Positions 1 through 40,659 of a stretch of 40,659 nt of DNA are shown one piece after another; the first letter of the stretch is position 1; each line of letters starts with the position of its first letter. The translations under genes and the position numbers were made by a program. A model generated the notes under the pieces. The model was not told where the DNA came from. It worked only from the letters and a program-made list of their open reading frames with translations, and searched no databases. The stretch lies in contig JAPYUI010000011.1 in the NCBI GenBank assembly GCA_029936175.1, positions 7,783-48,441 of the forward strand, given 5' to 3'. This stretch comes from Kiritimatiellia bacterium. Its GTDB lineage: Bacteria; Verrucomicrobiota; Kiritimatiellia; SS1-B-03-39; UBA6053.

Positions 1-1161
1 CTGTCGGACTGCAGCAAGCAGGTGGTGATTAACGAGGTCCTTTCGCACACCGACATGGATACGGACTGGATTGAACTGATGAACGTGAGTGCGGGGGTTG
101 TCGACATCTCCGGCTGGTTTATCAGCGACCAGATCAATGCACCGCTCCGATTTGAGATTCCCGCCCGGCCTCCCCTGCAACCGGGTGAGCGCACGAGCTT
201 TGCCGCGGCGGAATTGGGTTTCGGGTTCAGTGAGCTGGGTTCGGATGCCGTGCTCAGTATCGCCATGGGGACGAAGGTCCTGAGCTTCGTCGACACGGTG
301 GATTTTCCTGCCGCAGACCGGGAGTTTTCTTTCGGTCGCTATACGCGTTCCGATGGGGGCACAGACTTTACCGAGTTACGGGCGACGACCCGCGATGGTG
401 CCAACGCGCTGCCCCGCATGGGCCCCCTGGTCGTCTCGGAGATCATGTACCATCCGGCCGGTGTCGGCGTGGAGTATATCGAACTGGTGAACATCACGGC
501 AGAGGCGATACCGCTCTATGACCCGCTCTTCCCGAGCAATACCTGGGCGCTGTCCGGGGCGGTGGATTTTGTCTTTCCCGAAGGGGTGGAGTTGCCGGCC
601 TGTGGCTCCCTGGTCGTCTGTGGAACCAACGCCCCTGCTTTTCGCTCGCTATACGGACTCCCGGTACAACAGCTGGTCTTCGGGCCGTGGAATGGGAACC
701 TGGATAATGCGGGTGAAACGCTGAAGGTACGTCGGCCGGGCCAGCCCGAGCTGGATGGCTTCGTGCCGCAGATTCGCGTGGATCATGTGACGTACCTTCC
801 GACAGACCCCTGGCCGCTTTCCGCGGATGGGAGCGGATCTTCCCTGGAGCGAGAACCCTTGCTGGGCTATGGGAACGATGCGTTGCATTGGAAAGCCTCG
901 CCGGGTGGTGGCACGCCGGGCCTTGCCGGCTCGTATTGTCCCTCGGCGATTCCGATTGCCCTGTCCGTTTCGCCGAGTGAGGCCTGGTTGAGCATTCCAA
1001 CCCTGCCCGGGGAGACGTTCATCATCGAGTACACCGATTCCCTGGCCCCGCCGAGTTGGCAGTTGCTCCAGCAGGTGACCGGTGGGGCAACAAATGTGAT
1101 CGAGGTGATGGATGGTGCCGGGGAGATGCGGCGGTATTACCGGGCGCACTGGTCGGAGTAG
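1..1161 (+). CDS. Lamin-tail-domain (LTD) secreted protein, C-terminal part
   Basis: The reading frame is open to the left edge (upstream codons read LSDCSKQV), so this is the 3' part of a larger gene. It contains two lamin-tail-type beta domains. The first opens with VINEVLSHTD and runs over about 90 residues; the second opens with VVSEIMYHPAG and runs to about residue 310, with the typical VEYIELVN, LDNAGE and GSSLERE elements. A final beta-rich module (residues 320-385) ends in RRYYRAHW, a style of C-terminus seen in secreted PVC proteins. In PVC bacteria such repeats often follow a CotH-kinase or other extracellular domain, but that part lies outside the window. The protein is probably an extracellular or surface adhesion-type protein; its function is not known. 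It converges with the minus-strand gene that follows. Confidence 0.8.
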   Translation: MSDCSKQVVINEVLSHTDMDTDWIELMNVSAGVVDISGWFISDQINAPLRFEIPARPPLQPGERTSFAAAELGFGFSELGSDAVLSIAMGTKVLSFVDTVDFPAADREFSFGRYTRSDGGTDFTELRATTRDGANALPRMGPLVVSEIMYHPAGVGVEYIELVNITAEAIPLYDPLFPSNTWALSGAVDFVFPEGVELPACGSLVVCGTNAPAFRSLYGLPVQQLVFGPWNGNLDNAGETLKVRRPGQPELDGFVPQIRVDHVTYLPTDPWPLSADGSGSSLEREPLLGYGNDALHWKASPGGGTPGLAGSYCPSAIPIALSVSPSEAWLSIPTLPGETFIIEYTDSLAPPSWQLLQQVTGGATNVIEVMDGAGEMRRYYRAHWSE

Positions 1162-1174
1162 CGGCACGCGCAGG

Positions 1175-1223
1175 AGCGGTTGGTGTCAACAACCCAACCC
1201 CCTCCAGCCGCTTGTTCTGCTTT
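1175..1223 (+). terminator. Hairpin with T-rich tail after the LTD gene
   Basis: AGCGGTTGG (1175-1183) can pair with CCAGCCGCT (1204-1212) over nine positions including one G-T wobble, followed by TGTTCTGCTTT. It begins 14 bases after the LTD stop codon, in the gap between two convergent genes. The 20-base loop is long for a factor-independent terminator and an alternative shorter pairing (GGTTGG/CCAACC) exists inside it, so this is only a candidate. Confidence 0.35.
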
Positions 1224-1282
1224 CGCTCGCAGCGTACAATCCGGCCGGGCTTCAAGTTGCTGCGAGCACCCGTACGCCGGGG

Positions 1283-2746
1283 TTATTTCTTATGGTCACG
1301 CCCCATGGTAAACTCTTCGTGTTCTTCCGCAAGCAGGGCGTCCACGCCGATAGCTTTCCGCTCAATCTTGTCGATCCACCGGGTGTTGATTACGCGATCG
1401 ACATATATCCGGACCATGCGGACAGGGTTACGGTTTATCTTTCGCAGGATTGCCCGGGCGGTGTGCTGGATCTTCCTTCCTCCGGCTTCAAGGCCCCATA
1501 TCGGGCTCGGTTGGTCCATATGGTTGGGGTCGCGGGCCCAGTCGATAAAGGCTTGCAGGTCCGGCCCCGCCTGTTCGGCCCCATATTCCGCATAAACCTG
1601 GCTGCCGAGGTGGTAGGGGTACGGTTGTAGCAGGTAATCCAGGTGGCCGATTTGCCTGATGAGGCTCGCGACGCGCTTAACTTCGCCCGGGGTTTCTTCG
1701 GGACCGCCGATCCAGAAACGGAGGGTGACGGAAATGCCACTGGTTTTCAGCGCGTGAAGAACCTGCTTGAGGGCCTTCGGTTCGACGATGCATCCGTACG
1801 TCCTGAGGCGTTCCGGGTCACAGCTGGGGAAAATAAAATCGATTTTTTTACACCAGGAATCGACCAGTAACTGGATTTCTCCCTCCCGCAGCAGGGTGGG
1901 CATAAATTGAAGGCCCCACGACTTGGTGTTGCGCGATTTTTTAAGGGCATCGCACCAGTTGACCAGGCGTTGCAGGGTCCAGATTCCGGGGGGGTCGATG
2001 ATGGATACATGCGGGATGTTCGTTCCAGCGCATCGATCCATGAGGTTCGCCAGGGATTTCAGATCAAAGAGGCGGAGGGCCTGGCCGTGACCCGGGAAGG
2101 CGCGGTCTGGAGGGAAACCGGAGTTTCCCCGGCTTAGTCGCAGTTCAGCGGTACAGGTGGAATTGTCATCATCCCGGAGATAGGGTGCCCAGTAGGGATA
2201 GGTCAGGTTCGGAAGCGCAACCTCGGCCGCAATGTTCTGGCTGAAGGTGGCGGGCTTCAGCTCGCCACCGGGCAACTGAAGACCGGCAATTTTCTCCAGG
2301 CGCTGGGGCAGATCGACCAGGTCGAGATATTGTTTCAGGATGGGTTCGGGATCGCCACTCAGGGCAAAGTCGACGCCTGGGAGTCCCAGCGCTTCGGCAG
2401 GAAAGTCGGTAGGGTGCTGTCCGAAGATACCCACGGGAATCTCCGGGAAGGCATGCTTGACCTGTTCTACCATTGCCGTGGTCTGCCCGAGTCCCCGGGT
2501 CTTGGCCTCAACGACGACGACCCGTGGCTCGGGCACCTGGTTGATTTCGTCGACCAGGCCCTCGTAACCATTGTCCAGCACGCGGGTGTCGATATATTTA
2601 CTGCCGTGTCGACTGCGGTCGCGTATATGCGTGTCCAGGGCCATCAGGTCGGTTGAAGGCGATAGACTAATGGGCCCGCCGATAAAATTTGACCGGGCTT
2701 TTAGCGGGGCCTTTGGGTCCCCAGGTTGTATGATGATGGCGTACAC
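1283..2746 (-). CDS. B12-binding/radical-SAM-like protein lacking the Fe-S cysteines
   Basis: This 487-residue protein starts with GTG. The N-terminal half looks like a cobalamin-binding-type Rossmann domain: PRVVVVEAKTRG, then the family-typical GIFGQHPTDFP and VDFALSGDPEPIL. The C-terminal part follows the radical SAM barrel layout, ending in IGGPEETPGEV and the LLQPYPYHLGSQVYAEYG region that corresponds to the usual 'PYPGT..Y' element. At the place of the SRGCPxxCxFC cluster motif it reads LRLSRGNSGFPPDR: SRG is kept but all three cysteines are gone. The B12 DxHxxG motif is also not visible. It may therefore be a pseudoenzyme that retains the fold, or may have a changed activity. It is divergent from nadB across a 94-bp AT-rich gap and convergent with the LTD gene. 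Its substrate is not recognisable. Confidence 0.8.
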   Translation of the reverse strand: MYAIIIQPGDPKAPLKARSNFIGGPISLSPSTDLMALDTHIRDRSRHGSKYIDTRVLDNGYEGLVDEINQVPEPRVVVVEAKTRGLGQTTAMVEQVKHAFPEIPVGIFGQHPTDFPAEALGLPGVDFALSGDPEPILKQYLDLVDLPQRLEKIAGLQLPGGELKPATFSQNIAAEVALPNLTYPYWAPYLRDDDNSTCTAELRLSRGNSGFPPDRAFPGHGQALRLFDLKSLANLMDRCAGTNIPHVSIIDPPGIWTLQRLVNWCDALKKSRNTKSWGLQFMPTLLREGEIQLLVDSWCKKIDFIFPSCDPERLRTYGCIVEPKALKQVLHALKTSGISVTLRFWIGGPEETPGEVKRVASLIRQIGHLDYLLQPYPYHLGSQVYAEYGAEQAGPDLQAFIDWARDPNHMDQPSPIWGLEAGGRKIQHTARAILRKINRNPVRMVRIYVDRVINTRWIDKIERKAIGVDALLAEEHEEFTMGRDHKK

Positions 2747-2840
2747 GAATGGACCAGGTGCTTGGATGATGCGTGAATATTTTCACTATATACATCTGTA
2801 CCTAACCATTTTCAATACCTATCGTTTTGTAAGCCCCCCC
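2747..2840. promoter_or_regulatory. AT-rich divergent intergenic region with a palindrome
   Basis: This is the shared upstream region of the radical-SAM-like gene and nadB, and it is much more AT-rich than its surroundings. It holds a perfect inverted repeat GTGAATATTTTCAC (2773-2786; five-base arms, four-base centre). Next to it is a TATATA box (2787-2792), which could be a -10 element for nadB with TTGGAT (2762-2767) as a poor -35 at 19 bp spacing. The palindrome would then lie between the two boxes, a position suited to a repressor. This is inference from position only. Confidence 0.35.
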
Positions 2841-4445
2841 ATGAAAACCATTGAAACAGAATTCTTAATTATTGGCAGCGGTATTTCCGGCTTGATGGCT
2901 GCCCATCACCTGAGCGCTTTTGGGGAGGTTCTTGTCGTGACCAAGCGTGAAGCCTTTACCAGTAACTCCAGCTGGGCACAGGGTGGCATCTCCTGCGTGA
3001 TGGATGAAGCCGACAGCATCAAGTTGCACGTGGCGGATACCCTGGATGCGGGTGCGGGCCTGTGCAAAAAGGAGGCGGTGCAGCGTATCCTGGAAGGAGG
3101 CCGTCAGGGCATCGACGCGATTGTTGGACTCGGGGTTCAGTTCGCCCGGACAAGCGAAGGGCACTATGACCTGGCTCGCGAAGGCGGACACAGCGAAAGG
3201 CGAATTCTGCATGCGGGCGATATTACCGGGCACGAAGTGATCAAGGCGATCCTCCCGCCGATTGAGGATAATCCCCGGGTCACGATCCTCGAGCACCATA
3301 TGGCGATCGACCTCGTGACCACGGGTTGGCTGGAGATGCCCGGTGACAACGAGTGCCTGGGAGCTTATTTCCTGGACGCCCTGACCGGGGAAATCATTGC
3401 TGTTCACTCTCCCCATACGGTATTGGCTACCGGCGGAGCGGGGAAAACCTACCTGTATACCAGCAACCCGGACGTGGCGACGGGGGACGGGATTGCAATG
3501 GCCTGGCGGGCGGGCCTGCCTATCCGGAACATGGAACATGTGCAGTTTCATCCGACTTGTTTGTTTCATCCCGAGGCGAAGTCCTTCCTGATCAGCGAAG
3601 CCGTGCGCGGAGAAGGCGCGATCCTGTTGAACAGCGAGGGGCAACCCTTTGTCGAGAAACACGATGTCCGCGGTTCACTCGCACCCCGTGATATCGTGGC
3701 GCGGGCAATCGACCATGAGATGAAAACGAGGGGGGACACCTGTGCCTATCTCGACATCACGCATAAGTCGAAGGATTTTCTCACCAGTCGTTTCCCGAAT
3801 ATCTACGTGACCTGCCTCCAGTACGGCATCGACATGGCCAAGGATTTTATTCCGGTGGTACCCGCGGCCCATTACATCTGCGGTGGCGTCGCGGCGAAGG
3901 TGGATGGATCAACGGAGCTCCCGGGGCTTTACGCGATCGGGGAAGTCACCAATACCGGCCTGCACGGGGCCAATCGCCTGGCCAGCAATTCCCTTCTCGA
4001 AGGATTGGTCTGCGCCCAGTTCGTGGCGGAGAATATCAGCAGACGCCTGGATGAGCCCCGGATCCAGGTCGAGCGTATCCCGGACTGGGAATACGGGGAC
4101 GCGGTGCCCAGTGATGAGGCGGTGGTGGTGGAGCACAACTGGAATGAGGTGCGTACGTGCATGTGGGATTACGTTGGCATTGTGCGAACCAACAAACGTC
4201 TTGAGCGTGCGCGTCGACGGGTGCGGAACCTGCGCAACGAGATTCGTGAGTACTATCTCGAGTACCTGGTCACCCCGGATACCCTGGAACTGCGCAATAT
4301 TTCAGCCGTGGCGGAGTTGATTATTCGCTCCGCGCAAAAGCGTGAGGAGAGCCGGGGGCTGCATTACACCCTGGATTACCCGGATGTGAGCGAGTCGCCG
4401 GAGGACACGGTGATCCAGGATCCCCCGGGTGAGCAGTTGATCTAG
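2841..4445 (+). CDS. nadB: L-aspartate oxidase
   Basis: Flavoprotein that oxidises L-aspartate to iminoaspartate, the first step of de novo NAD synthesis. The 534-residue length matches the family (about 530-540). The FAD-binding GSGISGLMAAHHL is at residues 11-23, then SNSSWAQGGIS, the substrate-side HPTCLFHP and ISEAVRGEGAILLN segments, a second FAD-contacting stretch HGANRLASNSLLEGLV, and a helical C-terminal domain with RARRRVRNLRNEI. The ORF track extends to 2571, but the family begins at MKTIETEFLIIG, and the extra 90 residues read through the divergent promoter and into the opposite gene. No clear Shine-Dalgarno precedes the ATG. nadA and nadC are not in the window; nadK lies 10.6 kb downstream. 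Confidence 0.95.
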   Translation: MKTIETEFLIIGSGISGLMAAHHLSAFGEVLVVTKREAFTSNSSWAQGGISCVMDEADSIKLHVADTLDAGAGLCKKEAVQRILEGGRQGIDAIVGLGVQFARTSEGHYDLAREGGHSERRILHAGDITGHEVIKAILPPIEDNPRVTILEHHMAIDLVTTGWLEMPGDNECLGAYFLDALTGEIIAVHSPHTVLATGGAGKTYLYTSNPDVATGDGIAMAWRAGLPIRNMEHVQFHPTCLFHPEAKSFLISEAVRGEGAILLNSEGQPFVEKHDVRGSLAPRDIVARAIDHEMKTRGDTCAYLDITHKSKDFLTSRFPNIYVTCLQYGIDMAKDFIPVVPAAHYICGGVAAKVDGSTELPGLYAIGEVTNTGLHGANRLASNSLLEGLVCAQFVAENISRRLDEPRIQVERIPDWEYGDAVPSDEAVVVEHNWNEVRTCMWDYVGIVRTNKRLERARRRVRNLRNEIREYYLEYLVTPDTLELRNISAVAELIIRSAQKREESRGLHYTLDYPDVSESPEDTVIQDPPGEQLI

Positions 4446-4453
4446 GCTCGTTT

Positions 4454-4479
4454 CGCCGGGGCCGCTTTGCCCGGTGGCG
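4454..4479. terminator. Possible bidirectional hairpin between convergent nadB and the TMEM43 gene
   Basis: CGCCGGG (4454-4460) faces CCCGGTGGCG (4470-4479), allowing an imperfect GC-rich stem with a two-base bulge. It lies in the 49-bp gap between two convergent stop codons. There is no T-run on either strand, so termination activity is uncertain. Confidence 0.25.
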
Positions 4480-4494
4480 ATCGCAGTGGCTTCG

Positions 4495-5703
4495 CTATCC
4501 CGCGGGTGGTGGTGGTGGTGGTGGCGGGGGATCTGCCGGGGGTGCCGGCGCGTTCCCGGCGCTCGCCGGAAGGGCCGTCTTTTTATTTTTCCTGCTGAGC
4601 AAGACAATCGAGCCGATCGAAAGCACCAGCAGGGGAATCCCGATCAGGGGCCGGAAGCGTACCCAGGCCACGCCGATCGTGAGGGTGCTGAACATGAAGG
4701 CGAGGATCCCCGCCACGAAGCCCGTGCCCATCCCGATCAATGAGCCGATGGGCGGGATGACATCGGCCAGCACGGAGAGGGGCTTGAATACCAGGCACAT
4801 GCCGAGGAACATGAGGAAGAAGCCACCGAGCCGAATCGCCCAGGTGAGGAACTTGTTCTTGCGCTGTTCTTCCGCGATCATGTCCCCGGCACCGACCAGG
4901 CCGACCGTGAGTTTCTCGAAGGTCTTGCCGACCTTGCTGGTGTAGGCCTGGAACGAGTCGCCCAGTTGTTGCGCGATGACCGAGGCCTGGGAAGGCTTGA
5001 CGATCCGGAACAAGACCTTCACGTCCCCGATCGCGGGCTTGGCGGGGTTTTCGCCGAAATAGTAGCCGCCCTGGTGTGGCTTCCCGGCCAGGTCGCCGGG
5101 CAGGGCCTCCGGCTTGGCGCTGTAGCTTTCCCAGTTGTTGATCTGGCCGATCAATTGGTCGTTGAGCTGGTAGGCGCCGAGGCCCACTTTATGCGCATTG
5201 AAAGTCTGGCTTTTATAGGGCATCTCGCGCTTGCCGTTCTTGTTCTTGTAGGTGGGATCCTTGAAGCTCGACGAGTCGATCGGCCCATCGTGCCAGCCGG
5301 CCCGGTAGGAGTAGGTGGTTTCCGTGGTGGTGCCGCCGCCCACCTTCTTCTTTTCCGAGCTACGTTTTTCTTCCTCGTATTGGTAGATCTCGGCCGTGCG
5401 GCGAAGGCGTATCGCGTTTTCTGAAATCCCGAAGGGCGTGTCGACGACCTGGTCGGCGGTGTGGGTGGGGCCGGAGACGTGGATCAACTTGCCGTCGTTT
5501 CCGGCTTCGACCGCGTCGCTGCCGACGTTCACGAGATTTCCCGCGACCTCCTGCAGCATCTTGATGGTTTTCAGGGAGTTGCCTTCATTCCACCAGAGCA
5601 GGGGGAAGGCGGCGATGAACAGGATGAGCCCGATGAAGATGCCTGCGAAGGCATTCTTGATCCGGGAAAAATACGACGTGTGCGTGGTTTCGGTATAAGC
5701 CAT
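4495..5703 (-). CDS. TMEM43-family membrane protein
   Basis: The 402-residue product matches the TMEM43 (LUMA) family layout: a transmembrane helix near the N-terminus (AGIFIGLILFIAAFPLLWWNEG), a long extracytoplasmic domain of about 250 residues with IRLRRTAEIYQYEE and VLFRIVKP, then three or four C-terminal helices around the PPIGSLIGMGTGFVAGILAF stretch. The last 25 residues are a low-complexity tail of Ala and nine consecutive Pro. I place the start at MAYTETTHTS, not at the ORF-track start 14 codons upstream, because GAGGAG sits eight bases before this ATG. The molecular role of bacterial TMEM43 proteins is not established. It follows the formylglycine-generating enzyme by about 70 bp on the same strand and may be the last gene of that operon. 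Confidence 0.8.
   Translation of the reverse strand: MAYTETTHTSYFSRIKNAFAGIFIGLILFIAAFPLLWWNEGNSLKTIKMLQEVAGNLVNVGSDAVEAGNDGKLIHVSGPTHTADQVVDTPFGISENAIRLRRTAEIYQYEEEKRSSEKKKVGGGTTTETTYSYRAGWHDGPIDSSSFKDPTYKNKNGKREMPYKSQTFNAHKVGLGAYQLNDQLIGQINNWESYSAKPEALPGDLAGKPHQGGYYFGENPAKPAIGDVKVLFRIVKPSQASVIAQQLGDSFQAYTSKVGKTFEKLTVGLVGAGDMIAEEQRKNKFLTWAIRLGGFFLMFLGMCLVFKPLSVLADVIPPIGSLIGMGTGFVAGILAFMFSTLTIGVAWVRFRPLIGIPLLVLSIGSIVLLSRKNKKTALPASAGNAPAPPADPPPPPPPPPAG
4505..4524. repeat. GGT triplet microsatellite coding the polyproline tail
   Basis: An uninterrupted run of GGT triplets followed by GGCGGGGG near the 3' end of the TMEM43-family gene. Read on the minus strand it gives consecutive proline codons (ACC/GCC-type triplets). 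Triplet runs can change length by slippage without breaking the frame, so the number of prolines may vary among strains. Confidence 0.6.
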
Positions 5704-5772
5704 GGGGTGGACTCCTCTACGGGAGGATAGCATGCCGGTTGGCATCTATGAAGAAGAATCTTGGCGGCGACC

Positions 5773-6726
5773 TCAGGGATCGCGGACACAGCGAAAGCCG
5801 ATGTTGCCGGTGGCACTGTCCGGGGTGTTGGAGGTGCGGGCGGCAACCCGGTAGCGATTGCAGTAGGAGTCGTGGCAGAGGAAGGATCCGCCGCGGATGA
5901 CCTTGCGTTCCCCCCTTTCGGGGCCGTAGGGGTTCTCGCGCGGACCCTCCACGTGGAAGGTCGGGCTCCACCAGTCGAGGCACCACTCCCAGGTATTGCC
6001 GGTGATGCCGTGCAGGCCAAATCCATTGGGCGGGAAGGCCTGTACCGGGGCAGGGCCCGTGTAGCCGTCCTCCCCGTCGTCCGTGTAGGGGAAATTGCCC
6101 TGCCAGATGTTGCATCGATGCTTGCCGAAGGGGGTGAGGTCGTCGCCCCAGGGGTAGCGTTTTTGTTCCAGTCCACCCCGGGCGGCGTATTCGTATTCGG
6201 CCTCGGTGGGGAGGCGCTTGCCCGCCCAGGTGGCGTAGGCCGCGGCATCTTTCCAGCTTACGTGCAGTACGGGAAAATCTCCGCGCTTCCGGATGCTTGA
6301 CCCGGGACCTTCCGGGTGCCGCCAGTCCGCCCGGTCGACCCGGCACCACCACTCGAGGTCCATCACGGTATCCCGCACGAGCTGGCCGCGCTGTTTCTCC
6401 GGTAACTGGTTGTAGAACACGAAAGACCAGCCGAATTGCTCCGCCTCCGTCTTGTAATGCGTCGCCCGGACAAAGGCGTCAAAATGGTGATTGCTTACGG
6501 CCGTGGTGTCGATCCAGAAGGGGTCCAGCCGGATTTCCCGGATAGGGTCTTCCCCGTCATCCGGAAAGGCTTCCGGGTCATCGGTGCCCATGCGGAAGGC
6601 CCCGCCGGCAAGTTGGACCATGTCCCCGGTGGAGCCGCTGTTCACGCGGACCAGTCGGTCCAGTGCTTCGGGAGGTGGTCCCAGGCCCTCGGGCTGGCCC
6701 GGGCTGCAGCAGGCCTGGCCGTTCAT
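5773..6726 (-). CDS. Formylglycine-generating enzyme (sulfatase-modifying factor, SUMF1/FGE type)
   Basis: FGE converts the Cys of a CxPxR motif in sulfatases into the catalytic formylglycine. The whole FGE-sulfatase domain is present: GGAFRMGTDDPEAFPDDGE, WRHPEGPGSSI, FPVLHVSWKDAAAYATWAGKRLPTEAE, NIWQGNFP, and the C-terminal GGSFLCHDSYCNRYRVAARTSNTPDS. The last block carries the cysteine pair (Cys284 and Cys289 here) that binds copper in true FGEs, so this is a real FGE and not one of the many DUF323 homologues without cysteines. I chose the ATG at 6726 (MNGQACCSPG) over the upstream GTG at 6756, which would overlap the symporter gene by 23 bases; neither start has a strong Shine-Dalgarno. 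An N-terminal CCSPG precedes the domain. No CxPxR sulfatase is encoded in the window, so the substrate must lie elsewhere. Confidence 0.92.
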   Translation of the reverse strand: MNGQACCSPGQPEGLGPPPEALDRLVRVNSGSTGDMVQLAGGAFRMGTDDPEAFPDDGEDPIREIRLDPFWIDTTAVSNHHFDAFVRATHYKTEAEQFGWSFVFYNQLPEKQRGQLVRDTVMDLEWWCRVDRADWRHPEGPGSSIRKRGDFPVLHVSWKDAAAYATWAGKRLPTEAEYEYAARGGLEQKRYPWGDDLTPFGKHRCNIWQGNFPYTDDGEDGYTGPAPVQAFPPNGFGLHGITGNTWEWCLDWWSPTFHVEGPRENPYGPERGERKVIRGGSFLCHDSYCNRYRVAARTSNTPDSATGNIGFRCVRDP

Positions 6727-6733
6727 CCTGGCA

Positions 6734-8557
6734 TCAGTGGTCTGTCGTGGGTTCACCCGAGCCCGCAGGGATGCGGATATGCTCGACCAGGTCCTGGATT
6801 TCCTGCGGTGGAGGCTGGGTCACGCGGGAGACGATCAAGGCCACGGCAAAGTTCACCATGGCGCCGATCGCGCCAAAGGCATTGGGGGAGATGCCGAGGA
6901 ACCAGTTCTCCTTCATGTCCCCGAGGAAGGCGGTCCCGGGGATAAACAGGATGCCCTTGTGCTGAAACACGTAGAGCATGGTCACGGACAAGCCCGCGAT
7001 CATGCCCGCGATGGCGCCTTGCCGGTTCATCCGCTTGGAGAAAATGCCCAGCATCAATGCGGGGAAAATAGACGAGGCGGCCAAGCCGAAGGCGATGGCC
7101 ACGGTGCCCGCGGCAAAGCCCGGGGGGTGGAGGCCGAGATAACCCGCCACCCCGATGGCTCCCGCCATGGCGATCCGGCTCATCAGGAGCTCCTGTTTAT
7201 CCGTCATGTTCGGGGCAAAGATCCCGCGACCGAGATCGTGTGAGATCGAGGATGCGATGGCCAGGAGCAGGCCCGCGGCGGTGGAGAGGGCGGCGGCCAA
7301 TCCGCCCGCGACCACGAGGGCGACAACCCAGTCCGGCAGGCCGGCGATCTCGGGGTTTGCCAGGACCATGATATCCCGGTCGGGACCGCTTTTCTTCTTA
7401 TCGGGGCCCTTGCCGAAGGGGATATGGCCGAGCTCGTTCCCTTTCCAGCCAAAACCCGCCGCCTTGGCGGCGAAGGCTTTATCCTGGTCGTCGTTGTAAT
7501 ACTGGATGCGTCCGTCTGCGTTCTTGTCCTCATAGTGCAGCAGGCCGGTCGTCTCCCATTTCTTGAACCACTCGGGCCGTTCCTCGTACGGGAGATTTCC
7601 CTCGGCCGATCCAACCGCTCCGGGCTGGATGGTCCGCATGAGGTTCAGGCGCGCCATGGCGCCGACGGCCGGGGCGGTGGTGTAAAGGATCGCAATGAAA
7701 AGAAGGGCCCAGCCCGCGGACATGCGGGCGTCGCGCACCTTGGGCACGGTGAAGAAACGGATGATCACGTGCGGCAGCCCGGCGGTCCCGATCATCAGGG
7801 TCAGCGTATACATGAACATGTTGAGCTTACTGCCCATGGTCTTGGTCGTGTATTCAAGAAAGCCGAGTTCAACCACCACCTGGTTCAGCTTGGTCAGGAG
7901 ATGGCCACCGTCCTTCAGGTCGCTGCCGAGTCCGAGCTGGGGAATGGGGTTTCCGGTGAGCTGCATGGAGATGAAGATGGCCGGGACCGTATAGGCGAAG
8001 ATCAGCACCACGTATTGCGCGATCTGGGTGTAGGTGATGCCCTTCATCCCGCCCAGTACCGCGTAGATAAAGACGATCGCCATGCCCGCGAAGAGGCCGT
8101 ACTCGTAGGGGATCTCGAGGAAACGCGAGAAGGCCACGCCGACGCCTTTCATCTGGCCGATGACGTAGGTGACCGAGGCCATGATCAGGCAGACGACGGC
8201 CACGATACGGGCGCCCTTGGAATAGTAGCGTTCGCCGATGAACTCGGGCACGGTGAACTTGCCGAATTTGCGCAGATACGGCGCGAGAAGCAATGCGAGC
8301 AACACGTATCCGCCGGTCCAACCCATGAGGAAGACCGACCCGCCGTAGCCGTTGAAGGCGATGAGGCCCGCCATGGAAATAAAGGACGCCGCCGACATCC
8401 AGTCCGCGGCGGTGGCCATTCCGTTGGCCACCGGGTGGATGCCGCCTCCCGCTACATAGAATTCCTTGGTACTGGAGGCCCGGGACCAGATGGCGATCCC
8501 GATGTAAACGGCAAAAGTGAAGCCGACGAAGATGAAGGTTAAGGTCTGCTGGTCCAT
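6734..8557 (-). CDS. Sodium:solute symporter, large subunit (VC_2705/acetate-permease-like, SSS family)
   Basis: A 607-residue SSS-family transporter with about 13 membrane helices. Typical segments are STKEFYVAGGGIHP and NGMATAADWMSAASFISMAG near the N-terminus, and GGLAAALSTAAGLLLAIASSISHD around residues 415-440. The family pairs with a DUF4212 small subunit, which is encoded immediately upstream here with a 3-bp gap. Related members move acetate or other short monocarboxylates with sodium; the substrate here cannot be told from the sequence. A soluble insertion between helices (about residues 310-405) is family-typical and holds DKNADGRIQYYN, an EF-hand-like loop. AGGAAG lies eight bases before the ATG, which supports the start. 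Its end overlaps or touches the FGE gene. Confidence 0.9.
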   Translation of the reverse strand: MDQQTLTFIFVGFTFAVYIGIAIWSRASSTKEFYVAGGGIHPVANGMATAADWMSAASFISMAGLIAFNGYGGSVFLMGWTGGYVLLALLLAPYLRKFGKFTVPEFIGERYYSKGARIVAVVCLIMASVTYVIGQMKGVGVAFSRFLEIPYEYGLFAGMAIVFIYAVLGGMKGITYTQIAQYVVLIFAYTVPAIFISMQLTGNPIPQLGLGSDLKDGGHLLTKLNQVVVELGFLEYTTKTMGSKLNMFMYTLTLMIGTAGLPHVIIRFFTVPKVRDARMSAGWALLFIAILYTTAPAVGAMARLNLMRTIQPGAVGSAEGNLPYEERPEWFKKWETTGLLHYEDKNADGRIQYYNDDQDKAFAAKAAGFGWKGNELGHIPFGKGPDKKKSGPDRDIMVLANPEIAGLPDWVVALVVAGGLAAALSTAAGLLLAIASSISHDLGRGIFAPNMTDKQELLMSRIAMAGAIGVAGYLGLHPPGFAAGTVAIAFGLAASSIFPALMLGIFSKRMNRQGAIAGMIAGLSVTMLYVFQHKGILFIPGTAFLGDMKENWFLGISPNAFGAIGAMVNFAVALIVSRVTQPPPQEIQDLVEHIRIPAGSGEPTTDH

Positions 8558-8560
8558 GGA

Positions 8561-8818
8561 TTAGTCTTCCTGCACCTTGTATTTGCGGTCGAGCTTGTTC
8601 ATCTGGACCGCGTAGACGAAAATAAGGACGAGAAAAACAACGATCGAACCCTGCTGGGCAAACCAGAAGCCCAGTGGGTAGCCGAGGAAGCTCAGCTTGT
8701 TGAGTGGTTCGACGAGGAGGATACCGAAACCAAAGGAACAGATGAACCAGATGGTCAAGCAGATGACGAGGAGTCTGAGGTTCTCCTTCCAATAGGCTTT
8801 GTGGTCGGGGTCTGACAT
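8561..8818 (-). CDS. DUF4212 small subunit of the sodium:solute symporter
   Basis: An 85-residue protein with two membrane helices (LRLLVICLTIWFICSFGFGIL and GFWFAQQGSIVVFLVLIFVYAV), an N-terminal HKAYWKENLRL and a charged C-terminus KLDRKYKVQED. This is the standard layout of the DUF4212 'solute:sodium symporter small subunit' family, whose genes are nearly always directly upstream of a VC_2705-type symporter, as here. It is the first gene of a probable four-gene minus-strand operon: DUF4212, symporter, FGE, TMEM43. A TTGACT at about 8875-8880 on the minus strand could be a -35 element, but no good -10 follows. Confidence 0.92.
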   Translation of the reverse strand: MSDPDHKAYWKENLRLLVICLTIWFICSFGFGILLVEPLNKLSFLGYPLGFWFAQQGSIVVFLVLIFVYAVQMNKLDRKYKVQED

Positions 8819-8891
8819 AGGGATTCTCGAGTTTTGTTTTTAAGAGGGTGCATCCAACCGGAAAAGCCCTTTCGAGTCAACCATTGATCCC

Positions 8892-11429
8892 ATGCAGTGC
8901 CTGTGGTTTACTCCGCAAAGCATGGCGACTTTCGGTGAGGATATCTCCTTTATGTACCCTTGGCGCCCGTATCAGGCGCGCATCCTGGCTGAGCTGGATC
9001 GCCACATGGAGGACCGCCATTTTCACGTGGTCGCGGCCCCGGGATCAGGGAAGACCGTGCTCGGGCTGGAAACCCTGCGCCGGATCGATCGCCCCGCGCT
9101 CGTGTTCGCGCCCAGCCTGGGTATACGCGACCAGTGGATCCGCCGCTTTACGGACTTGTTCCTCCAGCAGGACAAGCCTCCCGATTGGATTTCCACCGAC
9201 CTGAAAGAGCCGGGGAAAATGACCGTGATTACCTACCAGAGCCTGCACGCGGCGATGGGACGCGAGGGGCCGGAAGCGATTGTACAGGCCCTGCGGCAGT
9301 CCGGGGTACAAACCCTCGTTTTTGACGAGGCGCACCACCTGCGCAAAGCCTGGTGGGATTGCCTGATGCAGGTGAAGGAGGGGCTGGAGGACCTGTTCAT
9401 CGTCGCCCTCACCGCAACCCCGCCCTATGACGCCTCGCAGGTCGAGTGGAACCGCTACATGGCCCTCTGCGGAGAGATCGACGAGGAAATCCCCGTACCC
9501 GAACTCGTCCGGGAGCGCAATCTCTGTCCGCACCAGGATTATATCTACTTCAGTATTCCCGGCGAGGAGGAGCGGCGGCAGTTGCAGCTTTACGGGGAGG
9601 GGGTTCGCGCGGCCATGGGTGACCTTGGCCTGGACCAGGAACTGGTTGACCTGGTCCGGACGCATCCCCTGGTGGCGCATCCGGAAGCGCACATGGGCGA
9701 GCTGCTTGCCGACAGCGATTATGCGCTGAGCCTGGCCATCTACCTGAACCACGCCCATGGGGTGGTGCCGGAGTCGTACCGGGGGATCCTCGGCCTGGAG
9801 GACGTGGAGTTGCCCCCTTTCACCTCCGCGTGGGCGGAAGTGTTGTTGAACCAGCTGTTGTTCCGGGATGCCTACGTGGAGGAACATCACCCGGTGGTGG
9901 TCAAGCGTATCCGCGAAGGAATGGGCAGCATCGGGGCCGTACACAAGCGCCGGATCCTGCTCAAGGCCACGCCGGTGCACGCGCGACTGCTCCGCTCGAG
10001 TATCAGCAAGCTGTACAGCATCGCGGAAATTATTGAACTCGAATACACGACCTTGCGCGCATCACTGCGCTGTGTGGTGATCACTGACTATATCCGTGAA
10101 GACGAATTTCCTTCGCTGGAGGCCCCGGACCGGGAGCTCACCCGCATGGGGGTGGTGCCGATTTTTGAGCACATGCGGCGCTTGAGGTTTAAGGGGCTGG
10201 ACCTTGGCATCCTCTCGGGAAAGGTCGTGGTTCTGCCGAAGAAGCTGTTGCCGGTGCTGCAACAGCTCCTGCGGGAACGCGGTCTGGACCCGGACAGGCT
10301 GCAGGCGAATCCCCTGGTGCACGACCCGGCATACCTGCGCATCCGCCTGCAGGGATCCGACGCATCCCGCCTCATCGGGGTCATGACCGATTGCTTCCAG
10401 GACGGTCACCTCCAGGTGCTCATAGGAACGACCGCCTTGCTGGGTGAGGGGTGGGACGCCCCGGCGATCAATTGCCTGGTGATGGCCACGGTTGTCGGCA
10501 GTTACATGACCTCCAATCAATTGCGTGGCCGGGCTATTCGGGTGAATCCCCGGGATCCGGAAAAGACCGCGAATATCTGGCACCTCGCCTGCGTGGCGCC
10601 GGGCCTGGACGAGGGCGAAACCGGGGCGCCGATCCAGGCCGCGATGACGGATTTGCCCCTGATGGAACGGCGTTTCAAGATGTTTGTTGGGCTGTCCCGC
10701 TCCGCAGATCGTATCCAGGACGGCCTTGAACGTACCGGGATCGATGCCGGACCGAAGGACGTGCATAGGCTGGAAGCCCTGAACCAGTCCAGCTGCATCG
10801 ACGCCTGTGAACGCGAGGAAATGTATCGCCGGTGGATGAAGGTGCTGGACATCGAGGGATCGGTTTCGACGACCCGCGAAGGCCGGGTAGCCCGCGAGGT
10901 ATTCGTGCCCGTGACCCGCCTGACCAGCCATCCGGTCGCCCGGAACCTGCTCCGGGGTACAGGCTGGTTCAGCACCTGGATGCGGGGATGGGTGGAAAAG
11001 CACCAGGCGGCATGCATCGCCCGTGCCCTGCTTGAATGCCTGGAGGCACAGGGATACATCAAGCCGGAAACGGCACGCCCGTCGGTCAGGGTGAGCCTCG
11101 GTAAGGACCGGGTTTACATTCGTGTGCAGGGACTGAATACCCGCGAGGAGAGCCTCTTCACCTCGGCCCTTTCCGGCTTGTTTAATCCGCTCAGCAAGCC
11201 GCGTTACCTGCTCGTGAGCAAAAACGCTGTTTACCCGGTCCCGGAACGACTGGGGCTCAACAAGGCGGGCGCAACATCGCTCCATCTCTACTGGCGGCGC
11301 CGGGTTGAGCGGGCAGACCTGGTCTACACGCACACCGCGGAGGGCCGGGTACACCTCTTGCGGGCCCGGCAGAAATACCTGGCAGGAAAATATCGTGATG
11401 ATGTGACAACGCGAAAGGTCTGGGCCTAG
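8892..11429 (+). CDS. SF2 DEAD/DEAH-box helicase with large uncharacterised C-terminal region
   Basis: An 845-residue superfamily 2 ATPase. Domain 1 has WRPYQARIL (Q-motif-like), Walker A APGSGKT (residues 49-55), DEAH (145-148) and TATPP (174-178). An insertion of some 200 residues follows, then domain 2 with LLGEGWDAP (motif V, about 516) and QLRGRAIR (motif VI, 543-550). The last 270 residues, including TGWFSTWMRGWVEKHQ and KPRYLLVSKNAVYPVPE, match no domain I can name. There is no nuclease or methyltransferase motif and no restriction partner beside it. The XPB/type-III-restriction-like core suggests DNA translocation or unwinding. The start is uncertain: ATG codons at 8892, 8922 and 8952 are possible, and only the last has a purine-rich GGTGAGG upstream, 11 bases away. 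Its stop overlaps the next gene's GTG (TAGTG). Confidence 0.85.
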   Translation: MQCLWFTPQSMATFGEDISFMYPWRPYQARILAELDRHMEDRHFHVVAAPGSGKTVLGLETLRRIDRPALVFAPSLGIRDQWIRRFTDLFLQQDKPPDWISTDLKEPGKMTVITYQSLHAAMGREGPEAIVQALRQSGVQTLVFDEAHHLRKAWWDCLMQVKEGLEDLFIVALTATPPYDASQVEWNRYMALCGEIDEEIPVPELVRERNLCPHQDYIYFSIPGEEERRQLQLYGEGVRAAMGDLGLDQELVDLVRTHPLVAHPEAHMGELLADSDYALSLAIYLNHAHGVVPESYRGILGLEDVELPPFTSAWAEVLLNQLLFRDAYVEEHHPVVVKRIREGMGSIGAVHKRRILLKATPVHARLLRSSISKLYSIAEIIELEYTTLRASLRCVVITDYIREDEFPSLEAPDRELTRMGVVPIFEHMRRLRFKGLDLGILSGKVVVLPKKLLPVLQQLLRERGLDPDRLQANPLVHDPAYLRIRLQGSDASRLIGVMTDCFQDGHLQVLIGTTALLGEGWDAPAINCLVMATVVGSYMTSNQLRGRAIRVNPRDPEKTANIWHLACVAPGLDEGETGAPIQAAMTDLPLMERRFKMFVGLSRSADRIQDGLERTGIDAGPKDVHRLEALNQSSCIDACEREEMYRRWMKVLDIEGSVSTTREGRVAREVFVPVTRLTSHPVARNLLRGTGWFSTWMRGWVEKHQAACIARALLECLEAQGYIKPETARPSVRVSLGKDRVYIRVQGLNTREESLFTSALSGLFNPLSKPRYLLVSKNAVYPVPERLGLNKAGATSLHLYWRRRVERADLVYTHTAEGRVHLLRARQKYLAGKYRDDVTTRKVWA

Positions 11430-12703
11430 TGTTCTCTTTTGCCAGGGGTTTGTTTGCGAACGGGGTTTCGTTGAATACCTGGCGGGTGGCGGTCGGGCTT
11501 GCCCCGCTTTCCCTGCTCGCGGTGGAGGGCCCCACCTTTGATTATCTCCAGGTCATCGAAAGCGCGCTCGAGCCGGGCAGGGTGTACCAGTTCGATCTTC
11601 CGGAGGAGGTATTCGACGGCGCCCGGGCTTTCCCCCAGGACTTCCGGGTGATGGATGCCTCCGGTTTTGCCTGGCCTTTCGTTGTCCATACGCCGCGGGA
11701 GGAATCCAGCCTGGCCACCTTGACCACGCGTAAGCTCCGCGAGGAGTCCTTTGGTGGAGAGCAGCCCTTTGTCGAGATCGAGCTGCAGGTATTTGCCAAC
11801 CAGCTGGCGGGCGGGAAGCTGGAACACAACGTGTTGACTATCCGGACTTCCGGGCAGGCCTACAAGCGCCGGGTTGAAATCTTTGCCAAGGATTCCGAGG
11901 CGAAGTTGCAGCCACTGGGGAGCGGCCACCTGGTCCATTTTGGCCAGGCGGCGAACGCGGTGCTGCGCCGGGTGCGCTATGCGGATGCTGCCGCCGATAT
12001 CCTGGTGGTTCGGATTCGACCGGATCCGGGAACCGCGGTGAATTTCAGCATCACGCAGCTCCACGTGGGGCATCAACGCTTTCGGGCGGGGGAAATCCGT
12101 GGGGTGCCGCTACAGCTTGAGCAGGCCCCGGAAGCGGGCGAAGGGGCAGGCTGGGCGTCTGCCATCTACGATTCCGGGTTTACCTCGCGGCCCATCGATA
12201 CCTTGCGATTCGATTTCTCCGAGGTCGCGCTCATCCGTGCGGCCCGGATCTACGGCCGCAACAACCCATCGAATACCTGGCAACTGGTAAGTGAGCCGGT
12301 CCTGCAATCTTCAGCCCGCTTTCCACTGGTGGATGTACCGTTGAGGCGCTGTACCTTTCGCTGGTTGAAGGTAGACATCTTTCATGGATCGGCCCCGCCC
12401 GTGGTCCCGTTGAACATCCGGGCCTTCGCAACCCCGCGCCGGGTGATCTTTGAGGCGATGACGAATGACCGGGGTGTCTTGTGTTACGGAACCGCCGATC
12501 CCCTGTTACCCGTCCCCCCTGCAACGCGACGAATGAACCGGTCCGATCTGCGGACGGTCCCCGTGGTGGAGCTGGGCGAACGCAGGGCCTTCACCTCCCT
12601 GCAGGAGACCAACAAGGCCCTGAAAAAGATGTTCTACTTCTCCCTCGCCGCCGTCGCCGGCCTGGTTGCCCTGGTGATCTTTATGCGGCGGGCCTTCAAT
12701 TGA
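11429..12703 (+). CDS. Membrane-anchored beta-rich protein, DUF3999-like
   Basis: A 424-residue protein starting with GTG that shares one base with the helicase stop (TAGTG), so it is probably translated by re-initiation. It has a hydrophobic N-terminal stretch ending near LSLLAVEGP (signal peptide), a long beta-rich exported part and a C-terminal helix FSLAAVAGLVALVIFMRRAFN that would anchor it in the inner membrane. The pattern of an N-terminal VYQFDLPEEVFDGARAFPQDFRVMDASG and repeated NVLTIRTSGQAYKRRVEIFAKD / RAARIYGRNNPSNTW modules resembles DUF3999 and discoidin-like exported proteins. The assignment is tentative and the function unknown. It is odd that an envelope protein should be coupled to a helicase. 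Confidence 0.7.
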   Translation: MFSFARGLFANGVSLNTWRVAVGLAPLSLLAVEGPTFDYLQVIESALEPGRVYQFDLPEEVFDGARAFPQDFRVMDASGFAWPFVVHTPREESSLATLTTRKLREESFGGEQPFVEIELQVFANQLAGGKLEHNVLTIRTSGQAYKRRVEIFAKDSEAKLQPLGSGHLVHFGQAANAVLRRVRYADAAADILVVRIRPDPGTAVNFSITQLHVGHQRFRAGEIRGVPLQLEQAPEAGEGAGWASAIYDSGFTSRPIDTLRFDFSEVALIRAARIYGRNNPSNTWQLVSEPVLQSSARFPLVDVPLRRCTFRWLKVDIFHGSAPPVVPLNIRAFATPRRVIFEAMTNDRGVLCYGTADPLLPVPPATRRMNRSDLRTVPVVELGERRAFTSLQETNKALKKMFYFSLAAVAGLVALVIFMRRAFN

Positions 12704-12725
12704 GTTTCCCGTCGGACCGGGAAAC
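12704..12725 (+). terminator. Perfect inverted repeat directly after the stop codon
   Basis: GTTTCCCG-TCGGAC-CGGGAAAC is an exact 8-bp stem with a six-base loop. It begins at the first base after the TGA of the DUF3999-like gene. No T-run follows, so it may be a Rho-dependent terminator hairpin or an RNA 3'-end protecting structure rather than a classic intrinsic terminator. Confidence 0.5.
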
Positions 12726-12808
12726 ACCCAATCTCGCCCGGATCCTCGCGAATATGCGGAATTCCTGCCGACCTTTCGCCCATTCCGGGATCTCGCACTG
12801 TCCCAATC

Positions 12809-12836
12809 TTGCGCTTTGCGAAATATATTCTATATC
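12809..12836 (+). promoter_or_regulatory. Candidate sigma70-type promoter of the xseB-htrA-tlyA-nadK operon
   Basis: TTGCGC (12809-12814) and TATATC (12831-12836) are separated by 16 bp in a locally AT-rich stretch, 35 bp before the xseB ATG. An alternative -10, TATATT (12824-12829), lies in the same stretch. The upstream neighbour ends with a hairpin, which fits a new transcription unit starting here. Confidence 0.4.
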
Positions 12837-12870
12837 ATGTGTCACGCAGGGCCCATCCCGGTAGATAGCT

Positions 12871-13140
12871 ATGGCAGATAAAAAGAAGCAAAAAGAGAAT
12901 GACGTCCAGGCCCCCGGATTCGAGAAGGCCCTGGCGCGCCTGGAGACCATCGTGGAGGAGATGGAGAGCGGAGCACTCAGCCTCGATGACATGATAAAGC
13001 ATTTTGAAGAAGGTTCCGGCCTGGTGAAGTCCTGTGCGGGAAAACTGGATGATGTTGAGCGGAAAATCGAAAAGCTGGTAAAAAAAGATGGTGGGATAAC
13101 GACGGCTCCCTTCGAGGATGAGGTGGATGACGCGTCCTGA
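12871..13140 (+). CDS. xseB: Exodeoxyribonuclease VII small subunit
   Basis: An 89-residue protein with the XseB signature: FEKALARLETIVEEMESGALSLDDMIKHFEEG, followed by a second helix containing KLDDVERKIEKLV. XseB binds the large catalytic subunit XseA to form exonuclease VII, which degrades single-stranded DNA. xseA is not in the window, so the subunits are encoded apart here. The stop overlaps the protease start by one base (TGATG). In many bacteria xseB sits near tlyA and nadK (dxs/ispA region), and the same grouping is seen here with an htrA gene between them. Confidence 0.93.
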   Translation: MADKKKQKENDVQAPGFEKALARLETIVEEMESGALSLDDMIKHFEEGSGLVKSCAGKLDDVERKIEKLVKKDGGITTAPFEDEVDDAS

Positions 13141-14246
13141 TGGCCGGGAAATATTTTATGAAACGGATGATTGCTGTAGTGGGGTTGGTCGCGGTTGTTG
13201 CGGCAGTGCCCCTTGTCTTGTCACTCATCCATCAGCAGGAGAAAGCGCCGGAGGTGACCAGTGATCCCCCGCCGCAACGTAATCTAGTCGGCGCCAATAT
13301 CGCGATGAAGGTCAGCCAGTCGATGGCGGATGCGGTGGAGGGCGTCCTGCCTTCCGTGGTCGTGATCCAGACCGGGGCGACCCGGGTGTACCGCGACTGG
13401 TGGACCAACCGGCGTTTCTACCGCGAGGAACCGGTCGGCCAGGGCTCCGGGGTGGTGATCAGTAAGGACGGTTATATTATCACCAACCGGCACGTGATCG
13501 AGCGGGCGAGCAAGGCGGAAGTCGTGTTCAATGACGGAACCATTTATCCGGCCGAGTACATCGGCAGCAACAGCCAGACGGATATTGCCGTACTCAAGAT
13601 CGACCCCGATCCCGGCAAACCGCTCATCGCGGTCGAGAAAGGTGACTCTGAAGCCATTCGCGTGGGCGAGTTGGTCATGGCCATCGGGTCCCCGTACAGC
13701 TTGAGAAGCACCGTGACCCATGGGGTCGTCAGCCAGAAAGGCCGCGCCTCTGAACTCCTGCCGCTCGTCGATTTCATCCAGACCTCCGCCCCGATAAATC
13801 CGGGTAACAGTGGCGGTGCGCTCGTGGATGTGGAAGGCCGCTTGATCGGGATCAACACCTATATCCAGACTGCAGATGGCGTGGGTGGGAGCATAGGCAT
13901 CGGGTTTGCGGTCCCGTCCCGTATCGCCTTTCGCATGGCCGAGTTGATCATCAAGGGCGAGGACAGTGACCTCCCCTACATCGGGGTCGTCACCGAGGAA
14001 ACGCGCTACGGGGTGATGATCAGCGAGGTGATCGAGAACAGCCCCGCCATGAAAGCGGGACTCGAAGCCGGAGATATCCTGGCGGAGGTCAACGGAAAAC
14101 CGATCACCGGGAGTAATGCGTTGAAGACACTGGTGCTTTTGAGTAAACCTGGGGATGAGCTGGAGGCCCGGGTAATTCGGCGGAGGCAGGAGGCCGTGGT
14201 AAAGATCCTGACGGAGCGGATTCCTGACCTGGGTGCGCTGAAATAA
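13140..14246 (+). CDS. HtrA/DegP-family periplasmic serine protease with one PDZ domain
   Basis: A 368-residue protein with an N-terminal membrane anchor or signal (MIAVVGLVAVVAAVPLVLSLI). The trypsin-like domain has a full catalytic triad: His118 in ITNRHVIE, Asp148 in SQTDIAVLKI and Ser224 in NPGNSGGALVD. One PDZ domain follows (about residues 275-360), with GVMISEVIENSPAMKAGLEAGDILAEVNGKPI. This is the short DegS-like layout, in which the protease domain faces the periplasm and the PDZ controls activity; full DegP has two PDZ domains. The start overlaps the xseB stop by one base; an in-frame ATG six codons downstream (MKRMIAVVG) is also possible. Likely role: quality control of misfolded envelope proteins or a stress signalling cleavage. 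Confidence 0.93.
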   Translation: MAGKYFMKRMIAVVGLVAVVAAVPLVLSLIHQQEKAPEVTSDPPPQRNLVGANIAMKVSQSMADAVEGVLPSVVVIQTGATRVYRDWWTNRRFYREEPVGQGSGVVISKDGYIITNRHVIERASKAEVVFNDGTIYPAEYIGSNSQTDIAVLKIDPDPGKPLIAVEKGDSEAIRVGELVMAIGSPYSLRSTVTHGVVSQKGRASELLPLVDFIQTSAPINPGNSGGALVDVEGRLIGINTYIQTADGVGGSIGIGFAVPSRIAFRMAELIIKGEDSDLPYIGVVTEETRYGVMISEVIENSPAMKAGLEAGDILAEVNGKPITGSNALKTLVLLSKPGDELEARVIRRRQEAVVKILTERIPDLGALK

Positions 14247-14307
14247 GGGCCCGTCCTTTCGGATCTCCAGCGGGATGCCTGCGAATTGAATCTCATAAAA
14301 CTCACGC

Positions 14308-15045
14308 ATGTCAAAACCCCGCCTAGATCTCCTGCTGGTTGAGCGTGGACTCGTCGAGAGCCGCGAGCTTGCCCAAGGCCTGATTCGCGCGGGAAAAGTC
14401 CGGGTCAACGGGCAGGTCGCCGCCAAGCCCGGGCAGGGCGTAGCCGCCGATGTGGAGCTCACGGTTGCAGAACCCGATCGATTCGTCAGTCGAGGTGGAT
14501 ATAAATTGCTCGGCGCCCTGGAGACCTTTCCAGTGGAGTTGAGCGATTGTGTATGCCTCGATGTAGGCTCTTCCACCGGGGGCTTCACCGATTGCATGCT
14601 CCAGTTTGGCGCGCGCAAGGTGTTTGCCGTCGATGTTGGCAAGGGGCAGCTCCACTGGCGCCTGCGCAATGACGAGCGGGTGGTGGTGATGGAGCAGGTA
14701 AACGCACGGTATCTCACGCCGGAAGACCTGGATGAAGCCCCCAGCTTTGCCACCGCCGATGCTTCATTCATCTCCCTGACCAAGTTGCTTCCGGCGATGA
14801 CGAGCGTGCTCGTGCCGGGCGGGGAAATGCTCACCTTGATCAAGCCGCAGTTTGAGGCTGGACAGAAAAAGGTCGGGAAGGGCGGGGTGGTGCGCGATCC
14901 GGATGTACACCGGGATGTCATTGCCTCCGTCCGTGCTTTCGGTGAGAATACACTGGGACTGGTATGGCGTGACATGGTACGCTCACCCCTCAAGGGACCC
15001 AAGGGGAATATCGAATTCCTTGCTTGGTGGAAGAAACCCGCATGA
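14308..15045 (+). CDS. tlyA: TlyA-family S4-domain rRNA 2'-O-methyltransferase
   Basis: A 245-residue protein with an N-terminal S4 RNA-binding domain (RLDLLLVERGLVESRELAQGLIRAGKVRVNG) and a FtsJ-like SAM-dependent methyltransferase domain containing SRGGYKLLGAL, CLDVGSSTGGFTDCMLQFGA, TADASFISLTKLLP and LIKPQFEAG. TlyA proteins methylate 16S and/or 23S rRNA riboses; older records call them haemolysins. Which rRNA sites this one modifies cannot be told. The stop codon overlaps the nadK ATG (ATGA). The tlyA-nadK neighbourhood is widely conserved, which supports both assignments. Confidence 0.92.
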   Translation: MSKPRLDLLLVERGLVESRELAQGLIRAGKVRVNGQVAAKPGQGVAADVELTVAEPDRFVSRGGYKLLGALETFPVELSDCVCLDVGSSTGGFTDCMLQFGARKVFAVDVGKGQLHWRLRNDERVVVMEQVNARYLTPEDLDEAPSFATADASFISLTKLLPAMTSVLVPGGEMLTLIKPQFEAGQKKVGKGGVVRDPDVHRDVIASVRAFGENTLGLVWRDMVRSPLKGPKGNIEFLAWWKKPA

Positions 15046-15893
15046 AGCTTGGTGTACACGCAAATTTTGACAAGGAACCGGCCACCGAGGTGCTCGCCCA
15101 CCTGGAAGTGGTTGCAGGGAAGCTGGGCATCCAGCTCGTGGCCTATGGCGACACCGCAGTTCATCTGCCCGCGGCCGAGCGGGTAGAGGAAGACGATTTT
15201 CCCGGTGCGATAGACCTGTTGATGGCGCTTGGAGGGGACGGGACCCTCCTGCGGGCGGTTCGCCAGTTGAACGGGGCGGGGGTCCCGGTGTTCGGGGTCA
15301 ACCTGGGCAAGCTGGGTTTCATGACCGCGACCGTGGATGAAGATTTGGTGGACACCCTGGCCTACCTGAATGCGGGAGACTTTACCGTTTCCGAGCGGAC
15401 CATGATCGAATGCCGGATCGGCGACCACGAGGAAACGCACCTTGCATTAAACGACGTTGTACTCAGTTGGGGGCCTTCCCCCAGCATTGCGCATATTCAC
15501 ATCTCGATCGATGATGTCCCGGTAACGACCTACACCTGCGACGGCTTGATCATTTCCACCCCGACCGGGTCGACCGGGCATTCACTGTCCGCCGGCGGCC
15601 CCATCGTACACCCGAATACGCCGGGTCTTGTACTGAACGTGATCTGCCCGCATACCATGAGTACCCGGCCGGTGGTGATTCCCGATAGTAGCCGGATCAA
15701 GGCGGCGATCTCGGACAACTCCAAGCAACTGATCCTCGCGGTGGATGGGGTGGAAACCGCGGAAATGAATCCGGGAGATGTATTGCATATCCAGAAGGCC
15801 GCAGTGGGTGCGCGCTTTGTTGAATTGCCCGGGTATGACTACTTCAAGGTGCTGCGGAACAAGTTGAACTGGCGCGGATCCAGTATTCATTGA
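15042..15893 (+). CDS. nadK: NAD kinase
   Basis: Phosphorylates NAD to NADP with ATP. The 283-residue protein has the GGDGT motif (LLMALGGDGTLLRAVR, about residues 61-76), ALNDVVLS in place of the common NE pair, and the family-typical CDGLIISTPTGSTGHSLSAGGPI, where TGH stands for the usual TAY. The ORF track begins at 15024, but the ATG at 15042 overlaps the tlyA stop as ATGA, has GGTGGAAG nine bases upstream and matches the family start (MKLGVHANF). Together with nadB this gives the window two NAD(P)-biosynthesis steps, in separate transcription units. Confidence 0.95.
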   Translation: MKLGVHANFDKEPATEVLAHLEVVAGKLGIQLVAYGDTAVHLPAAERVEEDDFPGAIDLLMALGGDGTLLRAVRQLNGAGVPVFGVNLGKLGFMTATVDEDLVDTLAYLNAGDFTVSERTMIECRIGDHEETHLALNDVVLSWGPSPSIAHIHISIDDVPVTTYTCDGLIISTPTGSTGHSLSAGGPIVHPNTPGLVLNVICPHTMSTRPVVIPDSSRIKAAISDNSKQLILAVDGVETAEMNPGDVLHIQKAAVGARFVELPGYDYFKVLRNKLNWRGSSIH

Positions 15894-15903
15894 CCGCGAT
15901 GCA

Positions 15904-15934
15904 GCGGGTGAAGGATCGGTTGTCCACCACCCGC
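15904..15934. terminator. Hairpin between convergent nadK and uppP
   Basis: GCGGGTG (15904-15910) and CACCCGC (15928-15934) form a perfect 7-bp GC-rich stem with a 17-base loop in the 51-bp gap between two convergent stops. It could serve both directions. There is no T-run beside it. Confidence 0.4.
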
Positions 15935-15944
15935 CTGGATTCAC

Positions 15945-16898
15945 CTAGGCCGGCAAGGTTCCCTTCATAAGCAGTGCGGCAACCACCAGTGCCAGGACGA
16001 TCCGGTAATAGCCGAAAATCGCCATGCCATGCTTGTTCAGGTAGGCCACCATCCACTTGACCGAAACGATCGCGGAGATCAAGGCCGTGAACATGCCGAT
16101 GCCCAGGCTGGTGGGACCGTAGATATCCAGCATCAAGCCGCCGTGCCTGAGCCCGTCATACGCGGTTGCGGCGCTCAGGGTTGCCATGCCGAGGATGAAA
16201 GAGAAGGTCACCGACTCGCGGAGTTTCAGCCCGACGAACAAGCCACCCAGGATCGTTACCAGGCTGCGACTGGTTCCCGGGCACATCGCGAGACATTGCA
16301 TGAGGCCGATCAGGAGTGCACCCTTCCAGCCCAGCTCGACCAGGGTCATCCCGGCATCGGATTCCCGTCGCGTCCTGTATCTGCGGTCGATGACCAGGAT
16401 GACCAGGCCCCAGCAGAACCAGGCACCCACGGTTGGCCAAAGGCCGAACAGGTACTCCTTGATCAGGTCGTTCAGGGCCAGGCCGATGCCGATGGCGGGG
16501 AGCATGCCGATGACGACATTGATCAGCAGTCGCCGCCCGTCCACGTCCCGGCCGAAGATGCCGAGCACCATGCTTTTTATATGCCCAAAGAAAATACCAA
16601 GCACCGCCAGAATCGCACCGAGCTGGATACAGATTGCAAAGGCGTCTGCGGCTTCCCTGGATGCTTCATCGTTAAAGCCGATACCCATTGAGCGTTGGGC
16701 GAGAATGATGTGCCCGGTGGAACTTACCGGGAGGTACTCGGTGAGGCCCTCGACAAGGCCGATGACCGCAGCCTGGAGCGCGTTCATCTCGGAGACGGGT
16801 GGCGAGGGGTGTACTTCGCCGTGCGCATCGGAGAACAGGCAGGAAGGTAAAATAAGTAAAAGGAGCAAGAGGCGATGACGAAGGCAAAACATGGTCAT
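15945..16898 (-). CDS. uppP: Undecaprenyl-diphosphatase (UppP/BacA) with N-terminal signal-like extension
   Basis: Integral membrane phosphatase that recycles undecaprenyl diphosphate for peptidoglycan and LPS synthesis. The active-site segments are present: LVEGLTEYLPVSSTGHIIL and CLAMCPGTSRSLVTILGGL, with about eight helices over 280 residues. The core family start would be the internal Met38 (MNALQAAVIGLVEG, position 16787). The ORF continues upstream for 37 residues that look like a signal sequence: MFCLRHRLLLLLLILPSC followed by a polar linker. LPSC resembles a lipobox except for Pro at -2. Neither start has a clear Shine-Dalgarno; I keep the long form because the extension is so strongly signal-like. 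It follows the SIS/CBS isomerase gene by 50 bp on the same strand. Confidence 0.93.
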   Translation of the reverse strand: MTMFCLRHRLLLLLLILPSCLFSDAHGEVHPSPPVSEMNALQAAVIGLVEGLTEYLPVSSTGHIILAQRSMGIGFNDEASREAADAFAICIQLGAILAVLGIFFGHIKSMVLGIFGRDVDGRRLLINVVIGMLPAIGIGLALNDLIKEYLFGLWPTVGAWFCWGLVILVIDRRYRTRRESDAGMTLVELGWKGALLIGLMQCLAMCPGTSRSLVTILGGLFVGLKLRESVTFSFILGMATLSAATAYDGLRHGGLMLDIYGPTSLGIGMFTALISAIVSVKWMVAYLNKHGMAIFGYYRIVLALVVAALLMKGTLPA

Positions 16899-16948
16899 GG
16901 ACGGGTCGAGATTGGGAATGCTTGAACAGGGTGCGGGGCACGCTCGAT

Positions 16949-17935
16949 TTACATCAGCTTCATCTTAGGCATGTCCTGGATATCCACCATGCCGACGAAT
17001 ACGCCGTTCGCATCGGTGATGATTAAGGTGTTGATCGCGTGTTTATCGAACACGCCCATGGCTTCGGTCGCGAGGTGGTCCTGGGTAAGGACGATCGGGT
17101 CTTCGGTCATGATATCCGCCACGAGAACACCGGAGGTTTCATCTGTGCGCGCCACCAGTCGCCGGATGTCGCCATCGGTGACGATGCCGACTACCAGGCC
17201 GTCATCGTCCACGACTGCTGCCGCCCCGCCGTGACACTCGCCAATCGCGACAACCGCCTGCTTGAAGGTGCCTTCGCGGTGCACGCGGGCGACCTGCTTG
17301 CCCTTGCGCATCAGGTCATTGATCCTGAGCAAGGAGTGCCCGATGGCGCCGCTTGGATGCAGCTTTGCGTAATCCTCCCGGCTAAAACCGCGGCGCTGGC
17401 TCAGTAGCATGGCGATGGCGTCACCCACTGCGAGGGTGACCAGGCTGCTGGTTGTGGGGGCAAGGTTGAAGGGGCAGGACTCCTTCTCCACCTTGATCGG
17501 GATGACGAAATCCGCGAGTATGGCGGTATCACTTTCCGGGCTGCCCGTGATGGCGACGATATGGGCCCCGGCGCGCTTGGCGAAGGGGAGCATATTCAGC
17601 AGTTCCAGGGTGACCCCGGAATAGCTGATCGCGAGTACCACGTCCCCCTCACGAACCATGCCGAGTCCCCCGTGAATCGCTTCGGAGGCATGCAGGGCAA
17701 ATGCCGGGGTGCCGGTACTGTTGAAGGTGGCGGCAATCTTGCAGCCGATATCGTGGCTCTTGCCCACGCCGGTAATGATAATGCGGTTACCTTGCGAGAT
17801 GCGTTCGTCGATGAGCTCCACGGCAGCTGCAAACGAATCATCCAGTTGATCCTGCAGTTGTCGGAGACCGGCGATGTCCGTTTCGATGAGCGCTTTGGCG
17901 GCGGCGATGTAGTCCATGTCGTTAAAAACAACCAT
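16949..17935 (-). CDS. kdsD: KpsF/GutQ-family arabinose-5-phosphate isomerase (SIS + two CBS domains)
   Basis: Interconverts ribulose 5-phosphate and arabinose 5-phosphate, the precursor of KDO in LPS. The 328-residue length is typical. The SIS domain (residues 40-180) has IITGVGKSHDIGCKIAATFNSTGTPA, HASEAIHGGLGM and ISYSGVTLELL. The segment LHPSGAIG follows, and then two CBS domains (about 205-325) with VVGIVTDGDIRR and FVGMVDIQDM. The usual HGDLG of the active-site region reads HGGLG here. Gene symbol by family; kpsF and gutQ paralogues cannot be separated on sequence alone. No clear Shine-Dalgarno precedes the ATG. Its presence supports an LPS-type outer membrane. Confidence 0.9.
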   Translation of the reverse strand: MVVFNDMDYIAAAKALIETDIAGLRQLQDQLDDSFAAAVELIDERISQGNRIIITGVGKSHDIGCKIAATFNSTGTPAFALHASEAIHGGLGMVREGDVVLAISYSGVTLELLNMLPFAKRAGAHIVAITGSPESDTAILADFVIPIKVEKESCPFNLAPTTSSLVTLAVGDAIAMLLSQRRGFSREDYAKLHPSGAIGHSLLRINDLMRKGKQVARVHREGTFKQAVVAIGECHGGAAAVVDDDGLVVGIVTDGDIRRLVARTDETSGVLVADIMTEDPIVLTQDHLATEAMGVFDKHAINTLIITDANGVFVGMVDIQDMPKMKLM

Positions 17936-17974
17936 CTGACAAGAAAGCGGGGATCAATGCAAGATTCTAAAGGC

Positions 17975-18002
17975 TTGAACTCGGGTCTCAATCGTCCATG
18001 AT
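17975..18002 (+). promoter_or_regulatory. Candidate promoter of the TRAP binding-protein gene
   Basis: TTGAAC (17975-17980) and CATGAT (17997-18002) are spaced by 16 bp, each matching four of six consensus bases, 25 bp before the dctP ATG. A strong Shine-Dalgarno GGAGG (18017-18021) follows, five bases before the start codon. Confidence 0.3.
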
Positions 18003-18026
18003 CACCCCCATTAATCGGAGGTCCTT

Positions 18027-19130
18027 ATGAAACGTCGCGAGTTTGTCACGAAGGCAGGAATCACCACGGCGGCTGTAGCAGCCGTAAACGGATGCGGATC
18101 GAAATCGGTCGAGGGGCCGAATGTGCAGACCCGGAAAACGGTCCGTTGGGATCTGGCTTCCAGTTTTCCCAAATCCCTGGACACGATTTTTGCCGCAGCG
18201 GAGGTCTTGTCCCGGCGCGTGGAGCAACTGAGCGGAGGGAAGTTCCAGATACGGGTCTACCAGTCCGGAGAGAAAGTCCCGGGAAACCAGGTCCTGGACG
18301 AGGTGCGCAATGGCGGAAGTGAGTGCGGGCACAGCGCGAGCTACTATTTCATCGGCAAGAACCCGACCCTGGCCTTTGACACGGCCGTGCCTTTTGGCCT
18401 GAACGCACGGCAACAGAATGCCTGGCTGGGCAGTGCTGGTGGCCTGGAACTCATGCGCGAGGTCTTCTCTGATTTTAACATCATCAATTTCCCCGGGGGG
18501 AATACCGGCGTGCAGATGGGTGGATGGTTTCGTCGCGAAATTGCTTCACTGCAGGATATGAAGGGCCTGGTCATGCGCATTCCCGGGCAGGGAGGCGAGA
18601 TTATCAACCGCATTGGTGGCCAGGCCACCGCGATTCCGGGGGGTGATATTTTCCCGGCGCTGGAAAAGGGTACGATCGACGCGACCGAATGGGTGGGTCC
18701 CTACGATGACATGAAGCTTGGCTTTCACAAGATTGCCAAGAACTACTATTACCCCGGCTGGTGGGAACCCGGTCCCACCTTGAGTTTCTATGTGAATAAG
18801 GACGCCTGGGGTCGGTTGCCCGCGGATTACCAGGCAGCCTTCGAAGTGGCGACTGCGGAGGCCAACCTGGGCATGATGATGGATTACGACGCCAAGAATC
18901 CGGGTGCTTTCAAGGAACTGCGTGCGATGCCTGACGTGAAGGTCTTGCCATTCCCGGAGGACATGATGGTTGCGGCAAACAAAGAAGCCAAAGACCTGAT
19001 GCAGGAGAAGGTCGCCGCGGATGCCGGCTTCAAGAAGGTATACGACCATTGGAATGCCTACCGGGTCGAGTCGTCGGCGTGGTTGTCGACCGCGGAAATG
19101 ACCTACGCGAATTTTGCGTACCGGTCGTAG
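18027..19130 (+). CDS. dctP: TRAP transporter substrate-binding protein (DctP family)
   Basis: A 367-residue periplasmic solute-binding protein. The N-terminus reads MKRREFVTKAG, a Tat-like RR start, followed by AAVNGCGSK, a possible lipobox with Cys23. The mature part has the DctP fold: WDLASSFPKSLDTIFAAAEVLSRRVEQLSGGKFQIRVYQSGE, the carboxylate-binding-region MRIPGQGGEIINRIGGQATAIPGGDIFPALEKGTIDATEWVGPYDD, and YYPGWWEPGPTLSFYVN. This resembles the TakP/2-oxoacid-type branch, but the ligand is not certain. It has one of the best ribosome-binding sites in the window (GGAGG). It is unusual that the gene faces its permease genes, which lie on the opposite strand. Confidence 0.92.
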   Translation: MKRREFVTKAGITTAAVAAVNGCGSKSVEGPNVQTRKTVRWDLASSFPKSLDTIFAAAEVLSRRVEQLSGGKFQIRVYQSGEKVPGNQVLDEVRNGGSECGHSASYYFIGKNPTLAFDTAVPFGLNARQQNAWLGSAGGLELMREVFSDFNIINFPGGNTGVQMGGWFRREIASLQDMKGLVMRIPGQGGEIINRIGGQATAIPGGDIFPALEKGTIDATEWVGPYDDMKLGFHKIAKNYYYPGWWEPGPTLSFYVNKDAWGRLPADYQAAFEVATAEANLGMMMDYDAKNPGAFKELRAMPDVKVLPFPEDMMVAANKEAKDLMQEKVAADAGFKKVYDHWNAYRVESSAWLSTAEMTYANFAYRS

Positions 19131-19186
19131 CCCGGCGACAGGTAGAGGGGCCCGGGACACGAAAGGAGCTGCGGCTGCCTTGCCCG

Positions 19187-19202
19187 CGGCCAGGCTTGGC
19201 CG
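19187..19202. terminator. Short hairpin between convergent dctP and dctM
   Basis: CGGCCA-GGCT-TGGCCG is a perfect 6-bp stem with a four-base loop, one base from the dctM stop. It has no T-run. The 73-bp gap it lies in separates two convergent genes. Confidence 0.3.
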
Positions 19203-19203
19203 G

Positions 19204-20529
19204 TCAATGGACCAGCCAGAGCACGGTCTCAGGGAAAGCGATGACCACGAGAAGCCCGATCAACTGGATCACGATGAAAGGCAGCACCCCGCGATAAATA
19301 TGGGTGGTCTTGACCCCCGGCGGGCAAACGCCCTTGAGATAAAACAGGGAGAAGCCAAAGGGCGGCGTGAGGAAGGAGGTCTGGAGGTTCATCGCCACCA
19401 TCACGCCGAACCAGACGGGATCCACGCCAAACTGATCCTTGAAGACGGGGCCGAGGAGGGGAACGACGATGAAGGCGATCTCAAAGAAGTCGATAAAGAA
19501 GCCGAGGATGAAGATGGTCAGGTTGGCCACGACCAGGGCGCCGATCAGGCCCCCGGGCAAGTTGGTGAGAATGCCCTCGATCCAGAGGTCGCCGCCGAAC
19601 TTGCGGAAGACGAGCGCAAAGGCCGTGGAGCCGATGAGCAGGAAAATCACCATGCAGGTCAGGCGGGAGGTCGCCTCGGTCGTTTCTTTAAGCGTCCCCC
19701 AGTTCAGGCGCTTGTTGGTTGCAGCCAGGCCGATGGCCCCGATGGCCCCAAAGGCCCCGGCGTCGGTCGGCGTCGCGAATCCCGCGAAAATGCTGCCGAG
19801 CACGAGCAGGATCAGGACCAGGGGGGGCATGAGCACGAGGAGTACCCGGCGTGCGAGCACCTTCTTCGGCATGTCGCGTTCCTCGAGGGGCAGGGCCGGG
19901 GCCAGCTCAGGTTTGAGCGCCGCGATGACCCCGACGTAGAGTGCGAAGCAGCAGGCAAGGATGACCCCGGGTACGAGTGCTCCCCTGAACAGGTCGGTGA
20001 CCGAGGTACCGAGTTGGTCCGCGAGCACGATCAGGACGATGCTGGGCGGAATGATCTGACCGAGGGTTCCGGAGGCCGCGATGACCCCGGTCGCGAGTTC
20101 CTTCTGGTAGCCGTAGCGCAGCATGACCGGGAGTGAAATCATCCCCATCGCCACGACCGAGGCACCGACCACCCCGGTTGCCGCCGCGAGCAGGGCCCCC
20201 ACGAAGACGACCGCCATGGCCAGTCCGCCGCGGACCGGCCCGAAGAGTTGCCCGATGGTCTGCAGAAGATCCTCCGCGAGCTTGGACTTCTCCAGCGTGG
20301 TACCCATGAAGATGAAGTAGGGGATGGCGAGCAATACCCCGTTATCCATGATCCCGAAAATCCGGTTGGGCATCGAGTTGAGGAAGTGAAAGTCGAAAAA
20401 CCCCATGCCGACGCCGATCGCGGCGAAGATGATGGAGGTGCCGCCGAGCGAGAAAGCCACGGGATAGCCGCAGAAGATAAAGCACAGGACCATGCCGAAC
20501 ATAATCGGTGCCATGACCTGTGGATCCAT
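19204..20529 (-). CDS. dctM: TRAP transporter large permease (DctM family)
   Basis: A 441-residue membrane protein with about 12 helices, the sodium-coupled channel subunit of a TRAP transporter. Family-typical stretches are PYFIFMGTTLEKSKLAEDLL, GALLAAATGVVGASVVAMG, SGTLGQIIPPSIVLIVLADQ, GFATPTDAGAFGAIGA and MNLQTSFLTPPFGFSLFYLKGV. The start at 20529 (MDPQVMAPIMFG) is chosen over the track's 20580 because GAGGAAG lies just upstream and the dctQ stop ends one base before it; the longer version would overlap dctQ by 50 bases. It is the last gene of a minus-strand run: NDK-like, rsmB-like, dctQ, dctM. Confidence 0.93.
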   Translation of the reverse strand: MDPQVMAPIMFGMVLCFIFCGYPVAFSLGGTSIIFAAIGVGMGFFDFHFLNSMPNRIFGIMDNGVLLAIPYFIFMGTTLEKSKLAEDLLQTIGQLFGPVRGGLAMAVVFVGALLAAATGVVGASVVAMGMISLPVMLRYGYQKELATGVIAASGTLGQIIPPSIVLIVLADQLGTSVTDLFRGALVPGVILACCFALYVGVIAALKPELAPALPLEERDMPKKVLARRVLLVLMPPLVLILLVLGSIFAGFATPTDAGAFGAIGAIGLAATNKRLNWGTLKETTEATSRLTCMVIFLLIGSTAFALVFRKFGGDLWIEGILTNLPGGLIGALVVANLTIFILGFFIDFFEIAFIVVPLLGPVFKDQFGVDPVWFGVMVAMNLQTSFLTPPFGFSLFYLKGVCPPGVKTTHIYRGVLPFIVIQLIGLLVVIAFPETVLWLVH

Positions 20530-20530
20530 C

Positions 20531-21067
20531 CTAGGCCGCTTCCTCGGGCCCATCCATGGGCTGGTCGCGAATGATCGCAATGGACTTCAGGATTTCAGAC
20601 AGGCCTTGGAGCATCAACAGGACAAAAGCGACCGGGATCACGGTTTTCAGCGGGTAGCGCAGCAGGCCTCCCGGATCCGAAGAGATTTCCCGGTCTGCCC
20701 AGGAATCACCCACGAAGTCGAGCGAGGTCCAGAAGCACACCGCGGCCAGCGGCATCAGAAAACAAAGCGCCCCGAGCAGGTTGATCCACGCGCGCTTTTT
20801 CGGTGACAGTCGATCGTAGAGGATGTCGACGCGCACGTGTGCATCGTTCCGCAGGTTGTACGCAGCCACGAACAGGAAGATGATGCTGAACAGGTACCAC
20901 TGCATCTCCAGCAGGGCGTTGGAGGTAATGCTCCAGCCGAAATGCTGCCCCAGCTTGCGCCCGATCGCGTTGTAGGTTCCGATGAAGACCATAACCAGCA
21001 TCAACCAGAACGTGCACCGGGCAACCCCGGTGTTCATTCGGTCGATGAACCGGACCAGCTTCTTCAT
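20531..21067 (-). CDS. dctQ: TRAP transporter small permease (DctQ family)
   Basis: A 178-residue protein with four membrane helices: CTFWLMLVMVFIGTYNAIG, YLFSIIFLFVAAYNLR, LLGALCFLMPLAAVCFW and TVIPVAFVLLMLQGLSEIL. The conserved DAHVRVDILYDRLSPKKRAWINLLG loop is typical of DctQ. It works with DctM. Its ATG overlaps the stop of the RNA methyltransferase gene as ATGA, so translation of the two is probably coupled. The C-terminus ends two bases before the dctM start. Confidence 0.92.
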   Translation of the reverse strand: MKKLVRFIDRMNTGVARCTFWLMLVMVFIGTYNAIGRKLGQHFGWSITSNALLEMQWYLFSIIFLFVAAYNLRNDAHVRVDILYDRLSPKKRAWINLLGALCFLMPLAAVCFWTSLDFVGDSWADREISSDPGGLLRYPLKTVIPVAFVLLMLQGLSEILKSIAIIRDQPMDGPEEAA

Positions 21068-22338
21068 GTCGGATCGTTCGTGTTGATCATGCGTGCGATG
21101 AACATGGCATCGCCGTCCATGTCATCGGGCAGGAGCCAGAGTGGGTCGTCCGTCGTTTCACCGGTAGCCGGGTTGACCAGCGCCTGCAGTTTGAAGTGTG
21201 GATGATTATCCAGGAACGCATCGATCATGTCGTGGGTTTCATCATGCGTCAACGTGCACACCGAGTAGACCAGCGCCCCGCCGGGCTTGACCCTCGTGGA
21301 AGCGCATTCGAGAATCTTCTGCTGGGCGATGAGTACCTTCTGGAGTTGTGCTTCACCCGTGCGCCACCGGGCATCCGCATTGCGACCCCAGGTGCCGATC
21401 CCGGTGCAGGGGGCATCGATCAATACCCCGTCGAATTGGATGCCGAGCGGTTCGTCGTGAATGACATCGACCAGCCGCATGTTGATTTTCCCCCCCTTGT
21501 AGGGTTTCACGCGCCGGCTCAGTTCGTCCATGATGGACAGGCGACAATCGCTCGCCATGATTTGCCCGGTCTTTACCAGGTCGGCCAGGTGAATGCTCTT
21601 GCCACCTGAACCCGCGCAGCAGTCCCACCAGTGCTCGTCGTCCCTGGGGTCGCATACATGGCCCACGCATTGTGATGACAGGTTTTGTAGTTCAAACAGG
21701 TGGCTCAGCTTTTGCCGCAGGCGGGTGACCGCCGTGCGGTCGTAGGTACAGATCGCATGGGGCAGGAGGGGGTGAATCGTGTAGGCCGCCTTTTCATTGT
21801 CCAGTGCGCCGAGTAACTTCTGGTGCGTTTCGGGCCGGCTACGCAGCCAGATCGCCCCGTGGTGTTGCAGGCCCGTCAACCGCTGGTGCTCCCGCACATG
21901 CTGGCTTACCCAGTCCGGGAAGGCGTCTGCGATCGTGGGCGGCTTGTCCATGTGAAACATGGCCTGGATGCGCTGGCCCTTGGCCGCGAGGGAAAGGGAG
22001 CCCATCGGTTCCGGTTCCTTGAGCGGCTTTTTCAGGTCCTGCACCATGGCCTGCAGCGCGGGGTGCCATTCGGGGGCATCCAGCAAGCCGGCCACGGCAC
22101 AGCGACGCATCCATTCGCTGCGTTCGGCATCCTTGATCCACCCGCGCCAGCGGAACCAGGAGTAGACCAGGTCCGTATAGAAGCGGCGGTCGCGTGAACC
22201 GTACTTCTTGTGCTTGCGGAAAAAAACGCGCAGGACGTCATCGGCCGCGTGGTGGTGCTCAACGACTTCATCGTCAACGTATTTGACCAGCTTGACCGCG
22301 GCGGCGGCCTGGGTGTGGGTGTATTTTGGTAAGTCCAT
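21064..22338 (-). CDS. RsmB/NOP-family RNA (cytosine-5) methyltransferase
   Basis: A 424-residue SAM-dependent m5C methyltransferase. The N-terminal helical region (1-150) is of the NusB/RsmB kind and includes RKHKKYGSRDRRF. The catalytic domain has motif I DCCAGSGGKS (239-248), motif IV DAPCTGIGTWGRNADARWR with Cys311, and motif VI YSVCTLT with Cys361; this two-cysteine arrangement is required in the family. E. coli RsmB modifies C967 of 16S rRNA, but the exact target here (RsmB, RsmF or other) cannot be fixed, so no symbol is given. It is followed 4 bases in overlap by dctQ and preceded by the NDK-like gene with a 24-bp gap, an unusual setting for an rRNA enzyme. Confidence 0.9.
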   Translation of the reverse strand: MDLPKYTHTQAAAAVKLVKYVDDEVVEHHHAADDVLRVFFRKHKKYGSRDRRFYTDLVYSWFRWRGWIKDAERSEWMRRCAVAGLLDAPEWHPALQAMVQDLKKPLKEPEPMGSLSLAAKGQRIQAMFHMDKPPTIADAFPDWVSQHVREHQRLTGLQHHGAIWLRSRPETHQKLLGALDNEKAAYTIHPLLPHAICTYDRTAVTRLRQKLSHLFELQNLSSQCVGHVCDPRDDEHWWDCCAGSGGKSIHLADLVKTGQIMASDCRLSIMDELSRRVKPYKGGKINMRLVDVIHDEPLGIQFDGVLIDAPCTGIGTWGRNADARWRTGEAQLQKVLIAQQKILECASTRVKPGGALVYSVCTLTHDETHDMIDAFLDNHPHFKLQALVNPATGETTDDPLWLLPDDMDGDAMFIARMINTNDPT

Positions 22339-22362
22339 GTGGAGAGGGTGTTTCGTTCCGGG

Positions 22363-23370
22363 TCAGGCCGTGAGGCCGGCCTCAAGTTTTTTCAGGGCCT
22401 CTGCGGCATCCAGTTCCTCGGTGAGGTCGAAGGTCGAGACCTGTTCGCCGTCAATGTCCAATAGAACGTTCTGTGCGAGTTGTTCGATCTGTGGGGCTCC
22501 CGGTCCCTGCGCGAGCAGGCGTCCGAAGCTGGTGTCCGCGTGTACAAGCGGCCGGTCTTCATCGGAAAAGAAGCGGACGATTTCTACCATGCCTTCCAGG
22601 GCACCGGCGGAGAGGTGAATCCCGTTGGTTCCCGGCCCGACGCTTTTCAGGCCGATGGCGTCTGCATTTTCCATCAAGCGATTGCGGATCGATCCGGCTT
22701 CGGCGTTCAGCGGATTCGTCGCGCCGGTTAATTTACTGCGCAGGTCACGCCAGGGGGTCCTGGAGCGCCCTTCAATGGCGATGATGCCGTTACCCGGGGT
22801 GGTATAGGGGACCAGCTGGTAGGGATGAAAAGGATTCAAAATAATATAGGACCTGGAAAGCACGTCCAGGGTGAGTCCATAGGTTCCTCCACCGAGTTTC
22901 TCTGTGCCGAAACTGTCGTTGATGCTGGTCAGGGCCAGCGCTGTGAAGGCGGGCTCCTGGTCGAGGAACTGGTGCGCACCGAGGACCCTCGCCCCCCGGG
23001 CCAGGTCCTTTTCATAGATGGTGGCCAGCTTGGCCCTGGCTCCGTCGGAAATCGCATCATGGCCCTGGGTGGAGATCTGGTTGATCACCCCGTAGTGCGC
23101 ATGCATGATGCGCTTCTCGGCCAGGTAGTCGCCGTTCAGCACGCGAATGGCCCCGATATCCACGCTCCAGCGCTCCAGTTCCTCCCTAACGATGCCGATG
23201 ACGGCATTCATATCGAGCCCGTTTGCGAGGTCGGTAACCTCCGGCTTGAGGAAGAGCACGAACTGGTGGATGGCCGGGTCGGCATCTTGGTCATAGGGCC
23301 GGACCCAGGTGGCGGCGGGACCGGATTGAGCGGTCGTCTCATCAAATGCACGGCGAATGGCGTCAATCAT
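22363..23370 (-). CDS. Divergent nucleoside-diphosphate-kinase-fold protein with a large insertion
   Basis: The 335-residue protein carries NDK landmarks in the right order but spread out. QFVLFLKPEVTD (36-47) matches the N-terminal 'KPD' strand. LTGATNPLNAEAGSIRNRL (214-232) matches the GATNPxxAxPGTIR segment. NGIHLSAGALEG (249-260) matches the NxVHGSDS active site, with Asn249 and His252 retained. VRFFSDED closes the domain, as in NDK. Between the first strand and GATNP there are about 170 residues, against some 75 in ordinary NDKs (about 140-150 residues in total), so an insertion of roughly 90 residues is present, including FGTEKLGGGTYGLTLD. A C-terminal extension of 60 residues follows. 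Enzyme activity is possible but unproven. It leads the rsmB-dctQ-dctM run. Confidence 0.7.
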   Translation of the reverse strand: MIDAIRRAFDETTAQSGPAATWVRPYDQDADPAIHQFVLFLKPEVTDLANGLDMNAVIGIVREELERWSVDIGAIRVLNGDYLAEKRIMHAHYGVINQISTQGHDAISDGARAKLATIYEKDLARGARVLGAHQFLDQEPAFTALALTSINDSFGTEKLGGGTYGLTLDVLSRSYIILNPFHPYQLVPYTTPGNGIIAIEGRSRTPWRDLRSKLTGATNPLNAEAGSIRNRLMENADAIGLKSVGPGTNGIHLSAGALEGMVEIVRFFSDEDRPLVHADTSFGRLLAQGPGAPQIEQLAQNVLLDIDGEQVSTFDLTEELDAAEALKKLEAGLTA

Positions 23371-23515
23371 GTGGGGGATTCCTGTAGGATTTCAGGGCGC
23401 GATAGCTAGTATACACGCTCGGGGAATGCAATCAGCGAAAAGCCTTTTTTCTTTGCTTTTTCAAGCCTTCTGCATAGTGATTTCATCCGATTTACACTGA
23501 ATCCCGAGATTCCTC
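23371..23515. promoter_or_regulatory. Divergent intergenic region, NDK-like gene / aspC
   Basis: This 145-bp gap is AT-rich in its middle. On the minus strand TATACT (23408-23413) is a near-perfect -10 box for the NDK-like gene, but no good -35 stands 16-18 bp before it. On the plus strand TACACT (23493-23498) could be a weak -10 for the aminotransferase gene. A run GAAAAGCCTTTTTT with a facing GCTTTTTC (about 23437-23461) can form a loose hairpin. Activity is inferred only from position. Confidence 0.3.
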
Positions 23516-24697
23516 ATGTTTGAAAACCGCCAGCCTGCCCCGCCCGATTCCATTCTCGGCCTGACCGAGGCATTCAAGGCCGATCCCAATCCTGCAAAGG
23601 TCAACCTCGGGGTCGGGGTGTATAAGGATCCCTCCGGGCAGACCCCCGTGCTCGCCAGTGTAAAGGCGGCCGAGGCCCGGCTCCTGGCCGGGGAGACGAG
23701 TAAATCCTACCTGCCCATTACCGGTGACCCGGCATATGGTTCCCTGGTGCAAGGAATGCTTTTCGGCGAAGCTGCACTGGACAACCGGGTGCGTACGGCG
23801 CACACCCCCGGTGGGACGGGCGCGCTTCGCGTAGGCGGAGATTTCATCAAGGCCATGCATCCCGATGCATCGATCTGGGTGAGCAGCCCCACCTGGGCCA
23901 ACCACAAAGGCATCTTCTCGGCAGCGGGCCTGAAGATCGAAGACTATCGCTATTACGACCCGGTGACCCACGCAGTTGACGAAGAGGGATTCTTTGAGGA
24001 CCTGGCCCGGGTGCCCGCGGGCGATGTCGTGTTGCTACACCTGTGTTGCCACAACCCGACGGGTGCCGACCTGTCCAGCGAGCAGTGGGGTCGCCTGGCG
24101 GGTCTGGCCGCGGAACGTGGCTTTGTCCCTTTCTTCGACTTCGCCTACCAGGGCTTCGGTGACAGCGTGGAGGCAGACTGTGCGCCCCTCCGGGCCTTCG
24201 TGTCTGCGGGCATGGAATTTCTTGTCGCGAATTCGTTTTCCAAGAATGTCGGCCTGTACAACGAGCGTACAGGCGGCCTCTCCATCGTCGCCCGCTCTGC
24301 GGCTGAAGCCGATGCCGCCTTCAGCCATATGAAGCTCTCGATCCGGACTAATTACAGCAACCCTTCCTCGCACGGTGGCGGGATCGTGAAGACGATTCTC
24401 TCCGATGCGGATCTCAAGACCCAGTGGATGGAGGAGCTTGCGGGGATGCGTGACCGGATAAAGGAGATGCGCAGCACCCTCGTGCAGGGCCTGGCTGCCC
24501 GGGGCGTCGGCCAGGATTTTTCCTTCATCGAAAAGCAGCGAGGCATGTTTTCCTTCAGCAGCCTGGGTGACGAGCAGGTCCGTTGCCTGCGCGAGGAAAA
24601 GAGCATCTATATCGTCAAGGGTGGCCGGATTAACGTGGCCGGGATTTTGCCGGGCAACGCCGATTACCTCTGCGATGCCATCGCGGGCGTCCTGTAG
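23516..24697 (+). CDS. aspC: Aspartate/aromatic amino acid aminotransferase (class I)
   Basis: A 393-residue PLP enzyme of the AspC/TyrB group. The N-terminal PPDSILGLTEAFKADPNPAKVNLGVGVYKD is diagnostic. CCHNPTGAD carries the carboxylate-pocket Asn-Pro-Thr-Gly, FFDFAYQGFGD the PLP-contacting Asp and Tyr, and SFSKNVGLYNERTG the Schiff-base Lys243. GRINVAGI near the C-terminus contains the substrate-carboxylate Arg. It transfers amino groups between aspartate or aromatic amino acids and 2-oxoglutarate. AspC and TyrB specificity cannot be separated with certainty; the symbol is by closest overall resemblance. It is followed two bases later by the glycosylase gene. Confidence 0.9.
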   Translation: MFENRQPAPPDSILGLTEAFKADPNPAKVNLGVGVYKDPSGQTPVLASVKAAEARLLAGETSKSYLPITGDPAYGSLVQGMLFGEAALDNRVRTAHTPGGTGALRVGGDFIKAMHPDASIWVSSPTWANHKGIFSAAGLKIEDYRYYDPVTHAVDEEGFFEDLARVPAGDVVLLHLCCHNPTGADLSSEQWGRLAGLAAERGFVPFFDFAYQGFGDSVEADCAPLRAFVSAGMEFLVANSFSKNVGLYNERTGGLSIVARSAAEADAAFSHMKLSIRTNYSNPSSHGGGIVKTILSDADLKTQWMEELAGMRDRIKEMRSTLVQGLAARGVGQDFSFIEKQRGMFSFSSLGDEQVRCLREEKSIYIVKGGRINVAGILPGNADYLCDAIAGVL

Positions 24698-24699
24698 GC

Positions 24700-25326
24700 T
24701 TGAGCAAGCGTTTCCAGCAGATTCGTGAGCATCTGCTCGAGGTCGACTCGAGCTTCCAGGCGGTTTTCGCCCGGGTCGACACGCCGCTTCGCCCGGGGCG
24801 CAGTGATCCCTACCGCGCGCTGCTCCGGTCCATCATTTCACAGCAGTTGTCGGTGAAAGCCGCGGCGACGATTCACCAGCGCTTTCTGGACCTGTTTCCC
24901 GGTGGCAACCCCGATCCGACCCGCCTGCGGAAACAAAGTGAAGCGGCCTTGCGCGGGGCCGGCCTCTCGCGGCAAAAAGTGGGTTACCTGCGTAACGTAG
25001 CGGCCTTTTCGATGGAGGAGGGCATCCGCCATGCGCAGTTGAAACAACTGAGCGATGAGGAGGTCATCACCCACCTGACCCAGATCAAGGGCGTCGGGCG
25101 ATGGACGGTGGAAATGCTGCTGCTCTTCTCCCTGGATCGACCCGATGTGTTCCCGGTGGACGACCTGGGGATCCAGAACGCGATGCGGAAACTGTATCGC
25201 CTGCGTACCGAGGGGCCGGTGTTTAAGAAGCGCCTGATGACGATCTCCAGGCGCTGGAGTCCGCATCGTTCCACCGCGACCAAGTTGCTCTGGAAATGGG
25301 CAGGGACCGTGGACGATAAAGCGTAG
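24700..25326 (+). CDS. DNA-3-methyladenine glycosylase II (AlkA-like, HhH-GPD)
   Basis: A 208-residue base-excision-repair glycosylase of the HhH-GPD superfamily. SIISQQLSVKAAATIHQRF is followed by the helix-hairpin-helix IKGVGRWTVEMLL (129-141) and the catalytic aspartate in FPVDDLGIQNAMRKLY (probably Asp155). The sequence contains no Cys, so no C-terminal iron-sulfur cluster of the Nth/MutY kind is possible. This fits the short AlkA/MagIII-like form that removes alkylated purines. It begins with TTG two bases after the aminotransferase stop, so it is probably co-transcribed. There is no upstream regulator (ada) in the window. Confidence 0.88.
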   Translation: MSKRFQQIREHLLEVDSSFQAVFARVDTPLRPGRSDPYRALLRSIISQQLSVKAAATIHQRFLDLFPGGNPDPTRLRKQSEAALRGAGLSRQKVGYLRNVAAFSMEEGIRHAQLKQLSDEEVITHLTQIKGVGRWTVEMLLLFSLDRPDVFPVDDLGIQNAMRKLYRLRTEGPVFKKRLMTISRRWSPHRSTATKLLWKWAGTVDDKA

Positions 25327-25375
25327 GCGTTCGCGCTTTCCCGGTGAAAAACACGGCTCCAGGGACAGGCCCCGG

Positions 25376-27862
25376 CTAGCGGAGCACCGATTCCAACTGG
25401 GTGAGGATCTGCTCCCGGGCCCGGGTGGGGGTTCGTTCAAGAATCTTTTGGGCCAGTGCCCGTGCCTCGTCGACCGCGCCGCGCTGGAACAGGATCTTCG
25501 CCTGCAAGGTCATCACCCGGACGTACCCGTTGATCTGCCGGGCCTTGATCCCGGCCGCCATCGTCATGGCTTCTTCGTAGCGTGCCAGTTCGTAGAGAAC
25601 CTGTGCGCGGACCAGGCGCGTTTCGGTTTCCAGCAAGGGGCGCTCAGCGGGGATCCGAGCCGCCTCCAACAGGGTCAAGGCCTCCCGGTACAGGGTAGCC
25701 TGCTGTTCAGCCGGAACGCCCCGGGCGAGCTCGCGCAGGATCTCCGCGTGCAGGACCGGTTTCCAGAAGGCTTCCACCAGGCCGGGTCGATCGAGACAGG
25801 CGAGGACCGGCCCCGCCTGGGTGCCGGTCTTTCCGTTGGTTGCGGCCCACTCGCTCCAGAGAAAGCGATCATGCGGATGCCGCTCCACCGCCTGCTCATA
25901 GGTTTCGTTTATGCGCTGCGACCAGTCCGGCCGGACGAGTGGGTCGGTCTCGAGAAAATAGCGCAGGGCATACAGGCGCGCGAGGTCCCCGTATGGATCG
26001 CTCCGGTACGGGTGTCGCTGGATGGCCTCGCGGAGCATGGCCTCCGCTTGCTCAAGTGCCCGTATTCGATCCGCAGGCTTTTTATGCCGGAGTCCGGAAT
26101 CGATCAGGGAGGTGGCCTGCGCCTGGTAATAGCTCACCCGTTCCGGCCGGAGGGCGATGGCCTTCGCCCGTGTTTCCACCGCGGAGCTGTACCCGGCATC
26201 CGCATCGTATTGATCGGCCTCGCTGGAGAAGAGAAAGGCCTGGAGCGATGGCACATGGACATACCAGGCAAGCGCCAGCGCGAGCAGCGCGGGGATCCCG
26301 ACGCCGATCACCGGGGGGGTGCTGGACGTGGATACACCCGGGCTCAGCGGGATCAAACAGGCGGCCAGGAGCCAGGCGAAAACGCCGGTGCTGGCCACTT
26401 CAAAGGCGGTTTGATTCGCACCGACGTGAGCGAGCAGGGCCACGAGGATGGCACAGACGAGGATAGGGGACTCATCCGCCTTTTTTCCACGCGGTCGGAA
26501 GGCCGTGAAGGCCCATGCGCTGGCCAGCAATGCGAGGAGGCTCACCAGTCCCCAGTAGGGCCACGTGTCATGCAGGCCCAGCCAGACCAGGGCGATGGAC
26601 TGGCCGGTTGCGATGCACGCGACCAGGATCCAGGCTTCTCGCCGGGTATGCATCCATCCCAGGCACCGCAGGGCGGCGGCGACCAGGGCGGCGATCCAGC
26701 CGTGGTACACCAGGGCACCGAGCAGGCCGTGCATGAGGAAACGATCCCAGCTCTCGTTATGCGCCCGGTTGAGCACGCGGATGAAGTTGGCCGCGATGCC
26801 CGCTTCCGGGGGGAGCCAGGGATTGATTACCGCCGGCAGATTCTCCTGGCCCCAGCCAAAGAGGAGGCGTATCCCTGCGCATTCGTCCGTGTAGATTTCG
26901 CTTGCCGCCAGCCGGTCATAGCCATCGACCATGCGCGCGCTCGCATGCCAGAACTGAATCCGCGAATGCATGCTTGCCCCCGCCCGTTCCTTGAAGGCCT
27001 TTCCACCCGCATAGAGCGGCGAGATTCCCGCCGGAAGAAAGAACGCGACCAGGAGGGCGAGGATGCCGAGGCTTGCGCAGGCCCTGCATAGGCCTGCCCG
27101 GCTCGGCATCCTGATCACCAGGGTTGCTGCGATGAATCCCATGGCGATGACCAGGCCGAGGATGGCTCCGCGTCCACGTGCAATAACCAGCAGTGCGAGT
27201 AAGGCGATGCACAGGATGCCGAAGGGCAGGGCCCGGGAGATCCGCGCCCGGTAGGCCAGGGCGAAACCTGCGGCCAGGGGAATCAGCATGACCAGGTAGT
27301 CGCTGAGATAGATCGGATTCCCAAGGGTTCCCCATATATGCCGGATAACCCCCCTCTCGTGGGCCATGGCCTCAACACTGAACACCTGCATGATGCAGAA
27401 GATGCCCATGGGGATCCCGGATGCCAGCAGGCTGTACAGGAGCCGTGTCCGTTGCCGGGTTGTGCGGATGAGGAGGGTCGTGGCGAAAAAGAGTACCACC
27501 AGGCTGAGTTGCGAGATCAACCCGGTGTCCTGGGTCGAAGTTCCCCAGATGGCGGTGGGTCGTGAGCATGCCAGGGCGGCAGAGATACCCTGGCTGATCG
27601 CGAAGGCCACGGCCAGCCAGGCCAGGGGTTCCCGGGACAGTGCCCGGATCGCCGGCGAAGGCCGACGTGCGATTAGGTGTACCAGGCCCGCGAGGAGAAA
27701 AAAGCCGGCGAAGGTCTTGATCAGCGCCCACTTGATCAACTCGAAGGAAATGGTCGTCCCCCTGAGGTAAACCAGCGGTGCGCCAAAGGCCAGGAGGTAA
27801 AGGACCCCGCGCAGAAGGTCCCCGCTGCTCAGGCCCGATTCGCTGGATTGCCGCTCTGCCAT
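25376..27862 (-). CDS. O-antigen ligase/Wzy-family membrane protein with C-terminal TPR-like region
   Basis: An 828-residue protein. The first 510 residues hold a dozen or more membrane helices in the O-antigen ligase/polymerase (Wzy_C) arrangement: VIARGRGAILGLVIAMGFIA precedes a large periplasmic loop containing SRIQFWHASARMV, GWGQENLP and LNRAHNESWDRFLMHGLLGAL, the family's conserved region. The C-terminal 250 residues are helical repeats of the TPR kind, such as ADRIRALEQAEAMLREAIQRHPYRSDPYGDLARLYALRYFL. Fusions of this type occur in PVC and delta-proteobacterial genomes. Role: joining or polymerising lipid-linked glycans at the outer face of the inner membrane; the polymer is unknown. 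The start is uncertain: the ATG at 27862 (MAERQSSE) or the TTG at 27877. It is divergent from the sulfatase-fold gene. Confidence 0.82.
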   Translation of the reverse strand: MAERQSSESGLSSGDLLRGVLYLLAFGAPLVYLRGTTISFELIKWALIKTFAGFFLLAGLVHLIARRPSPAIRALSREPLAWLAVAFAISQGISAALACSRPTAIWGTSTQDTGLISQLSLVVLFFATTLLIRTTRQRTRLLYSLLASGIPMGIFCIMQVFSVEAMAHERGVIRHIWGTLGNPIYLSDYLVMLIPLAAGFALAYRARISRALPFGILCIALLALLVIARGRGAILGLVIAMGFIAATLVIRMPSRAGLCRACASLGILALLVAFFLPAGISPLYAGGKAFKERAGASMHSRIQFWHASARMVDGYDRLAASEIYTDECAGIRLLFGWGQENLPAVINPWLPPEAGIAANFIRVLNRAHNESWDRFLMHGLLGALVYHGWIAALVAAALRCLGWMHTRREAWILVACIATGQSIALVWLGLHDTWPYWGLVSLLALLASAWAFTAFRPRGKKADESPILVCAILVALLAHVGANQTAFEVASTGVFAWLLAACLIPLSPGVSTSSTPPVIGVGIPALLALALAWYVHVPSLQAFLFSSEADQYDADAGYSSAVETRAKAIALRPERVSYYQAQATSLIDSGLRHKKPADRIRALEQAEAMLREAIQRHPYRSDPYGDLARLYALRYFLETDPLVRPDWSQRINETYEQAVERHPHDRFLWSEWAATNGKTGTQAGPVLACLDRPGLVEAFWKPVLHAEILRELARGVPAEQQATLYREALTLLEAARIPAERPLLETETRLVRAQVLYELARYEEAMTMAAGIKARQINGYVRVMTLQAKILFQRGAVDEARALAQKILERTPTRAREQILTQLESVLR

Positions 27863-28091
27863 TCCCTTGTCTAGCAAATCCTGATCCCAATCCTAAATCT
27901 AATCGACCTCCAAGCCGTGCCTGCCGGTGTCGGTGCTTGCCACCGGGCGGTCCCTGCCATGCAGGATCGACAAGCGGGGCAAGCCATGCGTCGTACTGTT
28001 GCGTCGTGCGTCCTTAGGCATTGCCCCGGCAGGGTCATTCTGATACCCTGCGCCTGTCCATGCCCAGATTTATTTCCACCCGCCTGCGTTC

Positions 28092-29819
28092 ATGAAACCC
28101 GGTAAGATTTTCATCCTCGGCCTCGGGTTGCTGGTCCTCTACGTCCTCGTCATCAACCTGCTCAGGCCGAGCGCGGAAACCCTCTACACATCGCTCGGCA
28201 TCCTGCTCGCGGGCACTGCGGTTCTTCGCGCCTTTACGCTCCCGGAGAGAAAACGCCCGGTACTGGCTCCGCTCCTCGCGTCCATGATTCCGGTCATGTT
28301 CATCTGGGCCTTCAACCCGGGCCAGACCAACCCTCGCCTGGCGTTCTATACCCTGCTGGTTGTCGTGGCCGGTGTGATTTTGGTCCACGGCTTGATGTGG
28401 TTTATTTTTCGTAAATCGGACCGGGCTATCCTCGCAACCGCCGTTGTGGCACTGACCTTTTTTACCTATGGCCATGCTTTTGAGTTCTTGTGGCAGCACA
28501 AGGTCGTATGGACCCAATGGAAGTTGAATCTTTTGCTCGGAGTCGGCTACGGCGGCCTTTCCGTTGCCTTCCTCGCCTGGATGTTGCGCACGAAGAGAAA
28601 CCTGCTTCCGGCCCTGATGCTGGTTCTGACCATTTCCGCGTTCATGGTGGTCTTCTCTGCCTTCAAGATGACAAGCCACGACACGTCCGCGACTTCGGTG
28701 AAGAGGGATCGTACGGGTTCAACCACCATCAGCGAAGCCGCCGGGGTATTCCCCGCGGGGGAACCGATCGAAGCGATCCTCGAGGACCGGGCGGATATGC
28801 CCGATATCTACTACATTATTCCGGATGCCTATGTGGGGGAAACGATCCTCCGGGATATATTTTCACACGAAAACAAGCCCTTCCTTGACTGGCTCAGGTC
28901 CAAGGGCTTCTACATCGCGGACCGGTCAACCTCGAACTATCCGATGACCTTCCTGTCCCTCGCGTCTTCACTCAACATGGTTTATCTCGACGACGTTATG
29001 AAGGAAGCCGGGCAAATGGGCACCTCGCGCAACCTGATCGCCCACGTTACCGCGAACAACTGGGTGGGGCGGCATCTCCGGAGTAAAGGGTATCGCTATA
29101 CCCAGATCATGACGATGGCAAATGCCACCAGTACGAGCGCGATTACCGACATGGAATTTGCGTACGTTCCCTATTGGCGGCGCAACCAATTCAACAACGT
29201 GTTCATGCAGACCACGGTGTTGCGTTCCCTGGTGCCGAGTGTTTCCGGTTCGCATATCTACTCCTTCGATACGCTTGAACGGGTTGCGGAGATCGACGGC
29301 CCAACCTTCCTCCTAGCCCATTTTATTCTTCCGCATCCGCCTTATGTCTTCGACCGGAACGGTGAAGTCATGAACAATATCCCGCTTTCGCTGCACTGGG
29401 ACCGGGCGGAGCGCAGCAAACTTGGCAACGGTTACCTGGACCAGTTGATCTATTTCAACACCCGGATTAAGCAATCCATCGAGGGAATTCTCACCAAGTC
29501 AAAGGTTCCGCCCATCATTATCATTCAGGCCGATCACGGCTGGGTGAATAGTGGACGCCCGGATGTACCGGTCAGCGATGAGGTCGCCTGGACGCCGCAT
29601 ATCAAGGAGCGATTCTCGATCTTGAATGCCTACCTGGTGCCTCCGAAAATACGCGAACGCCTGTACCCGTCAATCACTCCCGTGAATACGTTCCGCATTG
29701 TCCTCTCTGAACTGTTTGATGAAGACCTGCCCCTGCTCCCGGACGAGAACTACTTCTGCCCGGAAGAGAAGCAGCCGTATAACGTAACCAATGTCACCCA
29801 TATCGCACAGGAACGATAG
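28092..29819 (+). CDS. Membrane sulfatase/alkaline-phosphatase-fold enzyme (LTA-synthase-like layout)
   Basis: A 575-residue protein with six or so N-terminal membrane helices (residues 5-190) and a soluble alkaline-phosphatase-superfamily domain. Metal and active-site elements: MPDIYYIIPDAY (Asp245), TSNYPMTFLSLASSLNM with Thr286 as the likely nucleophile, HFILPHPPYVFDRNG, and IIIIQADHGW with the C-terminal Asp-His metal ligands. There is no CxPxR or SxPxR sulfatase motif, so it does not need the window's FGE. Comparable proteins transfer or hydrolyse phosphate-linked head groups on envelope glycans or lipids. It lies opposite the O-antigen-ligase-like gene, which suggests a shared cell-surface polysaccharide role. 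The start at 28092 has no Shine-Dalgarno but gives a sensible first helix. Confidence 0.82.
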   Translation: MKPGKIFILGLGLLVLYVLVINLLRPSAETLYTSLGILLAGTAVLRAFTLPERKRPVLAPLLASMIPVMFIWAFNPGQTNPRLAFYTLLVVVAGVILVHGLMWFIFRKSDRAILATAVVALTFFTYGHAFEFLWQHKVVWTQWKLNLLLGVGYGGLSVAFLAWMLRTKRNLLPALMLVLTISAFMVVFSAFKMTSHDTSATSVKRDRTGSTTISEAAGVFPAGEPIEAILEDRADMPDIYYIIPDAYVGETILRDIFSHENKPFLDWLRSKGFYIADRSTSNYPMTFLSLASSLNMVYLDDVMKEAGQMGTSRNLIAHVTANNWVGRHLRSKGYRYTQIMTMANATSTSAITDMEFAYVPYWRRNQFNNVFMQTTVLRSLVPSVSGSHIYSFDTLERVAEIDGPTFLLAHFILPHPPYVFDRNGEVMNNIPLSLHWDRAERSKLGNGYLDQLIYFNTRIKQSIEGILTKSKVPPIIIIQADHGWVNSGRPDVPVSDEVAWTPHIKERFSILNAYLVPPKIRERLYPSITPVNTFRIVLSELFDEDLPLLPDENYFCPEEKQPYNVTNVTHIAQER

Positions 29820-29821
29820 CG

Positions 29822-29868
29822 GTTGGCCTGAACGGCTCCTCCCAACTTCCCGCAGGCCCAGCGGGCTT
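29822..29868 (+). terminator. Hairpin cluster after the sulfatase-fold gene
   Basis: Two short stems follow the stop codon: GTTGG (29822-29826) with CCAAC (29842-29846), and AGGCCC-AGC-GGGCTT (29854-29868; one G-T pair). Neither is followed by a strong T-run. They suggest that the sulfatase-fold gene ends its transcript before the envelope cluster begins. Confidence 0.3.
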
Positions 29869-29965
29869 CGAATTAGGCTTGTCCGGGGCCATGGACCCTG
29901 CATGATCTCCGGGACAGGAATGGTGTCAAACAATGGCGGAGTCTCGCCCGTATAGTATAGCGACC

Positions 29966-32263
29966 ATGAAGCGGATGTTCTTCAACCTGGCCCTCGTGGC
30001 CGGCTACGCGATCCCGGTTATCCCCGGGTGGGCCGATAACTATGCCATTGTCTACGATGATGCATCGATCCAGACCGGGGAGGCGATCCACAACAGCTAC
30101 GCCTGGTCCCACCTGACCAATGCCACGACCATCGGTGAGGTGCCCCTCCTACAGGATAGCAAGGCCATCCGGTATATCCGCGAATACCATCGGGATGTCC
30201 AGTTGATCGGCCCCTATGTCCGCATGGCTAACGGGGATGTCCTCCCCGGGGTCCCCGCGGGCCTGTTGCCCGCCGATGAGGAACGCGGCCTCGACAAGCG
30301 TCTCCAGGTCCAGGTGTCTCCACCCTGCATGGGATTTAATGCCAATGACCGGGCTGTTTCGGTGCGTACCGATCGCGTGGCGGCAATCGTGTCCGACCCA
30401 TCCAAGGAGGCGAATCTCGCCCCGGGCACCCTTGAACTCAAGGACGGGACGCAGATCACGGTGAAATCCCTGCGCTGGGGCGAGGATGGGCTGAAGCTGC
30501 TTACCGCGGAGGGCGTCAAGCGCGTGAGCTATGCTGCGCTTGACTGTTACAAGGCGCGCAAGGTCGATACCTGGACGGCCCTGCAGGAGGACGCATCCGT
30601 GACCAGCCCGGATCCCCATGACAGGTTGGTGCAGATTCGCCTGGTCAACGGGGCCGTGCTCACCGCTAAGCGCATGCTGCTTATCGAGGTCGATCGGAAC
30701 GTTATCGGTATTCAGCCCGCCTGGGCCTACTCAGGGATTCGCTTCGACACGCGGCAGCACGTCGTGAGCCGAACCTATCGTGCGCTAAACGAGGTCCCGT
30801 TATCCCTTTTTCCCGTGACCTCGCTGAAGCAACAAAGTGCCACGGGTTTTCAATGGTCATGGTCCCGGGACCGCAATCTCCGCGGCGACGAACTGGGCTG
30901 CAATGAACTGCGCGCCGGTTATGGCCTGGCCACGCATTCCTACTCCGAGCTGGCGGTCGAGTTGCCGCCGGATGCCCACCGGTTTACCTCCTGGGTTGGA
31001 ATCGACCGCGCGGTGGGGAAGGGGGGCTGTGTGGAGTGCGCTGTTTACGGCGACGAAAAGGGCGGTACGCCCCTCTGGCAAAGTGGATTTATTCGCGGAG
31101 GTGAAGATCCCCTGTGCATTCCGCCCATCGATGTCTCGTCCTTTAAGCGACTGGTTTTCGTCACGGACTTCGGCCAGGACGGGCGACCCGAAGGTGCGGA
31201 TCCACTGGACATTCGCGATGAACTCGACTGGCTGAATCCAACCATCATCTTGAAGCGGGTACCCAAGGTCGAGACGCCGAAGCGGTATGCGCGGATTTAC
31301 GAACAACTGCTGGAATGGCAGGGTGCGGAGGCCTGGTCGAAAGAGACCCTGACCGGTCCCTGCGTCCTGCGCTGGTGGAGGCTCTACAGTGAAGGGCTTT
31401 ACCTGGATATCCAGGAGGAGTTTCGACTCAAGCGCACCCTGACTGTCAGCCCGACCAATGCCTGGCTCCATGTCCGGGCCACCCGTGCCCGGCAGGGCGT
31501 GGGCGGCCACGTCATCTCCCTGCATGTGAACGGCCGACTCCACGAACCCCGTGGTTGGATTGCCAGGGAGAACAACGTGTTTGTGCGGAAATGGTTAAAC
31601 CTGGAGACCCAGACCAAGACCGCTGGATCCCTGGGCGCCATGGATTGGGACCTGGGGCGCTATCTCGGCCAGGAAGTCACGCTAGAATTGGTGCTGCAAC
31701 CGGCAAAAAAACCGGGCGTTCCCCTGCCTTACCTGGTGCTTGAGAATATCCAGTTCCGCCCCGCGATTTATGCCGTCAACGATGCATATGTCGCACCGGT
31801 GATTCCCGAGATCAACCTGGAATCCATTCCGCCACAGGCGACCGAGCTCGTCATGGAGGGGGCAACATTGCAGGCGGGGAAAGACGTCACGGGCCAGCCA
31901 CTCCAGGTATACCATTTTCCCTATGCCACGGGCCTCGGCGTACCCGCGGGAAGCAGCCTGAGCTATACCCTCGATCCCGCCTGGAAACGGTTTGTCGCGG
32001 TTGTCGGCTATACCGGTATCAACTGGAAAGAGGTTGGACCCTATCAAGTATTCTTTGATGACGAATCGAGCTGGGTGAGCTCCTCTCCCATTCGCTTCGG
32101 TTGGTGGAGTCGCGGTACCCAGGTTGATATCCCCATCCCGCCCGGCAGCAAAACCATGACGCTCAAGATCGCCCCCGGCGAAGCCCATGGTGCCTGGGCC
32201 CAATCGGGCTTCATGACCCAGGCGAAGCCGCCAGCAGCAGGAGACCCTTTATCCGAACCCTGA
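29966..32263 (+). CDS. Exported protein with two NPCBM (carbohydrate-binding-like) domains
   Basis: A 765-residue exported protein. I start it at MKRMFFNLALVAGYAIPVIPGWA-DNYA, a clean signal peptide; the track's start 11 codons upstream adds a polar stretch that would spoil it. Short Sm-like beta repeats come first: GDVLPGVPAG, LKDGTQITVKSLRWGEDGLKL and LVNGAVLTAKRMLLIEVDRNVIGI. The first NPCBM domain (about 315-430) contains FTSWVGIDRAVGKGG and FKRLVFVTDFGQDG. A middle beta region follows, then a second NPCBM-like domain (about 650-755) with GLGVPAGSSLSYTLDPAWKRFVAVVGY. Such domains are thought to bind glycans, but proof is sparse. It probably heads the envelope cluster; its stop is inside the following gene's likely start region. 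Confidence 0.8.
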   Translation: MKRMFFNLALVAGYAIPVIPGWADNYAIVYDDASIQTGEAIHNSYAWSHLTNATTIGEVPLLQDSKAIRYIREYHRDVQLIGPYVRMANGDVLPGVPAGLLPADEERGLDKRLQVQVSPPCMGFNANDRAVSVRTDRVAAIVSDPSKEANLAPGTLELKDGTQITVKSLRWGEDGLKLLTAEGVKRVSYAALDCYKARKVDTWTALQEDASVTSPDPHDRLVQIRLVNGAVLTAKRMLLIEVDRNVIGIQPAWAYSGIRFDTRQHVVSRTYRALNEVPLSLFPVTSLKQQSATGFQWSWSRDRNLRGDELGCNELRAGYGLATHSYSELAVELPPDAHRFTSWVGIDRAVGKGGCVECAVYGDEKGGTPLWQSGFIRGGEDPLCIPPIDVSSFKRLVFVTDFGQDGRPEGADPLDIRDELDWLNPTIILKRVPKVETPKRYARIYEQLLEWQGAEAWSKETLTGPCVLRWWRLYSEGLYLDIQEEFRLKRTLTVSPTNAWLHVRATRARQGVGGHVISLHVNGRLHEPRGWIARENNVFVRKWLNLETQTKTAGSLGAMDWDLGRYLGQEVTLELVLQPAKKPGVPLPYLVLENIQFRPAIYAVNDAYVAPVIPEINLESIPPQATELVMEGATLQAGKDVTGQPLQVYHFPYATGLGVPAGSSLSYTLDPAWKRFVAVVGYTGINWKEVGPYQVFFDDESSWVSSSPIRFGWWSRGTQVDIPIPPGSKTMTLKIAPGEAHGAWAQSGFMTQAKPPAAGDPLSEP
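32239..32243 (+). promoter_or_regulatory. Shine-Dalgarno AGGAG that points to a non-ATG start
   Basis: AGGAG lies seven bases before ATC at 32251, in the frame of the following large gene. No ATG, GTG or TTG occurs in that frame between the upstream stop (32125-32127) and the ATG at 32401, yet the translation in between reads as a full signal peptide. The site therefore argues for initiation at ATC (or at the CTG at 32260). Confidence 0.55.
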
Positions 32264-35200
32264 TCCAACGCGGAGTCCACCCGTGTGGATGCCTGCTTCT
32301 CGTATCGTGCCTTGGCCTGCTCCCGATCGGTCCCACCGCGGACGCTGCCGAAGACTGGCACATATACGACGATCCCGGTCTCCGTGGAGATTTTCGCTGG
32401 ATGACCGACTTCCGGGAGCTCGCCAAGCCCCTCAGCCCGGAATCCACGTTCAAGGTCCAGGCCGAGCAAGGCTATATTGATCTCAAGGGGACTTTTCAAC
32501 TGCCTCCACTGGAGGATGGTCGCGCCTTCCGCCTCCGCCAGGCGGAGGTGAATGCCTCGGTCCTGCGCATTACCTTTGAGACCGCAGAAGGACCCTACCG
32601 GCTGGAGCTCGACCGGGCGTCCGGGTTAACCCTGGGCCTTTACAAGGACGGCCAACGCCTGGTGGATGATCAATCCCGTTGGTACGCCTACCGCGATGGA
32701 GTGCTCGACATACGTTACGTGGATTCGGAACTGAGCATTGCCCGTGGCACACAGACCCTCTGGTCCTTTCCGCTGGCCGCCGCGCCGACGAATACCCTGC
32801 TCGAGATAGCGGGCCGGCTCCAGCTCTTTCAGCACACGAGCCTGCCCGACATCGAGCCCTGGCAGGATCCCTATGGCATCGGCGAACTGCGAAGCGCCGA
32901 CAGCCTCGACTGGAAACGCCCGGCTGCGCACCGCTACAAGCCGCCAGACGATGGCAGCAGGCTGGAATTGCTTCCAGACGGCTCCGTTTCGCTCCTCAAC
33001 CCAGCGGGAAAGGATCACCGGTATGCCAGCGCGACCTATCATAGCCGTGGACCCTGCGTGATCACCTGCCGGGTGGATGACTGCTCGCATGCATCCGGGA
33101 TTGGTTTCTCCCTTTACGACCGCAACCAGCGGACCACCTACTTCGCGAAAAAAGGCGAACGCTTTGTTCTTTGCCGGGATCCCTTTAATGCCGGTGATGT
33201 CGGGAACTACGAAAAGCGTGGCTTTGTCTACACGGCTCCGTTTTACCTCCGCACCATCTACGGGTTGGATTTCATCGATTTCGAAGCCAGTCCGGACGGC
33301 GTACACTGGTCCATATACGACCGCATACAGCTCACCCAGCAGCACACCATGCCCCTGCATGTGCTCGAGTTGCAGCTCGCCGGTCGAAGCGAAGGACAAT
33401 CCCAGCATGTTCGATTGAGCCATGCGCACCTGCACCAGCAGCCCCTGTTTGAGGAGCAGGCTGACTGGATGCAGAATGCCAACCGGGCCCTGATCAATGG
33501 TTGGGGCCCAGCTTCGCTCAAGCAGAACGCCTCGATCGACTATCTGTTGCGTGCGCTTGGGGACCCGGAAAACATCGCCCGGACTTTCGCTGATACGCAG
33601 GATGCCATCCCTTTCATGCGCCCGTACCGCCGGGGGGGACAACCGCGTTCGGTCGACTTCGAAGCGGCCATGCGTTGGCATGGCCGGAACATGATCGCGA
33701 CCAGCGAATTTGACACCCTTGAGCAAAGTCTGGATACTTGGTACCGGCAGGGATACGAAACGAAGCGGCATCAGAGCTCTGCGGACCGCTACGGTCCACC
33801 GGCCCTTGTGCGCGAGGCCTTGTTCAGGGCATGGAAAGCGAAAGACTGGGCCAAGCTCCGCGTCCAGGCCTTGAAATATAACTGGCTGGCCAGTCCCAGT
33901 CGTGAAAACTTGCTTGCGGTCTGGATGCTCGACCAGGCTGAAGCCCATCTCGATGATGTCCCGAACGCGGAGGAAGGGACCTCGACCAAGCGTCGGCACT
34001 GGCCGCATCCCCTGCGGATCAGCCCGGATCGCGCGACGGTCAACTTGCTGGGTGAAATGCTGGCCGCCCTGGAGGATAACGATCCGGAGCAAGCTTGCAA
34101 GGTGCTCGTGCGCGGGGAACTTTCCGGAAGCCTGGTGGGTACCGAACACGATGCAAACCTTTACAAGCCTTCCGGTATCGTGGTGAAGGAGATCCTTGAG
34201 TCACACCCCGATATGCGACAAATCCTGGTCGATCAATTCAATGCCGTCGGGATGATTCGCGTCGGGCGGGCGAGTGCTGCCGGGGATGCTGCGGAGTTGG
34301 AACGCCTCGCCGATCAATTCGCGGGTACGCAAGCGGCCCGGAAAGCCCTGGCCTTGCTCGGTGACCGCGATTTAAGCATGGGGAACTTTGAAGGAGCGAT
34401 TCATCGCTTCGAAACCTTGATGCCCTACCTGGATGGGGAGGCGAAAGTCCAGCTTCGCGCCAAGCGCAACCTGGCCCTCGCGCTGGGTGGCCACCGACCC
34501 AAGGACGCAATCGCTGTCGCGGTTCAACTGGAAGATCGCTTGTTCAGCGCACCGGAATTCGCCGCACTGGTCGACTCCTGTCTCGTTGAATCCAGCGATG
34601 AAGGCCCGGTCGAACAGCTTGTGGTGAAGCCGCTGGAGCGGGGTACCTCCGTTTCGCTACAGCCCTTTATCACCAATCTCCTGCTCGCGGTTGAGCACCC
34701 GATCGCCTCGGTACAACAAGGATCCATCCTCGCCTTGCAGCAGGACCAGCTCCTGCAGGTTGTCGACCTTGCCCAGGGAGTTGTGAAGTATACCCACGGT
34801 GTGCCCCTGGACAAGCGCGCTACCCGGGCAGAAAATTTTCGACCGCTGTTCCAGGGCGGGCGCTTACTCGTGGTAAAAAGGGACAATAAGACCTATGTCC
34901 TTCAATGCCTGAATGTGTCGGATTACGCTCCCGTCTGGGAGCACCGCTTCACCGAAACCCTCACCAGTGACCCGGTGGTCATGGCTGGCCGACTGTACGT
35001 GGCGACGCGCTCTGCAAATGAATTACTGCACCTGCATCGTCTCAACTGGAATACCGGAAGACCGGAGGCGCGCACCCTGCTCATGCGGTACCCGCGTCCG
35101 GACAAATATCCTGAAATTATCCGGCCGCAGGTGGTCGGGACCCGCTTGATCCTGCCGATTCGTGGCGCGCTCATGGCCTGCGATGCCTGGGGTAATTTCC

Positions 35201-35838
35201 TCTGGGTCCGTCGGCTTCCATATGTGCCGTACAATGTCGATCACCGCATGTTCGCCGATTCAGAGCATCCCCAGGTTGTGGCAATAGATGAGAAGCGGAT
35301 GGTCGTGCTTGCCCCCTGCTCACCGGATATCTTCTGTATCGATGCCACGAACGGTCAGACCCAATGGCAACGTTTCTTGCCCGACCGTCGCTACCTGATC
35401 GGTCGTGCCGGTGATTCAATGCTGGTTCGCAACCGGTATTCCGTGGAAGCCCTGCGCCTGAGCGACGGCCGCACGAGCGAGCGACGTCCCGCCGTAGCCG
35501 ACCAGACCGCCTTCCTCCTTCAACCGGATGATGAGCTGGTTGAAATCCGGCTCGATCGTTCCAGGCCCGAGGACTTGGCGCCTAAAAGACGCCGAACCAG
35601 CCCGGTTTCCTGGAAGCCGGCTGCTGCCCGTTTTGTCCGGGTGGGAGACGACCCGAAGCTCAGGATGGAGCCCGGCATTGAAGGTTTCGCGAATGCGCAG
35701 GCCTGCTTTGCCGTCGATGGGAAGGCCTATGCACTCGCGTCCTTCTTCGTGGATGCCAAGGATCGCCAGCCGAAGATGGCCTTGGCGAAGATCGTCTTTG
35801 AGGATGCTCGTCCGCCTGCTGTCAAACAAGGCCCCTGA
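32251..35838 (+). CDS. Very large exported protein: LamG-like domain, helical repeats, PQQ-type beta-propeller
   Basis: From ATC at 32251 the product has 1195 residues. The track starts at the ATG 50 codons later, but the missing part reads RTLIQRGVHPCGCLLLVSCL then GLLPIGPTADA-AEDW, a textbook signal peptide, so the ATG start would leave a plainly exported protein without one. The candidates are ATC after AGGAG, or CTG at 32260, which overlaps the previous stop as CTGA. Domains: an N-terminal beta region and a concanavalin/LamG-like module (about 240-390) with FIDFEASPDGVHWSIYDRIQL; a helical repeat region (about 420-740) resembling TPR; and a PQQ-like beta-propeller (about 800-1130) with VWEHRFTETLTSDPVVMAGRLYVA, GALMACDAWGNFLWVRRLPY and IFCIDATNGQTQWQRF. 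The propeller resembles BamB, but no quinoprotein ligands are evident. Probably periplasmic or surface; function unknown. Confidence 0.78.
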   Translation: MRTLIQRGVHPCGCLLLVSCLGLLPIGPTADAAEDWHIYDDPGLRGDFRWMTDFRELAKPLSPESTFKVQAEQGYIDLKGTFQLPPLEDGRAFRLRQAEVNASVLRITFETAEGPYRLELDRASGLTLGLYKDGQRLVDDQSRWYAYRDGVLDIRYVDSELSIARGTQTLWSFPLAAAPTNTLLEIAGRLQLFQHTSLPDIEPWQDPYGIGELRSADSLDWKRPAAHRYKPPDDGSRLELLPDGSVSLLNPAGKDHRYASATYHSRGPCVITCRVDDCSHASGIGFSLYDRNQRTTYFAKKGERFVLCRDPFNAGDVGNYEKRGFVYTAPFYLRTIYGLDFIDFEASPDGVHWSIYDRIQLTQQHTMPLHVLELQLAGRSEGQSQHVRLSHAHLHQQPLFEEQADWMQNANRALINGWGPASLKQNASIDYLLRALGDPENIARTFADTQDAIPFMRPYRRGGQPRSVDFEAAMRWHGRNMIATSEFDTLEQSLDTWYRQGYETKRHQSSADRYGPPALVREALFRAWKAKDWAKLRVQALKYNWLASPSRENLLAVWMLDQAEAHLDDVPNAEEGTSTKRRHWPHPLRISPDRATVNLLGEMLAALEDNDPEQACKVLVRGELSGSLVGTEHDANLYKPSGIVVKEILESHPDMRQILVDQFNAVGMIRVGRASAAGDAAELERLADQFAGTQAARKALALLGDRDLSMGNFEGAIHRFETLMPYLDGEAKVQLRAKRNLALALGGHRPKDAIAVAVQLEDRLFSAPEFAALVDSCLVESSDEGPVEQLVVKPLERGTSVSLQPFITNLLLAVEHPIASVQQGSILALQQDQLLQVVDLAQGVVKYTHGVPLDKRATRAENFRPLFQGGRLLVVKRDNKTYVLQCLNVSDYAPVWEHRFTETLTSDPVVMAGRLYVATRSANELLHLHRLNWNTGRPEARTLLMRYPRPDKYPEIIRPQVVGTRLILPIRGALMACDAWGNFLWVRRLPYVPYNVDHRMFADSEHPQVVAIDEKRMVVLAPCSPDIFCIDATNGQTQWQRFLPDRRYLIGRAGDSMLVRNRYSVEALRLSDGRTSERRPAVADQTAFLLQPDDELVEIRLDRSRPEDLAPKRRRTSPVSWKPAAARFVRVGDDPKLRMEPGIEGFANAQACFAVDGKAYALASFFVDAKDRQPKMALAKIVFEDARPPAVKQGP

Positions 35839-35983
35839 GCGCCCACGATCGTTGACATTTTCCGGGGATTTCGCCCCAGCCATGGCCTTGGATTTTCCCG
35901 TCATGACCTGGCGATCATTTTGCCTGGAAATAATCCCCCTCCGGTCTTGACCGTGAAGCTGGAAAGATAAGGATGTCACTACC

Positions 35984-37108
35984 TTGGAAAGCTTTAGCAA
36001 AATTCTCCTTATGCTGCTGGTCGCCCTGACCCCGATCATGGGGCAGGCGGATGGTGACTGGGAAATTACCTCCGCCTCTGAACAGGCGGTTGACCGCGGC
36101 CTGGAATGGTTGGCCCGGAACCAGGGACCGGCGGGCAACTGGGACAGCAATGACCTGGGCGTTGTGTCATACGGGGCATTGGCTTTCATGGCCGCGGGCC
36201 ACCTGCCGGATCGGGGTAAATACGGGAGCCATGTACGGCGTGCCCTGGATTTTGTCCTGCAGAACGCCAAGCCCTCCGGACTCCTCAACAGCGCGGAGGG
36301 TAGACGGGACATGTACAACCACGGGATGGCCGTCTTCGTCCTCTCGCAAGCCTACGGGATGACGACCGATAAGCGCCTGGGCAAGGGCCTGGACCTCGGG
36401 ATCAAGCTCATTCTGGACGTTCAGTGTGATGACGGCGGTTGGGCTTACGAAGCGATTCGGAAGGCGCGGGGGAATGACCTGTCGATCGCGGTCATGCAGG
36501 CGAAGGCCCTGCGCTCTGCCATGGACATCGGCCTGGATATCCCGGATGAAAGTGTCGAGCGCTCCCTGCAGTTCATCCGGGCCCGTTACAAGCCGTACGG
36601 CGAAGCCGACGGGATCCGCTATGGGAACGATCCCCTGTCCGAGCGCCCGGGGGCCTTTACCTACAACGGCAACAAGGCCACGGTGGCCATGGCTGCGGCC
36701 GGTGCGGTCTGTATGCAGGAATTTGGCAAGTACGACGATTTCCGTATCCTCCGCAGCGTCGACAAGGTCATTGGCGACATCGAGGGCGAGATGAAGGAGA
36801 AGCTGAATCCCGGTAACATCCCCTTTGATGCCTATGCGATGAACTACGTGGCCCAGGCTCTTTACCAGGTTGGCGGCCAGCGTTGGCGCGACAACTACCC
36901 CAAGGTCCGCGATGCCATCATCGAAATGCAGGCCAAGGGTGGGGGCAACGCCAGCGATGGTTCCTGGGGTGCCAATGGCCACCTGGGTGGAAAAGTCGGC
37001 CAGTGCTACGGTACCTCCGTGGCTGTATTTTCCCTGAGTATCCCCAATCGATACCTCCCCATCCTCCAGGAAGGTGAAGCCAGGATCAGCAAGAGACGAT
37101 CGAAGTGA
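35984..37108 (+). CDS. Exported prenyltransferase/squalene-oxidase-repeat (alpha/alpha-toroid) protein
   Basis: A 374-residue protein with a signal peptide (MESFSKILLMLLVALTPIMGQA-DGDW). The start is TTG, preceded by AAGGA at about 11 bases. The rest is an alpha/alpha barrel of the squalene-cyclase/prenyltransferase-repeat type: GLEWLARNQGPAGNWDS, LILDVQCDDGGWAYE and the C-terminal DGSWGANGHLGGKVGQCYGTSVAVFSLSIPNRYLPILQ. The latter block is common in exported PVC proteins of this kind. It lacks the DxDD catalytic motif of squalene-hopene cyclases, and a periplasmic location does not suit a terpene cyclase. A binding or structural role is more likely. The stop overlaps the GTG start of the next gene (GTGA). 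Confidence 0.85.
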   Translation: MESFSKILLMLLVALTPIMGQADGDWEITSASEQAVDRGLEWLARNQGPAGNWDSNDLGVVSYGALAFMAAGHLPDRGKYGSHVRRALDFVLQNAKPSGLLNSAEGRRDMYNHGMAVFVLSQAYGMTTDKRLGKGLDLGIKLILDVQCDDGGWAYEAIRKARGNDLSIAVMQAKALRSAMDIGLDIPDESVERSLQFIRARYKPYGEADGIRYGNDPLSERPGAFTYNGNKATVAMAAAGAVCMQEFGKYDDFRILRSVDKVIGDIEGEMKEKLNPGNIPFDAYAMNYVAQALYQVGGQRWRDNYPKVRDAIIEMQAKGGGNASDGSWGANGHLGGKVGQCYGTSVAVFSLSIPNRYLPILQEGEARISKRRSK

Positions 37109-39561
37109 GTTTTGTATCCGGTGCATTCCTGGTCGCCCTGTTCGCAGCGGCAGGCCCGTTTATCATCCACCTGCTTAACCGACGGCGTTTTCGCACCGTC
37201 GACTGGGCGGCCATGGATTTCCTCCGGACCGCGATCCGGCGAAACAAGCGTGTTCTCGAGCTGCGGGACCTCCTGCTGATGCTTCTGCGTACCCTGGCGG
37301 TGGCCCTGTTTGTCCTCGCCATGGCTCAACCCTTCTGGTCCGCCGGGTCGAAATCGGCCTACAATGGGCAGCCGGTCCACGCGGTTATCGTGGTCGATAA
37401 CAGCCTGTCCATGGCCTATAAGCCGCTGGACAAGACCCTGCTCGATCTCGCCAAGGAGCGAGCGGCCCGCTTCGTCAAGGAATTGCCCGAGGGGTCCCGC
37501 ATCAGCATCTTTCCCCTCGCGGGCAGCCCGAGTGCCCATCACAGTGCCTACGTCTCGCCGGAAGATGCCCTGGAGGCCCTGGGCCATGTCCGCCTCGTCG
37601 ACCGCAGTACCCGCATCAGCGATGCGGCCGAGCTCGCCCGCCGCGCGGCCGCCGAGGTAGCGGATCTCCCGACCAAACGGATCGTCATCCTCAGTGATAT
37701 GCAGCGCAATAGCTGGAGCGAGGATGAAATGGCCCTCTCCTTCAAGGGCATGGACAATGTGCAGTTGGTCGCTGTGGGACCATCGAGTCGCAGCAATGTA
37801 TGGATTGCGGACTTGCAGGTGCGCGATGGCATGGCGGATAGCGTGTCGCCGGCCCTGTTTACGGCTGTGCTGCGCTACGAGGGCGAGGCCCCCCGCACCG
37901 GCGTGCGCGCCGTGCTCAAGGCGGGCGATGCGGTCATTGGCGACCAGACGGTCAGTCTCACCCCGGGGCAGCACTTGCAACTGATCTACCAGTATCGCTT
38001 TACCGTGGCGGGCAATGCGGGTGAACCACTCTATGTTCCGGTTACCCTGGAGATTTCAGGGGACGAGTTGAACGAGGACAATAGTCGCTCGATCCTGGTG
38101 CCTGTCATTTCCCGTTTGCCGGTCGTGTTCATCGACCAGTACGGTAGCCGCGAACATCCGCGGATGAGCCGCTACGGGGAGACCTATCCACTGCGTCGCA
38201 TGTTAGCTGCCCGGCGTCCTGGAGAGTTGCGGGATAACAGCTTGATCGACGTTCGCCACCTCGCCATCGAGCAGGTCACCCGCGAAATACTCGCCGATGC
38301 ACGCATGGTTGTCATGGCGGGTGTCCGCGGTCCGACGGATGAAGCGGTTGCGGTCCTGCGCGAGTATGTCTCGCAGGGCGGCCCCTTGCTCATTGCCGCC
38401 GGCGGCGAATTCGAAGCCCCGGCCTGGATGGACCTGGCCTGGAATGACGGTCGCGGTATCCTCCCCGCACCCCTGCGTGAATTGCCCATTGGGAGACTGC
38501 CCACGCCCAACTCCCGGGACTTGAAGCCCTTCGGCCTGGATGCCTCGTCGATGAACGACGCCGCCTTCGACCTGGAGCTCACCGAAACGGAACGCGATGC
38601 GGTGTTGAACCTGCCTTTCTTCTACAAGGCGGTTGCACTTGATACCGGGCGCATTGACACCTTTTCAGCGTCGCTTCGCAAGGAGATCGAAGAAAGGCGC
38701 GCGGTTGAAAAGACCTACGCCGAGGCCGAGAATGCATGGGCCACCAAGGCGCAGAACGGGGACTTGAGTGCTGCCGATGCCCGGAAGCGCGAAGAGGCTC
38801 ATGCCGCATTCGCGGGAACGCGTCCCACGTGGTTGAAGTGGGTGCCGTCCCGTTCACACAAGCTGGATGGATTGTCGACGGATCAGCGCCTCGCGCTTGC
38901 CCGCCCGGTGGTCATGGGCCGCTATGACAACGGCGAAGCCTTTGCGGTGCGTCGCAACGTGGGCAAGGGCTCGATTGTCATGATGACCAGCGGCATCTTC
39001 CCTGAATGGAATAATCTCGCGGCCGATGCCGGTGTGGTGCTGCTTGACGGGATGGTGCGTGGGCTCCTGAGTACCGCTCTTCCGGACCGGAATATTGAGC
39101 CGGCGAACGAGTGGGCCTACCCGGTACCTGCTAAGGATCAAAAGGCCGCCTTCCATGTGTATGTGCCGGGAGAAGAAACCCCGATCAGCCTGAGTCCCGA
39201 CCCACTGAGCGGAACCACCTTCGGCCTGCGTCTTGGCCAGCTGCATGCCCGCGGCGTCTACCGCATCCACCGCCTGCCCGACGAAGGCGAGGATGGCGTC
39301 GGCGAGTGGAGCCGATTACTCGCCTTGAATGGTCCGGCTTCCGAAAGCGAGTTGAACAGCCTGGTGGTCGATGAATTTGCTGCAAGCTACAAAGGGGACG
39401 GGGTTAAGTGGGTCGGCCAGGAAACCAAGATCGCCCTCGCCGGTGGATTCACCAGCGGTCATCGCCTGTGGAAATGGCTGCTCGCCCTGGCCATCGCCTG
39501 CCTCCTGGTTGAGATGCTCATTCTCAAGGAAAAGCGCCAGTTGAAGGAGCGGATCGCATGA
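37105..39561 (+). CDS. BatA-type membrane protein with VWA domain
   Basis: An 818-residue membrane protein. It starts with GTG overlapping the previous stop (GTGA). The N-terminal double-membrane-helix module (residues 1-78) with HLLNRRRFRTVDWAAMDFL and NKRVLELRDLLLMLLRTLAVALFVLAMAQPF is the BatA/aerotolerance N-terminal domain. A VWA domain follows, with an intact MIDAS DNSLS (98-102) and IVILSDMQRNSWS. A beta-sandwich, a GATase1-like Rossmann segment (VVMAGVRGPTDEAVAVLREYVSQGGPLLIAAGGEF) and a predicted coiled coil (LRKEIEERRAVEKTYAEAENAW) come next. The protein ends in a membrane helix LLALAIACLLVEMLIL. Such genes often accompany MoxR ATPases and DUF58 proteins, which could lie beyond the right edge. 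Likely a metal-dependent protein-interaction hub at the inner membrane. Confidence 0.88.
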   Translation: MSFVSGAFLVALFAAAGPFIIHLLNRRRFRTVDWAAMDFLRTAIRRNKRVLELRDLLLMLLRTLAVALFVLAMAQPFWSAGSKSAYNGQPVHAVIVVDNSLSMAYKPLDKTLLDLAKERAARFVKELPEGSRISIFPLAGSPSAHHSAYVSPEDALEALGHVRLVDRSTRISDAAELARRAAAEVADLPTKRIVILSDMQRNSWSEDEMALSFKGMDNVQLVAVGPSSRSNVWIADLQVRDGMADSVSPALFTAVLRYEGEAPRTGVRAVLKAGDAVIGDQTVSLTPGQHLQLIYQYRFTVAGNAGEPLYVPVTLEISGDELNEDNSRSILVPVISRLPVVFIDQYGSREHPRMSRYGETYPLRRMLAARRPGELRDNSLIDVRHLAIEQVTREILADARMVVMAGVRGPTDEAVAVLREYVSQGGPLLIAAGGEFEAPAWMDLAWNDGRGILPAPLRELPIGRLPTPNSRDLKPFGLDASSMNDAAFDLELTETERDAVLNLPFFYKAVALDTGRIDTFSASLRKEIEERRAVEKTYAEAENAWATKAQNGDLSAADARKREEAHAAFAGTRPTWLKWVPSRSHKLDGLSTDQRLALARPVVMGRYDNGEAFAVRRNVGKGSIVMMTSGIFPEWNNLAADAGVVLLDGMVRGLLSTALPDRNIEPANEWAYPVPAKDQKAAFHVYVPGEETPISLSPDPLSGTTFGLRLGQLHARGVYRIHRLPDEGEDGVGEWSRLLALNGPASESELNSLVVDEFAASYKGDGVKWVGQETKIALAGGFTSGHRLWKWLLALAIACLLVEMLILKEKRQLKERIA

Positions 39562-40659
39562 CGCAATGGGTGGGCAGGTTGTTCGGGCTGGAGGACGTTT
39601 CAAAAATCCACTCCTGGGACATCTCCTTTGCCGCGGCCTGGGCGCGAACCTACCCGGTGCTCCTGCTCTTTGCCGTGATTGGCGTCGTGGTGCTGGGGGT
39701 GCTGTACTACCTTCGCTTCCAATCCGTTGCCCGGCATTTTGGTCGCGATGTCATGGCCTTTTTCCGCGCGTTTTTGCTGCTCTTGTTGTTGCTCATTTTC
39801 GCTGAACCGGTCATCTCGATGAAGCTCACCGAACACCCCAAGCCGCTCCTCCTTGCGCTGTTTGATGGCTCGGACAGCATGAATATTCCGGACAAGTTGA
39901 GTGATGAGGTAAAAGCCGAATTGACCGCAGTGATTCCCGATGCGGCTTCACTCGACAGGCCCTCTCGCCTGGACCTGATCAGGCAAACCCTTGATGGCCC
40001 GGCTAAGGAAACCCTGGCGGCGCTTGAGGAACGGGTACGTATCCGGGCCTATGTCATGGACCGTTCGGACCGGGTTCGCGAAATCGATGCCGCGAATATC
40101 AGCACCAATCTTGTCGCGGAGGGGCAGGTTACCGCGCTCGGGAATGCCCTGCGTGATCTCAGTGCCCGTCACAAGGGGCCGCTGCTCGCGGGCGTGGTGG
40201 TGTTCAGTGATTTTGACAAGAATGCCGGCACCGATCCCGTCGCGGCCGCGCGGGAGCTCGAGGCCCCGGTATTTGCCGTGGGTGTCGCCCCGAAAGAAGT
40301 TGTCGATGTTGCGGTGAGCATCAGTGCTCCGCCGGTCTTGAAGAACGACATCGAGGCAACGGTGACGGTGCATCTGCGTCAATCGGGCCTCCAGTCCCGG
40401 ACAGCCCGGGTGACCTTGATGGCGCGGCGACTCGGTTCCAGGGGGGGCAGCGCAGTGCAGTCCACGCCGGTTCCGGCCTCTGCGCCCCGTATGGTTGAGC
40501 TCCGCTCCGCGGAAGTCGATGTGGAGATGCCCTTCAAGCCCACAATCAGTGGCCGCTATCAAATGGAAGTGCGTGTCGATGCCTTTCCCGACGAGGTGCT
40601 GATCGAGAACAACGTGGCGGATCGCGAGTTAACCGTGCGCGATGATTCGCTCAAGCTCT
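39558..40659 (+). CDS. Second VWA membrane protein, 5' part (runs off the right edge)
   Basis: This gene is missing from the supplied ORF track because it has no stop inside the window. ATG at 39558 overlaps the previous stop as ATGA. The 367 visible residues start MTQWVGRLFGLEDVSKIH. Two membrane helices follow (YPVLLLFAVIGVVVLGVLYYL and FFRAFLLLLLLLIFAEPVI), then a VWA-like domain whose MIDAS reads DGSDS (103-107), with LAGVVVFSDFDKNAG and VFAVGVAPKE. A beta domain with ISAPPVLKNDIEATVTVHLRQ comes next. The layout is that of the large VWA/GATase membrane proteins encoded after BatA-type genes in PVC genomes, and the missing C-terminal half may include the GATase1-like part. It is the fifth consecutive plus-strand gene of the envelope cluster. 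Confidence 0.85.
   Translation, partial: MTQWVGRLFGLEDVSKIHSWDISFAAAWARTYPVLLLFAVIGVVVLGVLYYLRFQSVARHFGRDVMAFFRAFLLLLLLLIFAEPVISMKLTEHPKPLLLALFDGSDSMNIPDKLSDEVKAELTAVIPDAASLDRPSRLDLIRQTLDGPAKETLAALEERVRIRAYVMDRSDRVREIDAANISTNLVAEGQVTALGNALRDLSARHKGPLLAGVVVFSDFDKNAGTDPVAAARELEAPVFAVGVAPKEVVDVAVSISAPPVLKNDIEATVTVHLRQSGLQSRTARVTLMARRLGSRGGSAVQSTPVPASAPRMVELRSAEVDVEMPFKPTISGRYQMEVRVDAFPDEVLIENNVADRELTVRDDSLKL

Follow-up and report, generated by a model that had tools for sequence, protein, structure and literature searches.

Five co-directional genes occupy the plus strand from 29933 to 40659 of the window (the whole stretch of DNA analysed here, 40,659 nucleotides), as the initial annotation had stated. 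They encode an exported NPCBM protein of 776 aa with two NPCBM/NEW2 carbohydrate-binding-type domains (29933-32263), an exported protein of ~1190 aa with a non-standard start, referred to below as the PQQ giant (32260-35838), a secreted cyclase-fold protein of 374 aa with an alpha/alpha-toroid fold, referred to as the toroid (35984-37108), a BatA-type membrane protein of 818 aa (37105-39561), and a second VWA membrane protein, VWA2, whose N-terminal 367 aa lie in the window before the gene runs off its edge (39558-40659). Three of the four junctions overlap, at CTGA (32260), GTGA (37105) and ATGA (39558), again as originally described, and the sole non-overlapping one is a 145-bp gap between the PQQ giant and toroid genes. 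The NPCBM gene had been started at an internal ATG at 29966; the longer open reading frame begins at 29933. A scan of the locus for promoters and terminators gave nothing decisive. Upstream of the cluster and outside it, positions 28092-29819 encode a membrane protein of 575 aa, for which about six transmembrane helices are predicted and which has no confident Pfam match.

The domain labels first given to these proteins (double NPCBM, PQQ, cyclase fold, BatA and VWA) were all matched by Pfam: two NPCBM stretches (1.9e-27), PQQ_2 (1.4e-9), SQHop_cyclase_C (1.2e-6), and BatA (3.6e-16) with VWA_2 (2.2e-10), the last protein also matching the NCBIfam model two_anch (2.2e-19). VWA2 was recognized by its family match, and a LamG label that had been applied to the PQQ giant is supported by no profile. 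By profile and hydropathy, BatA consists of two N-terminal transmembrane helices, a VWA domain with a MIDAS, and a C-terminal transmembrane helix. Alignments of both VWA families show an invariant DxSxS motif, in agreement with the proposal of two MIDAS-bearing membrane proteins. Hydropathy and charge together follow a positive-inside pattern that would place the VWA domain of BatA in the periplasm, as in the Borrelia BatA-type protein BB0173, whose VWA domain is periplasmic (PMC5700661).

The start of the PQQ giant required closer attention. No ATG, GTG or TTG codon is found ahead of the signal peptide between 32128 and 32401, and the first ATG, at 32401, would cut the signal peptide off. In the ortholog from G336, a genome of another family in the same class, the mature region begins with similar sequence (WRVYDDPGMRGDHRW in the PQQ giant versus WHIYDDPGLRGDFRW in the ortholog), so the coding is real, and translation must begin at the CTG at 32260, which overlaps the NPCBM stop codon, or at a nearby ATC, unless the start is hidden by a sequence error. 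The two orthologs are 33% and 29% identical over two long stretches, as compared to 68% for the toroid, 53% for BatA, and 56% and 67% for the two parts of VWA2; with the lowest identities, the PQQ giant is the fastest-diverging member of the cluster. Its AlphaFold model is poor overall (pLDDT 61) and at this low confidence contains an all-beta N-terminal third, a helical, TPR-like middle, and a BamB/PQQ-type beta-propeller. The propeller matches BamB both by profile (2.4e-9) and by fold (Foldseek).

The toroid model is better defined (pLDDT 83, pTM 0.84), and Foldseek aligns it with terpene cyclases, GH76 mannanases, and macroglobulin-type toroids at TM scores of about 0.5-0.6. An active squalene or terpene cyclase was considered and rejected because the catalytic DxDD motif is not conserved: in what appears by eye to be the corresponding stretch of alignment A2, many rows carry DADLS, and the window toroid carries GNDLS. 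Neither A2 nor a further alignment, A1, had any stretch with sufficient conservation to scan genomes by.

Conservation of the gene order

A BatA alignment was used to scan named genomes, and the best 80 matches were taken as loci. Within these best 80, the organism was a member of the Planctomycetota or Verrucomicrobiota wherever one was named, with three loci titled only 'uncultured bacterium', in line with the suggested restriction to PVC bacteria. Conservation of gene order had been set as a test of the proposed cluster, and Planctomycetota loci that have the cluster do keep one order: the toroid, BatA, VWA2, a DUF4175-like protein, a coiled-coil protein (X), MoxR, and DUF58. Preceded by the PQQ giant, this is the order that we term type II: PQQ giant, toroid, BatA, VWA2, DUF4175-like, X, MoxR, DUF58. 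G336 carries it intact, with two MoxR genes in succession ahead of DUF58. In the testable loci of the type II clade, BatA is immediately preceded by the toroid gene in 23 of 29 and immediately followed by VWA2 in 22 of 28, with the DUF4175-like gene (19/25), X (15/21), and MoxR (11/16) further downstream. Because the order is conserved in other genomes, the arrangement is far beyond chance. The exceptions are loci with a lone BatA gene (L125, L131, L138, L143, L144 and L151), and one further locus, L129, also fails for the downstream genes and keeps the toroid gene alone. Five of the lone BatA genes (L125, L131, L138, L144 and L151) form a subclade within type II, with no toroid, VWA2 or MoxR gene within 10 kb.

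The position in front of the toroid is more variable. Of 19 testable Planctomycetota loci, four (L120, L124, L127 and L139) have a homolog of the PQQ giant ahead of the toroid, and in one of these, L127, four other open reading frames lie in between. No match to the PQQ giant was found in 57 related genomes, and a pattern scan of 85,462 genomes found no relative; since homologs exist in G336 and in these four loci, the negative pattern scan reflects a limit of sensitivity. In L116, the gene before the toroid (L116:2-1051) encodes PA14 and CBM9 domains, indicating that this slot varies among exported binding-type proteins. The resemblance of the propeller to BamB, by both profile and fold, could be taken to mean that the locus is a set of outer-membrane assembly factors, with a BamB-like PQQ giant and the remaining proteins in support. 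We regard this as very improbable, as most type II loci have no adjoining PQQ giant. BamB, moreover, is a free-standing propeller lipoprotein of the BAM complex, whereas the propeller here is joined to two further regions in a ~1190-aa protein three times as large as BamB. A general survey of the neighbouring genes brought no Omp85 gene to light.

The NPCBM gene had been counted as a member of the cluster, and this part of the proposal did not hold. In G336 no such gene lies ahead of the PQQ giant, none of the 19 testable Planctomycetota loci has one (0/19), and the 57 related genomes yielded only domain-level matches to its product. Judged by these comparisons it is an accessory neighbour outside the conserved unit, despite its overlap with the PQQ giant gene. 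Its absence from the conserved unit bears on the reading of the locus as one for carbohydrate recognition or uptake, in which the NPCBM protein, the PQQ giant, and the toroid would bind or process extracellular polysaccharide and the VWA proteins would form a surface scaffold. The NPCBM domains, the PA14 and CBM9 domains before the toroid in L116, and the resemblance of the toroid model to carbohydrate enzymes with a toroid fold, GH76 mannanases among them, all suit such a locus, but the NPCBM gene is not conserved, none of the genes in the conserved set was recognized as a transporter or clear hydrolase, and MoxR and DUF58 belong to the conserved unit. Taken together, we consider a carbohydrate locus unlikely.

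The right edge of the window and the far half of the cluster

The contig to which the window belongs, C461, continues for 1.4 kb past the window edge and then ends. The edge itself, at 40659, coincides with a 100-N scaffold gap (C461:48442 onward), both flanks of which encode an identical 15 residues, VADRELTVRDDSLKL. As the flanks repeat the same 15 codons, the gap is spurious, its length is wrong, and nothing is missing there; other N runs of a similar kind are present elsewhere on C461. Past the gap, VWA2 resumes at L009:8552-9841, for a total of at least 782 aa, and its C-terminal part matches DUF7408.

A MoxR gene had been predicted beyond the right edge. None was found on C461, and no overlap was detected between the end of C461 and any other contig. 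When X of G336 was used as a query against the window's own genome, a single place was found, at the end of contig C261. This contig opens within X, whose final ~107 residues it encodes (residues 1098-1204 of the G336 protein, 46% identity). MoxR and then DUF58 follow directly, 69% and 73% identical to their G336 counterparts, respectively. Other MoxR proteins of the same genome (C331, C375 and C137) are 45-56% identical to those of G336, and other DUF58 proteins (C331 and C375) are 35-36% identical. The trees built for MoxR and for DUF58 each pair the C261 copy with G336. The pair on C331 was also considered as the missing MoxR-DUF58, and was rejected because C261 is more similar to G336. The predicted MoxR and the DUF58 gene expected with it are thus both present in this genome and in the intact G336 ortholog. 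Synteny supports a position ~5 kb past the window edge for the two genes, the contigs themselves not being contiguous. By the same synteny, on which the link between C461 and C261 rests, the window would hold the left half of the cluster and C261 the far half. The assembly of this genome lacks the DUF4175-like gene and the greater part of X. A DUF4159 gene had also been named as one to look for, and no match to it was seen among the scanned neighbours; the big membrane partner instead matches DUF4175 (PF13779 in three of seven DUF4175-like proteins, best 7.3e-10).

The presence of MoxR, VWA proteins, and a protein that joins a helical/TPR region and a beta-propeller to a variable N-terminal part recalls the MoxR-vWA-beta-propeller ternary conflict (defence) systems of Kaur et al. 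2020 (PMC7159879), and the MoxR of one paralogous cluster, on C375, weakly matches the bpMoxR profile (2e-11). That same protein is far better fitted by AAA_3 (2.3e-64), however, and in contrast to the ternary systems no propeller is fused to BatA or VWA2, the components are exported or membrane-bound in the envelope, and the P-loops are GVPGLAKT (C261) and GVPGVGKT and GVPGVAKT (G336), as opposed to the GXXXTAKS often found in those systems. We therefore give a conflict system little credence.

Paralogous clusters, known relatives and ancestry

The window's genome contains 13 strong MoxR places and 10 BatA places. Several of these paralogs form clusters with the layout MoxR-DUF58-BatA-VWA2-DUF4175-like-toroid, termed type I, which is present several times per genome in the window's class. 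Type I clusters (on C375, C199, C210 and C381 of the same genome, and in Isosphaeraceae and Verrucomicrobiales) have homologous BatA, VWA2, DUF4175-like, toroid, MoxR, and DUF58 proteins and, like type II, sometimes a PQQ protein. Unlike type II, they have MoxR-DUF58 directly before BatA, their BatA proteins form a separate clade, and a single long protein often makes up the DUF4175-like part. A complete type I cluster, in one run at C375:31000-50900 (L076), comprises MoxR, DUF58, BatA, a PQQ protein, the toroid, VWA2, and a DUF4175-like protein; this PQQ protein gives a marginal match to the PQQ giant, over the propeller only. The coiled-coil protein X contains low-complexity sequence rich in Gly, Glu and Gln, and our impression is that it is similar to the C-terminal portion of the long DUF4175-like proteins found in some type I clusters. 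A Pfam TrAA12 match in X was not trusted, as it falls in the low-complexity region.

The cluster had been put forward as the best candidate for a new system in the window. MoxR-DUF58-Bat operons have already been described (PMC5700661), and the same genome holds several related paralogous clusters, so the kind is not a new one. Type II has MoxR (on C261, and two copies in G336), DUF58 adjoining MoxR, a two-anchor BatA with a MIDAS, and a second VWA protein; it is a variant of the MoxR-DUF58-Bat operons and a larger relative of the poorly understood Bat/cmd envelope-integrity operons found in other bacteria. Bat (BatI) operons of Bacteroides, Leptospira, and Borrelia share with it MoxR, DUF58, and BatA-type VWA membrane proteins, while type II has extra exported proteins and VWA proteins that are far longer, at about 800 aa. 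A general domain scan of neighbouring genes showed neither BatC (TPR) nor BatD. The cmdA-cmdD operon (RL3499-RL3502) of R. leguminosarum, which is broadly conserved (PMC3893208, PMC5700661), likewise has a MoxR, of the MRP subfamily. In contrast to cmdA-cmdD, type II adds the toroid, PQQ giant, DUF4175-like, and coiled-coil proteins and places MoxR-DUF58 last. Literature searches turned up no account of such a MoxR cluster in PVC bacteria, nor of the family to which it belongs.

In the BatA tree, the window falls in a clade with 32 scan rows (SH-aLRT 100), nearly all from Planctomycetota, where it is sister to L116 (99) and apart from the paralogs of its own genome. The toroid tree likewise nests the window inside a Planctomycetota clade. 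Of the 346 genomes examined from the class to which the window belongs, just one other, G336, has a BatA of the window type (53% identity). A cluster that nests in a Planctomycetota clade and is confined to 2 of these 346 genomes was probably acquired horizontally. Contamination of the contig by planctomycete DNA is unlikely given that the NAD kinase encoded in the window is 48-50% identical to those of two genomes of its own family and class, as compared to 41% at most in the other genomes tested, and given that GC content is uniform.

A proposed MoxR-driven envelope machine

From its genes and from analogy with characterized relatives, the type II cluster would fairly likely encode an envelope machine of the MoxR-DUF58-Bat kind, in which an ATPase remodels an inner-membrane complex that holds exported partners. 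MoxR would act as a cytoplasmic AAA+ ring together with a soluble DUF58 protein, neither of the two having a transmembrane segment. BatA and VWA2 would reside in the inner membrane alongside the DUF4175-like protein, and their VWA domains would extend into the periplasm, where these could bind the toroid, the PQQ giant, and in this genome perhaps also the NPCBM protein. ATP hydrolysis would then remodel the complex, allowing the cytoplasmic ATPase to act through its membrane partners on periplasmic clients. Since the PQQ giant diverges fastest, it is probably the part of such a complex that is responsible for recognition.

Assembly or maintenance of an envelope structure would be the likely outcome. 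Cells of R. leguminosarum that lose the cmd operon are affected in their morphology and in the integrity of the membrane (PMC3893208, PMC5700661), and by analogy the type II machine probably serves envelope integrity. In Leptospira, deletion of bat produced no growth or morphology phenotype (PMC3557215), meaning that an envelope role may not transfer.

A more specific device can be imagined, in which the toroid and VWA2 would be a split, membrane-anchored, macroglobulin-like apparatus for periplasmic capture, reset by MoxR-DUF58 and with the PQQ giant as its recognition arm. This reading follows from the fold that the toroid shares with the macroglobulin thioester domain and from a weak MG2 macroglobulin match in the C-terminal part of VWA2 (L009:8552-9841 and orthologs; four proteins, E values of 5e-4 to 0.02), which reaches 3e-7 in other members of the VWA2 family. 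The CGEQ thioester motif of the alpha-2-macroglobulin thioester domain is absent from the protein sequence, and we hold such a device to be very improbable.

MoxR/Bat operons are widespread. The type II order names the toroid and the propeller giant as candidate clients, tied to the ATPase by their order across Planctomycetota and in two genomes of another class, in genomes that hold several MoxR/Bat-type clusters in parallel.
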